Below are positions 1-64,000 of a stretch of DNA of 64,000 bases, piece after piece (position 1 is the first letter of the stretch; every line of letters begins with the position of its first letter). The notes under the pieces were generated by a model, which was given only the letters and a program-made list of their open reading frames with translations, searched no databases and was not told where the DNA came from. The translations under genes and the position numbers were made by a program. This DNA is from Candidatus Binatia bacterium. GTDB taxonomy: Bacteria; Desulfobacterota; Binatia; HRBIN30. The DNA is taken from NCBI GenBank assembly GCA_026415395.1, contig JAOAHD010000017.1:209001-273000 (forward strand), given 5' to 3'.

Positions 1-729
1 CTGCGTGGATGGAAAGGCTCAGGCACCGTTTTCTTCTCTTTTTGCAACTTGCGCTGTGTTTTTTGTCAGAACTGGGACGTCAGCCAGCTCGGCGAAGGGA
101 CAGAAGTGCAAGCCGAAGAACTCGCGGCACTGCTCTTAGACCTTCAGCGCCGGGGTTGTCACAACATTAACTTGGTCACTCCCGAGCACGTCGTGCCGCA
201 GCTTCTCGAGGCTGTGCTGCTGGCCGCTGAGGCCGGGCTCGAGTTGCCCCTCATTTACAACACTAGTGGGTACGATTCTCTGGCTAGCCTCCGCTACCTC
301 GACGGTGTCATCGATATTTACATGCCGGATTTCAAATACGCCTCACCGGCGTTGGCCAAGCTGTACCTGAAAGCCGAAGATTACCCCCAAGTGGCACGAG
401 CGGTCGTCCGCGAAATGCATCGACAAGTGGGGCCGCTTTGTTTTGACAGCCGTGGTCTTGCGCGCCGAGGTCTACTCGTGCGCCACCTCGTCATGCCCGG
501 GGCTAAGGATGATGCCCTCGAGATTCTTCGGTTCCTCGCGGAGGAAATCTCGCCGGATACCTACGTGAACCTCATGGACCAGTTTCATCCGGCAGGAGCA
601 GTTTTGGCCGGCAAGTATCCAGAGCTTCTGATTCACAACGTCAAACGGGATCGGGATGAACTTGAAATTGCCGCGCGCTCCTTTGGGCTTTGGCGTTTTG
701 ACTTCCGCTGGCGAACGGCCTGGTGGTAG
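1..729 (+). CDS. Radical SAM protein, PflA/PflX-like (5' truncated)
   Basis: The reading frame is open from base 1, so the true start lies outside the window; the TTG at 49 is internal. The 4Fe-4S ligating motif CNLRCVFC (CX3CX2C) is encoded at 43-66, followed by QNWDVS, the pattern of glycyl-radical-activase-like radical SAM proteins of the COG1313/PflX type. The rest is a typical TIM-barrel part with LVTPEH, YNTSGYDS and MPDFKY segments and ends at a TAG. Such enzymes cleave S-adenosylmethionine to make a 5'-deoxyadenosyl radical; the substrate here is unknown. It is convergent with the next gene after 15 bp. No glycyl radical enzyme is visible in the window, so a pyruvate-formate-lyase role cannot be supported. 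Confidence 0.85.
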   Translation: MRGWKGSGTVFFSFCNLRCVFCQNWDVSQLGEGTEVQAEELAALLLDLQRRGCHNINLVTPEHVVPQLLEAVLLAAEAGLELPLIYNTSGYDSLASLRYLDGVIDIYMPDFKYASPALAKLYLKAEDYPQVARAVVREMHRQVGPLCFDSRGLARRGLLVRHLVMPGAKDDALEILRFLAEEISPDTYVNLMDQFHPAGAVLAGKYPELLIHNVKRDRDELEIAARSFGLWRFDFRWRTAWW

Positions 730-744
730 ACCGCACCCGAACCC

Positions 745-1764
745 TCATCCGAGTACGAGCTCTGCCATCGTCCGCACTACGGACATGTCGTGAGACATAA
801 TCAGGAGCATGGTCACAGGACTTTCCCGCCACGCCTCGAGTCGATCCCGGATACGTTCTTTCGGCCCAACTAGAGAAATTTCATCCGCGAACTGATCCGG
901 GACCGCAGCAACTGCTTCATCCCGCCGCCCCTCCAAAAATAGTTGCTGGATCCTCTCGGCCTCGGCTTCGAAGCCCATCCGCGCCATGAGTTCTTTGTGG
1001 AAGTTGCGCTTTTGTGCCCCCATGCCTCCGATATAAAAGCCCAACATTGCCTTCACCGGAAGTAAGGCTGTGTCCACATCATCTCCGACGTTCACAAAGA
1101 CGAGAGGAGCAATTGCAAACCCGGGCTTCGCATGACGAATTTGCTCCGCATAAACCTCAGGCCGATACGGGGAATAATACAGCGGAAACCAGCCATCACA
1201 AATCTCGGCCGCGAGCGCGACGTTCTTCGGTCCCTCAGCCCCGAGCCAGATTGGCAAGTCCGCTCGTAACGGGTGTGTGATTGAGCGCAACGGCTTTCCC
1301 AAACCCCACGATCCTGGACCAGAGTACGGCAAAGGATAATGTGGGCCAGGGTTCATCACCGGGCCTTCCCGCCTCAGGACCTGACGGATGATTGCAACGT
1401 ATTCGCGCGTCCGCGCAAGTGGCTGGCCGAATGGCTGACCGTACCAACCCTCGACCACTTGCGGCCCCGAAACCCCTAATCCCAAGATGACGCGGCCACC
1501 CGACAGGTGGTCAAGCGTCAGTGCAGCCATGGCCGTCGCCGTCGGTGTCCGCGCAGAGATTTGCGCGATTGCCGTACCTAAGCGAATGCGCGTGGTGTGA
1601 GCGCCAATCCATGCTAGCGGAGTAAAGGCATCCGACCCCCAAGCCTCCGCGGTGAAAACCGCCGAGTATCCAAGCCGTTCTGCTTCTTGCGCAGCCTCCA
1701 CAAACCCTTGGCGCGGCTGCGCTCCCCAATACCCGAGCTGCAAACCTAATTCGAGATTCTTCAT
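745..1764 (-). CDS. LLM-class (luciferase-like, probably F420-dependent) oxidoreductase
   Basis: A 339-residue bacterial luciferase-like monooxygenase or F420-dependent oxidoreductase. It starts MKNLELGLQLGYWG and shows the family's EAQEAERLGYSAVFTAE and IRLGTAIAQI strands, HLSGGRVILGLGVSG and the flavin/F420-binding barrel. An upstream in-frame start at 1869 would add 35 residues unlike the family, so the ATG at 1764 with a GAGG about eight bases before it is preferred. The C-terminal part (ERIRDRLEAWRESPVTMLL) is typical of the family. It is a monocistronic minus-strand gene between two plus-strand genes. The cofactor (FMN or F420) and the substrate are inferred from family only. Confidence 0.85.
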   Translation of the reverse strand: MKNLELGLQLGYWGAQPRQGFVEAAQEAERLGYSAVFTAEAWGSDAFTPLAWIGAHTTRIRLGTAIAQISARTPTATAMAALTLDHLSGGRVILGLGVSGPQVVEGWYGQPFGQPLARTREYVAIIRQVLRREGPVMNPGPHYPLPYSGPGSWGLGKPLRSITHPLRADLPIWLGAEGPKNVALAAEICDGWFPLYYSPYRPEVYAEQIRHAKPGFAIAPLVFVNVGDDVDTALLPVKAMLGFYIGGMGAQKRNFHKELMARMGFEAEAERIQQLFLEGRRDEAVAAVPDQFADEISLVGPKERIRDRLEAWRESPVTMLLIMSHDMSVVRTMAELVLG

Positions 1765-1900
1765 CGCCGACGCCTCAACGAGTTTTTTGCCGATAGTGCA
1801 TCCTGCCGGCCATCGCAAACCACAGGCCTTCAACTTCCGATTGCGTGTAGAAGCAAACATCGGCAACATCGAGAGCGGAGGTGAACAAGGAGGTTACGTG

Positions 1901-3457
1901 GTGGAACGAACAAGCAGCACCTGGGCTTCTGTCCTGACTCTAGTCTCCCTCGTTTGCGTACTCATCGGTGGGGCCGTCGCCACGCGCGCAGACACCGCGC
2001 GACCCTCGGTCAGTGAAATGCTGCTCGACTGGATGAAGTGGGGAAGCGAGGAATGGTTGAGGAGAGCCGAACAAGAATACCGTGAGGGAAACTTGAAAGA
2101 GGCCGTAAAGGCAGCCGAAGAGGCCGTCCGGCTCAGACCGGGTTCGGCGTACACCCATCGGCTTCTAGGCTATCTCTACGCCACTTTAGGGCAGAATCGA
2201 GAGGCCCGTGCCGAGTTCGAGCGAGCCGCAATCATTGAACCAAAGTTGCGGGTCACTTTAGCCGACTTTTACCTCGCACAAGCTTGGGCGGAACTGGAGG
2301 CGCAGCTCCGCCGTGACCCTAACGACCCGGAAATCGCGCGGAGGTTGCGAGCCGTGGCGGCCTTAGCGGAACTGAATCCGGAACTGAAAAATCTGCTGCG
2401 CCGCCAGGAAGAACCTGTTCGCGACTCGGCTGCAGCCGAAAAAGTGCCGCCGGTTTTGCTCAGCGAGTCTGCCCCGTATGCGCTCGTGGTGGAAAAACGT
2501 TCCCAGACAGCCCGCTTGTATCGCTGGACCCCGTCCGGAATTACTCTCGATCGCACCTACCCGGTCACGACTGGGCAAGTGTCCGGCGAAAAGCAACGAA
2601 GAGGCGATATGCGTACTCCCGATGGGGTATACACCGTGCAAGACCTCATTCCCGGTGACAACCTTCCGGAGATCTACGGTGCCTTTGCGCTACCCTTGAA
2701 CTACCCAAATGCGTGGGACCGACTGCGACGCCGCGACGGTCATGGGATTTGGATCCACGGAAGTGACCGTCTCACGCAGCCTTTCCGGCCACGCGAAACA
2801 CGCGGCTGCGTGGTGATGCGTGAGGAAGACTTGCTCCACTTAGCGAATCTCGTGCGCCCGCAGCTCACTCCGGTTTTGATTGCCGAAGTGGTGCCCTACA
2901 AAAGCTCCCGTGACTGGGAACAGTGGTTCGCACCGCTCCGTACTGAACGACAAGCCGGAGAGCTGCTGGCCGCGGCGCTAGGCCCGGACTACGTCGCCGC
3001 AATTCATCGCGGAGGCGAGCAGATTACTCGATTGTACTACGCACGCGATCGAAGTTGGACAGTGCTCGCTCGCGAAGCCGAACCGGCTCTCAACCCGGAG
3101 GAGTGGGGTGAGAAGATTGCCACCGTCCTACCACAGAGCGTCAGCTCGCTCGAACGAATCGAAATCGAGCGCAGTGCCAAACTGCCCCGCCTCGTGATCC
3201 GTACAACCCAGCCAGCGCGCCCGAGAGCTTTCAAGCAAGAATCGGCAGACCGTTTGTACCTAGACCTTCCGGGTGTGCGGCCTGGCCCCGTCCCCGAGAC
3301 AATGGAAGGAGACGGCGCCTGGATTCGCCAAGTCAAAATCGGGGCCAGTCATGCGGATCCCCCAGTAACCCGCGTTGTAGTGGATCTTTACCAGCCGACT
3401 ACTTACCGGATCACGACCAGGGGCAAAGAAACCGTAGTATCTTTGATGAAACCGTAA
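1901..3457 (+). CDS. L,D-transpeptidase (YkuD) with TPR region and C-terminal AMIN-like domain
   Basis: The likely start is GTG at 1901, seven bases after a perfect AAGGAGG (1887-1893); the longer frame from 1652 overlaps the neighbour. The 518-residue product has an N-terminal export or anchor segment (WASVLTLVSLVCVLIGG), then TPR-like helices (YREGNLKEAVKAAEEA, LGQNREARAEFERA). A YkuD catalytic domain follows with IWIHGSDR and TRGCVVM; the nucleophile is Cys303. It makes 3-3 peptidoglycan cross-links or attaches proteins to peptidoglycan in the periplasm. The last ~90 residues (PRLVIRTTQPA, DRLYLDLPGV, TRVVVDLYQPTTY) look like an AMIN domain, which binds peptidoglycan in amidases and secretins. 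AMIN attached to YkuD is an unusual combination. The AMIN call is by eye and less sure than YkuD. Confidence 0.85.
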   Translation: MERTSSTWASVLTLVSLVCVLIGGAVATRADTARPSVSEMLLDWMKWGSEEWLRRAEQEYREGNLKEAVKAAEEAVRLRPGSAYTHRLLGYLYATLGQNREARAEFERAAIIEPKLRVTLADFYLAQAWAELEAQLRRDPNDPEIARRLRAVAALAELNPELKNLLRRQEEPVRDSAAAEKVPPVLLSESAPYALVVEKRSQTARLYRWTPSGITLDRTYPVTTGQVSGEKQRRGDMRTPDGVYTVQDLIPGDNLPEIYGAFALPLNYPNAWDRLRRRDGHGIWIHGSDRLTQPFRPRETRGCVVMREEDLLHLANLVRPQLTPVLIAEVVPYKSSRDWEQWFAPLRTERQAGELLAAALGPDYVAAIHRGGEQITRLYYARDRSWTVLAREAEPALNPEEWGEKIATVLPQSVSSLERIEIERSAKLPRLVIRTTQPARPRAFKQESADRLYLDLPGVRPGPVPETMEGDGAWIRQVKIGASHADPPVTRVVVDLYQPTTYRITTRGKETVVSLMKP

Positions 3458-3748
3458 CGGGTAACCCGAATAGAACGATCCCAGCGGTGCTGCTGTCATG
3501 TGACGGACACTTTTCGGTGCAACTGTTCATTTTTGTCGCGACCACCATCAGGGATGAGGGGCACTGAGCACTCGTGACCCGTAGCCTTCCTCGGCTGCAA
3601 TGTGGCACGTGGTTTGCCCCTCTCTTCGGCTCATGAACCCACCGAAGGCCTGTGTGCTCGTGACATGAGGGAGGCGGGTTCCCGCCGACTCTGCAAAGCC
3701 CGGTATCTATCGCTGAGCAACCTGCAACCAAAGGAAGGGGAGGCAGCG

Positions 3749-5992
3749 TTGGAGGAAGGAAGGCTCAACCCATCGACACAATTGTTCCGCGACCGGCTTC
3801 GCACTGCGCTCATCATGGTGGCCGCGGCTCTGTTCCTGTTCGCGATCGGGGAGTGGTTCTGGAGCCGCGATCAGGTCGAGGGGCTTTATGCGCTGAAAGT
3901 CGTGGAGTTCGCTGCCATCGCATTCGGACTGCTCGTAACGCGACGGCTGCGGAGCCAATCTGTGTACGAGCTCAGTGCCGTCGCGGTGTTCTCAATCTTG
4001 AGCACGACGGCTGCACTCGGCGGCCTGATCGTAGGTGATCTGGTCACCCCAGCGCTCGTCCTCACGGTCATGGCCCTAGCCGCAGCCGTGCTCTTGCCAT
4101 GGAGCTGGCGGTTCCAGCTGGTCGCCGTAACCGTTGCCACCGCCGCGCTCGTGCTGTCTACTTGGGTGTCGCCCCCGACGAGTTGGTCCGAAGTGGGTTA
4201 CGCCTACGTCACTGCCGCGGTCGCGTTCCTGGCATCGGTCTACATTTGCGCGGAAGCAGACCGCTACCGAAGCAGTCGGGAGCGTGCAGAGGCTGAACTC
4301 CGCGCCGCTCGCCGCGCAGCCGAAGAGGCCAGTGAGGCAAAAACTCGTTTCCTCGCCAACATCTCGCACGAAATCCGCACGCCGTTGAACGGCATCATCG
4401 GCATGACCCAGATCGCGCTCGAAACGGATCTAACGGAGGAGCAGCGCGAGTACCTGGAAATCGTCCGCATGTCCGCCGACACACTGCTCTCCCTGGTAAA
4501 CGATATCCTGGATCTTTCCCGCATGGAGAGCGGCCAGCTACAACTCGAGCCCATCCCCTTCTCCCTGCGCGAGCGCATTGGCGAACTGATGAAAGGGCTT
4601 GCCATTCGCGCCCACCAGAAACAGCTAGAACTCGCCTGGCGTGCCGCCCCGGATGTGCCCGATACCCTTGTCGGCGATCCCTCTCGACTACAGCAAGTTC
4701 TTGCCAACCTCGTCGGCAACGCCATCAAGTTCACGGAACACGGGCACGTCACTTTAGAGGTCGAATGCCAGAGCCCGCCGACCGAGACGACGGTGGTCCT
4801 TCACTTCGTGGTCCGGGATACCGGTGTGGGGATTTCGCCGGAGCGCTCCCGCCACTTATTCGAGCCGTTTGAGGGAGAGGAAGTATCCAGTCAAGCGACC
4901 CGACCAGGCGCTGGCCTCGGGCTGGCGATCGTTAAACGCCTGGTTGAGCTGATGCATGGAACCATCTGGTTCGAAAGCGAACCCGGGGTTGGAACACACT
5001 TCCATTTCACCGCGCGCTTTGCGCCCACCAATGCAATCAGCCCGGTCGTCCCCAGAGTGCTCCCCTTCCATGTCACAAGCCGCATCTTGCTCGTCGAACC
5101 GCAGAAGGCGACCAGAAACGTGATCAACGAGCTGTTTACTAGTTGGGGTCTCCGCGTAGCGTCGGCGAAGAACGGCGCCGAGGCACGCGCATTACTCGAG
5201 CGCGGCATACGGGAAAAAGCTCCGTACAGTCTCATTGTGCTCAGCAGCCATCTGCCTGACGAGGATGGCCTTGCGCTTGCCGAGGCCATCATTTCCGATC
5301 CGCGCTATGAAACTCCACAAATCGTTTTACTCACAGACAGCACGGCGGTCGGTGAGGCAGCGCGCGCTCGCGCCCTTGGGCTCAGCCCACCCGTGATTCG
5401 CCCACCCAAGTACGAAGAGCTGTTCCGGGTTATCGTTGCGGCGTTCGGCCCGGAGTCGCGACCCACATCGCTCGTAACCATGCTCGGCGAAGTGGCCATC
5501 TACAGTGCGCAGACACGTACTCGCCGCCGCATTCTGCTTGCCGAAGACAATCCAATGAACCAACAACTCGTCAAACGGTTGCTCGAGCCGCGGGGATATG
5601 AAGTGGTGATCGTGAGCAACGGTGCCGAAGCTGTAGCGGCCATGCAGAAAAACGGATTCGACCTCATCCTGATGGACCTGCAAATGCCGGTCATGGACGG
5701 CATCGCAGCCGCACAGGCGATCCGCGCGTTGGAACCGCCTGGCAGACCGCGAGTGCCCATCTTGGCGCTCACGGCGCACGTGCTGCCCAGCGATCAAGAA
5801 CGTTGCCTTGCTGCTGGAATGGACGGGTATATCACTAAGCCGATCCAAGCCCGACGCTTGGTAGAAACCGTAGAGGCGTTCCTGACATTCGTGCCCGTAG
5901 CTCCCGGTGGGCCGGGCGGCGCTAGTCCCCCAAGCAGTGGCGGCACCTCACCGTCGCAGCGTGGCCGGGCACACGGACCCGCACGATACTAA
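3749..5992 (+). CDS. Membrane-bound hybrid sensor histidine kinase with two receiver domains
   Basis: TTG at 3749 follows a strong GGGGAGG by five bases and gives 747 residues; upstream in-frame starts lack a ribosome site. Several hydrophobic segments (residues ~20-180) form the membrane sensor. A coiled linker rich in Ala/Glu/Arg follows, then HisKA with FLANISHEIRTPLNG (phospho-His207). The HATPase has NAIKF (N box), DTGVG (G1) and GAGLGLAIVKRL (G2). Receiver 1 is degenerate: the acidic pair is EP and the phospho-Asp position reads LSSHLP, so it probably cannot be phosphorylated. Receiver 2 is canonical (LLAEDN, MDLQMP with Asp643, and the KP lysine). No Hpt or DNA-binding output is adjacent, so the partner is encoded elsewhere. 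The tail is Gly/Ser/Pro-rich. Confidence 0.9.
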   Translation: MEEGRLNPSTQLFRDRLRTALIMVAAALFLFAIGEWFWSRDQVEGLYALKVVEFAAIAFGLLVTRRLRSQSVYELSAVAVFSILSTTAALGGLIVGDLVTPALVLTVMALAAAVLLPWSWRFQLVAVTVATAALVLSTWVSPPTSWSEVGYAYVTAAVAFLASVYICAEADRYRSSRERAEAELRAARRAAEEASEAKTRFLANISHEIRTPLNGIIGMTQIALETDLTEEQREYLEIVRMSADTLLSLVNDILDLSRMESGQLQLEPIPFSLRERIGELMKGLAIRAHQKQLELAWRAAPDVPDTLVGDPSRLQQVLANLVGNAIKFTEHGHVTLEVECQSPPTETTVVLHFVVRDTGVGISPERSRHLFEPFEGEEVSSQATRPGAGLGLAIVKRLVELMHGTIWFESEPGVGTHFHFTARFAPTNAISPVVPRVLPFHVTSRILLVEPQKATRNVINELFTSWGLRVASAKNGAEARALLERGIREKAPYSLIVLSSHLPDEDGLALAEAIISDPRYETPQIVLLTDSTAVGEAARARALGLSPPVIRPPKYEELFRVIVAAFGPESRPTSLVTMLGEVAIYSAQTRTRRRILLAEDNPMNQQLVKRLLEPRGYEVVIVSNGAEAVAAMQKNGFDLILMDLQMPVMDGIAAAQAIRALEPPGRPRVPILALTAHVLPSDQERCLAAGMDGYITKPIQARRLVETVEAFLTFVPVAPGGPGGASPPSSGGTSPSQRGRAHGPARY

Positions 5993-6023
5993 ACGTCCCC
6001 TTCGCATCCGTCGAACACGAAGG

Positions 6024-6788
6024 TTAACGCATACCACCATCGACTCGGATGATCGCCCCGGTAGTGTAGCTAGACGCCGGCGTGGCGAGGTAAAGGGCTG
6101 TTCCCACAATCTCCGAAGGGTCTCCGATCCGACGCAACGCGATGTTCGTCTGTGCGTAACTAGCCACGGCGTCGAGGTCCCAATGGCGACTGACATCGGT
6201 CAAAAACGGTCCTGCTTCGATCGCGTTCACGCGCACCTTAGGGCCGAAGGCCTGCGCTAGGGCCAAGGTCAGCGTGTTCAACCCAGCTTTTGCTGCCGCA
6301 TACGGCGCCTCAGCGGGCGTCGGGCGTTCCGCGGCAACACTCGTGACATTGATGATCACCCCGCCGTCGCCGCTCGCCATCCGACTACCGATGACGCTAG
6401 CAAGACGAAACGGACCCTTGAGGTTCACCGCGAGTACCTTGTCGTAAAGCTCCTCAGTGATTTCTGGTAACGACGGATACAATGGGGACATTCCGGCATT
6501 ATTCACCAAAATGTCGATGCGACCAAAGGCGTTGTAAACGACGTCGATCAGATGATCGATTTCGCTCCACTTCCCCACGTGGCACGCCACGGGCAGCGCC
6601 CGCCGTCCGATTGCTTCAACCTCCTTCGCGACACGTTCACAGTTGTCCCGCTTGCGGCTGGCAATCACCACGTCGGCGCCTGCCCTCGCAAAGCCAAGCA
6701 CCATTTCGCGGCCCAGCCCGCGGCTCCCCCCTGTCACAAGCGCAATCCTTCCCCGCAGATCGAACAGTGAAGCCAACTTGAGATCCAT
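6024..6788 (-). CDS. Short-chain dehydrogenase/reductase (SDR)
   Basis: A 254-residue classical SDR with the NAD(P) motif TGGSRGLG, the NNAG motif, the catalytic Ser in INVTSV and the YAAAK Tyr/Lys pair. The end TGAIIRVDGGMR is typical of 3-oxoacyl-ACP reductase or gluconate-5-dehydrogenase-like members. ATG at 6788 has AAGGAGG eight bases upstream. A slightly longer GTG start overlaps that ribosome site and is rejected. It stands alone, tail to tail with the histidine kinase gene and divergent from cstA. Arg after the Gly-rich loop (ASRKRD) favours NADP, but the substrate is unknown. Confidence 0.9.
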   Translation of the reverse strand: MDLKLASLFDLRGRIALVTGGSRGLGREMVLGFARAGADVVIASRKRDNCERVAKEVEAIGRRALPVACHVGKWSEIDHLIDVVYNAFGRIDILVNNAGMSPLYPSLPEITEELYDKVLAVNLKGPFRLASVIGSRMASGDGGVIINVTSVAAERPTPAEAPYAAAKAGLNTLTLALAQAFGPKVRVNAIEAGPFLTDVSRHWDLDAVASYAQTNIALRRIGDPSEIVGTALYLATPASSYTTGAIIRVDGGMR

Positions 6789-7049
6789 CCAAGGCACCTC
6801 CTTGCGGCGGCATATTGTTCGGCGTTGCCCAATCTACCCTAACCTACAATTATCGCAGCGACCGAACCCTCCTAAGCCCAGCGTCCGTTTTGGCTGATCG
6901 CTCAGTCCCTAGCTTCACTGCCCAAGCACTGCTTGTGAACGGGCTTACAGGCCCACGTTGCACTGTCGATGGCGAATTGGCAGAAGCTCAGTCAATTTGG
7001 CGACAGAATAGGTCGACAGACCAGATCTCTAACCGCCGCTGGAGGAGCC

Positions 7050-9089
7050 ATGAGACTCGTCAAAGTGATTCCCTGGTTTGCCATTGCCCTAGTTGGAGCC
7101 TACGCACTCGGCCAAATCGCCTATTGGCGTGGCGAAACAGTTAATGCCGTTTGGTTCATTGCCGCGGCTGCTGCGGTGTATGCGATCGCTTATCGCTTCT
7201 ACAGCGCTTTCCTGGCTGCCCGCTTGTTCGCCCTCGACGCTTGCCGCCTCACGCCCGCAGAGGCCATCAACGACGGGCGCGACTTCGTCCCCACCAATCG
7301 GTGGGTGGTCTTCGGCCACCACTTTGCCGCGATTGCAGGCCCCGGTCCGCTGATTGGCCCTACGTTGGCAGCACAGTTCGGTTACCTGCCTGGTACGTTG
7401 TGGATTCTGGCTGGCGTTGTGCTCGGAGGAGCAGTGCAAGACTTTTGCGTGTTGTGCGGGAGCCTGCGACGCGGCGGGCGCTCCCTCGGCCAGATGGCAA
7501 AAGACGAAATTGGCCCGATCGGCGGATTTGCCGCCCTGGTCGGGGTTTTTTCTATCATGATCATTTTGATCGCGGTCCTCGCGCTCGTGGTGGTCAACGC
7601 GCTTCGGCACAGCCCCTGGGGGAGCTTCACGGTAGGCGCCACAATTCCCATTGCCATGATCATGGGCGTGTACATGCGCTGGATTCGGCCCCACGATGTC
7701 CTTGGAGGAACCATCCTGGGCCTCGTGCTGTTGTTCTTCGCACTCATCGGTGGGCGATGGGTTGATCAACATCCGGTTCTCGGACCGATGTTTACCTTTT
7801 CCGGAACGCAACTCGCTTGGGCGATTATTCTTTACGGGTTCGCAGCCTCGGTGGTTCCAGTCTGGCTCCTCCTCGCGCCGCGCGACTACTTGTCCACCTT
7901 CGTCAAGCTCGGCACTGTCTTTGCCCTAGCCTTAGGCATCTTGGCCATGCGACCGGAAATTGAATTGCCGGCAATCACGCGCTTCGTCGACGGGTCGGGC
8001 CCGATCTTCGCGGGCAAAGTGTTTCCCTTCTGCTTTATTACAATTGCTTGCGGGGCAATTTCCGGCTTTCACTCGCTGATCTCCTCGGGCACCACGCCCA
8101 AGTTACTGCGGCGGGAAACCGACGCTCCGATGATTGGTTACGGCTGCATGCTGCTCGAGTCGTTTGTTGCAATCATGGCAATGATTGCCGCCGCCTCGCT
8201 CAAGCCGGGGGTCTACTTCGCCATCAATAGCCCAGCAGGTGTTGTTGGTGCCGACCCGGTCCAAGCAACTCAGACAATCACGTCTTGGGGATTTCCCGTT
8301 ACCGTGGCCGAAATGGAGGAGTTGGCACGGAACATCGGGGAGCATACGGTGTTTGCACGCACGGGGGGGGCGCCGAGCCTCGCCGTCGGCATGGCACACA
8401 TCTTCACCAATGCGCTGAACGGGACCGCCATCGCACTTTGGTACCACTTTGCGATCATGTTCGAGGCGCTCTTCATTCTAACGACCCTAGATGCTGGCAC
8501 GCGCGTGGGCCGGTTTATGTTGCAAGATCTGCTCGGAAACATTTGGCCCGCGTTAGGTCGGACTGCTTGGTACCCGAGCATCATCTTAACCAGCACCATC
8601 GTGGTGGCCGCTTGGGGGTATTTCTTGTACCAAGGGGTCATCGATCCGCTTGGCGGAGTGAACATTCTTTGGCCCTTGTTTGGCATTGCCAATCAGTTGC
8701 TCGCCGCGATCGCCTTGGTCGTTGTGACCACCATCCTCATCCGCGAGGGCAAGGTGAAATACGTTTGGGTCACACTCATTCCGCTGACATGGCTGCTGGC
8801 CGTCACGTTCACTGCCGGGTATCAGAAAATCTTTTCGCCCGATCCGACGTTGGGCTTTCTTGCGCAAGCTCATGACCTCAGTGCGCAGCTCGCCAGTGGT
8901 GCAATCCCTGTAGACAAGGTGCGCTCGGCTCGAGCCCAAATTTTTAACTTACGCCTCGATGCCGGCGTGACAGCTTTGTTCCTGTTCCTCGTGCTCCTTA
9001 TTCTGTTCGAGGCGGTCCGGGCCTGGATCCGTGCGCTACAGCCCAAGGGGGAACACGCGGCCGTCGCAGGCGTTCCGGGACCGGTGTGA
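7050..9089 (+). CDS. cstA: Carbon starvation protein CstA family transporter
   Basis: A 679-residue polytopic inner-membrane protein. ATG at 7050 follows GGAGGAG closely. Diagnostic CstA sequence includes [17 protein letters not shown] near the N terminus, GAVQDF, and [12 protein letters not shown] mid-protein, with many hydrophobic helices throughout. The family imports peptides or pyruvate during carbon limitation. The C-terminal membrane segment ([19 protein letters not shown]) is complete, so the gene is intact. It is divergent from the SDR with a 261 bp gap. No two-component system of the BtsSR type is adjacent, although a hybrid kinase lies about 1 kb upstream. Specific substrate not determinable. 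Confidence 0.92.
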
Positions 9090-9222
9090 CGACGCGGCTC
9101 CGTCTGCTGTCGCAAACCGATGGTTACGTTCACGCCCCGAGACGGTTGGCTAACGTGCTCGTCCCAACGTTACCGACTCCGCATGTGGAACCCAAAAGCT
9201 CCATTTAGTAAGAGCGCGAGCC

Positions 9223-9960
9223 TCACCGAAACCACGGCGGTAGTTCGTCCGTCACCTCATCCTGTCGCGGTGGGAAGCTCTCCGGTGGGGCGCTCGTCGG
9301 TTTCACGCGGCGAGTCGCTGGTTCAAGGCCTAGCTGCCGAGGTGGTTTCCCTCCTCGAGAGGATTTTGACCGAGAAGACCTTTCCCCAGGAGAATCCGGT
9401 GCCGGAGTTGCAACCGGGGTGGGCGTGAACCAAAGAACGGGAAAGCCGGGGACTTTAATCACTGGTGTGCGGGTAGCCGTGGCTCGCGGCGGAAGCTGCG
9501 TCAGCACACCGAGTCGTGGAGAGATTGTAGGCCCCTTTTTAACCGACTCAGAACTTGCCGCTCCTGGTTTGCCTTCGGCGGGTCGCGTCTCTGGCGCGGT
9601 TTCGCCGGAGACAAATGCACGAAAGACGGCCTGACATTCTTTCGTGGTCCGCGCAAACGAAAGTTCACGGAGCCACGAGGGAATCACCCCAACCTTCGAC
9701 CGCACCACCGCTTCGATCACAGCCAAGTAGTCATCCGCTGCTCCCAACATGCTGTCGGCCTGCGGGCTGGGCTTGCCCGCAAGGAGCGCAGCACGCCGGA
9801 CACACACATCAAATGCTTCCTGAAAGAGCCCTCGCTCGTCCAACTGCGCGAGCTCCTCCCTGCTCTTACTATCCCGCTCGCTCTCCCAGCGAGCGCCCGC
9901 GATTCGCGCCCCACCCGCCAAAACGCTCGCAACAAGGACCGCGACCACGATCCATTTCAT
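9223..9960 (-). CDS. Hypothetical exported protein with Pro/Thr-rich linker
   Basis: A 245-residue protein not assigned to a family. ATG at 9960 is preceded by TAAGGA and starts MKWIVVAVLVASVLAGGA, a signal peptide or membrane anchor. The next ~100 residues are mostly helical with two Cys (FDVCVRR, TKECQAVF), which could form a disulphide outside the cytoplasm. The last ~110 residues are low-complexity, with Pro/Thr runs such as TPTPVATPAPDSP and basic/Ser stretches. The same linker style recurs in other exported proteins of the window. It is convergent with cstA. Function unknown. Confidence 0.6.
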   Translation of the reverse strand: MKWIVVAVLVASVLAGGARIAGARWESERDSKSREELAQLDERGLFQEAFDVCVRRAALLAGKPSPQADSMLGAADDYLAVIEAVVRSKVGVIPSWLRELSFARTTKECQAVFRAFVSGETAPETRPAEGKPGAASSESVKKGPTISPRLGVLTQLPPRATATRTPVIKVPGFPVLWFTPTPVATPAPDSPGERSSRSKSSRGGKPPRQLGLEPATRRVKPTSAPPESFPPRQDEVTDELPPWFR

Positions 9961-10197
9961 TTTCCTTACCATGACCGTGCCCGGCGCACGTTGCAACCAG
10001 GTTACTGCTTTACGCTGCTACGACCGCGAGCTTTCGTATCGCGCAGCGCTGCCAACTACCTTGCCTTTTGCACGCGCCGGCAGGCGCTGGGCCACAGTCG
10101 ACCGCGTCGGTCGAAGCTACGACCCCGAACACCGGCAATCTGCCCACGCTGGCAATCTTCTCGCATCCGAAAGCAGCAGCTTGCCAGCTCGAGACTC

Positions 10198-12504
10198 TCA
10201 GTCCACATCGGCAGCATCGACCGGGCGAGGCTCCGACAGCGGTTCATAGTGGAAAACCAGCCTTCCCTCGCGCGCGTCAATTTCCACCCGCCCACCGCGC
10301 TGCAGTTGCCCGAAGAGAATTTCGTCCGCCAGTACCCGTTTGATTTCGGTTTGAATCAATCTGGCCATGGGCCGAGCACCAAAGGTGCGGTCGTAACCCT
10401 TTTCGGCCAGGTATTTCCGCGCTGCTGGCGTGATTTGCAGAAACACCCTGCGCTCGTTCAACTGGGCGTCGAGTTGCGCAATGAACTTATCCACCACCCG
10501 CTCGATCACTTCGGGGCTCAGGGGTTTAAAGTGAATGATCGCGTCCAAGCGGTTGCGGAATTCTGGACTAAAGAGCCGCTCCAACGCTTCTTGCGCTTTG
10601 TGTGCGTTGCTCCGAGCGCCAAAACCGATCGGATTCGTGGCCATTTCCTGTGCGCCCGCGTTCGTGGTCATAATCAGAATCACGTTGCGGAAATCTGCTT
10701 TACGGCCGTTGTTGTCCGTCAACGTGGCGTGGTCCATCACCTGCAACAAGATGTTGAACAGGTTCGGATGCGCTTTCTCAATCTCGTCCAACAACAGCAC
10801 CGCATGGGGCGACTTGCGGATCGCGTCGGTCAGCAACCCGCCCTGATCAAAGCCTACATATCCCGGAGGGGCACCAATTAGACGCGATACCGTGTGCGCC
10901 TCCATGTATTCGCTCATATCAAAGCGGATGAACTCAACTCCAAGGGTCGATGCCAACTGCTTGGCCACCTCGGTTTTTCCTACGCCAGTGGGCCCGGCAA
11001 ACAAAAAGCAGCCGACCGGCTTTTCAGGCTGCCCGAGTCCGGCGCGCGCCAGCTTGATCGCAGAGGCAAGAGTGTGGATCGCTTCGTCCTGCCCGAAGAC
11101 CGAGAGCTTCAAGTCGCGCTCCAGCGTCTGCAGCCGTTCACGATCAGACAACGAAACCGAACGCGGAGGAATCTTCGCCATTTGCGCGACCACTTGTTCC
11201 ACGTCCTTGACCCGCACCACTCGACGGCGACTGTTGGGGCCCCCTTCGGCCTGTAACTTGGCGCCTGCCTCGTCGATCACGTCGAGTGCTTTATCCGGCA
11301 GGTGGCGGTCGTTGATGTAGCGGGCCGCGAGTTCGACTGCCGCTTTCAGTGCACCGCGCGTGTAGGTCACCCCGTGGTGGCGCTCGTAATACTTCTTTAG
11401 GCCACGCACGATCTCCAACGTTTGCTCCACGGTGGGTTCAGCGATTTCAATTTTTTGGAACCGGCGCGCCAAGGCCCGGTCGCGCTCGAAGTAATTCTTG
11501 TAGTCCTGGTACGTGGTCGCCCCGATGCAACGGATCTCCCCGGATTGCAGTGCAGGTTTGAGAATGTTCGAAGCATCGAGCGACCCGCCGCTCGCAGCGC
11601 CTGCGCCCACCAAGGTATGGATCTCGTCGATGAACAAAATCGCGTTGCTTTGCTTCTTGAGCGCGGAGATGACACCCTTTAACCGCTGCTCGAAATCACC
11701 ACGGAAACGGGTGCCAGCGAGCAAAGCCCCCATGTCCAGCGCGTAAATTTTCGCGTTCTGTAATGACCGGGGAACGTCCCCTTTGTGGATCATCAGCGCC
11801 AAACCTTCTGCCAGCGCCGTTTTACCCACTCCGGGCTCTCCCACGAACACGGGATTGTTCTTCCGCCGCCGGCACAAGACATGAGCGGTACGGGCGAGTT
11901 CACGCTCTCGACCGATAATCGGATCGATCTTCCCTGCCGCCGCCTTGGCCACCAACTCCGTGGTGAACAAGGCCAGCGGGTCCCGCCCCCGCTTGGATTC
12001 ACCGTCGAAGTCTTGATCGTCGTCCTCTTCGTCATCGCCCAACGGCAGGCGGGACAAATTCTCCTCACCGATCTTGGACACCCCGTGGGAGATGTAATTG
12101 AGCACATCCAGCCGTGTAATCCCCTGTTGCTCCATAAAATAAGCGGCATGCGAATCCGGCTCGCGAAATATCGCGACCAAAACATTCCGCGCCTGAATTT
12201 CTTCCTTGCCGGCGGACTGCACGTGCGCCGCGGCCCGCTGCAACACTCGCTGAAAGCCGGTAGTCTGCTGCGGTTGCACGGGTAACCCCTCGGGGACACG
12301 CTCCAAGTGGCGATCGAAAAACGTCTCCAAAGCACGCTTCAACGCGTCAACATCGCCCCCGCAGTGGCGAATGATGTCGATAATGTCCTCGTCGTGGAGC
12401 AGCGCGTAAAGGAGGTGCTCGATGCACACGAACTCATGCCGCCGCCGGCGAGCTTCGTTAAACGCCAGCGCCAAGGAAATTTCTAACTCTCGACTGATGC
12501 GCAT
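10198..12504 (-). CDS. clpA: ATP-dependent Clp protease ATP-binding subunit ClpA
   Basis: 768 residues, full family length. It has the N-domain repeats ([12 protein letters not shown]), a short acidic linker ([12 protein letters not shown]), AAA module 1 with GEPGVGKT and LFIDEIH, and AAA module 2 with GPTGVGKT and LLLDEIEK. The ClpP-docking loop is visible as NPIGFG. ClpA unfolds substrates and feeds them to ClpP; with ClpS it handles N-degron proteins. It starts three bases after the clpS stop, the classic clpS-clpA operon. No clpP lies in the window. The C-terminal tail is Asp/Ala-rich ([10 protein letters not shown]). Confidence 0.97.
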
Positions 12505-12507
12505 CCG

Positions 12508-12834
12508 TCACGCCTCCTCGATGCTGCAACGTAGCGGGTACTCGTGTTGGCGCGCCAGTGCTTCGACCTGAGCCACACGAGTTTCTGCCACCTCTCGCGG
12601 GTACACGCCGGCCACACCGACGCCGTGGTGATGCACGTGAAGCATGATGCGCACCGCCTCTGCCTCCGAGCGGTGGAACACCGTCATCAACACGTACACG
12701 ACGAAATCCATGGTCGTGTAGTCGTCGTTGTGCAGCAGCACCTTATAAAGTTTCGGTTGCTGCACTTTCCGCCGGGTTCTTGTCTTCGGGACCGTGGGGA
12801 CCTCGTCTTCCCACTCAGGTCGCCGTTCACCCAT
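12508..12834 (-). CDS. clpS: ATP-dependent Clp protease adaptor ClpS
   Basis: 108 residues, a normal ClpS size. The core PKLYKVLLHNDDYTTMDFV contains the N-degron-binding Asn-Asp-Asp segment, and VMLHVHHHGVGVAG-like sequence (IMLHVHHHGVGVAGVY) gives the metal/His and GxxxG part. It binds N-terminal Leu/Phe/Trp/Tyr residues and delivers the protein to ClpA, its downstream partner. The basic N-terminal tail (TRTRRKVQQPK) is flexible in the family. The ribosome site before this ATG is weak, so the first few residues are uncertain. Confidence 0.95.
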   Translation of the reverse strand: MGERRPEWEDEVPTVPKTRTRRKVQQPKLYKVLLHNDDYTTMDFVVYVLMTVFHRSEAEAVRIMLHVHHHGVGVAGVYPREVAETRVAQVEALARQHEYPLRCSIEEA

Positions 12835-12927
12835 GCCTCGAAGATTAGCACGGGCTTACCTGGGGACAACCAAATTTCACCCGCACCTTTGCTCGCCGTG
12901 CGCTCCCTACTTCCAACACTAGCCGAT

Positions 12928-14133
12928 TTACCCCTGCTTCACCGCAGCAATGAAGGCATCGATGTCTTCCGGCCCGTTATAAAAGTGAATCCCGAGGTGC
13001 AGACACCCCTCGCGATAATTGATCGCAATGTGCCGTTGGTGCAGGCGATGCATCCAGTGCTCAGCATTTTCCCCAGGAGGCGGTTCGAGGAGAAGAATTC
13101 CGGACCACAGCTCCCGCTCTCGCGTGCTCCGGATCTTCCAACCGGACTCCGATAGCTCCGCTGCAAGGTAATCGGAGACAGCCCGGATTTGCGCAGCAAT
13201 CCGCCCAATGCCCAGTTCCATAAGCCACGATACCGAGGCCTCCAGCGCAGAAATTCCTGGGATGTTTCTCGTGCCTTCTTCGAAACACCGAGCGCCGCCT
13301 GCGTAAGTCACGTCGTAACTGCTCAGCGGCTCTGCTGGTTCATGTGGATCCACCAAGCTGTTTGCACCGACGTGATACAACCGCATGTGCTCCCGCGCTT
13401 CGCGCGCGATGAAGCAAATTCCCACCCCCGGTGGTCCCAGGAGCCACTTCTGGGCACCTGCCGCGGCAACGTCAACCCGCATCGTACGTGCGGAAAACGG
13501 CAACGCTCCCCACCCTTGAACCGCATCGCACACCACCCATGCGCCCCGCTCGTGCGCGAGCGCGACCAGTCCGGCGAGGTCATGGCGAAACCCGTTGTAA
13601 AACTCCACCCAGCTCACCACGACCCCTCGCGTGCGCTCACCCCACGCTGCAGCAAAATCGTCCGACGTACATGCGCCTGCACTCCGAGGGCGGACCCAAC
13701 GGACCTCCAGCCCAGCCACGCGCCGACTTAAAAACGGCAACACCGTGGCATAATGGCTGCCCTGCACCAGCAGCACCTCGTCACCAGGTTGCCACGGTAG
13801 GCTCTCCGCTGCCCAGAGTAGGCCTTCGGTAGTATTGCGACAAAAGGCGATCTCGTCAGCATCGGCACCGAGAAAGTCGGCGACCCGCTGTCGCGCACGC
13901 TCGAGCACGCGTGGGACGTGGAAAATCTCGAACACGATTCCCTCGCGAGCCAACTTGCGCAACACGGCGGTTGCTGCGCTCACCGCGCGGCGCGGGAGCA
14001 ACCCCATGCCATTCGAGGCGAGGTATACGTAACGTTGGAGCGCAGGAAATTCGGCGCGAATTTCGGCAAGCTCTCGAGCATCAAAAGGCTGGTCTGCCAC
14101 AACCGAACCCCGACTGTCGCCCTCGTACCCCAC
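12928..14133 (-). CDS. Class V aminotransferase / cysteine-desulfurase-like PLP enzyme
   Basis: 401 residues of PLP-dependent fold type I. The cofactor lysine is in GAQKWLLGPPG, and the PLP-binding Asp-Ala-Val-Gln stretch is CDAVQGWGALPF. The N-terminal segment (AEFPALQRYVYLASNGMGLLP) matches class V enzymes such as cysteine desulfurase, isopenicillin-N epimerase and kynureninase relatives. The desulfurase catalytic-loop Cys is not evident, so sulfur transfer is doubtful. The start is uncertain because the first ~14 residues (MGYEGDSRGSVVAD) are not family-like and GTG codons lie slightly downstream. It lies upstream of clpS on the same strand with a 93 bp gap. The substrate is unknown. Confidence 0.85.
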   Translation of the reverse strand: MGYEGDSRGSVVADQPFDARELAEIRAEFPALQRYVYLASNGMGLLPRRAVSAATAVLRKLAREGIVFEIFHVPRVLERARQRVADFLGADADEIAFCRNTTEGLLWAAESLPWQPGDEVLLVQGSHYATVLPFLSRRVAGLEVRWVRPRSAGACTSDDFAAAWGERTRGVVVSWVEFYNGFRHDLAGLVALAHERGAWVVCDAVQGWGALPFSARTMRVDVAAAGAQKWLLGPPGVGICFIAREAREHMRLYHVGANSLVDPHEPAEPLSSYDVTYAGGARCFEEGTRNIPGISALEASVSWLMELGIGRIAAQIRAVSDYLAAELSESGWKIRSTRERELWSGILLLEPPPGENAEHWMHRLHQRHIAINYREGCLHLGIHFYNGPEDIDAFIAAVKQG

Positions 14134-14180
14134 CCAACGTGGGCTGCGAGAGTCTTCCTTCTCAAGCTACGAGCGTAACT

Positions 14181-14933
14181 CTACACAGGCAACGCAACCA
14201 ACCCGCCGCCGTCAACCACCAACGTATGACCGGTGATCCAACTCGCAGCGTCCGATGCGAGGTAAAGGGCGGCATAGGCGACATCTTCCGGCGTGCCGAG
14301 GCGTTTCAGCGGATATCGCTCGGCAACCAAAGCGCCACGTCCTTCGTCCCAAAGCAGCCGCGCAAAATCAGTCTGCACTAAGCCGGGAGCGATGGCGTTC
14401 ACGCGCACCCGCGGCCCGAGTTCAGCGGCGAGCTGCCGAGTCAAATGAATCAGCGCCGCTTTGGTCACATTGTAAACCCCCAGGAGCGGACTGGTCTGCA
14501 ATCCTCCCACTGAGGAAATGTTGAGCACAACACCGCCGTGTTCCTTCATCCAAAAGCGCCAACAGAGTTGGGTCCAGATGAACGGCCCGCGCAAGTTCAC
14601 TTGAACGGTTTTGTCGAACCGAGGCAAGTCTGCCTCGATCAGCGGCCCGGCGTACGGATTGGTTGCCGCGTTGTTCACCAAGATATCCACCGCACCAAAG
14701 CGCTCCAAGGCGAATTCCACGCATGCTTGCGCTTGCTCGGGCTCACCCGCATGGGCAGCGCAGTATGCAACGTCTGACCCAATCTCTTTCGCAGCGTGCA
14801 CGAGCTCGTCCGCCTTGCGCGCCGAAATCACCACCTGAGCACCAGCATCATGGAAAGCCCGTGCAATCGCTTTGCCGATTCCCCGCGATCCACCCGTGAT
14901 CAGCGCAACCTTACCGTCCAACCGCAGCTCCAT
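14181..14933 (-). CDS. Short-chain dehydrogenase/reductase (SDR)
   Basis: A 250-residue SDR beginning MELRLDGKVALITGGSRGIG. The active-site tyrosine and lysine are in YNVTK, with the catalytic Ser in LNISSVGG. The NNAG motif reads NNAAT, a change found in a subset of the family. The end WITGHTLVVDGGG is typical. The start at 14933 leaves ten bases to the glnS stop; an alternative start at 14951 would overlap glnS. Probably co-transcribed after glnS, though no functional link is evident. Confidence 0.9.
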   Translation of the reverse strand: MELRLDGKVALITGGSRGIGKAIARAFHDAGAQVVISARKADELVHAAKEIGSDVAYCAAHAGEPEQAQACVEFALERFGAVDILVNNAATNPYAGPLIEADLPRFDKTVQVNLRGPFIWTQLCWRFWMKEHGGVVLNISSVGGLQTSPLLGVYNVTKAALIHLTRQLAAELGPRVRVNAIAPGLVQTDFARLLWDEGRGALVAERYPLKRLGTPEDVAYAALYLASDAASWITGHTLVVDGGGLVALPV

Positions 14934-14943
14934 CGGTCCAACC

Positions 14944-16668
14944 TCAATCAACTAAGCCTCGCTGCTCCAAGCGGGCCCAAGTGTCCTTCAGCGTTACTGT
15001 GCGATTCAAGACGAGCTTGCCCAAACGCTGACTATCCGGATCCACGCAAAAATAACCGAGGCGCTCCAACTGCAGGCGTTCACCCGGCTTCGCCTCCGCC
15101 AGGGCTGGCTCTACCCACGCATTAGAGATGACCCGCAGAGAATCTGGATTGAGGAAATTCTTGTAATCCACGTCCTCTTTTTCCGCCGCCGGGTTTTCCA
15201 CGGTAAAGAGACGGTCATATAGACGCACCTCCGCCGGGATCGCGTGCGCCGCGGATACCCAATGCAACGTCGCCTTCACCTTTCTTCCGTCAGGGGTGTC
15301 CCCACCGCGCGTTGCTGGGTCGTAGGTGCAACGCAACTCAATGACCTCGCCCCGAGCATTTTTTACCACTTCCTTGCAGGTAATCAGATATCCATAACGT
15401 AAACGAACCTCACGGCCCGGAGCTAAGCGAAAGAACTTTTTGGGCGGATCCTCGCGAAAATCATCAGCCTCGATCCATAGCTCTCGGGAAAACGGAACTT
15501 TGCGCGTTCCCGCCGATGGATCCTCCGGGTTGTTAATCGCGTCCATCCGCTCGACTAGGTTGGGCGGATAGTTTTCGATGACAACCTTTAAGGGATTCAA
15601 AACCCCCATGAAGCGCGGAGCACGGCGATTCAGGTCTTCACGGATGCAATGCTCGAGTAACGCGATATCAACTAAAGAGTCCCGCTTCGCGATTCCAATG
15701 CGCCGACAAAAATCACGGATGGCCTCGGGCGGCACCCCCCGGCGTCGCAAGCCCGCTAAGGTCGGCATCCGCGGATCATCCCATCCATGTACGTACCCGC
15801 CTTCCACGAGTTCGATCAGCTTTCGTTTGCTTAGAACCGTGTAGCTCAAGTTCAGCCGGGCAAACTCGATTTGCCGGGGATGGCACGGAGTTTCGAGGGT
15901 GTCCAAAATCCAATCATACAACGGCCGGTGATCCTCAAACTCCAGAGTGCACAGCGAATGCGTGACGCCCTCGACCATGTCCGAAAGGGGATGGGCAAAA
16001 TCGTACGTCGGGTAAATGCACCACTTCGCTCCCGTGCGATGATGCGGAACGTGCTTGATCCGGTACAAGACTGGGTCGCGCAAATTCAGGTTCGGAGAGG
16101 CCATGTCGATCTTCGCCCGCAGGACGCACTCGCCTTCCCGGAACTTCCCCGCCCTCATGGCCTCAAAGAGGCGCAGATTTTCCTCTACACTCCGATTGCG
16201 ATACGGGCTCTCCCGTCCCGGTTCCGTCAATGTTCCCCGGTACTGGCGAATCTCGTCGGTACTCAGATGGCACACATAGGCTTTGCCTCGCCGGATCAAC
16301 TCCACGGCATACCCGTAGAGCTGCTCGAAGTAGTCGGAGGCGAAAAACAACTTGTCGCCCCAGTCGTAACCCAGCCACCGAACATCCTCTAAAATCGCCT
16401 CGACGTACTCCTTGTCCTCCTTTTCGGGGTTCGTGTCGTCAAAGCGCATGTGGCACACACCGCCGAACTCCTGCGCAACACCGAAGTTCAGGCAAATCGA
16501 CTTTGCATGGCCAATGTGCAAGTACCCATTCGGCTCCGGTGGAAAACGCGTCACCACCCGACCCCCGTTTTTGCCCGTGCGCACGTCTTCGGCAATGATT
16601 TCTCGAATGAAATCTCGTGGAGGTGCCGTGGCTTTGACGCTCCCCGCCGTCACATCTGCTCGCTCCAT
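14944..16668 (-). CDS. glnS: Glutamine--tRNA ligase
   Basis: 574 residues with class I synthetase signatures: HIGH in [15 protein letters not shown] and the KMSKS-equivalent VLSKRK. The [13 protein letters not shown] and [12 protein letters not shown] segments are diagnostic for GlnRS over bacterial GluRS. The C-terminal anticodon-binding beta-barrels ([28 protein letters not shown]-like end) are present. It charges tRNA-Gln directly. ATG at 16668 has an AGGA seven bases upstream. It is divergent from the crotonase at 16755 with an 86 bp gap. Confidence 0.97.
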
Positions 16669-16754
16669 AAGGCTGTCCTGCTCATAGGGAGGTTACCGAG
16701 AACGGTCAACGCCGGGCTTGCCTTGACCGCAGAACTCGACCACTAACCGCGGCC

Positions 16755-17513
16755 ATGAACACCATTCAGATTGAAGACGTGGACGCCGTCCGCATCCTTA
16801 CGCTGAACCGCCCGCCCGCGAATGCTATTGAAGAACAGTTGCTTTCGGACCTCCAGGACGCTTTACACGAGGCACAGTCCCACTCCCAGGTGCGCGCTTT
16901 GGTTGTCACCGGAGCTGGTTCGTTTTTTAGTGCGGGCTTCGATTTCCGAGCACCACGGCGCAGCGAGGAACAAGCGGCAGCCTTTTACCGCCTGTACCGC
17001 GATACACACGTGAGCCTACTGTCCTTTCCCAAGCCAACTGTTGCCTGGGTGCAGGGGCATGCGATTGCTGGGGGCTTGGTGCTGGCTCTCGCGTGCGATT
17101 ATCGGTTGGGGGTGCAAGGAAACTATCGGATTGGGTTAAACGAGATCGCCGTCGGGGCGGCTTACCCACGAGCGGCCCTGGAAATCATTCGGCTTCGTTT
17201 GTCCCATGCTCGGGCGGCGGAACTCATGCTAGGTGCTGCGCTCTACCCGGCCACGGAGGCAATCCGTCTCGGTGTTGTCGATGAACTCCTTTCCCCAGAG
17301 GGTGCGCGCGACACGGTGCTGCGGCGCGCCGCGCGGCTCGGCGCGTTTCCCGCAGAAGCGTATGCCCACACGAAACGTGCACTCGTTGGGCCGGCTGTAC
17401 AGGCCATCCTCGCGGAGACGGAAGACGAGGCGCGCGATACTCGTGCGGTGTGGCAATCCCCCGAGGGCCGTGCCGCGCGCCACCGACAATGCGAGCGGTT
17501 GCTCTCTCGCTGA
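16755..17513 (+). CDS. Enoyl-CoA hydratase/isomerase (crotonase) family
   Basis: A 252-residue crotonase with the oxyanion segments TGAGSFFSAGFDF and GHAIAGGLVLALACDYRLG. The two catalytic-position glutamates of the hydratase are both retained (LNEIAVG and AAELMLG). The end (CERLLSR) is short. It acts on acyl-CoA thioesters in the cytoplasm, in fatty-acid or related oxidation. It is divergent from glnS and convergent with the VCBS protein gene after 24 bp. Hydratase versus isomerase cannot be told from sequence alone. Confidence 0.87.
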   Translation: MNTIQIEDVDAVRILTLNRPPANAIEEQLLSDLQDALHEAQSHSQVRALVVTGAGSFFSAGFDFRAPRRSEEQAAAFYRLYRDTHVSLLSFPKPTVAWVQGHAIAGGLVLALACDYRLGVQGNYRIGLNEIAVGAAYPRAALEIIRLRLSHARAAELMLGAALYPATEAIRLGVVDELLSPEGARDTVLRRAARLGAFPAEAYAHTKRALVGPAVQAILAETEDEARDTRAVWQSPEGRAARHRQCERLLSR

Positions 17514-17537
17514 GGCCAACTAAAGCGCAGGCCACGT

Positions 17538-19544
17538 TTACGGCTCCACTGCGTGGAGGTTCGTGTTCGCGGGAACGTCCAGCCACACCTGCCTCGCTCC
17601 CGTTCCCGGCCAACTCACTTCGACACGGTCCACCAAGGTCATATCGCCCAACCCAAAATGTGCCGTGAACTCATTGTGGCCGAGGTAGTTGCTGCCGCCA
17701 TCGATTTCCCGCACTTGCGGCACCCCGCCACGATGGACCCACACGCGCGCCCGTGCACCAATTCCAGCACGATTCCAGCTCGTGCCCGTGACCTTGATCT
17801 TGAGCCACTTGCGTCGGCTCCCGCAGTCATTTCGAAACAACAATGGGTGGTCCGAGTTGTTGGCGATGAAGAGGTCTAGATCTCCGTCGATGTCGTAATC
17901 CCAAACCACAACAGCGCGGTTCTGCCGATCGTCGATTAAGCCCCAAGCTTCCCCCACCTCACGCATGGTGCCACCAACATTCTCCCACACCCGGAGCCGA
18001 TCCCGTTCATAGTCGTCGTCCAGCTCGCTCATCCCGAGCTCGTCCAGCACCGGAAAGCGAGCGCCGTTGCCGACAACCAAATCGAGGTCGCCGTCGTTGT
18101 CCGCATCCCAAAACGTCGCACCCCACCCCCAACCGGCATTGCGGACTCCCCACTGGTCCGTGACATCGGCAAATCGGCGCTTGCCAACGTTGCGGAACAA
18201 CCGGTTGCCACTCGTACCCCAAAAGCAGCCCTCTGGCCCCTGGCAGCGTGCGAGAGGATCCCAAATCGAACTCACAAACCAGTCGAGCAAACCGTCGCCA
18301 TCCACATCGCCCACAGCAGATCCCATACCGTTTTCATCCGTACCTACACCTGCTGCAACCGTTCCATCCAGAAACGTTCCGTCTTGCCGGTTCCAAAATA
18401 AGCGGCTGGTTCCAAAGTCAGAGGCCACAAGAAGATCCGGCCAACCGTCCTCGTCGAGGTCGGTAAAGCGAGAGGCGAACGAAAATCCAAACCCGAGATC
18501 GGCACGAAGCGGAGGAACGGTATCCAATCGGACCCCGGCTCCCACAGTGACATCGTGAAAGAAACCGGGGCGCGTCAATCCCTCGTTACGCAACAGCCGC
18601 GCGTGCGACGGAGCATTGCGACGGTTGTACCCGCGAGGACGCCACTCGGTTACATGGATGTCGAGAAATCCATCGCGATCGTAGTCGCCAAACGCCACGC
18701 TGAAACCGTAGTGCGGCTCTTCGGTGAGCACCGCAGCACCGCGGGCGAGCCCTTCTTCGGTAAAGTGGCCACTGCCGTCGTTGACGAACAAGAAATGGCG
18801 GCGCTGGTCCGGGCCAACCGCCGTCGCGTACAAATCAAGGTCCGCGTCGTTGTCGATGTCTCCCCACGCCACCCCATTCATGCGGGTTTCGGGGACGACA
18901 AGACCAGCTCGTTCTGCCACCTCTTCGAAGCTTCCGTCACCGCGGTTGCGGAATAGCAAAAGGGAAGGCTCGTCGAGCCTACTCACAACGAGGTCCACTC
19001 GCCCGTCACCGTCAAAGTCGCCCGCGGCCGCGCCGCCAGAGAAGTAAAACTGCTCGTAAAAAGGGGCTGGCGAGGGCACAGTGTAGTGCACGTAATCCAA
19101 ACCCACCTCTCGGCTGACTTCCGTGAAACAAGGCTGTCGTTCGATGAGGCGGGTCGCCGTCGCGCTTGGGGAAGCTGTCGGGGTCGCTGTGTTTGTCGGC
19201 AGAATGATCAGCGGCGTCGCAGTCCTCGTAGCCCGAGGCGTGCACCCCTGCAGCAGCGCGTTGACCCCTAGCACGATCTCCTCGATAGTTACTCGGCGAT
19301 CCCCGTCGATATCCGCCGCAACGCACGCCTCCGGCCCTACGAGTTGCAAAGCAATCCGTACACTGCGGATCAGTTCGTCGACGGTGACTATGCGATCGCC
19401 ATCGCAATCCCCCACACAAGCGTCTTCGGACCCAAGGTCGACGGCCATCGTGTCTCGCAGCGAGGCAGCCAGCGCGACCAAGCTACGAAGCGCCAATGCA
19501 ACGATCCGGCGCGCGAGCTGGCGATGCCTCGCCACAAACCGCAT
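17538..19544 (-). CDS. Secreted dockerin-like / FG-GAP (VCBS) repeat protein with UnbV-type C terminus
   Basis: 668 residues. The N terminus is a possible signal sequence. Next come two EF-hand-like repeats with DCDGDRIVTVDEL and DIDGDRRVTIEEI, flanked by Cys, the layout of a type I dockerin. A Thr/Pro-rich linker follows (PTNTATPTASPSATATR). The main part has repeated Asp-rich FG-GAP/VCBS motifs (GDFDGDGRVDLV, GDIDNDADLDLY, GDVDGDGLLDWF, WDADNDGDLDLV, YDIDGDLDLFIAN) that build a calcium-bound beta-propeller. The last ~100 residues resemble the ASPIC/UnbV domain (GIGARARVWV, HFGLGD, VEVSWPGTG). It probably acts outside the cell. The dockerin module could bind the cohesin-like proteins at 38.9-41.7 kb, which is inference. 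Confidence 0.85.
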   Translation of the reverse strand: MRFVARHRQLARRIVALALRSLVALAASLRDTMAVDLGSEDACVGDCDGDRIVTVDELIRSVRIALQLVGPEACVAADIDGDRRVTIEEIVLGVNALLQGCTPRATRTATPLIILPTNTATPTASPSATATRLIERQPCFTEVSREVGLDYVHYTVPSPAPFYEQFYFSGGAAAGDFDGDGRVDLVVSRLDEPSLLLFRNRGDGSFEEVAERAGLVVPETRMNGVAWGDIDNDADLDLYATAVGPDQRRHFLFVNDGSGHFTEEGLARGAAVLTEEPHYGFSVAFGDYDRDGFLDIHVTEWRPRGYNRRNAPSHARLLRNEGLTRPGFFHDVTVGAGVRLDTVPPLRADLGFGFSFASRFTDLDEDGWPDLLVASDFGTSRLFWNRQDGTFLDGTVAAGVGTDENGMGSAVGDVDGDGLLDWFVSSIWDPLARCQGPEGCFWGTSGNRLFRNVGKRRFADVTDQWGVRNAGWGWGATFWDADNDGDLDLVVGNGARFPVLDELGMSELDDDYERDRLRVWENVGGTMREVGEAWGLIDDRQNRAVVVWDYDIDGDLDLFIANNSDHPLLFRNDCGSRRKWLKIKVTGTSWNRAGIGARARVWVHRGGVPQVREIDGGSNYLGHNEFTAHFGLGDMTLVDRVEVSWPGTGARQVWLDVPANTNLHAVEP

Positions 19545-19683
19545 AGCTCGCTTTTACTCCGACCCGTTACTGTTTGTCTACAATTCGTGCGACCGCCACG
19601 GACTTTCGAGGCGCAAGCTCCAGGGCACCGTGGCCCGCACTGGCACGAGCGCAGCACAGCGGAGGCAAGGCCTCCAACCTGCG

Positions 19684-20157
19684 TCATTGGGAGGGCAGAA
19701 CCTGATACACCCAGTGCCCGAACGGGGCGGGCCGCGCCTCGGGACGCTTGCGGATGTTGTAATAGTCGATGCTGGCCTGCAGGTGCCTGCGAAGTTCGTC
19801 TCGATCGCGACGAGGAATGCCCTCTGGCCGCTCCCGAACCAAGTCTAGGAAGTAGTTCGTGTACAGATAGGCGGCCCATCCAGGTGAGACCTCACCCGTG
19901 GCAGCGCGCTCGGAGAGCATCAGATAGTAGTCCCAGAGTTCCGGAACGAGTTGCGGCGGCGCTGGGCTCAACAAGAGAATCTCGTGCACGGTTCGAATCG
20001 TCTCATGGGCAACGGTCGACGCGGGTGGCGCCGCCAGATCCGGCGTGGGCTCGCGCCACCGCCCCTCTTGGGCGAGGGCTGGCGTTCTACCGAGAGAGCC
20101 AGAACCCAGCACCGCCACGAGAGCGAGGCTACGAACTGCAAGGGCGAAGAACCTCAT
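19684..20157 (-). CDS. Hypothetical exported protein
   Basis: 157 residues with no family recognised. The N terminus MRFFALAVRSLALVAVLGSG...ALAQ is a clear Sec signal peptide with a cleavage site near ALAQ-EG. The mature part is about 125 residues, helical, with PELWDYYLMLSER, GWAAYLYTNYFLDLVRE and DELRRHLQASIDYYNIRKR, rich in Tyr and Trp, and no Cys. It lies downstream of the amidohydrolase and upstream of the VCBS gene on the same strand, with gaps of about 138 bp on each side. Function unknown. Confidence 0.65.
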   Translation of the reverse strand: MRFFALAVRSLALVAVLGSGSLGRTPALAQEGRWREPTPDLAAPPASTVAHETIRTVHEILLLSPAPPQLVPELWDYYLMLSERAATGEVSPGWAAYLYTNYFLDLVRERPEGIPRRDRDELRRHLQASIDYYNIRKRPEARPAPFGHWVYQVLPSQ

Positions 20158-20295
20158 TGTAGGCTCTTAACAACAACCCCAGCGCCCTCGTCAATACAGG
20201 AGAGGCCGATCGGCAGGTGCGGTGGGCGTAGGCCGTCAGCCCTCCTACCGAACCCACCGACCGGCGCATGCAAATTTCAAACGATCTGCCGCAGT

Positions 20296-21462
20296 TCAGT
20301 GAGCCAACTTATACAGCTCCACGGCGTTGCCCGCACAAATCGCGTATCGCTCTTCTTCGGGGACCCCGGAGAACATCTCGTTCGCAAGCTTGCGGGTGTA
20401 AGGCCAATCACAAATGTGGTGCGGATAATCGGTAGACCACATCATGTTTTTAATCCCAACTGCATGACGGTTCCGGACGCCGTAAAAGTCTTGAACGAAC
20501 GTAACCAACCAGTTGCGGTGGAAGTATTCGCTCGGCAGCATCTGCAGTTCCACCTTGGCCCAAGCACGGTTGCGGAAGTAGCGGTCGTCCAGTTGCTCGA
20601 GGAAGAACGGCACCCACCCTGCGCCCGCCTCCACAGAGATGAACTTGAGGCGTGGGAAGCGATCGAACAACCCGGACAAGATGGTTTCCGCGATGATGTT
20701 CGGCATGGTGTCCAAACCTGCGCAGGCGTACCCCACGATGGTTTTCGCACCCGTGCTCAGTAAGCCTTGCCCCTCCATCATCCCGGTGCTCACTTGCGCT
20801 TTGCCGCTTTGCTTCGATGCCACTCCGAGATGGATACTCACCGGCATCTCCAGCTTCTCAGCCTCAGCCCAAAAGGCATTGTCATCGACCGTCAGCGCTG
20901 GCGCCCCGCTTGGCCAACTGGAGAGGATCACACCTCTCATCCCAAGCTGCTTTGCACGGCGCATCTCGGCAATCATTTCCTCCACACCCAGGTTCGGCAT
21001 TTGTGCCAGACCAATGAGCCGCGTGGGGTCAGCCGCCATGAACTCCTTCGCCATCCAATTGTTGTACGCCTGAATCCCTGCTTTGTGGAACTCCGGATCG
21101 TCGTCGAGCATGAAATGGCGCATGGTGCGCTGCGAAGGGTACAACACTTCGGCGTCAACACCGTCGATATCCTGCTCTTTCAGTCGCTCCGAACCAATGA
21201 ACGCGCCTTTGTTGACCTTATCGTACCGGGCCCCAGTCCACTTAAATTGATCGTACGTTCGCCCGGGATACGTGGTCACCAAACCAAGGGGCACCGGAGG
21301 CGTGCCCGGGCGATACTGCCACGCGTCACCCCCTTCGGAATCCTTTACGAGCTTCGGCGCCTTCGGCAAAAATTCCCGTGGCAACCATTTCTCCCATAAA
21401 TCCGGGGGCTCCACGATGTGAGAATCCGCCGAAATGAACTGATACTTTCGTTGTACCTCCAT
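20296..21462 (-). CDS. Amidohydrolase family 2 metal-dependent hydrolase/decarboxylase
   Basis: 388 residues of the amidohydrolase-2 (ACMSD-like) TIM-barrel family. Near the N terminus, FISADSHIVEPPDLW carries the metal-binding DSH; MPVSIHLG supplies a further His and WSTDYPHH near the C terminus the catalytic Asp. ATG at 21462 has GGAGGG eight bases upstream, so the 36 extra residues of the longer frame are rejected. Members hydrolyse or decarboxylate ring or carboxylate substrates, often with Zn. It is divergent from the Crp/Fnr regulator gene with a 101 bp shared promoter region, so control by that regulator is plausible. Confidence 0.88.
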   Translation of the reverse strand: MEVQRKYQFISADSHIVEPPDLWEKWLPREFLPKAPKLVKDSEGGDAWQYRPGTPPVPLGLVTTYPGRTYDQFKWTGARYDKVNKGAFIGSERLKEQDIDGVDAEVLYPSQRTMRHFMLDDDPEFHKAGIQAYNNWMAKEFMAADPTRLIGLAQMPNLGVEEMIAEMRRAKQLGMRGVILSSWPSGAPALTVDDNAFWAEAEKLEMPVSIHLGVASKQSGKAQVSTGMMEGQGLLSTGAKTIVGYACAGLDTMPNIIAETILSGLFDRFPRLKFISVEAGAGWVPFFLEQLDDRYFRNRAWAKVELQMLPSEYFHRNWLVTFVQDFYGVRNRHAVGIKNMMWSTDYPHHICDWPYTRKLANEMFSGVPEEERYAICAGNAVELYKLAH

Positions 21463-21555
21463 TGTTCTTCCCTCCTCTCGCGGCGTTATTTTCTTACACC
21501 GCCGATCTGTTGCGTTCGTAGGCGGAGTACCATAGGAGAACGTGCACCGAAGGTC

Positions 21556-21571
21556 TGTGACCGATGTCACA
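21556..21571. promoter_or_regulatory. CRP-type operator over the start codon of the Crp/Fnr gene
   Basis: The sequence TGTGA-CCGATG-TCACA is an exact match to the CRP half-sites with the six-base spacer. The ATG start codon of the regulator (21564) lies inside the spacer. The site is 94 bases from the amidohydrolase start on the other strand. A regulator bound here would block its own transcription or initiation, pointing to autoregulation. Confidence 0.65.
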
Positions 21572-22289
21572 CAAGGCCCCGATCACCATCGACCCAGCAA
21601 TCCGCGCTAGTTGGGCAACCGACTGGGGTTTACCCGCGCCGGCAATCGAGCACCTCATGGAAGCCGCCACGTATCGCACTTACCCGCCGCGCACTTCGAT
21701 TTTGCCGCAAGGCAGCTCCCGCAGTACGGTGTTCTTCGTTTTGCAGGGAGAGGTCAGTGTGTCGGTCTATTTGCCGGACGGCCGGCGCGTCCTTTGCGCG
21801 CTTTACCAACCGGGGACCATCTTCGGTTTTCCTTTGGTCGACAAGGAGCGCCCGCGTTGGAGCTCGGCTGACGCCTTTACCGAAGCCAAGCTGGCGCTGG
21901 TGTCGCGTGGCCACTTCGAGCGCGTCCTCCACACGCTGCCCGCAGGTGTGGTTGCCGATTTCTTCAATCGGCTGCTGATGCGGCAAGCTCGCTTTGCGAT
22001 GCGGCTGCTCCACTGCATGGTGCTCGACCTGCCAGGGCGCTTGGCGCTCGCGTTGATCGAACTCGCTGATGCATTTGGGCAACCTTCAGCAGAGGGTCTC
22101 CAAATTACCCTTCCACTGACCCACGAACATCTCGCCGAAATGGTTGGCGCCTCTCGCGAGCGCGTGAGCAAGGCAATGGCCGAATTCGCCCACCGAGGCA
22201 TTCTCCAGTACAAACGCTACTCGATTACCTTGCGCGATCTCGATGCACTCCGGCGAGCGGCAACCCCGCGGGCCAATCCGTTGGCCTGA
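21564..22289 (+). CDS. Crp/Fnr-family transcriptional regulator
   Basis: 241 residues. Residues ~30-140 form a cyclic-nucleotide-binding-type beta-barrel (YPPRTSILPQGSS, FVLQGEVSVSVYLPDG, YQPGTIFGF). A dimer helix follows, then the winged HTH (THEHLAEMVGASRERVSKAM). The recognition helix keeps the Ser-Arg-Glu of CRP (SRERVSK), consistent with binding TGTGA half-sites. The phosphate-binding GE...RS cassette of cAMP-binding members is not seen (FGFPLVDKERPRWSSA), and there are no N-terminal Fe-S cysteines, so the signal is unknown. The start codon sits inside a CRP-type box. The stop abuts the end of the minus-strand hydrolase gene. Confidence 0.92.
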   Translation: MSHKAPITIDPAIRASWATDWGLPAPAIEHLMEAATYRTYPPRTSILPQGSSRSTVFFVLQGEVSVSVYLPDGRRVLCALYQPGTIFGFPLVDKERPRWSSADAFTEAKLALVSRGHFERVLHTLPAGVVADFFNRLLMRQARFAMRLLHCMVLDLPGRLALALIELADAFGQPSAEGLQITLPLTHEHLAEMVGASRERVSKAMAEFAHRGILQYKRYSITLRDLDALRRAATPRANPLA

Positions 22290-23948
22290 TTAGGGGGTTA
22301 GATCACCTCGGCGTGGGGCCAGTTGGCTCGCAACCCTGAGCCACTCCACAACCGCAGCGAACAACCCATTCCCGCCAGCTCGTTCATCGTCGGCAGTGAG
22401 CACGTCCAGATGCACGTAATTCTCCATCAGCATGGTGCGGAAGCCATCCGCAACTCGATCGCGGGCCACCCCGCTCCGTAGCGCGGGGGCGAGAGAATCC
22501 CGATAAGGGCGCAGACGCTCCAAGTTAGCCAGCAACCCGCGGCTACCCCCAACCGCAAACACCGGCACATCGACGCGAGCGTTCTCAGTTACCGCCAACC
22601 CATGCTGATCGAGCCGCCAATCCTCGCTTCGGCTCACGTTCAAACCGGTGACCACGCCGACGTCCAAGGTCAGTCGAGCCGGAAAGTACCATTCAATAAA
22701 GTTCGTCGGACCACGAAATAGGAGCCCCCCAAAGGTTTCGAGCCGCGTCGGGTCGACACGCCCCGGATCATCGGCTGCGGCGTCGCTCCAGGTGTAGGTC
22801 GCGCTCGCGTCTAGCGGCGCCAGGAGGTTTCCCACCGCGCCGAGCAGCTGGCTCAAGAGCCCTGCATTGGGATTCGGTCCCACCGTGCCTCCGGTTGCGC
22901 TCCCGACGGACACCCGCGCGAAGGCCAGGGGCTGGAAATCGTTGTCAAACCCAAACCCCAAGGCAGCACGATTCGTGGCAGGGGGGATCACCGTCGAGCC
23001 AAACAGCAAAGTGAAAAAGCCGCGATACAGATCGGCATCGGGTGAAATGGTATTCGCTTGCCCAAACTCAGGAGCTGCCCGCATCCCTAGAATTTCTGCG
23101 GTCACGAAGAGATCCGTAGAAACGAAGGGCTCCAGCGAACTCACCGGATTCCCGTTGCGCAAGCTCTGTAAGCTTACTCGGCTCAATCCGCCCGGCACTC
23201 CGGTAGTTTCGTACGCTTGCTGCGATGGCGGTGTGGCGCCCGCATTGGGTGCGCCTTCCAATAGGATCAAGCCCGAGAGCAGCTCGAAACCGGCGTATGG
23301 GCCAAAATCCCATGCTGCGAAGATTGGCGCGATCGAGGCCCCAAGCGAGTGACCAGCAAGGAAAATCGCCGCGCGTGGGTAGCGCCGCCACACCTCGCGT
23401 AGGAGCGCATGCAAATCCTCAATGTGCACCCGTAAACCCCACTCCGAGAGAAACCGAAGCTGCTCCGCCCGTAGGAAACCTTGGAAGCGCTTACCCGCAA
23501 CTTCGGCACCCTGAAAGTAATACGCTTTGGCGATGTCAGGATTCTTCTCGCGCTCAGCCTGATCGAGGCCCCAATGATCCTCTAGCGCATTCGAGCGCCG
23601 ATCCACGGCCCACAAGGCAATACGCCCATCGCTACGGGCAATGAGTCGTCGAGCTAAGTAGTCAAAGTCGTTCGCCCCTCCCAAAAACCCCGGCACGCAA
23701 ACGACCACGAACTGCACGTCCCCATCCCCCCTGCTCGGGTGCTGATAAACAAGTGCCCGAGCAAAGTTGAGCTCAGCGGGGGTCGCGGTACCCGTCACTG
23801 GGTTCGGAGGCGGCACCGCCCCAGGAACCAAGACCAACTGGGGGCTGACTTCCGGACGGCTGGCTGCACCCTCACCATCGTCGCCGCACCCCCACACGCC
23901 CCCCAAGCTTGCCACGATTGCTGCCGCGACCACCACTCGTGCTGTCAT
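22290..23948 (-). CDS. Lipoprotein alpha/beta-hydrolase-like protein
   Basis: 552 residues. The N terminus MTARVVVAAAIVASLGGVWGC is a lipoprotein signal with a lipobox ending at Cys, followed by Gly/Asp. VCVPGFLGGANDFDYLARRL and FLAGHSLGASIAPI give an alpha/beta-hydrolase oxyanion region and nucleophile elbow (GHSLG). Large mid-protein insertions (PFVSTDLFVTAEIL, ASATYTWSDAAADDPGRVDP) are not recognised. A possible catalytic His is in MENYVHLDVLTADDE near the C terminus. It probably acts at the cell envelope as an esterase or lipase-like enzyme. It is tail to tail with the Crp/Fnr gene with no gap. Substrate unknown. Confidence 0.75.
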   Translation of the reverse strand: MTARVVVAAAIVASLGGVWGCGDDGEGAASRPEVSPQLVLVPGAVPPPNPVTGTATPAELNFARALVYQHPSRGDGDVQFVVVCVPGFLGGANDFDYLARRLIARSDGRIALWAVDRRSNALEDHWGLDQAEREKNPDIAKAYYFQGAEVAGKRFQGFLRAEQLRFLSEWGLRVHIEDLHALLREVWRRYPRAAIFLAGHSLGASIAPIFAAWDFGPYAGFELLSGLILLEGAPNAGATPPSQQAYETTGVPGGLSRVSLQSLRNGNPVSSLEPFVSTDLFVTAEILGMRAAPEFGQANTISPDADLYRGFFTLLFGSTVIPPATNRAALGFGFDNDFQPLAFARVSVGSATGGTVGPNPNAGLLSQLLGAVGNLLAPLDASATYTWSDAAADDPGRVDPTRLETFGGLLFRGPTNFIEWYFPARLTLDVGVVTGLNVSRSEDWRLDQHGLAVTENARVDVPVFAVGGSRGLLANLERLRPYRDSLAPALRSGVARDRVADGFRTMLMENYVHLDVLTADDERAGGNGLFAAVVEWLRVASQLAPRRGDLTP

Positions 23949-24127
23949 CTCATCGCTCCTCAGCTTTTTGTGCCCTTTGTTCCGAATCCAAACAAGGCAT
24001 ACCCGCTGAGAAGCGCAGCCGGCCCATTACACCCGCGCCCCCCGCACAAGCGTCCCCGGGGGCGCCCGCAACATGCTGCCGCACCAGGCGGGCTCCTGGC
24101 CTCTGGGGCCGGGCGCCCGAGTACAAG

Positions 24128-24343
24128 CTAACGAAGGTGGGAAGTACCGTTTGGGGGCCTTAGCCCGCGGTACAGGTTTGCGCGCTCCTCACGGAGTTCG
24201 GCAAGCCGGCGCTCCGCATCCCGGACCATCCGAGGGCGGTAGTTCAGCAAGTAGTACGCGCCGATGATGACCGCGATCAGCGCAAGCCCGTGATCGGGGT
24301 GGATCTCCAAGTACTCCAGCACCGTACGAACAACCTCGCTCAT
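24128..24343 (-). CDS. Small single-pass membrane protein
   Basis: 71 residues, no family recognised. GGAGG lies four bases before the ATG. The sequence begins MSEVVRTVLEYLEIHPDHG, has one membrane helix (LALIAVIIGAYYLLNY), then a basic amphipathic tail with RDAERRLAELREERANLY, likely a short coiled coil on the cytoplasmic side. It is divergent from the LysM transpeptidase gene with about 107 bp between starts. It could be a small regulator or assembly factor, but no function can be assigned. Confidence 0.55.
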   Translation of the reverse strand: MSEVVRTVLEYLEIHPDHGLALIAVIIGAYYLLNYRPRMVRDAERRLAELREERANLYRGLRPPNGTSHLR

Positions 24344-24450
24344 CGATCCTCCGAGCTGACGATGCCGTTTTTCGAGCCAAAACTATGCCCACTTGTGTCA
24401 GTCCACCGGGTTGAATAGTGGCACCTTACGTGTCTGACTCGTGGCGCAAA

Positions 24451-25491
24451 ATGACAAATTTTGTCTGCCATTTTGTTGCCATTCTTCTCACTTGCTGTGC
24501 GCTTTCCGCAATCTGCTTTGCAGCTCCTCCGAGCCATCATCCCGATGTCACCGAGGCGCAGCCGACGCCGGAACTGGTTCCGCCCCAAGAACAACAAACC
24601 CTGCCTCGCCAGGGCAGGGGTGCGCTCTACACCATTGTGGTCGGCCGTGAGCTGATCCACGAAGTAGCTGCCGGCGACACTCCTGCGGGTCTTGCCAAAC
24701 GCTACGGTGTTCGCCTCCATACGGTTTTGCGTCGTAACGGGATCCGTGATCCCCGTCGGCTGCGCATCGGGCAACGGTTGGTTTTATCGAACCGCCACAT
24801 CGTTCCCGCAAGCTTTGCCAACGGCTTGGTAGTGGATCTCCCCCTGTTAAGCCTTTATTGGCTCCACGAGGGACGGGTTGTTGCGAATTTCCCCATCGCC
24901 GCTGGCCGCCCAGCTTGGGAAACGCCGCCGGGAATGTACCGCATCATCGGGCGTCGTCGTAACCCCACCTGGTATGTGCCGGTGTCGATTCAACGGGAAA
25001 TGCAAGCCGCTGGTCTGCGAGTACGGAAACGTGTTCTACCAGGTCCCGATAACCCCCTGGGCAAATACTGGATCCAGCTTTCCGCACCCGGGATTGGACT
25101 GCATGGCACCAATGCTCCGTGGAGCGTTGGGCGCTATGCGACACATGGTTGCATCCGCCTGCATGAGGAGCACATCGAAGAGCTCTTCACCAAAGTGCCA
25201 GACGGGACGCCCGTGGCCATCGTTGATGAACCTGTTCGCCTCGCGCGTACTCCTGACCAAAGGATCTTCTTGGAGGTCCTCGACCGTCCAGAGGTGTGGT
25301 CGCCAACCCAGCTCGAGAGTGCTTTGGAACATGCTGGGCTGCGGGCGGAAATTGACTGGCCGCTAGCGCTCCAAGCGTTAACGGGCCGGTGGGGCGTGGC
25401 CGTGGATATTACCGCAACCCTGTTGCCTGAGTCAGTCTACTCCCCGGAAACCGACTCTGCGGTTCACCAATCAGGCGAAGCGACGCACTAA
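24451..25491 (+). CDS. LysM-containing L,D-transpeptidase
   Basis: 346 residues. MTNFVCHFVAILLTCCALSAICFA is a signal peptide. A LysM domain follows (HEVAAGDTPAGLAKRYGVR ... LRIGQRLVLSN). The YkuD catalytic domain has VVDLPLLSLYWLHEG, the His in LHGTNAPWSVG and the nucleophile Cys234 in THGCIRLH. It is an ErfK/YbiS-type enzyme that attaches proteins to, or cross-links, peptidoglycan. A GTG at 24418 would add 11 residues and is possible. A 13-bp palindrome (GACAAA-T-TTTGTC, 24453-24465) overlaps the first codons. The 3' end overlaps the convergent peptidase gene by 21 bp. This is the second YkuD protein in the window. Confidence 0.9.
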   Translation: MTNFVCHFVAILLTCCALSAICFAAPPSHHPDVTEAQPTPELVPPQEQQTLPRQGRGALYTIVVGRELIHEVAAGDTPAGLAKRYGVRLHTVLRRNGIRDPRRLRIGQRLVLSNRHIVPASFANGLVVDLPLLSLYWLHEGRVVANFPIAAGRPAWETPPGMYRIIGRRRNPTWYVPVSIQREMQAAGLRVRKRVLPGPDNPLGKYWIQLSAPGIGLHGTNAPWSVGRYATHGCIRLHEEHIEELFTKVPDGTPVAIVDEPVRLARTPDQRIFLEVLDRPEVWSPTQLESALEHAGLRAEIDWPLALQALTGRWGVAVDITATLLPESVYSPETDSAVHQSGEATH

Positions 25492-26742
25492 GTCGTCCAC
25501 GACCTCGAGCACTTCTTCCACGGCCACGTTCAGGAAAGCTTGCCGCTGTTCCAAATCGGCATCCGAAAGCTCCGCTGCCTCAGCCGCCAGCGCCTGCTCT
25601 ACGGGATCGAGCACGGCCCGCACGACCGGCAAACGGCCTTCCCAATCTTGCTCCACCCGCTCCAACAACCCGCGCATGCGCCACCACGCAGAATCCGCAG
25701 AATATTCTTGTCCACCGCGGGTCAGCACCTCAGGGAGGGTGAGATCCAAAAACAACGGCAAGAACGCGCCCACGCACGGCGAGCCCAAACACGCCCAGTA
25801 AATCGCGTTACGCGTCCCTGCCACAAACTCAGCAATCATGCTCGCTGTGGTGGTGCCGACCGGATCCGCGTGCATGCACACGGTGAAATACTCTGGTTCG
25901 CTCGGGTTGACCCCAGCGCGCGGGTTGGTGCGCCCATAATGATCGCGCATCCATTGACGAAGCAACGCCGGCGAGATCTTTCCCTTCGCGCTTCCCAAGA
26001 GTTCGCAAGTTCTTCGATGCCGTCCCGAGGAAATCACCGGTGGCACAACCTCAGTGTCCCGATACGCCTTCGCGAAGTCGAAGCGCTCCACCACCTCAGC
26101 GGTCCACCAGCCCTGCTCCACAGCGTAGGACACCGTGTCCGGGCCGAGCTCGTCCCAGTCGGTGCCGATGGTTAGGTGGTTGGAAACGCTGGCAACGTCG
26201 CGCACCTGCCGCAGCGCCCAGTGCCGCCCCGAAGTCTCCCAAACAAAGGCCTCGTGCGGATCGGCAACGAGGAACGAGTTATGGTACGGCCAGTCTTTGT
26301 CCGCGAAGCCCGAGCCCCCTTGGCCGTATGTCGCCAGCAACTCGCTCATGACGCGTACGGCTTCTCGGGCAGTCGTCGCACGCTCGAGACCCAGGCGGAC
26401 AAGGTCCATACCCAAAAGCCCGGAGGCAGCAACCGGCTCCTTCGTGAACACCGTATGATTGCCAATCACAACCCCATGCTCGTTGAGCCCATGTTCGAAA
26501 CCCCAGCACCAGTACGGGCGCGATCCTATGACCCGATGCGTGCGTTGCACCTGCGGAACAGAGATGTACGTACAACGAACTTGCTCATCCGCAGCATGCT
26601 CTCCCGCCGGGACGTCGCAGAGCGGCTGACATTCCAGGGCAGGGCGATCACTGTTCTTGGCAAACAAGGTGGCCCCAGTGGCCGTTACGGAACTCAAGGC
26701 CACTAACGAGTCGCAACTAACGCGCACACCGATCGAACTCAT
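25471..26742 (-). CDS. Secernin-like C69-family peptidase
   Basis: 423 residues. Near the N terminus SCDSLVALSSVTATG and LFAKNSDRP match the secernin/C69 Ntn-hydrolase family, whose exposed Cys is the nucleophile; here it is Cys10, so a nine-residue leader must be removed. Further motifs are WGFEHGLNEHGVVIGNHTV, GLLGMDLVRLGLERA and SFLVADPHEAFVWET. ATG at 26742 has AGGGGG four bases upstream, supporting the leader. It is a cytosolic-type sequence with no signal peptide. The C-terminal ~30 residues are Glu/Ala-rich (ALAAEAAELSDADLEQR). Dipeptidase activity is the family expectation. Confidence 0.85.
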   Translation of the reverse strand: MSSIGVRVSCDSLVALSSVTATGATLFAKNSDRPALECQPLCDVPAGEHAADEQVRCTYISVPQVQRTHRVIGSRPYWCWGFEHGLNEHGVVIGNHTVFTKEPVAASGLLGMDLVRLGLERATTAREAVRVMSELLATYGQGGSGFADKDWPYHNSFLVADPHEAFVWETSGRHWALRQVRDVASVSNHLTIGTDWDELGPDTVSYAVEQGWWTAEVVERFDFAKAYRDTEVVPPVISSGRHRRTCELLGSAKGKISPALLRQWMRDHYGRTNPRAGVNPSEPEYFTVCMHADPVGTTTASMIAEFVAGTRNAIYWACLGSPCVGAFLPLFLDLTLPEVLTRGGQEYSADSAWWRMRGLLERVEQDWEGRLPVVRAVLDPVEQALAAEAAELSDADLEQRQAFLNVAVEEVLEVVDDLVRRFA

Positions 26743-27005
26743 GCTGCCCCCTTAGCTCGTCCACCATTTTGTGGGAACAACGCAAGGGACCGCGCATGAC
26801 CCGCGCGGCGGGGAATTCCCCTTGGTTTCCGAGCTGCCAGCCGCTCGGCTCCGCGATCGTCCGACATGGCGATGCGGAGTGGGACAGAGTTACCTTGAAC
26901 GTCGCGAGTGGTCCGGCACAGCGGTGAGAAACCTTGGAGGCGTCGACTGCCGCCGAATTTCAAGGCATGAAGGCAGCCACGAATGAAGAAAAAGGAGGAC
27001 GTCCG

Positions 27006-27791
27006 GTGGGAGAGTACGAAACACTACAGGTTGAATGGCAAGGGAGCGTAGGTGTGGTCACTTTACACCGGCCGGAGCGGTTGAACGCTTGGACCCCAAC
27101 GATGGGCAAGGAACTCGTCGAAGCGTTTCGCGCCTTCGATGCGGACAGCGGCATCCGCGTGGTGGTGCTGGCTGGAGCTGGCCGGGCTTTCTGCTCCGGG
27201 GCCGATTTGGACTTCTTCCGTGCACAAGCTCGCAGTGGAGAGAGGGAAGGCGGAGTGACCCGCAGCGAGGACTTCCCCCTGCTGCTCCGTCAGTTCTCGA
27301 AACCGACCATTGCCGCTTTACACGGCTACGCCCTCGGCGTCGGTGCAACGATGGCCCTGCTTTGCGACCTACGGATTGCCAGCAGCGAAACGCAAATTGG
27401 CTTCCTGTTTGCCCGGTTAGGCTTAATGGCTGAGCTGGGCTCGACCTATCTTCTACCCCGCCTTGTCGGCCTTGCCCGTGCCTGCGAGCTCCTCTTTACA
27501 GGGAAAATGTACAGTGCGGAGCAGTGCGCTGCGTGGGGTTTGATTAACCGCGTCGTCCCGCCCGGCCAAGCGCTCGAGCAAGCGTTGGCCCTAGCATCAG
27601 AGATCGCCGAGTGTGCGCCGTTATCGCTGCGCCTTACCCGCCAGGCCCTCTACGAGGGGCTGGAAAATTCCTTTCCCGGCCAGCTCCGCTTGGAGTCGCT
27701 TTCTCTCCACTATTTATACGGGACGGCGGATCACAAAGAAGCCCTTCAGGCCGCTTCGGAAAAGCGTTCGCCTGTGTTCACCGGCCGTTGA
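27006..27791 (+). CDS. Enoyl-CoA hydratase/isomerase (crotonase) family
   Basis: 261 residues. GTG at 27006 lies seven bases after AAAGGAGG (26991-26998) and is preferred over the upstream frame start at 26934. Motifs: GAGRAFCSGADLDFFRA, LHGYALGVGATMALLCDLRIA, then FARLGLMAELGSTYLLPRLVG as in PaaG/isomerase-like members. The first catalytic Glu position is Ala; the second is retained (CELLFTG), a pattern of isomerases rather than standard hydratases. It is a single gene, convergent with the glycosyltransferase. Confidence 0.88.
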   Translation: MGEYETLQVEWQGSVGVVTLHRPERLNAWTPTMGKELVEAFRAFDADSGIRVVVLAGAGRAFCSGADLDFFRAQARSGEREGGVTRSEDFPLLLRQFSKPTIAALHGYALGVGATMALLCDLRIASSETQIGFLFARLGLMAELGSTYLLPRLVGLARACELLFTGKMYSAEQCAAWGLINRVVPPGQALEQALALASEIAECAPLSLRLTRQALYEGLENSFPGQLRLESLSLHYLYGTADHKEALQAASEKRSPVFTGR

Positions 27792-27851
27792 GCCTCCGCG
27801 CTACCAAGCACAGCCGTAATCCGGCTCACCCTTGCTCGCTCGGTTTGCGGA

Positions 27852-28673
27852 CTACCGAGGTCTGCTCCCCACCGCACCCTCGATTAAAGCAGCCTCATCA
27901 GTTACGAGGCTAGCTATCTTCGGATTCGGCACCCGATATGTTCCGCCGTACGCGCGCAAGGCGATGCCCCCAAGCCCAACGGCCATCACAATAGATTCCC
28001 GAAACAGGCGTAAAGACGTCTTACGGTCGCGGTAGGCTACCGACACTGGGACCTCCGTCACCGGGACTCCGAGCTCCCGCGCGGCGAGCAAGAGCTCCAA
28101 GTCGAACAGGTAACGTAAGGAACGCACCCTTTGACACAGTTCGATTCCCACCTCCCGTGAAAACGCCTTCAAGCCACACTGCGTATCCGTGATGCGTAGG
28201 GGCAAACACCAACGGACACACCGGTTGAAACCTATGCCAATCAAGTGCCGGCGCGCGGCGTAGTTCAGCGCACTCATGCTCACCAACATCTCCGAGCCAG
28301 GCAATCGGCGGGATCCAATCACAAAGGGCGCCCCAGCGAGAACGGGCTCGACCACTGCCCGGTAACTGCCTGGCAAAAACGGACCGTCAGCATCCGTGAA
28401 ACACACCACGGGAAACGACGCCTGCATCACGCCCCGGTACACAGCCCACCCCTTGCCCCGGTTGCACGACGACCGCAGCAACCGCACACCCGCCAAGCTC
28501 GAAGCCACACGAGTGGTATCGTCCGTACTCCCATCGTCCACGACCACGATTTCGACGGGGCTGTCCAGTAGAGAGAGTTCGCTCCGAACCTTACGAACCG
28601 TCTCGGCCAACTCTTCCGCCGCGTTGTATGCCGGAATGACAACCGAGACCCCGCTTTGCCGACTTTGGCTCAT
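27852..28673 (-). CDS. Family 2 glycosyltransferase (dolichyl/polyprenyl-phosphate sugar synthase-like)
   Basis: 273 residues from MSQSRQSGVSVVIPAYNAAEE. The GT-A fold has VVVDDGSTDDT and CFTDADGPF (a DxD-like nucleotide-sugar site), GSRRLPGS and DTQCGLKAFSREVG, a signature of polyprenyl-phosphate glucosyl/mannosyltransferases. The C terminus has a single hydrophobic helix (SIVMAVGLGGIALRAY), likely a membrane contact. It transfers a sugar from a nucleotide donor to a polyprenyl phosphate at the inner membrane. A slightly longer start at 28712 is possible. A small AGCCG-TAATC-CGGCT hairpin lies in the convergent gap before the crotonase stop, without a T-tract. Confidence 0.87.
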   Translation of the reverse strand: MSQSRQSGVSVVIPAYNAAEELAETVRKVRSELSLLDSPVEIVVVDDGSTDDTTRVASSLAGVRLLRSSCNRGKGWAVYRGVMQASFPVVCFTDADGPFLPGSYRAVVEPVLAGAPFVIGSRRLPGSEMLVSMSALNYAARRHLIGIGFNRCVRWCLPLRITDTQCGLKAFSREVGIELCQRVRSLRYLFDLELLLAARELGVPVTEVPVSVAYRDRKTSLRLFRESIVMAVGLGGIALRAYGGTYRVPNPKIASLVTDEAALIEGAVGSRPR

Positions 28674-28799
28674 GTGGTCACGAATTCCTTTGCTCGTCGA
28701 CGTTGTTGCCACGAGCAGATGGACTCTGCAACACGAGTGGCAAGAACCCCTTCTGCTCTCGCACCGAATTCCTCACCCCGGTTCGAGGTACTCTCAGCG

Positions 28800-29750
28800 C
28801 TACGGGTACCGGATGTCCGCTTGCTGCCGCAGGCGGGCCACCAGTTCATCGCGCAAACGCTGGCGTTCGCGCTTGCGCAGCACTGCTTCAATTTTGGTGC
28901 GCGCCTCTTCGAGCGGAACGATGCCCGCCTCCCGTTTCCCCTCGACAAGAAACACATGCACGCCATTGCCATGCCGAACGGGCTTTGATGCCTCGCCCGT
29001 CGCCAAATCGAACACCACTCGCTCTACTTCAGGGTCCAACTCGCCCGGCCCCACCCAGCCAAGCTCTTCTTCCAATACGCCTTTTACTTCCGCAGGGCCA
29101 ACCGAGTTCGTCGCCCCAGACAACCATTTCTGCCGAACGACTCCCGCGGCGCGCTCCGCGGCACGCCACCCCTCGGGAGTGGGAGACTGCACCGCTACGA
29201 ATGCATGCTTCAAGCGAACTTGCCGCGGGTGGCGGAACTCGTCCTGGTTTCGGCGGTAGAAATCATCAACAGCGTGCGACTCCACCCGGACTTCTTTCCA
29301 TACCACCGTTTCCAAGAATCGCTGCACCACTATTGCCCGCTCGGTATCCCTCTTGAGGTCCGCCAACGTCCAGCCCCGCTCGGCAAGCGCGCGCTGCCAT
29401 TTTTCTTCCCCACCGAACTTGCCCCTGGACCGTTCGATCTCCTTCTCGACTTCCTCACTGTCCACGTTCACTCCCACCCGCCGGGCCTCTTGATACAGTA
29501 GCTCGAAGTCGATCAACGACTCGAGGGCAGATCGTTCCCACTCCTCCCGTTGTGCGCCGCCTTCGCCAGCACCCTTGACTGCCACAATTCCGGCGACGAT
29601 TTGATCGACGACCTTGCGCGGAATCGGCGCGCCATTCACCACTGCCGCTGGCGCTCCAGCTTCTTGCCCTGCTGCCAGACAGGCTGCGAGTGCCAGCCCT
29701 ATTACCACGGCCCAGTCGATGCCACTACGACGGAGTGAGTGCAGAACCAT
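28800..29750 (-). CDS. SurA/parvulin-type peptidyl-prolyl isomerase, exported
   Basis: 316 residues. The N-terminal hydrophobic segment (WAVVIGLALAACLAAGQ) is a signal or lipoprotein-like anchor. A SurA-N-type helical chaperone part follows (AAVVNGAPIPRKVVDQIV, SLIDFELLYQEARRVGVNV). The parvulin domain follows (DFYRRNQDEFRHPRQVRLKHAFV, LGWVGPGELDPEVERVVFDL, GNGVHVFLVEGK). It helps periplasmic or outer-membrane protein folding. It is next to the GT2 on the same strand and divergent from the DoxX gene. The end ADIRYP is normal. Confidence 0.88.
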   Translation of the reverse strand: MVLHSLRRSGIDWAVVIGLALAACLAAGQEAGAPAAVVNGAPIPRKVVDQIVAGIVAVKGAGEGGAQREEWERSALESLIDFELLYQEARRVGVNVDSEEVEKEIERSRGKFGGEEKWQRALAERGWTLADLKRDTERAIVVQRFLETVVWKEVRVESHAVDDFYRRNQDEFRHPRQVRLKHAFVAVQSPTPEGWRAAERAAGVVRQKWLSGATNSVGPAEVKGVLEEELGWVGPGELDPEVERVVFDLATGEASKPVRHGNGVHVFLVEGKREAGIVPLEEARTKIEAVLRKRERQRLRDELVARLRQQADIRYP

Positions 29751-29854
29751 ACGAATTCCTTACCCGGCGCCCTTAACCCGATTGCCATCGAGGACGAAAC
29801 TGCTTCGCGGGTTTGCACGGGCATTTGTTGCAAAGCGCAATAATTGCGGGCAGA

Positions 29855-29869
29855 TTGCCGCCACGGCAA
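29855..29869. promoter_or_regulatory. Inverted repeat before the DoxX gene
   Basis: TTGCCG-CCA-CGGCAA is a perfect six-base inverted repeat with a three-base spacer, 23 bases before the DoxX start. It lies in the divergent region shared with the PPIase gene. It could be an operator or a short RNA hairpin; nothing in the window identifies a binder. Confidence 0.4.
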
Positions 29870-29892
29870 ATACTTTGAAACGGAGGTGGCTC

Positions 29893-30297
29893 ATGGCCGT
29901 GGTGGAGCTGTTGGGCCGTGGACTCTTAGCCATCATTTTTCTGCTCTCAGGGTTCGGCAAAATTATAAAGTTCTCCTCAGTGGCGGAAGACATGGCTCAG
30001 CACCGAGTGCCACTTCCAGAAGCCGCTCTCCTCGCCACCATTCTAATCGAGATCTTCGGCGGAGTCGCTATCGCCCTGGGTTTCAAAACACGTGTTGCCG
30101 CAGCAGTGGTGGCCGCCTGGCTTGCGGTCGTCACTCTCGTGTACCACACGAGCCTGGTTGTTCCCCAGTCTCAGGACCAAACGATCCACTTTCTCAAAAA
30201 CCTCGCGATCCTCGGCGGACTTCTCGGGCTCGCCGCACGCGGCCCAGGCAGCATCAGCTTGGATGCCCGGCCGCGCCGGAACCGTCTCGAGGTGTGA
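29893..30297 (+). CDS. DoxX family membrane protein
   Basis: 134 residues. ATG at 29893 has GGAGG six bases upstream; the longer frame from 29614 is rejected. Four hydrophobic helices (ELLGRGLLAIIFLLSGFGK, ALLATILIEIFGGVAIALGF, AAAVVAAWLAVVTLVY, LAILGGLLGLAARG) match DoxX/SURF4-like proteins, with the GFGKIIKF segment after helix 1. Family members act in quinone-linked oxidation or oxidative-stress complexes at the inner membrane. The gene stands alone before aguB with a 174 bp gap. Specific role unknown. Confidence 0.88.
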   Translation: MAVVELLGRGLLAIIFLLSGFGKIIKFSSVAEDMAQHRVPLPEAALLATILIEIFGGVAIALGFKTRVAAAVVAAWLAVVTLVYHTSLVVPQSQDQTIHFLKNLAILGGLLGLAARGPGSISLDARPRRNRLEV

Positions 30298-30471
30298 GCA
30301 GCACAGGAAGCGCGCGCCACATAACAGCAGCAAAGGCGACCAGCCTGTGCCGGATAAACTCCCGCGGGAAGGCGTCATGAAAAGCGCCGGCCGATGCGGC
30401 GCCGTGTATGAACCGATCTCCGCCCATGGCCGCTTGCATCCACGCCACTCGCTGCCTAATCGCTGCCCAAC

Positions 30472-31362
30472 ATGGCCTGGGAGAGACCGACGGAATTGCG
30501 CGTCGCCCTCGTGCAGATGCACTGCGGCAACGACCCATCCGAGAACCTTCGGCGCGCTGTGGAGTTCGTTCGCCAAGCAGGCGACCAGGGTGCTGGGCTG
30601 GTGTGTCTCCCGGAGCTGTTTCGTACAACCTACTTTTGCCAGCAAGAAGTTCCGGAGCTGTTCGACCTCGCCGAACCCATTCCCGGGCCCACCACGGATG
30701 CACTCGCACGAGCCGCATCGGTGGCACACGTTGCCGTCATCGGCTCCGTGTTCGAGCGCCGTGCTCCTGGCCTTTATCACAACACTGCCGTTGTCTTGGG
30801 TGCTGACGGTACGTTAGCCGGTGTCTACCGCAAACTTCACATCCCGCACGATCCCCTTTACTTTGAAAAGTACTACTTCACGCCCGGCGACTTGGGCGTT
30901 CGCGTATTTTCTGTGGCCGGTTGGAAGGTGAGTGTGTTGGTTTGCTGGGATCAGTGGTTTCCAGAAGCCGCTCGTCTGGCAGCACTTTCGGGCGCTGAGG
31001 TGATACTCTACCCAACCGCAATCGGCTGGCACCCGGCGGAAAAAGCGGAGCACGGAGCCGACCAGTACCAAGCTTGGCAAACCGTGCAACGTGCCCATGC
31101 GATCGCCAATGGGATCTACGTTGCCGCCTGTAACCGCGTGGGTATCGATGACCGGCTCGAGTTCTGGGGTGGGTCGTTCGCCTGCGATCCCTTCGGCCGC
31201 GTGATTGTGCAGGCGAGCCACGAACGAGAAGAACTCCTGTGGTTCGGCTGCGCTCGAACGGCGATCGAAGACACCCGCCGGAATTGGCCGTTTCTGCGTG
31301 ACCGCCGGACGGACGCATACAGCGGCCTCCTCAAACGTTTCCTCGACGACAGCGACCTCTGA
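30472..31362 (+). CDS. aguB: N-carbamoylputrescine amidase
   Basis: 296 residues of the nitrilase superfamily with the triad Glu48 (LPELF), Lys121 (YRKLHIPH) and Cys158 (LVCWDQWFPEAARL). The TAIGWHPAEK segment is characteristic of N-carbamoylputrescine amidases. It hydrolyses N-carbamoylputrescine to putrescine, ammonia and CO2 in the cytoplasm. It is translationally coupled to the agmatine deiminase gene by a TGATG overlap, which strengthens the assignment. The ATG at 30472 lacks a clear ribosome site. Confidence 0.95.
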   Translation: MAWERPTELRVALVQMHCGNDPSENLRRAVEFVRQAGDQGAGLVCLPELFRTTYFCQQEVPELFDLAEPIPGPTTDALARAASVAHVAVIGSVFERRAPGLYHNTAVVLGADGTLAGVYRKLHIPHDPLYFEKYYFTPGDLGVRVFSVAGWKVSVLVCWDQWFPEAARLAALSGAEVILYPTAIGWHPAEKAEHGADQYQAWQTVQRAHAIANGIYVAACNRVGIDDRLEFWGGSFACDPFGRVIVQASHEREELLWFGCARTAIEDTRRNWPFLRDRRTDAYSGLLKRFLDDSDL

Positions 31363-32414
31363 TGCCCCAGACGTTACCTGCCACTCCTGCCGAGCTCGGG
31401 TATTGTATGCCCGCTGAGTGGGAACCTCACGAGGCCACGTGGCTTTCCTGGCCGCATAAAGAAGAGTCTTGGCCGGGCTTGTTCGAAAGCGTTCCCCCAG
31501 TTTGGGCGGAAATCGTGCGGGCGCTGGTGCCCTTCGAAGAGGTGCGCATTCTCGTGGGCACGGAAGAATTGGAAGAATCAGCGCGCTCCGTTTTGGAACG
31601 AGCCCGCGTTCCGTGCGGACGCGTGCGCTTTTTTCGCATCCCGACCAACGATGCATGGGCGAGAGATCACGGACCCATCTTCGTCGTCAACCGCCAACAG
31701 CGCCGACTTGCCATTGTCGACTGGGAGTACAACGCCTGGGGCGGCAAGTACCCTCCCTGGGACCTTGATAACGCCGTTCCTACCCGTGTCGCCGAGGCCT
31801 TGGAGCTGCCGCTTGCACGTCCAACGATGGTCCTCGAAGGGGGCTCCATCGACGTCAACGGTTGCGGAAGCCTGTTGACGACCGAAGCCTGCTTACTAAA
31901 TCCAAACCGCAACCCGGGTCTGAGCCGCGAAGCCATCGAACGCCGACTCTGCCAGTACCTCGGCGTCCGACACATCCTCTGGCTGGGGCAGGGAATTGCC
32001 GGTGACGACACCGATGGTCACGTGGACGATCTCGCTCGCTTTGTCGGCCCGCGGCGCGTCGTCGCTGTCGCTACCGAAGACCGATCCTCTCCCGACTACC
32101 ACGCATTGGCGGATAACCTGCGCCGGCTTGAGCATATGCGGGATCAAGACGGCCGTCCGCTTGAAATAGTGCGGCTCCCGCTGCCCGAGCCGGTGTTCTA
32201 CGAGGGCCAACAACTGCCGGCGAGTTACGCCAACTTTTACATCGCCAACGGCACCGTGTTGGTGCCAACCTTTGGCGTGCCGCAAGATGACGAGGCGCTC
32301 TCAATTCTACAGAGCGTGTTCCCCGAGCGCCGCGTCGTCGGCATTCATGCGCGTGAGCTGATTTGGGGCTTAGGCGCGATCCATTGTGTCACCCAACAAC
32401 AGCCTCGAGTCTGA
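31362..32414 (+). CDS. aguA: Agmatine deiminase
   Basis: 350 residues. Motifs of the guanidino-modifying-enzyme fold: NDAWARDHGP, VLEGGSIDVNG, GDDTDGHVDDLARFV (His/Asp) and the nucleophile Cys342 in LGAIHCVTQQQP. It converts agmatine to N-carbamoylputrescine and ammonia. The start ATG overlaps the aguB stop (TGATG). With aguB it completes the two-step agmatine-to-putrescine route without urea. No arginine decarboxylase is in the window. It is convergent with the lipoprotein gene after 12 bp. Confidence 0.96.
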   Translation: MPQTLPATPAELGYCMPAEWEPHEATWLSWPHKEESWPGLFESVPPVWAEIVRALVPFEEVRILVGTEELEESARSVLERARVPCGRVRFFRIPTNDAWARDHGPIFVVNRQQRRLAIVDWEYNAWGGKYPPWDLDNAVPTRVAEALELPLARPTMVLEGGSIDVNGCGSLLTTEACLLNPNRNPGLSREAIERRLCQYLGVRHILWLGQGIAGDDTDGHVDDLARFVGPRRVVAVATEDRSSPDYHALADNLRRLEHMRDQDGRPLEIVRLPLPEPVFYEGQQLPASYANFYIANGTVLVPTFGVPQDDEALSILQSVFPERRVVGIHARELIWGLGAIHCVTQQQPRV

Positions 32415-32426
32415 ACCCCGCTCGCC

Positions 32427-33050
32427 TCACAGCAGCGATGGCCCGGCGGTTGCCACGGGCAGAGCTCCGGTCACAAAAAAGCTGTGCGCACCGGTGTCCG
32501 ACAACGTAGCAACCACCTCAGGGAGGGAAGACGGCCGTTCGCTAAAGAGCAAGACCGCTAGCTGGACCGTTTCCACACCGGCACTGAGCCCCAGGTCCTG
32601 TTTCGGGACATCGAGGGCGTAGTCCACCAGTTGCCCCTCTGCCAACGCCCGACCCGGATCCAACAAGTGCCATGGAGCCCCTTCTTGCGCAGCTCGAACC
32701 GCTACCATGCTGATGAATGCCTCCTCGCCCCGCAAGGCTCCAACTTGAAGAACGAACTGGAGCACGCACCTCTCCCTCGTCAGCGCACAGCGCAACGCGA
32801 CTCCCGCCGGCGTGAAGAGTACGTCGTCGCCAGAGGTTGCATTAGCCGGCGTTTCGTTCTCCAGCGGGCACACCTGCTGACCAGTCGCCGCCAACACAAC
32901 ACACCGCCGCTCTTGCAATGCCGCCGCAATCGCCTGCTCTTCCCTTGCCCGGAGATCGAATCCGCTCGAACCACTGCCGCCACCACAGCCGCCTATGCTG
33001 CCACTACCAAACAAGCCCAAGAGTATCAGCAACACATGCAGCATCTTCAT
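32427..33050 (-). CDS. Hypothetical lipoprotein coupled to XRE regulator
   Basis: 207 residues. MKMLHVLLILLGLFGSGSIGGC is a lipoprotein signal with the lipobox Cys, followed by Gly/Ser. The mature part has three later Cys (RRCVVLAA, QQVCPLENE, LRCALTRERC region) and no family I recognise. ATG at 33050 is preceded by GAGGAG, seven bases away, that overlaps the stop codon of the upstream regulator gene. The pair therefore looks translationally coupled, and the lipoprotein may be the target or sensor partner of the regulator. It is convergent with aguA. Confidence 0.7.
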   Translation of the reverse strand: MKMLHVLLILLGLFGSGSIGGCGGGSGSSGFDLRAREEQAIAAALQERRCVVLAATGQQVCPLENETPANATSGDDVLFTPAGVALRCALTRERCVLQFVLQVGALRGEEAFISMVAVRAAQEGAPWHLLDPGRALAEGQLVDYALDVPKQDLGLSAGVETVQLAVLLFSERPSSLPEVVATLSDTGAHSFFVTGALPVATAGPSLL

Positions 33051-33061
33051 GTCCAGACTCC

Positions 33062-33886
33062 TCAAATACTGGTGGCTGCAACCAACACGTTGAGAAACTG
33101 TGTTTCCGGGGATTCGTCCGCCGCGAACTCCTGCGCGAGCGCGCGCAGCGCGGTATCGAGCCGCTCTTGAAACTCGCTCAAGCGCGCTTTCTCGATGTGG
33201 AGAAAGTGATTACGCAGATACGTCTCTGTGCCGCCATCGCTGAGTGCCAGCTTGTCCAACAACGCCTTCGCAAAAAGCGCACAAAACTCCATGGCCAGAG
33301 CAGCTCTTTCCTCGCGGTCTCGGGCTACATAGTGTCGCCCTTTCCTGCGCACGCGCCCCTTCTGCACCTCCACCAACCCTCGCTCGCGCAGCAATTGTTC
33401 TACCTTCTCGGCAATCGCTTTGCTGCCCGCGGACCGCTGCTTCGACCGCCGCGCTCCGCGCCGCTCTTCGTGCTCAAATCCGCGGCGCCACTCGGCAAGC
33501 GCGATCCAACTGCCGTCATCTGGCAAGGCAGCAATGGCTTGGCTGACCCGCACGGCTAATTCCGCATCGGTAATGCCCTCCACGGCGCGGGGTGCCGCCA
33601 GTACTCGGCGCAACTCTTTGCCGAAAGCGTGCAGCATCCGGTCGCGCCAAAGCAGCGCGAGCAACGGATGAGGATCTTCCCCCCGAACCGCTGCCAGCCT
33701 GCGCACCAAAGCTTCGCTCGGAAAACGTTTGCCGTTTTCGATGTAGCTCAACATTACTGGATCGATCGTTCCGCCCAGAACTTCCTCGGCGAAGCGACGC
33801 ACCGTGTACTGCCGCCCCATGAGGACGCGCGTTTCGTAAAACACGTCCTTGATTTGCCGAAACTTGCCCTGCACAGTCGTCCGCAT
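33062..33886 (-). CDS. XRE-like HTH transcriptional regulator with long C-terminal domain
   Basis: 274 residues. The N-terminal part (TVRRFAEEVLGGTIDPVMLSYIENGKRFPSEALVRRL, shown here in pieces: TVRRFAEEVLG, IENGKRFPSEALVRRL) is an XRE-type HTH. A basic, likely winged second DNA-binding or linker segment (ARRSKQRSAGSKAIAEKVEQ, LLRERGLVEV) follows. The C-terminal helical part (LRNHFLHIEKARLSEFQERLD ... ETQFLNVLVAATS) weakly recalls the DUF4423/TIGR02147 regulators, but I am not sure. An inverted repeat 39 bases upstream could be its operator. The downstream lipoprotein gene is coupled to it. Signal unknown. Confidence 0.75.
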   Translation of the reverse strand: MRTTVQGKFRQIKDVFYETRVLMGRQYTVRRFAEEVLGGTIDPVMLSYIENGKRFPSEALVRRLAAVRGEDPHPLLALLWRDRMLHAFGKELRRVLAAPRAVEGITDAELAVRVSQAIAALPDDGSWIALAEWRRGFEHEERRGARRSKQRSAGSKAIAEKVEQLLRERGLVEVQKGRVRRKGRHYVARDREERAALAMEFCALFAKALLDKLALSDGGTETYLRNHFLHIEKARLSEFQERLDTALRALAQEFAADESPETQFLNVLVAATSI

Positions 33887-33924
33887 GGTGGTGCGCTTAC
33901 ACAGCCTAATCGGTGCACTTTAAA

Positions 33925-33939
33925 AAACAAGTTTTGTTT
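33925..33939. promoter_or_regulatory. Inverted repeat upstream of the XRE gene
   Basis: AAACAA-GTT-TTGTTT is a perfect six-base inverted repeat with a three-base spacer, 39 bases before the XRE start. On the minus strand TTGTTT is followed 16 bases later by TAGGCT, a plausible -35/-10 pair, so the repeat would overlap the promoter. Self-repression by the XRE protein is likely but untested. Confidence 0.45.
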
Positions 33940-33970
33940 GTTGGTGCAACCGCGCCCACCGGAGCGCGGC

Positions 33971-34915
33971 TCAGGCCATGGCCGCCCGGGAGCGCACCGC
34001 GCGGCGAGGGAAGCCAGCATCGTACTCGCGCTGCCAACCCTGTCGGGCGTGCGGAAAGTAACGGGCGAACCCGGGCAACCATGGCAGAGCCAACTGCCCC
34101 GCCATCACTGCGGCCCGAAACAGTTGCTCTTGCCACGACGACCAAGCAAAGCCATATCGCTGCCGCAGCACCTCGGGAAGGAGGCCGACAGACAACAAAC
34201 GCACCGGGGGCATGGCTCCGCGCAACCAAATGGGCTGCGTCGGCTGCAAAATGGCGCTCGCAATTGCCCGCGCTTGCGCGGTCACAGTCAGCACATCGCC
34301 TGCGAGCATCTCTTGCATGTAGCTCTCAAATTTCGACCAAGTGGGCGGAATCGCTGCACTCGGGATACCGAGGAGCCGCGCAATGACCTTGGATTCCTCG
34401 TAGTACTTCTCTTGCTCCTCCTGCGCCAAAGGGCGCACAAACATTCCGAATATCCGTTCCGCCGTGTGCACCAAGGTCGCATGCACCCACAGCATCAACG
34501 CCGGATCCGAAGCACGGTAGGGCGTGCCTACGGCAAACGGTCCCGCTTGCACCGCGAGTCGCCCGCGCACCTTGGCATGACGACGCTCGATTTCGCGCAC
34601 AGCGCGAATTGCATCCGCAGCCGGCGCGAAAGTAATCGTGAGCATGAGATCGAGCGTCCGGTAAAGCCGATCGAGCGGGCGCTCCTGAAAGTTACTGTGA
34701 TCGGCCACCCCTGCCGCCACCAACGGGTGGGCAACCTGCATCAACAGTGCGCAGCCACCCCCAGCCAACAGCACCGCCTCGCGGTTGATGTGCCAGGTAA
34801 GCGTATCGGGTCCCAAGAGGCTGCGAGTAAGATCAATCTCCTTCCTGCCCGCCGCGGAGCACAGCCGCTCTCGATCGCTACGTGAAATCCGCTCTACCGG
34901 GGCGTTGCGTGCCAT
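33971..34915 (-). CDS. Oxygenase MpaB/DUF2236 (latex-clearing-like) family protein
   Basis: 314 residues from ATG 34915, which has GGAGGAGG six bases upstream; the first 66 residues of the longer frame are not family-like. Motifs: LLAGGGCALLMQVAHPLVAAGVADHSNF, FAVGTPYRASDPALMLWVHATL and RPLAQEEQEKYYEESK, in DUF2236 order. Relatives include heme-dependent rubber oxygenase Lcp and MpaB-type oxygenases. The C-terminal half has helices and Arg/Trp-rich segments. Heme binding is assumed from the family; the substrate is unknown. It follows the XRE/lipoprotein pair upstream on the same strand and is divergent from the inositol-phosphatase-like gene. Confidence 0.82.
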   Translation of the reverse strand: MARNAPVERISRSDRERLCSAAGRKEIDLTRSLLGPDTLTWHINREAVLLAGGGCALLMQVAHPLVAAGVADHSNFQERPLDRLYRTLDLMLTITFAPAADAIRAVREIERRHAKVRGRLAVQAGPFAVGTPYRASDPALMLWVHATLVHTAERIFGMFVRPLAQEEQEKYYEESKVIARLLGIPSAAIPPTWSKFESYMQEMLAGDVLTVTAQARAIASAILQPTQPIWLRGAMPPVRLLSVGLLPEVLRQRYGFAWSSWQEQLFRAAVMAGQLALPWLPGFARYFPHARQGWQREYDAGFPRRAVRSRAAMA

Positions 34916-35193
34916 GCCGAACCTCCTCCCCACCGGTCCCCCTACCTTAATCAACGCCGCGTTGTCCACTCTCAAATTGCTACGGGACCGTCCGCCGTGA
35001 AACCTCTCGGCGTTCCTCAAAACGCACGAGCTCATTGCACCGCGAGGGCTCGTTCTTGTCGCGCAGGCGCCCACACGCACGCCTCCGTGCTGAGGGGGCC
35101 CTTTGTTGCACAACCATACTGCCCGTTGCTACGCAGGCCGCACGCCCGACCCGAGACTCCAAAATACTCGGCCCGCTCCGGTGGGGGGTGCAC

Positions 35194-36024
35194 ATGGCCA
35201 AGGTGGCAGAAGATCAGGTGGAATCCGTCGCAATCGCCGCTGCTCGCAGAGCGGGCGAACACATTCGCCGCGCCTGGTCGCAAGCTCGCCGAGTGGAATA
35301 CAAGGGGCCAGTCGATTTGGTTACCAACACCGATCGGGAGGCCGAAGAGATCATCGTCTCCCACATTCGAGAGCGCTTTCCGGGACACACCATCGTGGCC
35401 GAGGAAACCAGCGGAAGTGCGATGAGTGGGCGGCCGAGCAGCTCCGAGCCGGCTTGGTACGTAGACCCGCTGGACGGCACAGTGAACTTCGTGCACGGAG
35501 TTCCCCACTTTGCCGTGTCGATTGCCTTTGGGTACGGCACGCGGATCAATGTGGGCGTCGTCTACGACCCGATGCGCAACGAACTCTTCTCCGCTCGCCG
35601 CGGCGGTGGCGCGTTTTTGAACCAGCAGCGCATCTCCGTGTCGACCACGAATGTCCTGCATCAGGCACTGCTCGCGACTGGATTTCCCTACGACCGCCAG
35701 CAACGGCCCGACTTTTACGTTGCCTTCTTACGCGACTTCGTTGCCGTGGCTCAGGATGTGCGCCGCTTCGGATCGGCAGCCCTCGATCTGTGTTGGGTGG
35801 CCGCGGCTCGGTACGATGGGTTCTGGGAATGGCGCCTTCATGCGTGGGACGTCGCGGCAGGAAGCCTCGTTGTACAAGAGGCGGGAGGGATGGTCAGCAC
35901 ATTCCGGGGGCAGCCTCTAGATTTGTTCGGCGACCAAATTGTTGCCACCAACCTCGCCTTGCATGCACAACTGTGCATTCGCTTGATGAACCGGCTCGAC
36001 AGCTTTGCGCGCCTGAACCCTTAA
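35194..36024 (+). CDS. Inositol monophosphatase family protein
   Basis: 276 residues. Metal and phosphate motifs are AEETSG, DPLDGTVNFVHG and HAWDVAAGSLVVQEAGG, the standard IMPase set. ATG at 35194 starts MAKVAEDQVESVAIAAARRAG; the longer frame from 35035 is not supported. The enzyme dephosphorylates inositol phosphates or related sugar phosphates (in some bacteria NADP or fructose-1,6-bisphosphate) in the cytoplasm. It is divergent from the MpaB-type gene with a 278 bp gap. Its stop shares TTAA with the stop of the convergent gene. Confidence 0.9.
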   Translation: MAKVAEDQVESVAIAAARRAGEHIRRAWSQARRVEYKGPVDLVTNTDREAEEIIVSHIRERFPGHTIVAEETSGSAMSGRPSSSEPAWYVDPLDGTVNFVHGVPHFAVSIAFGYGTRINVGVVYDPMRNELFSARRGGGAFLNQQRISVSTTNVLHQALLATGFPYDRQQRPDFYVAFLRDFVAVAQDVRRFGSAALDLCWVAAARYDGFWEWRLHAWDVAAGSLVVQEAGGMVSTFRGQPLDLFGDQIVATNLALHAQLCIRLMNRLDSFARLNP

Positions 36025-36593
36025 CCCGGTCGAGACCTCGGCACTGGGTTGCCGGGAACATCGAGACCGGGCAGACCGTCGATACTCCGGAGGTTGTGCC
36101 GCAACTGGTAGTCGCGCAAGCCGGCCTCACCCTTGCGCTCGGCCCACTTGACCAATTGTTCACGCTCGCCGACAAACTGGTACACGGGCACGCCGTACCC
36201 GCAAGACTGCGCCACCCTCTGCACCCGCACACGAATCATCGCGCGCACTCCCGGCAACGGGGGGAAGCAGGAGCGCAACGCCGCAAAACCAGGGTCACCC
36301 GGCTCCAGCACTTCTCCGCGGCCGTACACGCGCACGATTTTGGGCTCTCCCTCAAAGGCACAAAACATCAGGGTGATGCGGCCGTTTTCCTTAAGATGTG
36401 CGATCGTCTCCACGCCGCTGCCGGTCAGGTCGAGGTACGCCACCGTACGGTCGTCGAGCACGCGCAGCGAATCCAGTCCCTTCGGAGAAAGGTTCACGTG
36501 CCCATTGCGAGCAAGCGGGGCAGTGGCGACAAAAAACACATGCTGTCGCTCGATGAATTCTCTGACTGCAGGCTCGATCCGGTCAGCCGCCAT
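36021..36593 (-). CDS. Pyridoxamine 5'-phosphate oxidase-like FMN/F420-binding protein
   Basis: 190 residues of the PPOX split-barrel family: MAADRIEPAVREFIERQHVFFVATAP, HVNLSPKGLDSLRV, VAYLDLTGSGVETIAHL and KIVRVYGRGEVLEPGDP. The C-terminal tail (VKWAERKGEAGLRDYQLRHN) marks a subgroup of PPOX-like proteins, distinct from true PdxH. It probably binds flavin or F420. The stop codon overlaps that of the IMPase gene in a TTAA. Function unknown beyond fold. Confidence 0.85.
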   Translation of the reverse strand: MAADRIEPAVREFIERQHVFFVATAPLARNGHVNLSPKGLDSLRVLDDRTVAYLDLTGSGVETIAHLKENGRITLMFCAFEGEPKIVRVYGRGEVLEPGDPGFAALRSCFPPLPGVRAMIRVRVQRVAQSCGYGVPVYQFVGEREQLVKWAERKGEAGLRDYQLRHNLRSIDGLPGLDVPGNPVPRSRPG

Positions 36594-36630
36594 GGCCCTT
36601 CATTCGCGCAAATCCCGCCCGAGCACCACC

Positions 36631-38808
36631 TCACCACCCCACAGCGCGATCAAAAAAGAGAGACTCGTCGAGCAAGGCACTGTCGAGATCAATGACCGCT
36701 CCGGGGCTCGCATCAGGAATGTAAGTGCCGTCGCTCAACAAAAAGGCAAATGCCTGCCGAAGGGCTTCGGTCACCGTGATCGTCACCGTATGGCCGTCGA
36801 ACTCGCCTTGCCCATAATCAGTCATGACGAAGCGCCAAATCCCGCTGCACCCTGACGCACTCATACAACCTCGCGTGAGATTCAAATCTGGAAGCTGCAT
36901 CGCCAAGGCCAGATCCTCCGTGGTGCGGTTCGGGACCACAGCATCCACAATCCCTTCGTGCATCAAAATGCGCTTCGGAGGCGCCCCGGGTAACCGCCGG
37001 TCGGGCGCAATGACATACGGCGCGTAGTTGATCGGATCGGCAGGATCCAACGCCCACTGCGCAATTTGTTGGAAGCGGTGCAAGAAGGGAGCGAAGTATG
37101 GACTGTCGGGGGTAATTCCCACGAAGATCCCGAGAAGCGGCTCGATGAGCTGACGAATTTCCCGGGAGGCGAGAATGTTCGGCAGTCCACCTCCAGGCAC
37201 ACTGAGCATCCCTACGAGCACCTTCGACTCCACGGCCATGAACATCGTTCCCATGATGCCGCCCAACGAACCACCGAGGTAATGGATGCGGTTGGGATCT
37301 ACCTGATCGAAGGGCGCAATTCCGGCCGCGTGCGCATTTTGAATCATGCGAGCGAGCTGCACGAAATCGGCAATGGTCTGACGAAAATATTCCCGCGTGG
37401 TGGTGATACTCTGAAGATTGAAGAAGTTGACAACGTTCCCCCGCCGCCCATGCTGCAAAGCCGAGATTGCAATCCCTACCAAGGGCAAATCGAGATTCGT
37501 GCGCGCAATCTGCGTCACGTCGCGGCCGGAGCCCCCTAGGCCGTGGCCAAAGATCACGACCGGGTAGCCCGTAGCCGGCTTCGCTGCCTTCGGTAGCACC
37601 ATGTAGAAGTCGACTTTGTTCGTACTCGGCGTCACGGTTCCGGCAATCTTCGCTGGGTCGAACGCACCGTTCGGCCGCTCCCGAAAGTCGAAGGAATCGA
37701 AATATCCCACGGCCACGGCTGAAACGTTGGACGTGGTGCGGCTCCCCAGGAGACTCGCATAGCCGTCGGTACCTTCGGGAAAGATCCCCGTTTGCAAATC
37801 ACCCAGTGGGCGATCCAATACCGGCTGCCCGGGAACGAGCTCGCCAGCATCGAAACGCTGCCGGATGGTCACCAAGTCGTCCACCGTACTCTGCGTGGTG
37901 AATAGTTCCGTGAGCAGCAGCCGCTCGCGAGGCAAGTTGTACGATTGCGCCAAGAAGTCCCATACCGGTACGAGCCGTTCGCGCCACTGCGCGGCCGCTG
38001 CGTCTAAATCCGAGCCCGCAACCAGGCGCCGGAAGTCATCGCTGGCCTGCACCCGAAATCCGTGAAGATCCGTGAGCTCGTCGGTGACGATCAGAACGTA
38101 CGTCGTCTTTGGCTCCAGCGGCACCACGGGCAAAATTTCCAGCACGGTCTCTGGGGCCCAAAAGGAAGCGGTCACCGCGGCGGGGGCCGCCGCGAGGTCG
38201 TGGTATTTGAGCAACCAAATGCCACGCGGATACAAACCGGCATCTGCCACCACGGGCTGATCGAACGGCACGCGAATCGGTGCAAACGTGGAGAAGCCGT
38301 CCAAGGCGCGGAGCTGCCGGGCGACTTCTTGGCTGTACACCCGCGCTGCCGCCAGCGGAGGCTGCCCGGGAAGTGCGAGTTCCAAGTACGCCGGCGGCAC
38401 ATCCGGTCGGCCGTCCGGCGCAAGTAAGCGATCGCTCGGAAACGGGTTCCGGGGGTTGCTCACGTCCAGGGAGTACAGCAGCCGCGCTGGGCGGAGCAGC
38501 GTGGCCGTGGCCGTCGGTGTTTGGGAAGAGGTGGCCGTGGAGGTCGGGGGAATTGGAGTGAAGCTTGCGGTGGGAGTCGCTGTCATTCGCAGCGTGGGCG
38601 GCGGGGTCGGGGAAGCTGTAGCCGGCGGAAGCTCGGTTGCCGTCCGAGTGGGCGTCGGGGTTGCGGGGAACGACGTCGCAGTCGATGTCGGCGTTCCCGT
38701 CGGCTCAACCGCGGAAGTAATTTCGTTGCTTCCGCAAGCTGCCACCACAACCGCACACCACAACCCGAGCAAGAGCCGGGCAACCCAAGTGAAGCTGTGC
38801 CTACGCAT
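36631..38808 (-). CDS. Large lipoprotein hydrolase (lipase-like) with Pro/Thr-rich linker
   Basis: 725 residues from ATG 38808. The N terminus ends in a lipobox Cys (CAVVVAACGSNE). Residues ~25-105 are a low-complexity Pro/Thr/Ala linker (TPTPTRTATELPPATASPT and similar). After it, LYSLDVSNPRNPFPSDRLL resembles virulence-factor-lipase N-terminal sequences. An alpha/beta-hydrolase core follows with VVIFGHGLGGSGRD, a nucleophile elbow YLGGSLGGIMGTMF, a possible acid in LMHEGIVDAVVPN and a His in EFDGHTVTIT. Probably outer-membrane or surface-anchored esterase or lipase; substrate unknown. Cys pair (RGCMSASGCSG) may form a disulphide. Confidence 0.72.
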   Translation of the reverse strand: MRRHSFTWVARLLLGLWCAVVVAACGSNEITSAVEPTGTPTSTATSFPATPTPTRTATELPPATASPTPPPTLRMTATPTASFTPIPPTSTATSSQTPTATATLLRPARLLYSLDVSNPRNPFPSDRLLAPDGRPDVPPAYLELALPGQPPLAAARVYSQEVARQLRALDGFSTFAPIRVPFDQPVVADAGLYPRGIWLLKYHDLAAAPAAVTASFWAPETVLEILPVVPLEPKTTYVLIVTDELTDLHGFRVQASDDFRRLVAGSDLDAAAAQWRERLVPVWDFLAQSYNLPRERLLLTELFTTQSTVDDLVTIRQRFDAGELVPGQPVLDRPLGDLQTGIFPEGTDGYASLLGSRTTSNVSAVAVGYFDSFDFRERPNGAFDPAKIAGTVTPSTNKVDFYMVLPKAAKPATGYPVVIFGHGLGGSGRDVTQIARTNLDLPLVGIAISALQHGRRGNVVNFFNLQSITTTREYFRQTIADFVQLARMIQNAHAAGIAPFDQVDPNRIHYLGGSLGGIMGTMFMAVESKVLVGMLSVPGGGLPNILASREIRQLIEPLLGIFVGITPDSPYFAPFLHRFQQIAQWALDPADPINYAPYVIAPDRRLPGAPPKRILMHEGIVDAVVPNRTTEDLALAMQLPDLNLTRGCMSASGCSGIWRFVMTDYGQGEFDGHTVTITVTEALRQAFAFLLSDGTYIPDASPGAVIDLDSALLDESLFFDRAVGW

Positions 38809-38884
38809 GGGCACGCCGGCTACTCGCTTTGCCCCGTGCAGTCAAGCACGGCACGGCGAGCGGCAGGTTCCACGGCTCAATCGG

Positions 38885-39517
38885 TCAGCCGTTTGCTTCA
38901 ACGGTGCCTGGGCGAAGTTCCACCGGGAGGCGCCGGCCTCGGGGATCGGAGAGAATCAGGTTATCGAGATCCACTTCACAGTGCGCAGCGCCTCCAGCGG
39001 TCCGAAAAACACAGCAGAACAAGCGATTCACCTCGGCCGGCAAGGGCCGCGTATCCCGGAGGCTAACCATCAACGCGCGCATCCGCGCGGGCTCAACGAG
39101 ACGGACCATGAATGTGTCGCGGTCAACTCCGGCACCGAGTCCGCATTTCACCTCATCACCAACGGGTGCCTCGGCCGACAAACAAACCGGGTCCCAAAGC
39201 AAGTCCGCCTGCACACCAGCAACGTGGCCGCTGTTCACCTCGAGGTTCACACAAACATCAACGATGTCCGTCGCACCCGGTTCGTGCGATCTCCCTTCCA
39301 CCGCAACCACGTTGACCACCTCCTACCCACCCTGCCCCGCCAACTCGCTCCACCATGGGACGTCGCTCGAGCGACTTCCGTCGGCAATCGCTGGCTCGCT
39401 GCCGCCGCCGCTTGCCCCTGGTCCAGCCCCGCCGCCTCCGCAGCCCGCAACCAGCAAACACGCCATAATGGAAAACCACCCGACTGAGTTCCGAAAACGC
39501 GCCCCGCTGCGATCCAT
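38885..39517 (-). pseudogene. Cohesin-like lipoprotein interrupted by an in-frame TAG
   Basis: The 5' part starts MDRSGARFRNSVGWFSIMACLLVAGC, a lipoprotein signal with lipobox, and runs to ELAGQGG, where TAG at 39323-39325 ends it at codon 65. Two codons later the same frame continues VVNVVAVEGRSHEPG as a cohesin-like domain with VDVCVNLE, VQADLLWDPVCL, RMRALMVSLRDT and FCCVF, ending at 38885. All six Cys align with the intact paralogue at 40675-41667. The gene is thus one ORF broken by a single nonsense codon (or a sequencing error). Two codons after the stop a GTG has AGGAGG eight bases upstream, so the second part could still be made, but without the export signal. Confidence 0.8.
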
Positions 39518-39523
39518 GGCTCC

Positions 39524-39543
39524 CTTTTTACCACTTTTTACCA
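39524..39543. repeat. Tandem decamer upstream of the broken cohesin gene
   Basis: CTTTTTACCA occurs twice in tandem, 7-26 bases before the cohesin-like start codon (minus strand reads TGGTAAAAAG twice). A third partial copy borders it. Slippage here would change the spacing between start codon and upstream signals. Confidence 0.7.
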
Positions 39544-39795
39544 CCCCTCTTGAACCGCTAGCGACACCCGCACGCCTCGCCTTCAGCGGGCAAACACTCC
39601 GACTGATCCCCGCAGCCGCGCCACACGCTGGCACGCGGACTGCGGGCGGCAGGCGCGCGCGGGCATTCAGGTGGTTCGATCCCCGCGCAATCTTGCAGGC
39701 TGCCTCCCTCAGGCCCGTAAGGGCGACCTCACACGCCAGCGCGCCCGGGGACTCTCCAGCAAAGGAGCTGAGAGCAACCGTGCGGCAGGCACTCG

Positions 39796-40632
39796 CTAAG
39801 CGATGATTTGCGCATAGCGATCGAGCAATGGCAGAACCTTGTCTCTACCGGCCGGCGGCAGTCCGAAAATGACCCGTTCGACCTTTGCCGCGCGGAAAGC
39901 CTCGATGACTTTGGGATCCGCCGGTGCGGAGAAGACGCTGATAGACACCGTTTTCGGATCACGCCCCTTCTCCTCTGCTACTCGGCGCAACTCTTCAATT
40001 TGCGGGAGGATCGCCGTGCCTCGCACCCCGAGCGGCAGCCAGCCATCGCAGTAATCCACCACGCGCTCGAGCACTTGCCGCGAATGGCCGCCCAACAGGA
40101 TGGGCGGATGAGGCTTTTGCACCGGCTTCGGCCACGACCAGATGGGATCGAAGTTCACGAATTGGCCGTGAAACTCCGGCTCGTCCTCGGTCCAAATGCG
40201 CTTGAGCGCCGCCACCTGTTCCCGCAGTTTTTTCCAACGCGTGCGGAAGTCGGTACCGTGGTTCGCCATCTCCTCTACGTTCCAACCTCCTCCGATACCG
40301 AAGATGAACCGACCTCCAGACAAGAAGTCGAGCGACGCCACTTCTTTGGCGAGCGTGATCGTGTCGCGCTGAATGACCAAGCAAATGCCCGTGCCGATTT
40401 TGATCCGGTGGGTAACTGCCGCAGCCGTCGCCAATGCCACAAACGGGTCGTGCGTGTGCCAGTACTCTTTCGGAAGCTCGCCGCCACCGGGCCAGGGGGT
40501 GCGGCGGCTGGTTGGGATATGGGTGTGCTCAGGAAAGAACAACGATTCGAACCCGCGCGCCTCTGCTTCCCGCGCGAGTTCGTCCGGCCGAATTGCATAA
40601 TCCGTGGCGAAGATCATTAAGCCATAGTGCAT
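39796..40632 (-). CDS. LLM-class F420-dependent oxidoreductase
   Basis: 278 residues, luciferase-like: MHYGLMIFATDYAIRPDELAREAEARGF, FFPEHTHIPTSR, RIKIGTGICLVIQRD, LDFLSGGRFIFGIGGGWN and LLGGHSRQVLERV. The TSRRTPWPGGGELP insert is typical of a TIGR03619-like F420 subgroup. ATG at 40632 has AAGGAGG six bases upstream. It lies between two cohesin-like genes on the same strand but has no obvious role with them. Substrate unknown; F420 use is inferred. Confidence 0.9.
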   Translation of the reverse strand: MHYGLMIFATDYAIRPDELAREAEARGFESLFFPEHTHIPTSRRTPWPGGGELPKEYWHTHDPFVALATAAAVTHRIKIGTGICLVIQRDTITLAKEVASLDFLSGGRFIFGIGGGWNVEEMANHGTDFRTRWKKLREQVAALKRIWTEDEPEFHGQFVNFDPIWSWPKPVQKPHPPILLGGHSRQVLERVVDYCDGWLPLGVRGTAILPQIEELRRVAEEKGRDPKTVSISVFSAPADPKVIEAFRAAKVERVIFGLPPAGRDKVLPLLDRYAQIIA

Positions 40633-40674
40633 GGTGTTCCTCCTTTTGGGTATCGAGCGCTGACCGTTCGCGGC

Positions 40675-41667
40675 TCACTTCTTCCCACGATGGTGCTCCT
40701 TCCCCTTCTGCGGCGACGGGCTTCCCGCCGGCGTTGCGCCGGCTGGGGTCGCCTGTGCGGGGCTCTTCTTACCCTCCGGTGTCGGCGTACCGACCGCGGC
40801 TGGAGTTTTCGCTAGAGACGCTGGCTTGGTCGGTGCTGTGCCCGCTGCCGTAGGCTCGGGGGTGGCCACAGCGGGTTGTGCCGTGCCCTCTGCCTGCGGT
40901 GTCGCCCCTGCCATCACTTCGGCCGGTGCCGGCGCCACTTGTGCCGGCACTCCCGCGGCTGGCGGGGCTTGAACCGCCGGAGCGGGGGCAACCGCTGGAG
41001 CTGCCGCCGGCGCCGCACCGCCACTGACACCCGCCGCTGGTGGCGCAGCCGGTGCCGCGCCTGCAGCGGCACCGCCGCTCCCCATGCCGCTTTGGCCGCC
41101 ACCCACAATTGCCGGGGCTATCACCCCACCCGATCCCGTGCCACCAACGGGCACCCCGCCCTGGTCGCCGGCACGGGCTACGGTGATGCTACCGCCAACC
41201 CCGGTCACGTTAATTCTCTGCCCCTTACGGTCCGACAAGATCACATTCGCCACGTTGATCCCGCACGTGCGCCCGCCCGCCGCTGGCGACACGCGAAATT
41301 GGCAACAGAAGACCTGGTGGACACTTTCCGGCATGGGCGTGGTATCGTTCAAGCTGACCATCAAGGCCCGCAACCGATCGTTGGCGAGCACACGGGTTTG
41401 AAACGTCGAGCGCCCGGTTTCTGGATTCATCACGCACGCCCCTTGGTCGCCCATGCCGCGATCCACCGTGAGACAAGACGAATCCCACACCAAGTCCACC
41501 TGCAGGCCTGATACGGTGCCATCGTTCTCGTCGAGGTACACACACACGTCGGGTGTGTCGCCCGGCGACGCATTTGCTCCCTGCACGCGCAACGTGATGG
41601 CAAATGCCTGCGCACTGAAGAGGCTTCCGACCAGCATCCATCCAAGCAGCGAAACCATGCGCTTCAT
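40675..41667 (-). CDS. Exported cohesin-like protein with Pro/Ala-rich tail
   Basis: 330 residues. MKRMVSLLGWMLVGSLFSAQAFA is a signal peptide. Residues ~24-165 form a cohesin-like beta-sandwich: ITLRVQGANASPGDTPDVCVYL, VSGLQVDLVWDSSCL, LRALMVSLNDT and VFCCQFRVSP, NVANVILSDRKG. Six Cys (one in each of DVCVY, SSCL, GACV, two in FCCQF, one in RTCG) suggest disulphides. The rest is a low-complexity Pro/Ala/Gly/Thr tail ending KGKEHHRGKK. The tail could span or bind envelope polymers. GGGAG lies about seven bases before ATG 41667. It could bind a dockerin-like partner such as the VCBS protein at 17.5 kb. The LLM gene follows 42 bp downstream. Confidence 0.82.
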   Translation of the reverse strand: MKRMVSLLGWMLVGSLFSAQAFAITLRVQGANASPGDTPDVCVYLDENDGTVSGLQVDLVWDSSCLTVDRGMGDQGACVMNPETGRSTFQTRVLANDRLRALMVSLNDTTPMPESVHQVFCCQFRVSPAAGGRTCGINVANVILSDRKGQRINVTGVGGSITVARAGDQGGVPVGGTGSGGVIAPAIVGGGQSGMGSGGAAAGAAPAAPPAAGVSGGAAPAAAPAVAPAPAVQAPPAAGVPAQVAPAPAEVMAGATPQAEGTAQPAVATPEPTAAGTAPTKPASLAKTPAAVGTPTPEGKKSPAQATPAGATPAGSPSPQKGKEHHRGKK

Positions 41668-41744
41668 CGTACACTCCCTACTCGTCGATTAGCCGAGCCT
41701 ACTCTCGCTTTTTCCGTAAGGCGAGAGTGCTTGCACGCGTTCTT

Positions 41745-42839
41745 TCACAATTCGCTGTAGCGGAACAACCGCATGCCAATGGCGAACGAAACCGCGCCGT
41801 AGGCGAGCAAAATGCCCAACTTTGGCGCCACTTCCACGATTGTCCGGTCGCGCAGCATCACATCGTGAATGGCAAACATCGACCATGTCGTCATCAAACC
41901 ATGAGCGATCGTTTGCATCCACTTCGGCTGTTCGTAAAACGGCCACCAACACCCGCCGAGCGCCGCGAGAATAAACACGGCGGAGAGCCCAACCGGAATA
42001 ATTTGCTCGCGCGTGCGCGCCATCGCCGCCACAATCATGCTGAAACAAGCCATCGAAAACACGATGCACACGACCACGGCAAGCATGGCCACAGGCGAGC
42101 TCCCTAAACTCAACCCGTACACCCAGTGGCCAAAGCCGAGCAAAATCAGCAATTGCAGTGTGCCCACGATCAACCGGGCAGCCAGTTTGCCACCCAAAAT
42201 CGTAAACTGCGACACTGGAGCCACTGCCAGCCGGCGGGTGGTGCCCCACACTTCTTCGTCCCTAAGGCCAAACGCCACGCTGAAAATCAGGCTCAAGAGC
42301 ACGAACATGACACTGAATCCAGGGATGTTCTGCTCCAGCGAGGTAAACTTGAGGCGCTTCCCCGTAAGACTGCGCTCCTCCAAGGTCAGCAGCTCCTCCT
42401 CGAACGGATCGCCCAGCGAGGCTGCCTCGCGATCCGCCAAGAGAAAAATCACGCGGATGGCTTGCAGCTCGGCCCACTGCGCAGGATCGGTGAGCAACTC
42501 GATTTTGCTTGGCTTGTTCGTCAGGTAACGCTTGCTCAAGCCCGCCGGCAACACCAGCATCGCCGGCGCTTTATTTTCCACCGCGACTAAGCGCTCGGCA
42601 GTGGCGCGGTCCACCTCGCGTACGTCGAGGTGCTCGCGAAACACCTTCATCAGGGCGTTCGCCACCGGCCCTTGGTCTTCATTGACGATGGGGAACAAGA
42701 TGCTTTGTGTGCCGATCTCCGACTGAGTTTCCGCCACCACCAAAATGATGATGATCGGTACCACCAACAGAGAGACCAACGCCGAGCGGTCGCGAACAAT
42801 CAGCCGCAAGTCTTTGAGCATCACGCGGAGAAGCTTCAC
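41745..42839 (-). CDS. ABC-2 type transporter permease
   Basis: 364 residues. The first membrane helix (SALVSLLVVPIIIILVVAE) is followed by a ~160-residue periplasmic domain and then five C-terminal helices (GFSVMFVLLSLIFSVAFGL, TLQLLILLGFGHWVYGL, MLAVVVCIVFSMACFSMIVAAMAR, VGLSAVFILAALGGCWWPF and LGILLAYGAVSFAIGMRLF), the usual ABC-2 exporter layout. The start GTG overlaps the stop of the MlaC-like gene (GTGA). It partners with the ATPase two genes upstream in a three-gene operon. Substrate unknown. Confidence 0.88.
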   Translation of the reverse strand: MKLLRVMLKDLRLIVRDRSALVSLLVVPIIIILVVAETQSEIGTQSILFPIVNEDQGPVANALMKVFREHLDVREVDRATAERLVAVENKAPAMLVLPAGLSKRYLTNKPSKIELLTDPAQWAELQAIRVIFLLADREAASLGDPFEEELLTLEERSLTGKRLKFTSLEQNIPGFSVMFVLLSLIFSVAFGLRDEEVWGTTRRLAVAPVSQFTILGGKLAARLIVGTLQLLILLGFGHWVYGLSLGSSPVAMLAVVVCIVFSMACFSMIVAAMARTREQIIPVGLSAVFILAALGGCWWPFYEQPKWMQTIAHGLMTTWSMFAIHDVMLRDRTIVEVAPKLGILLAYGAVSFAIGMRLFRYSEL

Positions 42840-43438
42840 AGCTCATCCTCGCTTCCCGTTCCCCCCGGGCCATACTTGCGGCGCATGCGGGCGAGCAAGT
42901 CGTTGGGCGTCTCTTTTTCTAGCAAGCGACCCAACTGCCGGCGGAAATTCGCGGTAAGACTTAAGTCCTCGATTTGAATGTCGGTCGCTTTCCACGTGCC
43001 ATTGTCGAGCCGCATCTGGTAGATCACCGCAAATTCATCTCGCGGGGTAATAATTTTGGTCTCCACCCGGGCGCGATCGCCGTTGACCTGCTCGCCGACG
43101 TAGCCAAAGTCCGGCTTCTCGAACAGAAGCAACTTCTGCACGTAGGTGCGCTGAAACAGCTCGCGAAAGAGCTGTAAAAATTCTTGCCGCTGGGCCGGTG
43201 AGAATTTCGACCAGTGGTCCCCCAGCGCTTCTCGCCCCATGGTATCCGTGTCGAGAAAACCTTTGAGCAAGCGGGAAAGATCAGCGAGCTTTTCGTTGTG
43301 CGTCTTGGCGCTATCGACAATCTGCCGTGCTTCCTCCAACACAGCTCGCGTCCGCTCCAAGGGAGACACCGCCCCCGAGCTGGGACCAGCCAAGCCGGCG
43401 CAGCACACCACCAAGATGGCAAACCCTGGGCGCCGCAT
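42836..43438 (-). CDS. MlaC/Ttg2D-like periplasmic lipid-binding protein
   Basis: 200 residues. The N terminus (MRRPGFAILVVCCAGLAGPSSGAV) is a signal peptide. The mature protein shows MlaC-family sequence (RLLKGFLDTDTMGREALGDHWSKFSPAQRQEFLQLF, in parts: DTDTMGREALG, WSKFSPAQRQEF). Similar proteins carry phospholipids between membranes. It sits between an ABC ATPase and an ABC-2 permease, overlapping both (TGATG and GTGA), which implies equal expression. In Mla systems MlaC works with MlaEFDB; that permease and MCE protein are absent here, so the setting is unusual. Confidence 0.88.
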   Translation of the reverse strand: MRRPGFAILVVCCAGLAGPSSGAVSPLERTRAVLEEARQIVDSAKTHNEKLADLSRLLKGFLDTDTMGREALGDHWSKFSPAQRQEFLQLFRELFQRTYVQKLLLFEKPDFGYVGEQVNGDRARVETKIITPRDEFAVIYQMRLDNGTWKATDIQIEDLSLTANFRRQLGRLLEKETPNDLLARMRRKYGPGGTGSEDEL

Positions 43439-44460
43439 CAGTCGCGCAGCTCCTTACCCGTGAGTTGCAAGAACAAGTCCTCGAGGCTGAGTGGGGCAAT
43501 TTCCAACATCACCCGCTCGGCAAACGGCTGCAAACAGTGATGCAGCGCTGGCAGAGCATGCACTGCTTTGCTCACGAACAAGCGCGCCCCACCGTCGAAC
43601 TCCTCGAGGTGGCAGACCCCGGGCACGGATTGCAAAGCGCTGCAGTCGAACGCGCGAGGTAAGCCGCGAACGTGGATCACTTCCGAGCACCCCGCGTCGC
43701 TAAGCAAAGTCATGAGCGGCCCCATGGCGATGATCTTGCCTTCGTCCATGATGCCAATGCGGTCGCACAGGCGTTCAGCCTCCTCCATGTAATGAGTGGT
43801 ATAAAGAATGGCGGTGCCCGCCTCCCGCAGCGAGCGCACGATGGAGAAGATCTTTTCTCGCGAATGTGGATCCACACCCACCGTGGGTTCGTCGAGCAAC
43901 ACCAGCTTCGGCTCGTGCACCAAACTCACGGCAAGATTCAGCCGGCGTTTCATTCCGCCTGAAAATTCTTGCACCGGCTCGTCTTGCCGATTTTCGAGGC
44001 CGACGAGCTCCAGCAGCTCCTGCACCCGCTGCTCGAGTTTGGCCTTCGGCACCCCGTACATACGGCCAAAAAATTTGATGTTCTCCCGCGCCGTTAGTTG
44101 CGGATACAGAGAAACGTCCTGCGGCACCATGCCGATCAATGCGCGGACCCGTCGCGTTTCGTTGCGGACCGAGTGCCCGAACACAAAGGCATCACCGGCG
44201 GTCGGCCGCAACTGGGTGGCAATCATCGAAATCGTGGTGGTTTTCCCGGCGCCGTTCGGACCCAGCAGTCCGAACACCTCGCCCCGACAGATTTCAAAAC
44301 TCAGCCCTTGCACGGCCACCACGCTACCGTAGCTCTTGCGCAACCCTTCCACACGCAGGGCCACTTCTCGACTACGTTCAGCCAAAGGAGCGGTGGAATC
44401 CAGTTCTGCAGCCGGCTTCACTGCCGCAGCCACCGGGGCGACACTGCTAGCGGTTCCCAT
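43438..44460 (-). CDS. ABC transporter ATP-binding protein
   Basis: 340 residues. Walker A GPNGAGKTTT, Q-loop MVPQDVSLYPQ, signature FSGGMKRRLNL and Walker B LVLLDEPTVGVD are present. About 90 residues follow the core ATPase (GCSEVIHVRGLPRAFDCS ... SLEDLFLQLTGKEL), a common C-terminal extension in ABC-2 exporters. The start is ATG 44460 (MGTASSVAPVAA); a longer version from 44523 is possible. It powers the permease at 41745 and is divergent from the tolC-like gene, with 55 bp between starts. The N-terminal ~35 residues are Ala/Pro-rich. Confidence 0.92.
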   Translation of the reverse strand: MGTASSVAPVAAAVKPAAELDSTAPLAERSREVALRVEGLRKSYGSVVAVQGLSFEICRGEVFGLLGPNGAGKTTTISMIATQLRPTAGDAFVFGHSVRNETRRVRALIGMVPQDVSLYPQLTARENIKFFGRMYGVPKAKLEQRVQELLELVGLENRQDEPVQEFSGGMKRRLNLAVSLVHEPKLVLLDEPTVGVDPHSREKIFSIVRSLREAGTAILYTTHYMEEAERLCDRIGIMDEGKIIAMGPLMTLLSDAGCSEVIHVRGLPRAFDCSALQSVPGVCHLEEFDGGARLFVSKAVHALPALHHCLQPFAERVMLEIAPLSLEDLFLQLTGKELRD

Positions 44461-44515
44461 TGTTTCCACGAAGTGCGCATGGTTCAAGCAGAATCCCCGC
44501 TGGGAGAAAAGGGCT

Positions 44516-45970
44516 ATGGGCATGTGGACAGGAGTTCAGCGCAGGAACAGAAGTGCAAACTCGCGCACCGGGCGCGCACGTTCCGGATGGTTTCCAGGAC
44601 AGCGAGAGCGGTGCTTCCTTGTCCTCTGCCTGCTCCTGGTTGTCTCCGCTCTCGTCCCTCGGCGGAGCAGTGCAGCAGAAGCGGAGGCGCTGACTCTCGC
44701 GGAGTGCATCCGCTCAGCGCTGAAGCACGATCCCGACCTGCAAGCGGCTTCCGCCGAGATTGCCGCGGCGCGCGCCCGCCTCGCGCAAGCGCAGGTTGGA
44801 CGGTGGGGCGAAGCCGAGTACCGGCAGATTCTGGGATTTGTTCCCGAAGCCAAGGGCGACATCCTCGATCCGCCGAAACAAAACCGCAACGCCGTGTTCC
44901 GTAACCTCGGGCCGTTCACACAGCTCGAGGTCATGGTGAATGTCCCCCTTTTGACTTTCGGCAAGCTCCAGGCCGCCCTCGATGCGGCGCAAGAAGGACT
45001 TTCCGCACAGCAAGCCATAGGGGAGGCCAAGCGGGCCGATGTCGTGCTCAATGTCAAGCGATTGTACTACGGCGCGCTTCTCGCCGACCAGCTCGCCCTC
45101 GTTCTCGAAGACATGGTCGAGAACATGGATAAAGCCATCCGCAAAGTGCAAGAGCGGCTTGCGAGCGGTTCGACGTCGGTGACTGAAATCGATTTACTAA
45201 AGCTTCAGGCGGGTCGCGCAAAGTTGGCGCGCGGCGTGGCCGAGGTCAAAGCGTCGACAACCCTCACACGCAAGGCATTGGCCCGTGCCATCGGCAGGGA
45301 TGTGCAGGCCGAGCTGCGGCTTGCCGACCGTAAACTCGATCCTGTCGCCCTGCAGCTCGACCCCGTGGAGGTGTACGTGGACGAAGCGCTGCGCTCGCGA
45401 CCCGAGGCGGCACAAATTGCGCATGGCCTCGCCGCCCAAGCTGCCAAAGTGGAAATGGAACGGGCGGAACTCTTTCCCTCTTTCTTCCTGAGCACGGGAT
45501 TCCAGTATGGGCTTGCGCCGAACCGCACCCGGCAACGGAACCCATTTGCTGCAGAGGACTTCAACTACACCCGTCCCGTCGGCGTGCTTGGGTTTCGTTG
45601 GGAGTTGGATTTCTGGCGCAAGCAAGCCAAGGTGGCCGAGGCAGAAGCGGATCTCGCGAAGCTGCGCGCGCAACATCGTGGTGCGCTCTCTGGGCTGCAG
45701 TTGGAGGTGCACAAAGCGTATGGGCAAGTGGTGCAAGCGCGGGAAGCCATGCTCGCCGCCTCCGAGGGGCGGAAGGCGGGGCGTAGCCTTCTCGTTGCCA
45801 CGGTGAGCAACTTCGATCTCGGCATCGGCGAGGCAGAAGAGCTGTTCAAGGGCCTGGGCACCTACACGGAAGCGAGCACCGATTATTTCCGTGCGGTGCA
45901 CGACTACAACGTTGCCGTCGCCGAACTCTCCCGCGCTGTCGGTAAAGAACTGTTGCCGTTGGAGTACTGA
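44516..45970 (+). CDS. TolC-family outer-membrane efflux protein
   Basis: 484 residues from ATG 44516; the first ~50 residues are basic and contain a membrane segment (CFLVLCLLLVVSALVPRRSSAA) that ends as a signal peptide. The mature part has OEP-type alternating helices (LTLAECIRSALKHDPDLQAASAEI, VEVYVDEALRSRPEAAQIAHGL and GALSGLQLEVHKAYGQVVQAREAML), which is the TolC barrel. It would form the outer-membrane exit duct. It is divergent from the ABC/MlaC-like operon, suggesting a tripartite export route, but no HlyD-type adaptor is encoded nearby. The start is uncertain because several ATGs are close together. Confidence 0.86.
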   Translation: MGMWTGVQRRNRSANSRTGRARSGWFPGQRERCFLVLCLLLVVSALVPRRSSAAEAEALTLAECIRSALKHDPDLQAASAEIAAARARLAQAQVGRWGEAEYRQILGFVPEAKGDILDPPKQNRNAVFRNLGPFTQLEVMVNVPLLTFGKLQAALDAAQEGLSAQQAIGEAKRADVVLNVKRLYYGALLADQLALVLEDMVENMDKAIRKVQERLASGSTSVTEIDLLKLQAGRAKLARGVAEVKASTTLTRKALARAIGRDVQAELRLADRKLDPVALQLDPVEVYVDEALRSRPEAAQIAHGLAAQAAKVEMERAELFPSFFLSTGFQYGLAPNRTRQRNPFAAEDFNYTRPVGVLGFRWELDFWRKQAKVAEAEADLAKLRAQHRGALSGLQLEVHKAYGQVVQAREAMLAASEGRKAGRSLLVATVSNFDLGIGEAEELFKGLGTYTEASTDYFRAVHDYNVAVAELSRAVGKELLPLEY

Positions 45971-46084
45971 CCGGGCCCTCACTGCTCAGCGGTGGCAGCG
46001 CTCCGCGCGCTCTCTGATCGACGCGGGCACGAGTTTCGGTGAACCCACCTTCGCCCAGTGCGACGCGGGCGCCTTCAAAGCTGG

Positions 46085-46175
46085 CGCCGCTCCCCACCGA
46101 CAGCCACACCGACTCCCACCCTCGCTTCCACTCCGACGCCCACTTCCACTCCCACTCCCACTTCACGCCCACGCC
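46085..46175 (+). repeat. Pro/Thr-encoding low-complexity run (possible gene remnant)
   Basis: Repeats of ACTCCCAC and related units translate on the plus strand as PTATPTPT and TPTPTS runs, the same style as the linkers of four exported proteins in the window. No flanking domain is present, so it may be the scar of a deleted linker gene or a simple repeat. Confidence 0.45.
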
Positions 46176-46226
46176 GAGCGGGTGAGGGGCGCCGCTTCTG
46201 CGCGCGACACGTTGCCGTCCTGCGGT

Positions 46227-46256
46227 ACCGTAGGGGCGACGCATGCGTCGCCCCTA
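46227..46256. repeat. 30-bp perfect palindrome centred on GCATGC
   Basis: Each half is CGTAGGGGCGACGCA with its complement, so the whole site is a perfect palindrome. Closely related copies occur at 54738-54757, 55096-55121 and 63408-63427. Function unknown; it may be a transposed repeat, protein-binding site or RNA hairpin. Confidence 0.9.
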
Positions 46257-46342
46257 CGATTGCCTTGGTGCCACGTGCCAAGACGGCGAGGCGCCCGGCG
46301 CTGATGCCAACACCTTCGCGAATTCGCCTGCACCCAACCGCC

Positions 46343-46415
46343 ATTCATCATTCGCTATTCACCATTCGGGATTCGCCATTTCCCGCCACTCGCTACTCGC
46401 CGCTCGCTGCTGGCC
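46343..46415 (+). repeat. Heptamer array copy 1
   Basis: Five heptamers close to ATTCGCY, then the ten-base core ATTTCCCGCC, then four heptamers close to ACTCGCY. The exact seven-base period is clear. The same arrangement recurs at 54969-55048 (minus) and 63587-63652. Confidence 0.85.
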
Positions 46416-46524
46416 CTTCATCCGCGGCTGACGCTGCACCCTCTACCCCTGCGGTGGGCGGCGGGTCTGCCTATCGCGGCGCGAGCAACGTTTGGCGACG
46501 CTGTCCGCCCGCCACAAATGATCC

Positions 46525-46552
46525 TCCCTCTCCCCCTCCCGGAAGAGAGGGA
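46525..46552. repeat. CCCTCTC/GAGAGGG hairpin copy 1
   Basis: TCCCTCTC pairs with GAGAGGGA around a short C-rich loop. It is followed by a TAGGGTGAGGAGG stretch, without a T-tract. Confidence 0.8.
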
Positions 46553-46988
46553 AATAGGGTGAGGAGGAGACCAAAGCAACCCGACCGGCAGCGCTCCGAA
46601 CCCGGTGGCCCCGGCGAGGCATCCGGGTTGGCCACTCGTTGGGGCAACCCGCGGATACTCAGGGTCGGTAGGCCCGCCGGGTGGCCGAGTGCAGCAGGGA
46701 TTCGTCCGCGCTGCGGGACTTCCGGTAGCGAAGGCGCTCTTCCTTCCGCGGCGGGCCTGAGGATGGATCGCTGGCGGAAGATGCGGCAGCCGGGCCCGCA
46801 ACGATCGCGTCGCCTCCCTCGGGCAGAACTCTCGCTTCACTCCGCCCACTACCTGACGGGGGATCGTAAGGCCGGCGGCCAGGGGCTTCATGTGTGCCGC
46901 CTTTGCATGGGTGCGGCTTTCGCCGCGACCTAGCGGGCTCTCCATGGTGAACCACGCCGCCTTTCGCTAGGGAAGGGACGTTTCCTCT

Positions 46989-47771
46989 ATGGCCCGTCCG
47001 CTGCGGTGTTCGTTCGTGCTCTTGGTTTTCTTCACGCTTCCTTGGCTGGGCTGCACCTCGATCGAGCCCGGCAGCGACCATTCCGTCCACTCCCGCCGCC
47101 GGGCGGCCCTAGAAGAGCGGAACCGTTTGAGTCTCGAACCCGACGAACCAGGCGAACGGCAGGCTGAGGCCGAGTTTGTCGAAGAAGCTTTGAGCAATCC
47201 GCAGCCGAGCGGCGCCGAGGCAAAGCCTGCAGCCACGCCGCCTGCTGCCGAGGAGAGCCAACTCGGCATTGGCGATGGTGCGGCGTCCCTGGCTCATGCG
47301 GCGCAACCGCCCGCCAACTCGGGCGGCAGCGTCGCTGTGTCGAAGACAAACGAAGACTCCGTTGCCCCCCTGATCGGCCCCGGCACACCGGCGCATGTCG
47401 CAGCGGCGCTCCGCTGCGTGGAGCGAGGACGCAGCTTGCTCGCGCATGGGCGGACGGATGCTGCTCGCGAGTGGCTCGAGCGCGCTCTCACCTTGGACGG
47501 CAATAACGTGTACGCCTTCTACTTCCTCGCGCGCGCCGCCGTGCAAGCGGGTCGGCTAGAGCAAGCCGAAGCCTTCTCGGCCCGCGCCCTCACACTGGCA
47601 AGCCAGGCCAACGGCGCATGGCAAAGCCGCGTGCTCGCTTTGAGGGGCGAGGTTCTCGAGGCGGTCGGACGCTTCCCCGAGGCGCGCCAAGCCTATCGGC
47701 GGGCAGCGGAGTTGGACCCCACCAACGTGCAAGCCCAAACCGGGCTGGCAAGGCTCGCCCAACCTGAATAA
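46989..47771 (+). CDS. TPR-repeat lipoprotein
   Basis: 260 residues. MARPLRCSFVLLVFFTLPWLGC ends in a lipobox Cys followed by Thr/Ser. Residues ~60-125 are acidic and low complexity. The C-terminal half has TPR helices (RGRSLLAHGRTDAAREWLERALTLDGNN, GRLEQAEAFSARALTLA and GRFPEARQAYRRAAELDPTN), a protein-interaction scaffold. It is probably outer-membrane anchored on the periplasmic side. It lies 18 bp before tsaD, so the two may be co-transcribed by chance or for shared expression. Confidence 0.82.
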   Translation: MARPLRCSFVLLVFFTLPWLGCTSIEPGSDHSVHSRRRAALEERNRLSLEPDEPGERQAEAEFVEEALSNPQPSGAEAKPAATPPAAEESQLGIGDGAASLAHAAQPPANSGGSVAVSKTNEDSVAPLIGPGTPAHVAAALRCVERGRSLLAHGRTDAAREWLERALTLDGNNVYAFYFLARAAVQAGRLEQAEAFSARALTLASQANGAWQSRVLALRGEVLEAVGRFPEARQAYRRAAELDPTNVQAQTGLARLAQPE

Positions 47772-47789
47772 ACTCCGGGGCTCGCGACG

Positions 47790-48794
47790 ATGAGAATCTT
47801 GGCCATCGAGAGTTCCTGCGACGATACGTCTACCGCTGTGTTGGAAAACGGCGTGGTGCGTGCCAATATCGTGCTCTCGCAAGACGAGGTGCACCGGCCC
47901 TACGGTGGCGTGGTGCCCGAGTTGGCTTCGCGCTCCCATATGCGCGCGATCTTGCCGTTGGTCGACTCCGCCCTGGAGCGGGCCGGTGTGCAGCTCAGCG
48001 ATATCGACGCCATCGTGGCCACGTACGGTCCGGGCCTCGTCGGCTCGCTGCTGGTCGGTTTGAATACCGCCAAGGCTCTGGCGTTTGCGCAAAACGTCCC
48101 CTTTCTCGGCGTAAACCACTTGGAAGGCCACCTGTTGTCCCCGCTCATCGAGGCCGCGCTCGAATTTCCCTACGTGGGCTTGGTGGTCAGCGGCGGCCAC
48201 ACGAGTTTGTATTTGGCGGAAGACTACGGGCGCTACACCCACCTCGGCAGCACGCGCGACGATGCCGCCGGGGAAGCATTCGACAAAGTGGCCAAACTTA
48301 TGGGACTCGGTTTTCCTGGCGGCAAGGTGATCGACGACCTAGCCCGCAACGGCGACCCCAATGCCTTAGCGTTTCCGCGCGCACGGCTGAAGAACAATGC
48401 CAACGGCGGTGCCTTTGACTTCAGCTTCAGCGGGATCAAAACCGCCGTCGCCCTGTGGCTGCAGGAGCACCCGCTCGATAGCGACAATGCCCGAGCCGAC
48501 TTGGCGGCGAGTTTTCAGGAAGCGGTGGTCGACATGCTGCTGGATACGAGCTTTGCCGCATTGGAGGCGACCGGCTGCCGCCGTTTCGCCATTGCCGGTG
48601 GAGTGTCGGCCAACTCGCGTTTGCGCGCACGGGCACAAGCGCTAGGCGCAGAGCGCGGCGTACAGGTGGTGATCCCCCCGATGCGCTATTGCACCGACAA
48701 CGCGGCCATGATCGGCTATGCCGGCTGGCAACGCTTGCTCAAGGGCGAGCAGCACGATCTCGACCTCAATGCCTTTGCCGACCTCCCCTTGTGA
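47790..48794 (+). CDS. tsaD: tRNA N6-adenosine threonylcarbamoyltransferase
   Basis: 334 residues with the Kae1/TsaD signature: ILAIESSCDDTSTAV at the N terminus, metal-binding SHMRAILP and NHLEGHLLSP, and the ASKHA-fold PYVGLVVSGGHTSLYL. It installs t6A37 on ANN-decoding tRNAs. It is followed by rsmA and mutM in a housekeeping cluster. The downstream rsmA frame overlaps its 3' end. Confidence 0.97.
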   Translation: MRILAIESSCDDTSTAVLENGVVRANIVLSQDEVHRPYGGVVPELASRSHMRAILPLVDSALERAGVQLSDIDAIVATYGPGLVGSLLVGLNTAKALAFAQNVPFLGVNHLEGHLLSPLIEAALEFPYVGLVVSGGHTSLYLAEDYGRYTHLGSTRDDAAGEAFDKVAKLMGLGFPGGKVIDDLARNGDPNALAFPRARLKNNANGGAFDFSFSGIKTAVALWLQEHPLDSDNARADLAASFQEAVVDMLLDTSFAALEATGCRRFAIAGGVSANSRLRARAQALGAERGVQVVIPPMRYCTDNAAMIGYAGWQRLLKGEQHDLDLNAFADLPL

Positions 48795-49692
48795 GCGCTC
48801 CGGCCTGAGGGGGCAGAGTCGCACGGCCGAGCCGGAGTCTGCCCGCCCGCCTTCCACAACTCTCGGAGGAGAGCGGATTCGCGAAGCGCTCGGGGCGCTC
48901 GGACGCCACCCTCGCAAGGCCCTCGGCCAGCACTTCTTAGCGCAGCCAGCCATCGCTCACCGCATGGCGGAGCTGGCCGCAGTGAACGGCAAGCATGTGG
49001 TGGAAATTGGCCCGGGCCTCGGCGTGCTCACGCAGTTTCTGCTGGAGGCACGGCACTTGTGGCTGATCGAAATCGATGCCGACTTTGCGGCGCGATTGCA
49101 GGATTTGTTGCGCGAGGCTGGCAACGTCACGGTAGTAGCCAGCGATGCGCTTGCCCTCGACTGGCGCAAGTTTTTAGCCGAGCACGCACCAGTCACGATC
49201 GTGGGGAACTTACCCTACAATATCGCCACAGCACTGCTCGAACGCTGGCTCGATGCACCCGTGCTGCCGGAGCGCATCGTCGTCATGGTGCAATACGAAG
49301 TTGCCGAGCGTCTGCACGCGCGTCCACGCTCGAAATCTTACTCGGCGCTCTCCGTGCTCACCCAAGCAGTGGCGCGTGTGCGCAAGGGGTTTACGGTTGC
49401 ACCGGGGGCGTTCGTGCCGCCACCAAAAGTTCACTCGCAAGTGGTGGTGATCGAACCCGACGAAGCGCTGCGCCCGCGGGCCGGAGATTTCGCCACCTTG
49501 CGGCGCATCGTGCGCACCCTTTTTTACCAGCGGCGCAAGCAACTGCGCAACAGCCTCGCGCAGCTCACTCTGGAGCCTGAGTCCGTGCTCGAACAAACCG
49601 GACTGGATCCGCGCTGCCGAGCGGAGGAGCTTGCGGTGGAGGATTTTCTCCGCCTGGCCGCCGCACTCAGCCACCATGCCGGAGCTGCCTGA
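48769..49692 (+). CDS. rsmA: 16S rRNA dimethyladenosine transferase
   Basis: 307 residues from ATG 48769, which overlaps tsaD by 26 bp. No better ATG or GTG is available before the core, and the ribosome site is weak, so the exact start is uncertain. Motifs: RKALGQHFL, VVEIGPGLGVLTQFLL (SAM site), VTIVGNLPYNIATALL (NPPY-equivalent, NLPY), and a C-terminal RNA-binding helical domain. It dimethylates two adenines in helix 45 of 16S rRNA. It overlaps mutM by 17 bp. Confidence 0.93.
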   Translation: MPLPTSPCERSGLRGQSRTAEPESARPPSTTLGGERIREALGALGRHPRKALGQHFLAQPAIAHRMAELAAVNGKHVVEIGPGLGVLTQFLLEARHLWLIEIDADFAARLQDLLREAGNVTVVASDALALDWRKFLAEHAPVTIVGNLPYNIATALLERWLDAPVLPERIVVMVQYEVAERLHARPRSKSYSALSVLTQAVARVRKGFTVAPGAFVPPPKVHSQVVVIEPDEALRPRAGDFATLRRIVRTLFYQRRKQLRNSLAQLTLEPESVLEQTGLDPRCRAEELAVEDFLRLAAALSHHAGAA

Positions 49693-50485
49693 AGTCGAAA
49701 CCATTCGCCGCAGCCTGGTCCCGTGCCTGGGAGCAGAAATCGCCCTGGTCAAGGTACACGAGCCACGGCTGCGCAGGCCAGTTGACGAAGCCGCGCTGCA
49801 GGCCGCGGCGGGCTGCCGAATTTCCGCGCTGGAGCGGCAGGGCAAATACCTGATCCTCGCGCTTTCCAACGAACAGATCCTTCTTTTGCACTTCGGCATG
49901 AGCGGCACGTTACGCCTCGTGCCGCCGGATAGGGCACCGGAAGAACACGACCATGTGGAGTTCTTCCTAGCCGACGGGCGGCGCTGCGTTGTCAACGACC
50001 CGCGCCGGTTCGGCCTCGTGTGGCTCGGGCCGAGAGAGGCAGCCAGCGAGCTCGCTGGCCTGGGGCCGGACGCTCTCGCCGCCGAGTTCTCCCCGGACTA
50101 CCTCCGCTGGGCGAGCCGTCGCACGGCGCGCAGCATCAAAAACCTGCTTCTCGACCAACGCGTGGTGGCCGGGATCGGCAACATTTACGCCAACGAAGCG
50201 CTGTTCGTTGCCGGCATTCGACCCAGCCGCTCAGCCCGACGCCTCACTCGTGCCGAGATCGATCGGCTCCACGGTGCCCTGCAGGTGACCCTTGAGGAAG
50301 CCATTGCTGCGGGTGGGAGTTCGATAGCCGACTTTCACGACAGCAACGGTCGCCCCGGCTACTTCCAGCACCGCTTCCGCGTATACGACCGGGCGGGGAA
50401 GCCTTGCGGCGTTTGCGCAGCGCCCGTTCGGCGGGTGGTGCACACGGGTCGCTCCAGTTTTTACTGCCCGCGCTGCCAGCACTGA
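49676..50485 (+). CDS. mutM: Formamidopyrimidine-DNA glycosylase
   Basis: 269 residues starting MPELPEVETIRRSL, with the catalytic Pro2 and Glu3. The GKYLILAL region has the lesion-contacting lysine; the H2TH motif is in VVAGIGNIYANEALF. The C-terminal zinc finger is CGVC...FYCPRC (CX2C-X16-CX2C). It excises oxidised purines such as 8-oxoguanine. Translation is probably coupled to rsmA by the 17 bp overlap. Confidence 0.97.
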   Translation: MPELPEVETIRRSLVPCLGAEIALVKVHEPRLRRPVDEAALQAAAGCRISALERQGKYLILALSNEQILLLHFGMSGTLRLVPPDRAPEEHDHVEFFLADGRRCVVNDPRRFGLVWLGPREAASELAGLGPDALAAEFSPDYLRWASRRTARSIKNLLLDQRVVAGIGNIYANEALFVAGIRPSRSARRLTRAEIDRLHGALQVTLEEAIAAGGSSIADFHDSNGRPGYFQHRFRVYDRAGKPCGVCAAPVRRVVHTGRSSFYCPRCQH

Positions 50486-50528
50486 CAGCGTGTCACACAT
50501 CGCCACACGAGAGCGCGGTGCGCGCGGT

Positions 50529-50984
50529 TCACCGCACCACCAGAACAGCGCAACGGGCGTGGCGGACGACACGTTCCGCCACGCTCCCCATGAGCAAATG
50601 CTTCAGCCCAGTGTGCCCGTGGGTCGCAATCACGATCAAATCCACCCCCTCCGCCTCGGCAATCCGGATGATCTCCTCGACCGGTGCCCCCTGCCCCACC
50701 ACAACCCGATACTGCACGCCAGCCAACGCCTCGTCGCGCGGCACGCGTTCCGTCAAGGCAACCCGTGCATCGTCCTGCGCGCGGGCCAACACGTCCGGAC
50801 TCAGCAGCTCGCCCGGGTAATACTGCGCGTACAGTGGGTTCGGCACGATCACCGGCTCGATCACGTGGCACAAAATCACTTCCGCGCCATGGTCGGCGGC
50901 CATGCGAAATGCGTGCGGGATGGCACGGTCGCCCGCCTCCGAAAAGTCGGTCGTCACCAAAATGCGGCGGAACGGTTCCAGCAT
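50529..50984 (-). CDS. Universal stress protein (UspA family)
   Basis: 151 residues. MLEPFRRILVTTDFSEAGDRA and the ATP-binding motif ATHGHTGLKHLLMGSVAERVV (GX2GX9GS) are present, so this belongs to the nucleotide-binding USP group. GAGG lies five bases before ATG 50984, in the region that includes the SDR stop (51001-50999). It is the last gene of the thiolase-DUF35-P450-SDR set. Stress-related role by family; no specific function. Confidence 0.92.
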   Translation of the reverse strand: MLEPFRRILVTTDFSEAGDRAIPHAFRMAADHGAEVILCHVIEPVIVPNPLYAQYYPGELLSPDVLARAQDDARVALTERVPRDEALAGVQYRVVVGQGAPVEEIIRIAEAEGVDLIVIATHGHTGLKHLLMGSVAERVVRHARCAVLVVR

Positions 50985-50998
50985 CGGAGCCTCGCTGG

Positions 50999-51784
50999 TC
51001 AACCCAGCATGATCATGCCGCCGTCGACCACCAACACTTGGCCGGTCATCATGTCGCTATCCGAAGAAGCGAGGAACACTGCGGTTCCGGTGAGGTCTTC
51101 GGGCTTCAGCGGCTTTTTAAGCGCGGTGTACATAACCAGCATGTCGATCATTTCCGGGGGCACGACGGATTTGGTCGCCTCTGTGAGCGTGACCCCCGGA
51201 GCGATGGCATTGACGTTGATGCCCCACGGTCCGAGCGAGCCGGCGAAGTATTTGGTGAGGCCGTTCACACCCATCTTCGCCACGCTGTAGTGAAACGGCG
51301 GCGATGGCTTATCGGGGTCGCTGGTATCCACTAAACCCACATTGCCCATGTAGGCTGCGGTAGAGGATTGGTTGATGATTTTGCCGCGGCGTTGCCGTTT
51401 CATGTATGGCTCGACCGCGCGGGTCATGAGCCACACACCGGTGAGGTTTACAGAAAGGATTCGGTTGAAATAGGCAAGCGAGGTGTCTTCGCGGTCGAGT
51501 CCGTAAAAGATGGCGGCGTTGTTCAAGAGGATGTCGATGCTGCCGTACCGCTTATGAGTTTCGGCAGCGCAAGCTTTCACGCTGTCTTCCTTCGACACAT
51601 CGGTTTGGATGAACCACGCCTCGTCGCCGGTCGAGCGGATTTCCTCCTCGGTGCGCTTTCCCCACTCGGGATTGATCTCAGCAATGACCACTTTGGCGCC
51701 TTCTTGCGCAAAGCGGTGTGCGTACGCACGGCCGATTCCTTGCCCTGCTCCCGTAATGATCGCCACCCGATCACGAAGCCGCAT
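50999..51784 (-). CDS. Short-chain dehydrogenase/reductase (SDR)
   Basis: 261 residues with TGAGQGIGRAYAHRF, NNAAI, catalytic Ser in INQSSTAAYMG and Tyr/Lys in FHYSVAKMG. The Asp-poor second strand (VIAEINPEW) with Glu favours NAD. The end DMMTGQVLVVDGGMI is typical. The start overlaps the P450 end by 14 bp. The operon (thiolase, DUF35, P450, SDR, USP) suggests a step in oxidation of a steroid- or terpenoid-like side chain, which is inference. Confidence 0.9.
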   Translation of the reverse strand: MRLRDRVAIITGAGQGIGRAYAHRFAQEGAKVVIAEINPEWGKRTEEEIRSTGDEAWFIQTDVSKEDSVKACAAETHKRYGSIDILLNNAAIFYGLDREDTSLAYFNRILSVNLTGVWLMTRAVEPYMKRQRRGKIINQSSTAAYMGNVGLVDTSDPDKPSPPFHYSVAKMGVNGLTKYFAGSLGPWGINVNAIAPGVTLTEATKSVVPPEMIDMLVMYTALKKPLKPEDLTGTAVFLASSDSDMMTGQVLVVDGGMIMLG

Positions 51785-52973
51785 GCACCCTTTCCTCCCT
51801 TCGTTTCCCCGCCCTCATGGGCAAATGGGCGTAGCCGCGCACGTTGGTCGAATGCACGCGCTCGCAGCGGGAGCGGTCGACCTCATAGTCAGGCATGAGC
51901 TTCAAGATTTCTTCGAGGGCCACGCGCCCCTCCAAGCGTGCGAGCGACGCCCCCAAGCAAAAATGGGTTCCGATGCCAAAGGCCAAGTGGGCCACTGGGG
52001 TGCGAAACACATCGAACTCGTCGGCGCGCTCGATCACGCGCTCATCGCGGTTGGCGGAGCCAATGAGCAACAGCAACCGCGCGCCCGCGGGAATTGTCAC
52101 GTCGTGCAGCGTCACCTCGCGCGTCGCCACCCGAGCCAACGCTTGGGTGGACGGCTCGAAGCGCAACACCTCCTCCACAGCATCGGCAATGCGCGCGGGT
52201 TCGCGCACCAGGCGGGCGCGTTGATCCGGGTGGCGATAAAGCAAATCCACGGCGTTGCCAAGCATTTTCGTGGTCGTCTCGTTACCGGCAATAATCAGCA
52301 GGAAGCAAAACCCTAACACTTCCTCGCGGGAGAGCCGTTCGCCCTCGACTTCCGCTTCCAGCAACGCGCTCAATAAATCAGCGCCCGGCCGCTGCCGCCG
52401 CTCTTCGGCGGCTTGCGCGAAGTACCGCACGATATTGCCCGCGGCCTCCACACCCGCAGGGGTCACCCGTGGGTCGTTGGGCTCGCGATGGAGAAGCAAG
52501 TCCGACCACGCCCGCAGCATGTCATGGTCTTGCTCAGGAACGCCGAGCATGTGGGCAATCACCGCCATGGGCAGCTTGCCGGAGAAGTCGTCAATGAAGT
52601 CGAACTCCTCCTGCTCGAGCAGAGGTGCCAGCAATCGCCGTGCGAGGGTACGAATTTGCGGCTCCATCTCAGCCACGCGCCGCGGAGTAAAAGCGGCACT
52701 GATGATGCGGCGCAGCCGCGTTTGCCGCGGCGGATCCATGGCAATGATCATCGGCGGCGCTTTGCCGCTGCCCTCCAAGGACACGCCTCCCTGGGAAGAG
52801 AACGTCTGCCAGTCCTGCATGGCGTCGCGCACATCGTCGTAGCGCGAGAGCGCATAAAAATTGCGCTCCGGGTTGTGATAGACGGGCGCTTCCGCACGCA
52901 AGCGGGCGTAAATGGGATAGGGGTTTTCATGGACCTCGTAACTGTACGGGTCGTACACCAGCGGGGCCGCCAT
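51771..52973 (-). CDS. Cytochrome P450
   Basis: 400 residues of a bacterial soluble class I P450. The heme-ligand motif is FGIGTHFCLGASLAR (Cys is the ligand), the I helix reads IIAGNETTTKM (the AGNETT oxygen-activation motif) and the K helix EEVLRFEP. The N-terminal MAAPLVYDPYSYEVHENPY is typical. ATG 52973 has AAGGAG nine bases upstream. No ferredoxin or reductase gene is adjacent. It lies between the DUF35 gene and the SDR on the same strand, with short gaps. Substrate unknown. Confidence 0.95.
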   Translation of the reverse strand: MAAPLVYDPYSYEVHENPYPIYARLRAEAPVYHNPERNFYALSRYDDVRDAMQDWQTFSSQGGVSLEGSGKAPPMIIAMDPPRQTRLRRIISAAFTPRRVAEMEPQIRTLARRLLAPLLEQEEFDFIDDFSGKLPMAVIAHMLGVPEQDHDMLRAWSDLLLHREPNDPRVTPAGVEAAGNIVRYFAQAAEERRQRPGADLLSALLEAEVEGERLSREEVLGFCFLLIIAGNETTTKMLGNAVDLLYRHPDQRARLVREPARIADAVEEVLRFEPSTQALARVATREVTLHDVTIPAGARLLLLIGSANRDERVIERADEFDVFRTPVAHLAFGIGTHFCLGASLARLEGRVALEEILKLMPDYEVDRSRCERVHSTNVRGYAHLPMRAGKRREERVHAAS

Positions 52974-53033
52974 CGTGCGCCACTCCTTGCACTGGCGCAT
53001 ACCTGGTTTTGGCGGCCGCAGGCAAGAGGGACG

Positions 53034-53480
53034 TTAACGTTCGCTAGTCTCCAGCATCCAGCGGGGGAAATGCACTCCAGCCACTTCCTGAAAGACGACG
53101 CGAACAGGGGCACCGATGCGCAACAGCTCGGGTTTGGTTCGATAAAAAGCGCCGTCGGGCGATTCGACCAAATTGCCCACGAATCGGATGCTCGGGTCCT
53201 CCGCAGTAGCAACGACAATCACATTGTACGGTGCCACCGCTTCGTAGGCCGGCAACAGCGGCGGATGGGCGATGACGAACGACCAAATCGTGCCCCGCCC
53301 GGACAGCGGTTCCCAGCGGTGGTCCAGCGAGCGGCAGTAGTGGCACATCGGACGCGGGGGCATGCGGCGCTTCCCGCACGCAGCGCAGCTCTGGACTACC
53401 AGTTCGCCGCGTGCCGCGGCTTGCCAAAAAGGCGCACTGTCAGGGTCTTCGACATCCGGGAGCAACCAGTCTTCGCTCAT
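53034..53480 (-). CDS. OB-fold, DUF35-type zinc-ribbon protein
   Basis: 148 residues. The N-terminal rubredoxin-like zinc ribbon is CAACGKRRMPPRPMCHYC (two CX2C pairs), followed by an OB-fold (GRGTIWSFVIAHPPLLPAY, YNVIVVATAED and LRIGAPVRVVFQE). These proteins are partners of thiolase-like or SCP-x enzymes and often needed for acyl-CoA binding. Start ATG 53480 has GGAGG five bases upstream and overlaps the thiolase stop by 4 bp, supporting co-translation and a complex with the thiolase-like protein. Confidence 0.9.
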   Translation of the reverse strand: MSEDWLLPDVEDPDSAPFWQAAARGELVVQSCAACGKRRMPPRPMCHYCRSLDHRWEPLSGRGTIWSFVIAHPPLLPAYEAVAPYNVIVVATAEDPSIRFVGNLVESPDGAFYRTKPELLRIGAPVRVVFQEVAGVHFPRWMLETSER

Positions 53481-54634
53481 CCTGACCTCCGCAGCAACAG
53501 TGCGCTCGTCGGTACCCCTTCGCCGCTCGTGATCAAGCAGCACGGAGCGTCGGGAACCTGACACGTGGAGGTCCCGCGCATCTGCCGCACTCCTTCGAGG
53601 ATCAAGTTGAAGCCGTGCACGTAAGCCTCCGAGAGGCCGCCCCCCGAGGTGTTGACCGGAAGCCGGCCATCGGGCCACTCGAGGGCGCCGCCTTCAGTGA
53701 ACGGGCCGCCCTCGCCGCGGCCGCAAAAGCCGTACCCTTCGAGCGACAGCAAAATCAGCGGGGTGAAGGCGTCGTAAATTTGCGCGACGCGCACATCCTG
53801 CGGCTTAAAGTCGCTCTTCGACCACAAAAGGCGCGCACAGTCCCACGCCGGGCCGCGCAGCGGGTCGTCGCAAAAGTAGTTCGTCATGGGCTGACATTGC
53901 TCGGGGATGCTTTGCGCAAAGGCGTGGATGTACACTGGCGGGTGCTTCGCATCGCGGGCGCGCTCCGCGCTGGTGACGACGACAGCGAGCGCGCCGTCGG
54001 TTTCGAGGCAGTTGTCGAACAAACAGAGCGGCTCGCTGATCCAGCGGGCAGACATGTACTGCTCGCGCGTGAGCGGCCGGTCGAAAAACGTCGCGTTGGG
54101 GTTACGATTGGCGTGCTTGCGGCACGCGAGCGCGACGTTCGCCAGGTGATCGCGCGTGGCGCCGTATTCGTGCATGTAGCGGCGGGTCAGCATGGCAATT
54201 TCATCCACCGGGCGCAGCAGCCCGAACGGACGGGTCCACTGTGCCGCCCCACCCACCCGCGGCGCCACGTTCGCCCACGGGCGGCTGCTCTTCGCCGAGC
54301 GCTTGCGGGCACGCCAAGCCACCGCCACGCGGCATTGCCCAGTTGCGACGGCCATCGCGGCGTGGCCGACAGTGGCACAGCCTGCACCACCGCCGTACCC
54401 GATTTCGCCAAAGTACGTGATGGGACCGAGGCCTAAATTCCGCGCCACCTCCACTTCCCGGCCGTTCTCCATGGAGAACATTACCAGTCCGTCCACCTCG
54501 CGTGGAGCGATGCCCGCGTCATCGAGCGCGGCTGAGATGGCCTGGCAAGCGAGGGCAAGCTCGGTCTCCGGAAGACCCTTGCCAAATTTCGTCTGGCCGA
54601 TGCCCACAATCGCTGTTCGATCCTTGATTTCCAT
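53477..54634 (-). CDS. Thiolase-like / SCP-x family protein (lipid-transfer thiolase)
   Basis: 385 residues from ATG 54634 (MEIKDRTAIVGIGQTKFGK). The C-terminal NTSGGGLSEAYVHGF is the thiolase-like His/Gly region, and GGAGCATVGHAAMAVA precedes it. The usual nucleophilic Cys environment is not clear, so activity (thiolysis, aldol cleavage as in Ltp2, or non-catalytic) is uncertain. It forms a likely pair with the DUF35 protein, as in steroid-degradation aldolase complexes. A longer start at 54691 is rejected. Confidence 0.87.
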   Translation of the reverse strand: MEIKDRTAIVGIGQTKFGKGLPETELALACQAISAALDDAGIAPREVDGLVMFSMENGREVEVARNLGLGPITYFGEIGYGGGAGCATVGHAAMAVATGQCRVAVAWRARKRSAKSSRPWANVAPRVGGAAQWTRPFGLLRPVDEIAMLTRRYMHEYGATRDHLANVALACRKHANRNPNATFFDRPLTREQYMSARWISEPLCLFDNCLETDGALAVVVTSAERARDAKHPPVYIHAFAQSIPEQCQPMTNYFCDDPLRGPAWDCARLLWSKSDFKPQDVRVAQIYDAFTPLILLSLEGYGFCGRGEGGPFTEGGALEWPDGRLPVNTSGGGLSEAYVHGFNLILEGVRQMRGTSTCQVPDAPCCLITSGEGVPTSALLLRRSG

Positions 54635-54737
54635 GGCCCTGCTGAGCGCGGCCAGAGCTAGCATGAGGCGTGTCTTCGAGCGAGACCACACACCACCGCA
54701 ACGGCGAACGCTGAATCAAAGCGAGTCGTCATTGTAG

Positions 54738-54757
54738 GGGCGACGCATGCGTCGCCC
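54738..54757. repeat. GCATGC palindrome, shorter copy
   Basis: GGGCGACGCA and its complement form a perfect 20-bp palindrome. It is the same core as 46227-46256. Confidence 0.9.
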
Positions 54758-54802
54758 GTGGTGCCACAGCGCAACACCGCGCCCCGGCGGAACGCGGGCG
54801 CC

Positions 54803-54845
54803 CCCTCTCCCCCTCCCCCCTCCCGGAAGAGAGGGCGGATTTTTA
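54803..54845. terminator. CCCTCTC/GAGAGGG hairpin with T-run
   Basis: CCCTCTC (54803-54809) pairs with GAGAGGG (54829-54835) and is followed by CGGATTTTTA, so it might act as a plus-strand terminator, although no plus-strand gene ends nearby. It matches the hairpin family of the other islands. Confidence 0.4.
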
Positions 54846-54904
54846 CGCCGCGGTTAGATGTTTGCCCCGCATGGACTCGCCCCGCAATATCTACACCCCC
54901 CTCG

Positions 54905-54921
54905 CTCCCCGCTGCGGGGAG
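54905..54921. repeat. CTCCCCGC/GCGGGGAG hairpin
   Basis: An 8-base stem with a one-base centre, inside a longer C-rich then G-rich stretch. Function unknown. Confidence 0.7.
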
Positions 54922-54968
54922 AGGGGGGCGGCGTTTAGCCGCCGGTGACAGAGGCGCAACCGGCTAGC

Positions 54969-55048
54969 AGCGAGTGGCGAGTAGCAAGCTGCGAGTGGTG
55001 GGAAATCGCGAATAGCGAATAGCGAACGGCGAATAGCAAATAGCGACT
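54969..55048 (-). repeat. Heptamer array copy 2 (minus strand)
   Basis: On the minus strand it reads six units near ATTCGCY, the core ATTTCCCACC, then four units near ACTCGCY, with a strict seven-base period. It has the same structure as copies 1 and 3 in reverse orientation. Confidence 0.85.
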
Positions 55049-55095
55049 GCGGAACGTGTGCTTTGCATCTTGCCATCGCGCACCGACGCAACCCG

Positions 55096-55121
55096 TAGGG
55101 CCGACGCATGCGTCGCCCCTA
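55096..55121. repeat. GCATGC palindrome, imperfect copy
   Basis: TAGGGCCGACGCA and TGCGTCGCCCCTA flank the centre; one base differs from perfect symmetry. It lies just beyond the 3' side (plus) of array copy 2, as in copy 1 where the palindrome precedes the array. Confidence 0.85.
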
Positions 55122-55282
55122 AGCTGCCACAGCACAGCGGTGTGCCCATTCGAGCGGGGGCGCCCCCTCACCTTGTTCTCCTCTTCCCCGGAATGGGAGA
55201 GGGAGGATTTCATTGGCCACAGGCATCGTTGCCGAACGTCGCTCGCACTGCGATATCCGCACACCCTCGCCCCGAGGTAGGA

Positions 55283-55331
55283 GTTCGCCATCCGCCATCC
55301 GCCATTCGCTCTTCGCTACTCGAGAGTCGCT
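55283..55331 (+). repeat. Partial heptamer array overlapping the hydroxylase gene end
   Basis: Seven units (GTTCGCC, ATCCGCC twice, ATTCGCT, CTTCGCT, ACTCGAG, AGTCGCT) with a seven-base period. The last units encode, on the other strand, the final codons and stop of the hydroxylase-like gene (55316). Confidence 0.7.
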
Positions 55332-56137
55332 CCGTGTCGCCGGTCGGGCGCGAGGCCGGGTGGCCAAGCACAGGCGGCCAGGTAAGCACGAAACGGTAGG
55401 CTCGCGGCCTCGTGCATCGCACGGATCGCAGGTCGGGGGAGTCGCTGCAAAAACGGCACGCGGAACTGCAAGTACAGCAGGGCAATTGCGCCGAGCACCA
55501 AGGAACAATTTCTCAGGTTGCCGCCGCCGTACTCGGGCTTCATCACGTCGCACATGAGGATGATGCGCGGGCGGTCGCTCAAGTTCCACACGTAGTGTCG
55601 CCGGGCATCGTTGAACACCACCACTCCGCCTTCCTCCCAACCGCGCCGCTCACCGTCAACTTCGATTCCGCACAACTCCGCCGGACCCGGCACGACCAGC
55701 CCCAGGTGCGCACGGTAAAAAAGATTGGTGTCGCCACAATGTTGCGGCAACCGCGCTCCGGGTTCGAGCACGCTGAACGAGGCGGACACTAGGTCAGGAA
55801 TTGTCGCTAACACCGAGGCGGTATGCGGAAACGCGCGCAACGCCTGGCGATAGGGGCGCCGCTGGGTAACGAGCTTGATTCCACCCCACCCGCGAATGTC
55901 CACCCGATCGGGGATGAAGTGCTCAGCGAAGCGGCCGCCGTGCTCCAAGTAGGCTTGCAGCTCCGCGCGAATTGCTGGGCACTCGCGCCGCAAGATTGCA
56001 GTCCACGGCAAAGTTGCGGGATCGTAAAAGCGCGGTCCTGCCCCCGCATAGTTCCCGTAAATGCGGAAGTAGAGCGGCTCGTTTTCCCCAAAGCTGCTCG
56101 CCGGAACTGCCGTGTCTACCGGTCGAAGTGCACTCAT
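55316..56137 (-). CDS. Aspartyl/asparaginyl beta-hydroxylase-like protein
   Basis: 273 residues. A jelly-roll 2-oxoglutarate/Fe(II) oxygenase-like core: SASFSVLEPGARLPQHCGDTN, RAHLGLVVP and EEGGVVVFNDARRHYVWN. The His and Arg positions of AspH-type enzymes are visible (PQHCGD, RAHLG, DARRHY). A hydrophobic C-terminal segment (LVLGAIALLYLQFRVPFL) may anchor it. The last codons are contributed by a repeat array, so the C-terminus (RRHGATLE) may be extended relative to homologues. The gene follows sthA with a 147 bp gap. Confidence 0.85.
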   Translation of the reverse strand: MSALRPVDTAVPASSFGENEPLYFRIYGNYAGAGPRFYDPATLPWTAILRRECPAIRAELQAYLEHGGRFAEHFIPDRVDIRGWGGIKLVTQRRPYRQALRAFPHTASVLATIPDLVSASFSVLEPGARLPQHCGDTNLFYRAHLGLVVPGPAELCGIEVDGERRGWEEGGVVVFNDARRHYVWNLSDRPRIILMCDVMKPEYGGGNLRNCSLVLGAIALLYLQFRVPFLQRLPRPAIRAMHEAASLPFRAYLAACAWPPGLAPDRRHGATLE

Positions 56138-56284
56138 GCCGTTCTTTGCAACCGTGAAACCCGTTTACTCCGACAAACTCGAGCACGAAAGAGGACTCGA
56201 CCAGCAACGTTCGTGCGGCTTTCCAATGCGCGCTCCAAGACCGAGCGGCCCTGTGCGCAGCTCCGCACAAATCCCTCGCTTTCG

Positions 56285-57703
56285 CTAAGGCCGCACGTCG
56301 GGCGCATCGAACACGCGGTTCAGCCCGTTCAGGGCAGCCACCCGGTAAGCTTCGGCCATCGTCGGATAGTTAAATGTGGTGTTCACGAAGTAGCGTAGCG
56401 AATTGGCGCTGCCCTTCTGCGAAATAATCGCTTGGCCGATGTGGACAATCTCGGCAGCCTGGTCGCCAAAACAGTGAATGCCGAGAATCTCCAGCGTTTC
56501 GCGGTGAAATAAAAGTTTCAGCATGCCCACGGTGTGCCCGGTAATCTGAGCGCGCGCGAGGCTTTTGAAAAACGCGTGACCGACCTCGTACGGCACCTTG
56601 GCAGCCGTCAGTTCCCGCTCGGTTTTTCCCACCGAGCTGATCTCTGGAATCGTGTAAATGCCAGTGGGAATGAACTCGATCAGGTGCTCGCAGCGCCCGT
56701 ACAGCCAGTGCGCGACGGCAAACCGACCCTGATCGTACGCAGCGCTGGCCAGCGCGGGAAAGCCAACTACGTCGCCCACCGCATACACGTGAGGCACAGC
56801 GGTTTGATAGTTTTCGTTCACCGGAATGTTGCCGCGAGAGTCCACCTGAATACCCAACGCTTCCAGCCCGAGCCCGTCGGTGTTGCCGGTGCGACCGTTG
56901 GCCCACAACAAGATATCGGTCTTCAGCTTCTTCCCCGACTTGAGGTGCAACACCACACCGTCATCCCGCCCTTCCACGCGTTCGTACTCTTCGTTGTGGC
57001 GAATCAGCGCGCCCTGGTCGCGCAAGTGATAGGCGAGTGCGTCGATGATTTCGTCATCGAGAAATTCGAGCAATTTTCCGCGCGTGTTCACCAAGTTGAG
57101 CTTCGCGCCGAGGTTGCGGAAGATCGATGCGTATTCGCAGCCGACCACTCCGGCTCCGTAAATGGTGACCGACTGCGGCATTTCCTCCAAGCCGAGGATC
57201 GTCTGCGCGTCGAAAATACGCGGGTGGGAGAAGTCCACATCGGGCGGACGATAAGGACGCGAGCCCACGGCAATGACAAACGCATCGGCAACCACCCGCT
57301 CGCGCGCTCCACGCTCGTCTTCGACTTCGACGGTGTGGGCATCGACAAAGCGCGCCCGCCCGCGCACAAGCTGCACATGATTGCGCTCGTAAAACGACTC
57401 GCGCAGGGCCACTTGCTTTTGGATCACCTCCTGCGCCGAGCGCAGCAGTTGCGGGAAGGTCACCCTTGGCGGCTTGAAGCCGAGGTCACGCCAGAGCGGG
57501 CTCGAGCTGTACTCGATCCACTGCCGTACTGCGTAGCGCAATGCTTTGCTCGGGATCGTGCTCCAGTGTGTGCAGCTTCCGCCCACGGCACGGTAGCGTT
57601 CCACCACGGCAACGCGTTTCCCAGCTTTGGCAGCGCGCATCGCAGCCCCCTCACCGCCGGGTCCGCTGCCAATCACACACAAGTCCACTCGGTGCGTGGC
57701 CAC
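56285..57703 (-). CDS. sthA: Soluble pyridine nucleotide transhydrogenase
   Basis: 472 residues of the pyridine-nucleotide-disulphide reductase family. FAD motif [19 protein letters not shown]; the second Cys of the redox-active disulphide is replaced ([16 protein letters not shown]), as in SthA rather than lipoamide dehydrogenase. The NAD-binding [13 protein letters not shown] and the FAD/NAD segment [21 protein letters not shown] are typical. It interconverts NADPH and NADH in the cytoplasm. Start is GTG. It is 15 bp after the PhyH-like gene, so is probably part of the operon and could regenerate the coenzyme balance during acyl-CoA oxidation. Confidence 0.93.
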
Positions 57704-57718
57704 AAATCCTGCCTTTCC

Positions 57719-58531
57719 TCACCGCGCATCCCACACCAAGCGCACACCCCCTTGCTCCTCGTCGAGGAGGAACATCGGGCTGCGCTTGTCGATGTGACCG
57801 ATGAGTCCGTTGTACACGCTGTAGCCAACCAACTCCCGGAGACGGCGGCTAAAGCCGCGGGCGATCTCCCGCGGAATTCCGAGCTGCTGGTTCTCCTGCT
57901 GGCGGATGAAGCCAGCGCAATAATTCATGGCAATGCCAATGCGGCGCTCGCTCGTCCGATTCGCGCCGCCGCCGTGCCACAAGCTGCCGTGCCACACCAA
58001 CACGCTTCCCTTCGGCATCTCCGCGGCAATTGTGTCGTACTGTTCCCCAATTACGGGGTGGCTATCGAACTTGTGGGAACCCGGCACCAAACGCGTCGCC
58101 CCGTTTTCTTCGGTGAAATCGGTGAGGGCCCACATGGTGTTGCACACCACCGGAGGATGCGGCCGGGCAATGGGAATCAATTGATCATCGGAGTGAATGG
58201 GCTGGGCGCGCTCGCCTGGGCAAATGGCAATGGAGGAAAGCGACGAGACGAGGCAACCCGGGGCCAGTACCCGCTCGACCAGTGGCAGAACATTTTCATG
58301 CACTGGGATGCGCTCGTACAGCTTGCCGTGCACGAGCAGGTTGTAAATCCGCACCGTGCGCGTGCCCTCGAACAAGTTCTTCGCCGGTTTGATGTTGTAC
58401 TCGCGCTCGATTCGGTAGAGGTCCTCCACCAGGGCGTCGACCAACTCCGGCTCGATCACGCGTTCGAGGATCGTGTAGCCGTCTTCCTCGATTCGCCGAA
58501 GGTGGGCTCGCAGTTCGCCATCGCTCAGCAC
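57719..58531 (-). CDS. Phytanoyl-CoA dioxygenase (PhyH) family protein
   Basis: 270 residues. The Fe(II)/2-oxoglutarate motif is HSDDQ (H-x-D) plus a distal His in LWHGGGANRTS, and Arg binds 2-oxoglutarate. Members hydroxylate acyl-CoA or related substrates at the alpha carbon. GTG start with AAGGAG seven bases upstream. It lies between a desulforedoxin-like mini-gene and sthA in a minus-strand operon that includes two crotonases and an acyl-CoA ligase. Confidence 0.9.
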   Translation of the reverse strand: MLSDGELRAHLRRIEEDGYTILERVIEPELVDALVEDLYRIEREYNIKPAKNLFEGTRTVRIYNLLVHGKLYERIPVHENVLPLVERVLAPGCLVSSLSSIAICPGERAQPIHSDDQLIPIARPHPPVVCNTMWALTDFTEENGATRLVPGSHKFDSHPVIGEQYDTIAAEMPKGSVLVWHGSLWHGGGANRTSERRIGIAMNYCAGFIRQQENQQLGIPREIARGFSRRLRELVGYSVYNGLIGHIDKRSPMFLLDEEQGGVRLVWDAR

Positions 58532-58573
58532 GGCTTGCTCCTTTCCGCCCCCGTGGCGCGGGGCACGCGCGGG

Positions 58574-58693
58574 TCATTTTTTGATCTCCATCTCGACCCC
58601 GCAGCATTTGAGTGTTCCGGAACCGCCTTTGGTGACCACAACCTGCGCTTTACACTTTGGACACTGGTAAATCTTGCCAATTTGATTCGCCAT
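58574..58693 (-). CDS. Desulforedoxin-like mini-protein 2 (39 aa)
   Basis: 39 residues starting MANQIGKIYQCPKCKAQ; four Cys at 11, 14, 30 and 31 give CX2C-X15-CC, the metal-binding spacing of desulforedoxin and the N-terminal domain of desulfoferrodoxin. The spacing and the following CCGVEM match the family closely. An AGGAGG-type site precedes the ATG (GAGGAGGACGGGA). It probably binds one iron per chain (as a dimer in desulforedoxin). The gene was too short for the larger ORF set, but coding sense, ribosome site and position between crotonase (33 bp) and PhyH (42 bp) genes support it. Confidence 0.82.
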   Translation of the reverse strand: MANQIGKIYQCPKCKAQVVVTKGGSGTLKCCGVEMEIKK

Positions 58694-58726
58694 TCCCGTC
58701 CTCCTCACATGGGCATCGCCTACAGT

Positions 58727-59485
58727 TCACCGCCCACGAAACCGCGGGCGCTTTTTTAGCCGAAACGCCTCGATGCCCGCACGCCAATCCTCGGTGGTTT
58801 GCAACAGCACATACAAGTCTTCCTCGAGCCTTAGGCCTTGCTCCAAGGTGCCATCGAGTCCTTGGCCTACCGCCTCCTTGATGTAACGCAAGCCGAGGGG
58901 CGCGCGCTCGGCCAGTTCGCGGGCGAAATCTTCGGCGGCAGCAAACAGGCGGGCGTCCGGGTGCACAGCGTTCACCAAGCCCCACTGCAGCGCTTGGCGA
59001 GCGGATAACCGCCGGCCAGTCCACAAGAGCTCGAGCGCGCGCATCCGCCCGATCAAGCGCGGCAGCCTCTGCGTTGCACCATTGCACGGGAAGCGACCAT
59101 CGCGGAGCTGCGGCAATGCAAAATACGCCCGCGCGGAGGCAAAACGTAGGTCGCAGGCGAGGGCAAGTTCACACCCTTCTGCAACCGCGCCACCCTGAAT
59201 CACGGCAATCACCGGGCAGGAAACACTGGCGAGCGCGGTGATGGCGCACAGCCGTCTTGGCTCCGTTGTTTCCGTAAGCCCGAGGCAAAATTCCCTCGCT
59301 TGTGACCGCAGCAACAGCACGCGGACCGCATCGTCGAAGCTCACCTCCTCGATCGCAAGGGAAAGCTGGCTATCCGTAGTGGCATCCAACCAGCCGTCGC
59401 TGGAAGGTGCGAGAAAAGAAAGTACAGCCACCGCACCCCGCCGCTGCAAACGCACGCCGCTGGAAGCCGAGCGTCTTTGCGTCAT
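58727..59485 (-). CDS. Enoyl-CoA hydratase/isomerase (crotonase) family
   Basis: 252 residues. Oxyanion region QGGAVAEGCELALACDLRFA. The first catalytic Glu position is Gln (LPQLRDG), while the second is kept (ALELLWTG), so it may be an isomerase or other crotonase rather than a plain hydratase. Length and end (KKRPRFRGR) are normal. It sits between the acyl-CoA ligase and the mini-gene at 58574 on the same strand, 33-50 bp gaps. Confidence 0.87.
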   Translation of the reverse strand: MTQRRSASSGVRLQRRGAVAVLSFLAPSSDGWLDATTDSQLSLAIEEVSFDDAVRVLLLRSQAREFCLGLTETTEPRRLCAITALASVSCPVIAVIQGGAVAEGCELALACDLRFASARAYFALPQLRDGRFPCNGATQRLPRLIGRMRALELLWTGRRLSARQALQWGLVNAVHPDARLFAAAEDFARELAERAPLGLRYIKEAVGQGLDGTLEQGLRLEEDLYVLLQTTEDWRAGIEAFRLKKRPRFRGR

Positions 59486-59535
59486 TGCGGTGTTGTCGCC
59501 TCGTTGTTCGTGGTGTTCACAGCCGAGGGCACCCG

Positions 59536-61110
59536 TTAGTCACCGCTGTGCACGAACTCTCCTCGCTCCCAACGTTCGCGCAAATCCCGGCGCAATACCT
59601 TGCCCAACGGATTCTTCGGGAGTTCGGACACGAAGTACACAAAGTCAGGCTTCTTAAAACTGGCGAGCCGCTGCCGGCAAAACTCGATGAGCTCTTCGGC
59701 GGTCGCCTCACTGCCCGGGCGCCGCACGACAAAGGCGGCGACCCGCTGCCCCCACTCGACGTCGGGCACACCAATCACGGCGACGTCCTCAACCGCGGGG
59801 TGGGAGAACAACGTGCTTTCGACTTCCGCCGGCGCGATGTTCTCCCCGCCGCGAATGATCATGTCGTCCTTGCGACCGGCGAGGAACACGTACCCGTCTT
59901 CGTCAATCCAGCCCATGTCGCGCGTTGGCAACCAACCGTCGCGTTGCAGGGGCGACTCCACGCCGCTTGCCGTACGGTATCCCTTCATCACTCGCGGCGT
60001 GCGCACCCAAATTTCCCCCACCTCACCGCGCGGTAGCTCTCGGCCTTCTTCATCGACAACGATGAGCTCCACGTCGGGCAGCGGGCGGCCGATCGAACGC
60101 AAGCGGCGGAGTTTGATCTCGTCTTGCTCGGGTGAGCCCGTCAACCGGTGGTCTTCCGGGCCCAGCACGGTCAGCGTCGAAGTGGTCTCCGTTTGGCCAA
60201 AGGCATTGACGAAGCCCAGCGAGCGGGGAAACACCTCGATGGCTCGCCGGATCACCGGGAAGGGCATCGGCGCACCTCCGTACGAGAGCACTTCCAGGCT
60301 CGATAGGTCGCGGTGAGGGAAGTCCGGATGATCGAGGATTTGCTTGAGCATTGTCGGGACCACGAACGCGTGAGTCACACGCTCGCGCTCTACGGTTTCG
60401 AGCCAAGCGCCGGCCTCGAATTGCGGCAGCAACACCATGCGCCGGCCGGTCCAAACGTTCGTCATGATGTTGGTTGCGCCCGCGATGTGATAGAGCGGCA
60501 CGCACACCAGCGCAGTGCCGCGCGGCGTGCCGTCCGCAAGCTCGACGTTGCTCGTCACATATTGGCTGAAGTCGCCGTGGGTCAGGAGCACAGCTTTGGG
60601 CTGCGCCGTCGTGCCGCTGGTGTACATCAGAATGGCGGTCTCTTCGTCGTCGACCTCCACCGCTTCCTCCAGGGGCGGATCTGCGAGCAGCTCTTCGTAG
60701 CGCCTTCCCACGGTATTGTCGGTACCGACAGCAACCACGAGCGGGCGCTCAGGCAGGCGAGCGAGCAGTTCCTGCAGCGTGGGCACGTAACGGTCCCCCA
60801 CGAACAACACGCGCACGCCCGCACTAGCAATCATGAACTCGAGCTCCGGCGGTTTGGCGCGGTAGTTGAGCGGGAGAAACACTCCGCCTACAGCGGCCGT
60901 GGCATAATACGCGGTCACGTACCGATCGGAGTTCGTGTCCAGCACGGCAACGCATTGTCCGGGCTGCACCCCGACTCCTCGCAACCCGCTCGCCAATCGG
61001 CGCGCTTCCTCCCAGAGCTCCCCGTACGACCAAGCGCGGCCTTGAAAGCGCACCGCTTCCTGCTCCGGAAACAAGCCCGCCGGAATGCCCAAGAAATTTG
61101 CTGTATTCAC
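59536..61110 (-). CDS. Long-chain acyl-CoA ligase (AMP-binding)
   Basis: 524 residues. Motifs of the adenylate-forming family: LMYTSGTTAQPKAVLLTHGD, GRKDDMIIRGGENI and the catalytic C-terminal Lys in PKNPLGKVLRRDLRE. It activates a carboxylate to acyl-CoA. GTG start overlaps the stop of the upstream crotonase (GTGA), with GGGAGG six bases upstream. The substrate is not predictable; the operon context fits a fatty or side-chain acid. Confidence 0.93.
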   Translation of the reverse strand: MNTANFLGIPAGLFPEQEAVRFQGRAWSYGELWEEARRLASGLRGVGVQPGQCVAVLDTNSDRYVTAYYATAAVGGVFLPLNYRAKPPELEFMIASAGVRVLFVGDRYVPTLQELLARLPERPLVVAVGTDNTVGRRYEELLADPPLEEAVEVDDEETAILMYTSGTTAQPKAVLLTHGDFSQYVTSNVELADGTPRGTALVCVPLYHIAGATNIMTNVWTGRRMVLLPQFEAGAWLETVERERVTHAFVVPTMLKQILDHPDFPHRDLSSLEVLSYGGAPMPFPVIRRAIEVFPRSLGFVNAFGQTETTSTLTVLGPEDHRLTGSPEQDEIKLRRLRSIGRPLPDVELIVVDEEGRELPRGEVGEIWVRTPRVMKGYRTASGVESPLQRDGWLPTRDMGWIDEDGYVFLAGRKDDMIIRGGENIAPAEVESTLFSHPAVEDVAVIGVPDVEWGQRVAAFVVRRPGSEATAEELIEFCRQRLASFKKPDFVYFVSELPKNPLGKVLRRDLRERWERGEFVHSGD

Positions 61111-61880
61111 CTTGACCTCCCTCTATTTTGCCTGCGCAAGACGGCGACGACGCGATTGGCCAAGCGGTTTTCGAGGCGCAAGGCTGATTCGAGACTCAGA
61201 TCGAGTCCTTCCCCGACGGCACGTTTACTCGCAGAGAGCAGCTCCGGGGCGAGCGCTGCCAGTCGCTTCGCGATTCTTAAAACCGTGCTTTCCAGCCGCT
61301 CTCGCGGTACCACTCGAACGGCGAGCCCCCACGCCATCGCTTCATGCGGTCGGATCCAACGCGCGCTCCACAACACTTCGAGGGCGCGGCCCGGACCCGC
61401 CAAGCGCGGCGTGGTTTGCGTCCCGCCCACGCCCGGAATGGTGCCCAAGCCAGTTTCCGGGTAACGCAGCCGAGCATCCTCGCTCAGCACGCAGAGATCG
61501 CAAAGGAGAGCGAACTCGAGCCCGCCCCCCACCGCGTACCCATGAACGCCGACCACCATTGGTTTCGGCAAGGTTGCCAGCAAACCGGCCACATCGCGCC
61601 GCCAGCGAGCTGCGCGCGCGGCCGTCGGGCTCGCTGCCGTGCCGAATTCGTGCACGTCGCCACCCGAGCAAAACGAAGGACCGTTCCCGAGCAGAACCCC
61701 CACGCGCACCTCGGGATCATCGCGCAGCGCCGTCAGCGCCGCATACAGGCTGTCGCGCATTGCCATGTTGTAGGCGTTGTGCACCTCGGGACGGTTAAGG
61801 CGCACCACCGCGACAGGCCCTTGCTTTTCGTACAGAACCGGCGGGGCCGCTCTGCGTGTGTGCGGCCTTTGCCCGGCCAT
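61107..61880 (-). CDS. Enoyl-CoA hydratase/isomerase (crotonase) family
   Basis: 257 residues. VVGVHGYAVGGGLEFALLCDLCV and YPETGLGTIPGVGGTQTTPRLAG with both Glu positions (PETGLG and ALEVLWS) retained, so a hydratase activity is plausible. The ribosome site is the TGAGG formed by the stop of the mini-gene at 61888, five bases before ATG 61880, so the pair is coupled. The first ~15 residues (MAGQRPHTRRAAPP) are basic and Pro-rich. Confidence 0.9.
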   Translation of the reverse strand: MAGQRPHTRRAAPPVLYEKQGPVAVVRLNRPEVHNAYNMAMRDSLYAALTALRDDPEVRVGVLLGNGPSFCSGGDVHEFGTAASPTAARAARWRRDVAGLLATLPKPMVVGVHGYAVGGGLEFALLCDLCVLSEDARLRYPETGLGTIPGVGGTQTTPRLAGPGRALEVLWSARWIRPHEAMAWGLAVRVVPRERLESTVLRIAKRLAALAPELLSASKRAVGEGLDLSLESALRLENRLANRVVAVLRRQNRGRSR

Positions 61881-61887
61881 CGCGGCC

Positions 61888-62031
61888 TCAGTCGCTCGAA
61901 GGAACTGGCTTCGCTTCCTTCACTTGCACTTCCGCCCCGCAACACTCAATCGTGCCAGGGCCCGGTTTGGTGCAGAGGATTTCCGTGCCGCACTGATTGC
62001 ACACGTAGCGTTTGCCCAACAACGTCGGCAT
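61888..62031 (-). CDS. Desulforedoxin-like mini-protein 1 (47 aa)
   Basis: 47 residues starting MPTLLGKRYVCNQCGTEI; Cys at 11, 14, 30 and 31 give the same CX2C-X15-CC as the mini-protein at 58574, plus an extra Cys20. GTIECCGAEVQV follows the family consensus. The tail (KEAKPVPSSD) is longer. AAGGAGG lies just upstream of the ATG. It is 43 bp after ygfZ and is coupled to the crotonase 61107-61880, whose ribosome site begins in its stop codon. The two mini-proteins align gaplessly through the CCG motif, so they are paralogues. Confidence 0.85.
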   Translation of the reverse strand: MPTLLGKRYVCNQCGTEILCTKPGPGTIECCGAEVQVKEAKPVPSSD

Positions 62032-62074
62032 AAAACAACCTCCTTGCCCAGTCGTCCGAAGTCACGCGACCAAA

Positions 62075-63175
62075 TCACAGCTTGACCGGCAGCTCAAGGA
62101 ATGGCATCGCGACGACCTCGACCTCGACTCGCCCCTGCGGCCAGCGACTGTCCAAAGTGGTCCCAGGGTCCCAGCATTCGCGGCGCACGTAGGCGAAGCC
62201 GATTCCGCGCTCAAGTGCAGGCGACCAACCGGCGCTCGTCACCGCACCGACCTCATGGCCGCCATGCCACACTTTCGCCCCACGCTCCGGCAACGCGCTC
62301 CCGCGGCAAACGAAACCGACGCGCTTGCGTTGCACTTGGCCACGCGCAGCAATCCTCTCTACCACCTCTTGCCCCAGGTAGCAGCCCTTGCCGTAAGCAA
62401 TCGCCGTCTCGAGATCGGCTTCGGCAATCAGGGACGACTCATCCATGTCGTCTCCGGCCAATGGGATCCCTGCCTCGAGCCGCAAAACGTCGAGTGCGAG
62501 CCGCCCCACAGGGCGCGCACCAGCGTGCACCAGTTGGGCCCAAAGCAACGGAAAGGCATTCGGGGGGCCAATAAACAGGTAGCCGCGCTCACCCGTATGC
62601 GTGACCGCGGCAACGCGCAGGCGATGTTTGTTCAGAACGACTTCCACATTCCCGTGCAAGGGCAAGGAGCGCGCGAGCTCCAACGGAAATCCGGGCAGGC
62701 TAGCGAGGACGGTGTCGACACTTCGGCCCTCCACTGCTAGCAAAGGGACCCACTCGGGCTCGCGGAACTCCACGTCGTCGGCAACGATGTAGTGTGCCAA
62801 ATGTTCGCGCAATCGGTCCGCGCGCCTCGTCGGCGCGTCGAGCCAGATCTCCTCTTCGAGCGCGTACACGCGCAGGTCGCTGACCACCCGCCCTTGCACG
62901 GTTACCGCCGCTGCATACGTGCCGCGGCCCGGCGCAAGCGACCGCACATCCGCCGTAATCATGCCTTGCAGGAAGGACACACGGTCTGCACCAGCGAGCA
63001 CCCAGAGCTTGCGGAAACTCGCCTCGAACACCCCAGCGTACTCGCGCACGGTTGCCCATTCGCGCTTCCAGTCGCCAAAATGCAAGGCACCCTCGCTTTC
63101 CCACAAATGCCCGAGCGCTGCGCCCGCAGCCTGCAAGGTCGTCAGCCAAGATTCAGTTTCCGCTAATACTGGCAT
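62075..63175 (-). CDS. ygfZ: Folate-binding YgfZ family protein (GcvT-like)
   Basis: 366 residues of the aminomethyltransferase-like fold. The YgfZ signature is KGCYLGQEVVERIAARG, with the conserved Cys. It lacks clear glycine-cleavage T-protein catalytic residues. YgfZ proteins help maintain Fe-S enzymes such as MiaB. The gene begins the minus-strand series; its start is beside island 3. The presence of iron-binding mini-proteins downstream suits an Fe-S-related role. Confidence 0.9.
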   Translation of the reverse strand: MPVLAETESWLTTLQAAGAALGHLWESEGALHFGDWKREWATVREYAGVFEASFRKLWVLAGADRVSFLQGMITADVRSLAPGRGTYAAAVTVQGRVVSDLRVYALEEEIWLDAPTRRADRLREHLAHYIVADDVEFREPEWVPLLAVEGRSVDTVLASLPGFPLELARSLPLHGNVEVVLNKHRLRVAAVTHTGERGYLFIGPPNAFPLLWAQLVHAGARPVGRLALDVLRLEAGIPLAGDDMDESSLIAEADLETAIAYGKGCYLGQEVVERIAARGQVQRKRVGFVCRGSALPERGAKVWHGGHEVGAVTSAGWSPALERGIGFAYVRRECWDPGTTLDSRWPQGRVEVEVVAMPFLELPVKL

Positions 63176-63325
63176 CGCTGCACTTAAAACTTCCGCTGTG
63201 CACCGAAAGCAAGTCCCCTCACCCGCGGCTCACGCCGCCCGCTCTCCCCCTGCCAGCGAGGGGGTCTGCTCGTCTTGCTGCGAATGCACGTGGGGGGCAG
63301 CATGTACAGCGCAGCAAGAGAATCT

Positions 63326-63358
63326 CCCTCTCGCCCGGTGGGGGAAAGGGAGAGAGGG
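63326..63358. repeat. CCCTCTC/GAGAGGG hairpin copy 3
   Basis: CCCTCTC at 63326 pairs with GAGAGGG at 63352. It is followed by TGAGGG as in other copies. Confidence 0.8.
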
Positions 63359-63407
63359 TGAGGGACCGCCGCCGCACCACTGGCATGCTGCCGCGCTGGG
63401 CCACCAC

Positions 63408-63427
63408 GGGCGACGCATGCGTCGCCC
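63408..63427. repeat. GCATGC palindrome copy 4
   Basis: A perfect 20-bp palindrome with the same half GGGCGACGCA as the others. Confidence 0.9.
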
Positions 63428-63482
63428 CTACGGCCTGCGTTTCGCTGGAACGATTTCGTCGCGGTGTGGTGGCGGGCAACGA

Positions 63483-63503
63483 GGGCAGCCACAAGGGCTG
63501 CCC
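63483..63503. repeat. GGGCAGCC/GGCTGCCC hairpin
   Basis: Eight-base stem with a five-base loop, followed by CCTACGAT as after the palindrome in island 1, so it appears to replace that palindrome in this copy of the composite element. Confidence 0.75.
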
Positions 63504-63586
63504 CTACGATGGTATTGCTGCCGCGTGCCAAGATGGCCACGCGCGGGACTGCGGTCACGACACCATCCCCAATCGACGTGTTCCCC

Positions 63587-63652
63587 ATTCGCTATTCGCC
63601 ATTCGCGGTTTCTCACCACTCGCCACTCGCTACTCGCCACTCGCTGCTCGCC
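63587..63652 (+). repeat. Heptamer array copy 3
   Basis: Three units near ATTCGCY, the core GTTTCTCACC, then five units near ACTCGCY, in strict seven-base steps. Confidence 0.85.
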
Positions 63653-63753
63653 GATCCATTTGCCACTCGCGGTATGGGAGTGACCAGCATTGCCGCCGCC
63701 TGACTCCTGAGATTTTCGCTCCGCGCCACCACGCCAAGCCTCTACGTCTGGTG

Positions 63754-63784
63754 TTGACAAAGAGGAGCGAACCTGTGGTATGCC
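63754..63784 (+). promoter_or_regulatory. Putative promoter for the 3' end gene
   Basis: TTGACA at 63754-63759 is an exact -35; GTGGTATG about 17 bases on is a weak -10. It lies about 65 bases before the downstream start codon. No other signal is clear. Confidence 0.45.
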
Positions 63785-63846
63785 GAGGGCATTCTTGGCC
63801 GTGGCCCTGAGCGGGAGAGGGAACACGCAAGACAGGGAGGTGCTTG

Positions 63847-64000
63847 ATGTCAAAGCAATCCGTGAATCGGAAGCGAAATCCGTTGAGCCTCCAAGGACAC
63901 GAAGTTTGGGCCATTGTGGTCCTTGGCCTCGTCGCTCTTCTGTTTCCGACGGCAGGCGTGCGCGCCGACTATTCCATCGGTGCGAGGGTGGCGCACAGCC
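63847..64000 (+). CDS. Secreted protein, N-terminal part only
   Basis: ATG at 63847 has GGGAGG six bases upstream. It begins MSKQSVNRKRNPLSLQG and has a hydrophobic segment (IVVLGLVALLFPTAG), then ADYSIG, which looks like a signal peptide with cleavage near GVRAD. The gene runs off the window, so no function can be assigned. Confidence 0.7.
   Translation, partial: MSKQSVNRKRNPLSLQGHEVWAIVVLGLVALLFPTAGVRADYSIGARVAHS

What the first reader, a model, noticed from the sequence alone, without database searches (positions are those of the whole stretch)
58574..62031. Twin desulforedoxin-like mini-genes in an acyl-CoA operon
Two tiny genes (39 and 47 codons) both have Cys at 11, 14, 30 and 31 (CX2C-X15-CC), the desulforedoxin spacing. 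One precedes a crotonase with coupled translation; the other follows a second crotonase and precedes a PhyH-like oxygenase. The order ygfZ, Dx1, crotonase, acyl-CoA ligase, crotonase, Dx2, PhyH, sthA is unusual because desulforedoxin modules are known mainly from anaerobic superoxide or electron-transfer proteins. They might carry electrons or deliver iron to the oxygenase. The function is inference.
Basis: partly seen in the sequence, partly recalled or inferred. Interest (0 to 1): 0.72.

Follow-up and report, generated by a model that had tools for sequence, protein, structure and literature searches.

The report
Desulforedoxin-fold partners of an acyl-CoA module
Two tiny genes beside acid-processing enzymes encode a conserved pair of partner proteins that look like a known iron protein but seem to be kept for an unusual tail and one sulfur atom, because some relatives have lost every iron-binding residue.

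Summary
Both mini-genes are under strong purifying selection and belong to a conserved block, ygfZ-DxA-(amidohydrolase)-crotonase-AMP ligase-crotonase-DxB, in eight families of the window's class (Candidatus Binatia). Both have the desulforedoxin fold (best PDB match 1dxg). They are distinct subfamilies: DxA (47 aa) ends in a near-invariant tail, here KEAKPVPSSD, and has a fifth Cys. Outside the class the two genes mostly lie side by side.

PhyH follows DxB in only 4 of 29 DxB loci read. In 17 genomes read (an 18th inferred) one DxB-DxA fusion replaces the pair: 16 of 17 have lost all four DxA metal cysteines, the other three of four, yet all keep the tail and a non-ligand Cys. One fusion sits in the intact operon; others lie elsewhere in genomes whose operon stands without Dx genes. 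86 of 87 Binatia genomes with the ligase match a Dx model.

Best explanation: a small heterodimeric adaptor or activator of the ligase-crotonase module, with a structural, dispensable metal. The biochemical action is inferred. Rivals: LysW-like carrier, thiol acyl carrier, rubredoxin-type electron carrier.

The parts
62075..63175 (-). ygfZ (CAF17-like, GCV_T fold), immediately upstream of DxA
   Evidence: Pfam GCV_T; NCBIfam TIGR03317 59.3 bits over its cut-off 49; near DxA in 29 of 29 DxA loci read
61888..62031 (-). DxA, 47 aa, desulforedoxin fold, Cys 11/14/30/31 plus Cys20, tail KEAKPVPSSD exactly at the C-terminus
61107..61880 (-). crotonase 1 (ech1/echa); the column I take for the first catalytic Glu is Glu in all 89 rows aligned
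   Evidence: Pfam ECH_1; best PDB match 3-hydroxypropionyl-CoA dehydratase 5zai
59536..61110 (-). AMP-forming acyl-CoA ligase (acs)
   Evidence: Pfam AMP-binding and AMP-binding_C; NCBIfam PRK06187 477.5 bits over 476
58727..59485 (-). crotonase 2 (ech2/echb); first catalytic Glu column mostly Gln
   Evidence: Pfam ECH_1; Gln in 65 of 79 rows, Glu in 3
58574..58693 (-). DxB, 39 aa, desulforedoxin fold, Cys 11/14/30/31
   Evidence: Pfam Desulfoferrod_N over cut-off; Foldseek 1dxg TM 0.85, rmsd 0.6
57719..58531 (-). PhyH-family oxygenase; lineage-specific neighbour, not part of the conserved module
   Evidence: downstream of DxB in 4 of 29 DxB loci
56285..57703 (-). sthA (Si-specific NAD(P)+ transhydrogenase); lineage-specific neighbour
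   Evidence: NCBIfam PRK05249 715.3 bits over 465; with DxB in the same 4 of 29 loci

Best explanation
DxA and DxB are the two halves of a small desulforedoxin-fold partner protein, probably a heterodimer, for an acyl-CoA module made of an AMP-forming acyl-CoA ligase and two crotonases with different active sites. SHOWN by sequence: two conserved subfamilies; conserved order; close co-occurrence with the ligase in Binatia; a natural DxB-DxA fusion; loss of the metal ligands with retention of the GKRY/K-x-G skeleton, a non-ligand cysteine and the exact C-terminal end; genomes where a fusion elsewhere stands in for the missing resident pair. INFERRED: the two proteins bind each other, and the DxA tail docks into the ligase or a crotonase and is needed for its folding, assembly or activity, as MbtH-like proteins serve adenylation domains. 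The Fe or Zn site only staples the little fold and can be lost once the two halves are fused.
For: Conserved order in Binatia: ygfZ near DxA in 29 of 29 DxA loci, ech2 beside DxB in 29 of 29 DxB loci. echb-echa-ligase-DxB-DxA in all six genomes of other classes of the phylum whose contig was long enough (G233, G104, G306, G262, G240, G138); a seventh, G162, is cut at DxB. Class of 148 genomes: ligase ortholog in 87, of which 85 match the DxA model (two of them, G389 and G397, through DxB only) and one more, G399, the DxB model at 8.9e-7 (not read); the last, G366, is 83% complete and its contig starts and ends inside the operon (Fisher on 85/2/15/46, not corrected for kinship). Phylum sample of 297: crotonase 1 in 17, DxA or fusion in 16, both in 14. 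Of 22 genomes with DxA that I took to be outside Binatia, 17 have crotonase 1 at 53% identity or more. Fusions: 17 read, C-terminal PxSSD end kept in all, a thiol at position 20 or 26 in all. G012 has ygfZ-fusion-ech1-ligase-ech2. G021, G025, G052 and G398 keep ygfZ-amidohydrolase-echa-ligase with no Dx in the stretch fetched and a fusion on another contig. On the ligase tree type I bearers fall in f4, f9 and f11, among or beside Cys-type ones.
Against: Nothing shows physical contact; docking is inference. Partners are not constant: 9 of 22 non-Binatia genomes had no ligase at E<=1e-80, 5 of 22 no close crotonase 1, and in G009, G011, G013 and G014 the ligase sits with CaiB-like genes without the two crotonases beside it. 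Nine of 17 Chloroflexi-titled loci have the pair near a pyrK-type gene, mostly with carB and YjbQ, not acyl-CoA genes. All 77 distinct split-type DxA of the named contigs keep all four ligands (G104 has Cys-His in place of Cys-Cys), so the metal matters there. Three genomes have crotonase 1 without an intact Dx: G202, G091 and G274. DxA tail confidence is low (pLDDT about 60), so no docking pose is shown. Kinship inflates the co-occurrence figures.
Confidence: 0.5

Rival explanations
1. Carrier protein like LysW: a substrate is joined to the carboxylate of the invariant C-terminal Asp of DxA and worked on there by the neighbouring enzymes.
For: C-terminal Asp in 77 of 77 distinct split DxA and 17 of 17 fusions (the label DxA required an Asp end, see biases). 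LysW is a small Zn protein whose C-terminal Glu in EDWGE takes the substrate (PMC10433800, passages). Weak Pfam LysW-like hits to both proteins.
Against: LysW hits far below the cut-off (14.4 and 10.6 bits against 27); no EDWGE; no ATP-grasp LysX-like gene among the conserved neighbours identified (no dedicated search); AMP ligases normally join acyl groups to thiols (recalled); the crotonases match CoA-ester enzymes.
Confidence: 0.13
2. Rubredoxin-type electron carrier pair for a redox step of the acyl-CoA pathway.
For: Desulforedoxin fold and four Cys in the split-type DxA; a pyrK-type gene near the pair in 9 of 17 Chloroflexi-titled loci; CaiB, NMO and HgdC-like genes near the pair in some genomes of the phylum.
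Against: The conserved partners, ligase and crotonases, need no electrons (recalled chemistry). DxA ligands are lost in the fusions (16 of 17 fully) while the module persists, and 0 of 18 such genomes has a PF06397 protein over the cut-off.
Confidence: 0.15
3. Iron donor or electron donor to the PhyH oxygenase.
For: Adjacency in the window and its closest relatives.
Against: PhyH follows DxB in only 4 of 29 DxB loci and in the 80 named-contig loci only in three records of the same genomes.
Confidence: 0.03
4. Thiol-based acyl carrier: the conserved non-ligand Cys of DxA (20, or 26 in type I fusions) accepts an acyl group from the ligase and the tail steers the crotonases.
For: All 77 distinct split DxA and all 17 fused DxA halves keep a Cys at 20 or 26, even where all or nearly all metal ligands are gone. 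The ligase goes with Dx in Binatia.
Against: Type I fusions share sequence and may have one origin, so the shift to 26 may be one event; that 20 and 26 face each other was not tested; the crotonases look like CoA-ester enzymes.
Confidence: 0.1

Closest known systems
Desulforedoxin of Desulfovibrio gigas (PDB 1dxg; Pfam PF06397)
   Same: Fold (Foldseek probability 1.00 for both models; DxB TM 0.85, DxA TM 0.64 by query length), CX2C-X15-CC spacing, size
   Different: Two paralogs that usually occur as a pair; DxA has a fifth Cys and a conserved C-terminal tail; fused relatives lack the metal ligands; tied to acyl-CoA genes
N-terminal domain of desulfoferrodoxin / superoxide reductase (TIGR00319, TIGR00320)
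   Same: Same small domain (PDB 1dfx, 2ji1, 1vzg)
   Different: No superoxide reductase domain; scores below both NCBIfam cut-offs
LysW/ArgW amino-group carrier proteins
   Same: Tiny four-Cys protein with a conserved acidic C-terminal residue (PMC10433800, passages)
   Different: Not a member by the Pfam cut-off; different tail; no ATP-grasp partner seen
MbtH-like proteins (NRPS adenylation-domain partners)
   Same: Works-like only: a small protein partner of an AMP-forming enzyme (complex structures listed in PMC11253843, passages; activator role recalled)
   Different: No relation in sequence claimed or tested; MbtH carries no metal site (recalled)
DUF35 zinc-ribbon/OB-fold proteins of acyl-CoA enzymes (SSO2064)
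   Same: Zn-ribbon protein proposed to bind acyl-CoA (PMC2954200, start of abstract in a search listing)
   Different: Two domains; no Pfam DUF35 match among the hits listed for DxA or DxB at E<=1

Membership tests
Desulforedoxin / Desulfoferrod_N (PF06397) | CX2C-X15-CC ligand pattern | tested here: met
   77 of 77 distinct split DxA of named contigs; exception G104 with CH for CC
Desulforedoxin / Desulfoferrod_N (PF06397) | Pfam gathering score 23 | tested here: inconclusive
   DxB 29.8 (met), DxA 17.6 (not met)
Desulforedoxin / Desulfoferrod_N (PF06397) | NCBIfam TIGR00319 cut-off 36.05 | tested here: not met
   24.0 and 12.5 bits
Desulforedoxin / Desulfoferrod_N (PF06397) | Desulforedoxin fold | tested here: met
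   1dxg best hit, probability 1.00, rmsd 0.6 (DxB) and 1.3 (DxA), though E-values only about 0.01 for so short a chain
Desulforedoxin / Desulfoferrod_N (PF06397) | Fe(SCys)4 centre | not testable with these tools
   metal identity needs purified protein
Desulfoferrodoxin / superoxide reductase | SOR catalytic domain (TIGR00320, cut-off 146.9) | tested here: not met
   23.8 and 16.3 bits, N-terminal domain only
LysW carrier proteins | Pfam LysW-like ribbon (PF21344, cut-off 27) | tested here: not met
   14.4 and 10.6 bits
LysW carrier proteins | C-terminal EDWGE with modified Glu | tested here: not met
   tail is of the KEAKPLPSSD type
LysW carrier proteins | LysX-type ATP-grasp ligase in the operon | not tested
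   none among the conserved neighbours identified by Pfam; no dedicated search made
MbtH-like proteins | Binds and activates an AMP-forming enzyme | not testable with these tools
   no complex prediction available; co-occurrence only

The most novel reading that the evidence does not exclude
A desulforedoxin-fold protein has become an acyl-carrying or ligase-activating partner: the AMP ligase hands the acyl group to the conserved non-ligand thiol of DxA (position 20, shifted to 26 in type I fusions), and the C-terminal tail presents it to the two crotonases. This would be an acyl-transfer protein without phosphopantetheine, in which the ancestral metal site is an expendable staple.
Probability: 0.1. 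Interest if true: 0.88.

Novelty: new variant of a known kind. Interest (0 to 1): 0.66.

Why it matters
Proteins of this size are usually filed by their cysteines as electron carriers. Here the natural record shows the cysteines going while the tail, one thiol and the enzyme partnership stay, so the family was probably kept for something else. It makes an uncharacterised acyl-CoA pathway of mostly uncultured bacteria testable with a five-gene expression set, and warns against reading tiny four-Cys proteins as redox proteins by default. I found no paper linking desulforedoxin proteins to acyl-CoA genes (searches; open-licence library only).

Tried and rejected
Rejected: iron or electron donor to PhyH; superoxide reductase (no SOR domain); membership in LysW; chance ORFs. 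RNA families and tRNAs in the window: none.

Led nowhere: literature searches for desulforedoxin with acyl-CoA and enoyl-CoA hydratase (0 papers), desulforedoxin-like plus operon (2, both on C. difficile and oxygen; listing only), all 'desulforedoxin' papers (12; listing only), domain names (0). The Binatota genome paper PMC8262859 has 0 occurrences of rubredoxin, desulfoferrodoxin, enoyl-CoA or crotonase and one passage on acyl-CoA (passages). A broad search on rubredoxin, enoyl-CoA hydratase, small protein and operon (67 papers, 15 listed) gave no relevant title among those listed.

Biases and limits: one of the two peptide patterns used contains the tail, and my DxA label requires an [SA][SA]D end; the partly independent evidence is that loci brought in by the other pattern, around Cys20, have different tails (such as QEPRPIPSSD) with the same end, and the HMM hits. 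Only the best 80 of 327 relatives were kept. The split-type set was found with a Cys-type model, so Cys-less forms far from Binatia could have been missed. The 2x2 tests ignore kinship. Genome searches score only some candidates, so absences are soft: G190 was not listed although its contig holds the crotonase pair. G009's fusion was not read (17 of 18 read) and G399's Dx match was not read. The row counts (89 and 79) include some genomes twice, because loci overlap; its Glu columns were chosen from recalled knowledge of enoyl-CoA hydratase, and the second column is noisy. Only 4 of 9 type II ligases were put in the tree.
Full report
1. WHAT IS THERE. The two mini-genes are at 58574-58693 (DxB, 39 codons) and 61888-62031 (DxA, 47 codons), both minus strand, each with Cys 11, 14, 30 and 31 and a GGAGG-type ribosome site. 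DxB passes Pfam Desulfoferrod_N (29.8 bits, cut-off 23); DxA does not (17.6). Both fall under the NCBIfam cut-offs TIGR00319 and TIGR00320. phmmer against the PDB puts desulforedoxin first for both (E 1.1e-4 and 6.1e-3). AlphaFold models (mean pLDDT 76 for DxA and 82 for DxB) match 1dxg best: DxB TM 0.85, rmsd 0.6; DxA TM 0.64, rmsd 1.3, probability 1.00, though Foldseek E-values are only about 0.01 for such short chains. The last residues of DxA have low confidence (about 60).

2. REAL GENES. Against G001 and G002, DxA differs at 25 of 47 third codon positions but at only 5 or 6 first plus second positions; DxB at 24 and 19 of 39 against 5 and 6. dN is 0.05-0.09; dS is mostly beyond calculation.

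3. THE SAME ORDER ACROSS THE CLASS. Of 58 related genomes, 35 had a Desulfoferrod_N match at E<=0.1. I fetched 34 stretches and read 33 (L054 was unrelated). They hold 29 DxA and 29 DxB. ygfZ lies near DxA in 29 of 29, at most about 2 kb away; ech2 lies beside DxB in 29 of 29. Many have an amidohydrolase (Amidohydro_3) between DxA and crotonase 1. PhyH and sthA follow DxB only in G000 (the window), G001, G002 and G004, 4 of 29. Five of the 33 carry BolA and a Grx4-type glutaredoxin downstream of DxB and a sixth (L057) has them nearby on the other strand. Contig lengths identify G002 with Bacterium HR30 and G001 with a Candidatus Binatia MAG; both are in the window's genus. Split-type DxA occurs in eight families of the class (f1, f2, f3, f8-f12).

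4. TWO SUBFAMILIES. DxA (29 sequences): invariant GKRY, Cys 11/14/20/30/31, K22, G24, G26, K38-E39-A40-K41 and P44-S45-S46-D47. DxB (29): V20 T21 K22 and the four Cys, no Cys20, no tail. In a wider set of 68 DxA, G6 K7 R8, all five Cys, E17, L19, P44 and D47 are invariant.

5. BEYOND THE CLASS. The genome-contig scan found 327 relatives of DxA; the best 80 were kept. By title and context most are Binatia (some titles, such as Klebsiella, are clearly wrong); 17 are titled Chloroflexi or Dehalococcoidia, and there are a Deferrisomatales MAG and the actinomycete Asanoa iriomotensis. All 80 end in [SA][SA]D (partly by construction); DxB was found in 61 of 80, the other 19 being in part short or cut contigs, but also the 20-kb Asanoa locus. 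In 16 of the 17 Chloroflexi-titled loci DxB and DxA are side by side in that order, in L153 reversed. The same DxB-DxA order holds in seven genomes of other classes of the window's phylum; in the six with enough contig (G233, G104, G306, G262, G240, G138) it follows echb-echa-ligase, with CaiB-type CoA-transferases nearby in several. G104's DxA has His in place of the last ligand Cys. In G448 a DxB follows echb-echa on one contig while DxA lies on another. In 9 of the 17 Chloroflexi-titled loci a pyrK-type gene, mostly with carB and YjbQ, stands nearby instead.

6. CO-OCCURRENCE. Class, 148 genomes: DxA model in 100 (79 split-type at E<1e-20, 18 of fusion type, 3 through DxB only); ligase ortholog (E<=1e-120) in 87. 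85 of the 87 have a DxA-model match; G399 matches the DxB model at 8.9e-7 (not read) in a 63%-complete genome whose operon itself has no Dx; G366 is 83% complete and its contig starts and ends within the operon. Fifteen have the DxA-model match without the ligase at that threshold: the nine type II fusion genomes, of which eight show a divergent ligase beside the fusion (34-43%), and G347, G350, G352, G355, G386 and G054, all 53-88% complete. Phylum, 297 genomes: crotonase 1 (E<=1e-62) in 17, DxA or fusion (E<=1e-10) in 16, both in 14. Exceptions: G202 keeps only a tail remnant behind the ligase, G091 and G274 have no DxA match at that level; G162's contig is cut and G030 is a type II genome. 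G190, with DxB at a contig end, was not listed but has echb-echa-ligase-DxB. Fisher p 1e-22 (class) and 2e-19 (phylum), not corrected for kinship. In 22 genomes with DxA that I took to be outside Binatia, 13 had a ligase at E<=1e-80 (best hits 36-53%) and 17 a crotonase 1 at 53% or more.

7. THE DECISIVE OBSERVATION: THE METAL CAN GO, THE TAIL STAYS. In 18 genomes of the class the only DxA-model match is of a weaker type. I read 17: each is a protein of about 100 residues made of a DxB half and a DxA half, 8 of type I and 9 of type II. In the DxA half 16 of 17 have none of the four ligand cysteines and one (G025) has a Cys at 30; all 17 keep LGKRY, E17, L19, K22, G24, K38 and P44-S45-S46-D47 without the residue between varying in length. 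The DxB half of type I has no ligand Cys either; that of type II keeps two Cys. As in the 77 distinct split DxA, a non-ligand Cys remains: at 20 in 9 of 9 type II, at 26 in 8 of 8 type I. None of the 18 genomes has a PF06397 match over the cut-off. G012 has the fusion in the operon: ygfZ-fusion-ech1-ligase-ech2. In G021, G025 and G398 the operon stands without Dx genes at either site, in G052 without DxA (its contig ends after the ligase), and the fusion lies on another contig; in G009, G011, G013 and G014 the ligase sits beside CaiB-like genes without Dx. On a ligase tree G021 lies inside f11 (support 0.86-1.0), G025 and G052/G398 inside f9 with Cys-type members (1.0), f4 forms its own clade (0.93), and the four type II ligases used form another (1.0). 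The relatives found outside the class are split-type with cysteines, so loss is probably the derived state; they were found with a Cys-type model. Type I proteins resemble each other across families, so one origin with transfer is as likely as repeated loss.

8. HOW IT MOST LIKELY WORKS. The same DxB-DxA order in the fusion and in side-by-side genes suggests that the two proteins form one heterodimeric unit (D. gigas desulforedoxin is a homodimer; recalled). In Binatia the unit is found wherever the ligase is, in place or elsewhere. Its least variable feature is a flexible C-terminal peptide ending exactly at Asp. I therefore think it is an adaptor or activator whose tail docks into the ligase or a crotonase, with the metal as a staple. 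The two crotonases differ: the first catalytic Glu column is Glu in 89 of 89 rows of type 1 and Gln in 65 of 79 of type 2 (some genomes twice), so they probably do different steps; the substrate is unknown. LysW-like carriage, thiol acyl carriage and electron transfer remain as rivals; the last is badly hurt by section 7.

9. STATUS. Fold known; family variant, architecture and partnership not found in the held literature. New variant of a known kind, interest 0.66.

Noticed in passing
window 58727-59485 and relatives: Crotonase 2 has lost the first catalytic Glu of enoyl-CoA hydratases (Gln in 65 of 79 rows) while crotonase 1 keeps it in 89 of 89: two paralogs with different active sites in one operon.
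   Followed up: partly
L126, L148, L151, L160, L168, L171: DxB-DxA sit beside carB, pyrK (DHODB Fe-S domain) and YjbQ (UPF0047) rather than acyl-CoA genes (clusters, one representative each identified).
   Followed up: partly
L042, L045, L048, L060, L066 (and L057 on the other strand): BolA and a Grx4-family monothiol glutaredoxin lie beyond DxB; with ygfZ upstream this gives an iron-sulfur flavour to the neighbourhood in these genomes.
   Followed up: no
L251 around 6760-6800 (G202): Dx genes missing; a remnant of the DxA tail stands right behind the ligase stop, either a recent deletion or an assembly error.
   Followed up: partly
L179 around 9450-9590 (G104): A split-type DxA in which the last ligand Cys is His (CC to CH), tail intact: a further sign that the metal site drifts.
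   Followed up: no
L223 9495-9617 (G028:C10) and L233 3629-3868 (G373:C158): Extra DxA copies outside the operon: the first looks degenerate, the second keeps all cysteines and the tail.
   Followed up: no
L185 5529-6287, L218 6322-7029: A PhyH-family gene (36-39% to the window's) lies upstream of type II fusions in family f13 too.
   Followed up: no
window 55316-56137: Aspartyl/asparaginyl beta-hydroxylase-family protein, nearest to OlsC/LpxO lipid hydroxylases but far below their NCBIfam cut-offs.
   Followed up: no
window 63612-63652: Short imperfect tandem repeat with 7/14-base unit CTCGCCA upstream of ygfZ.
   Followed up: no
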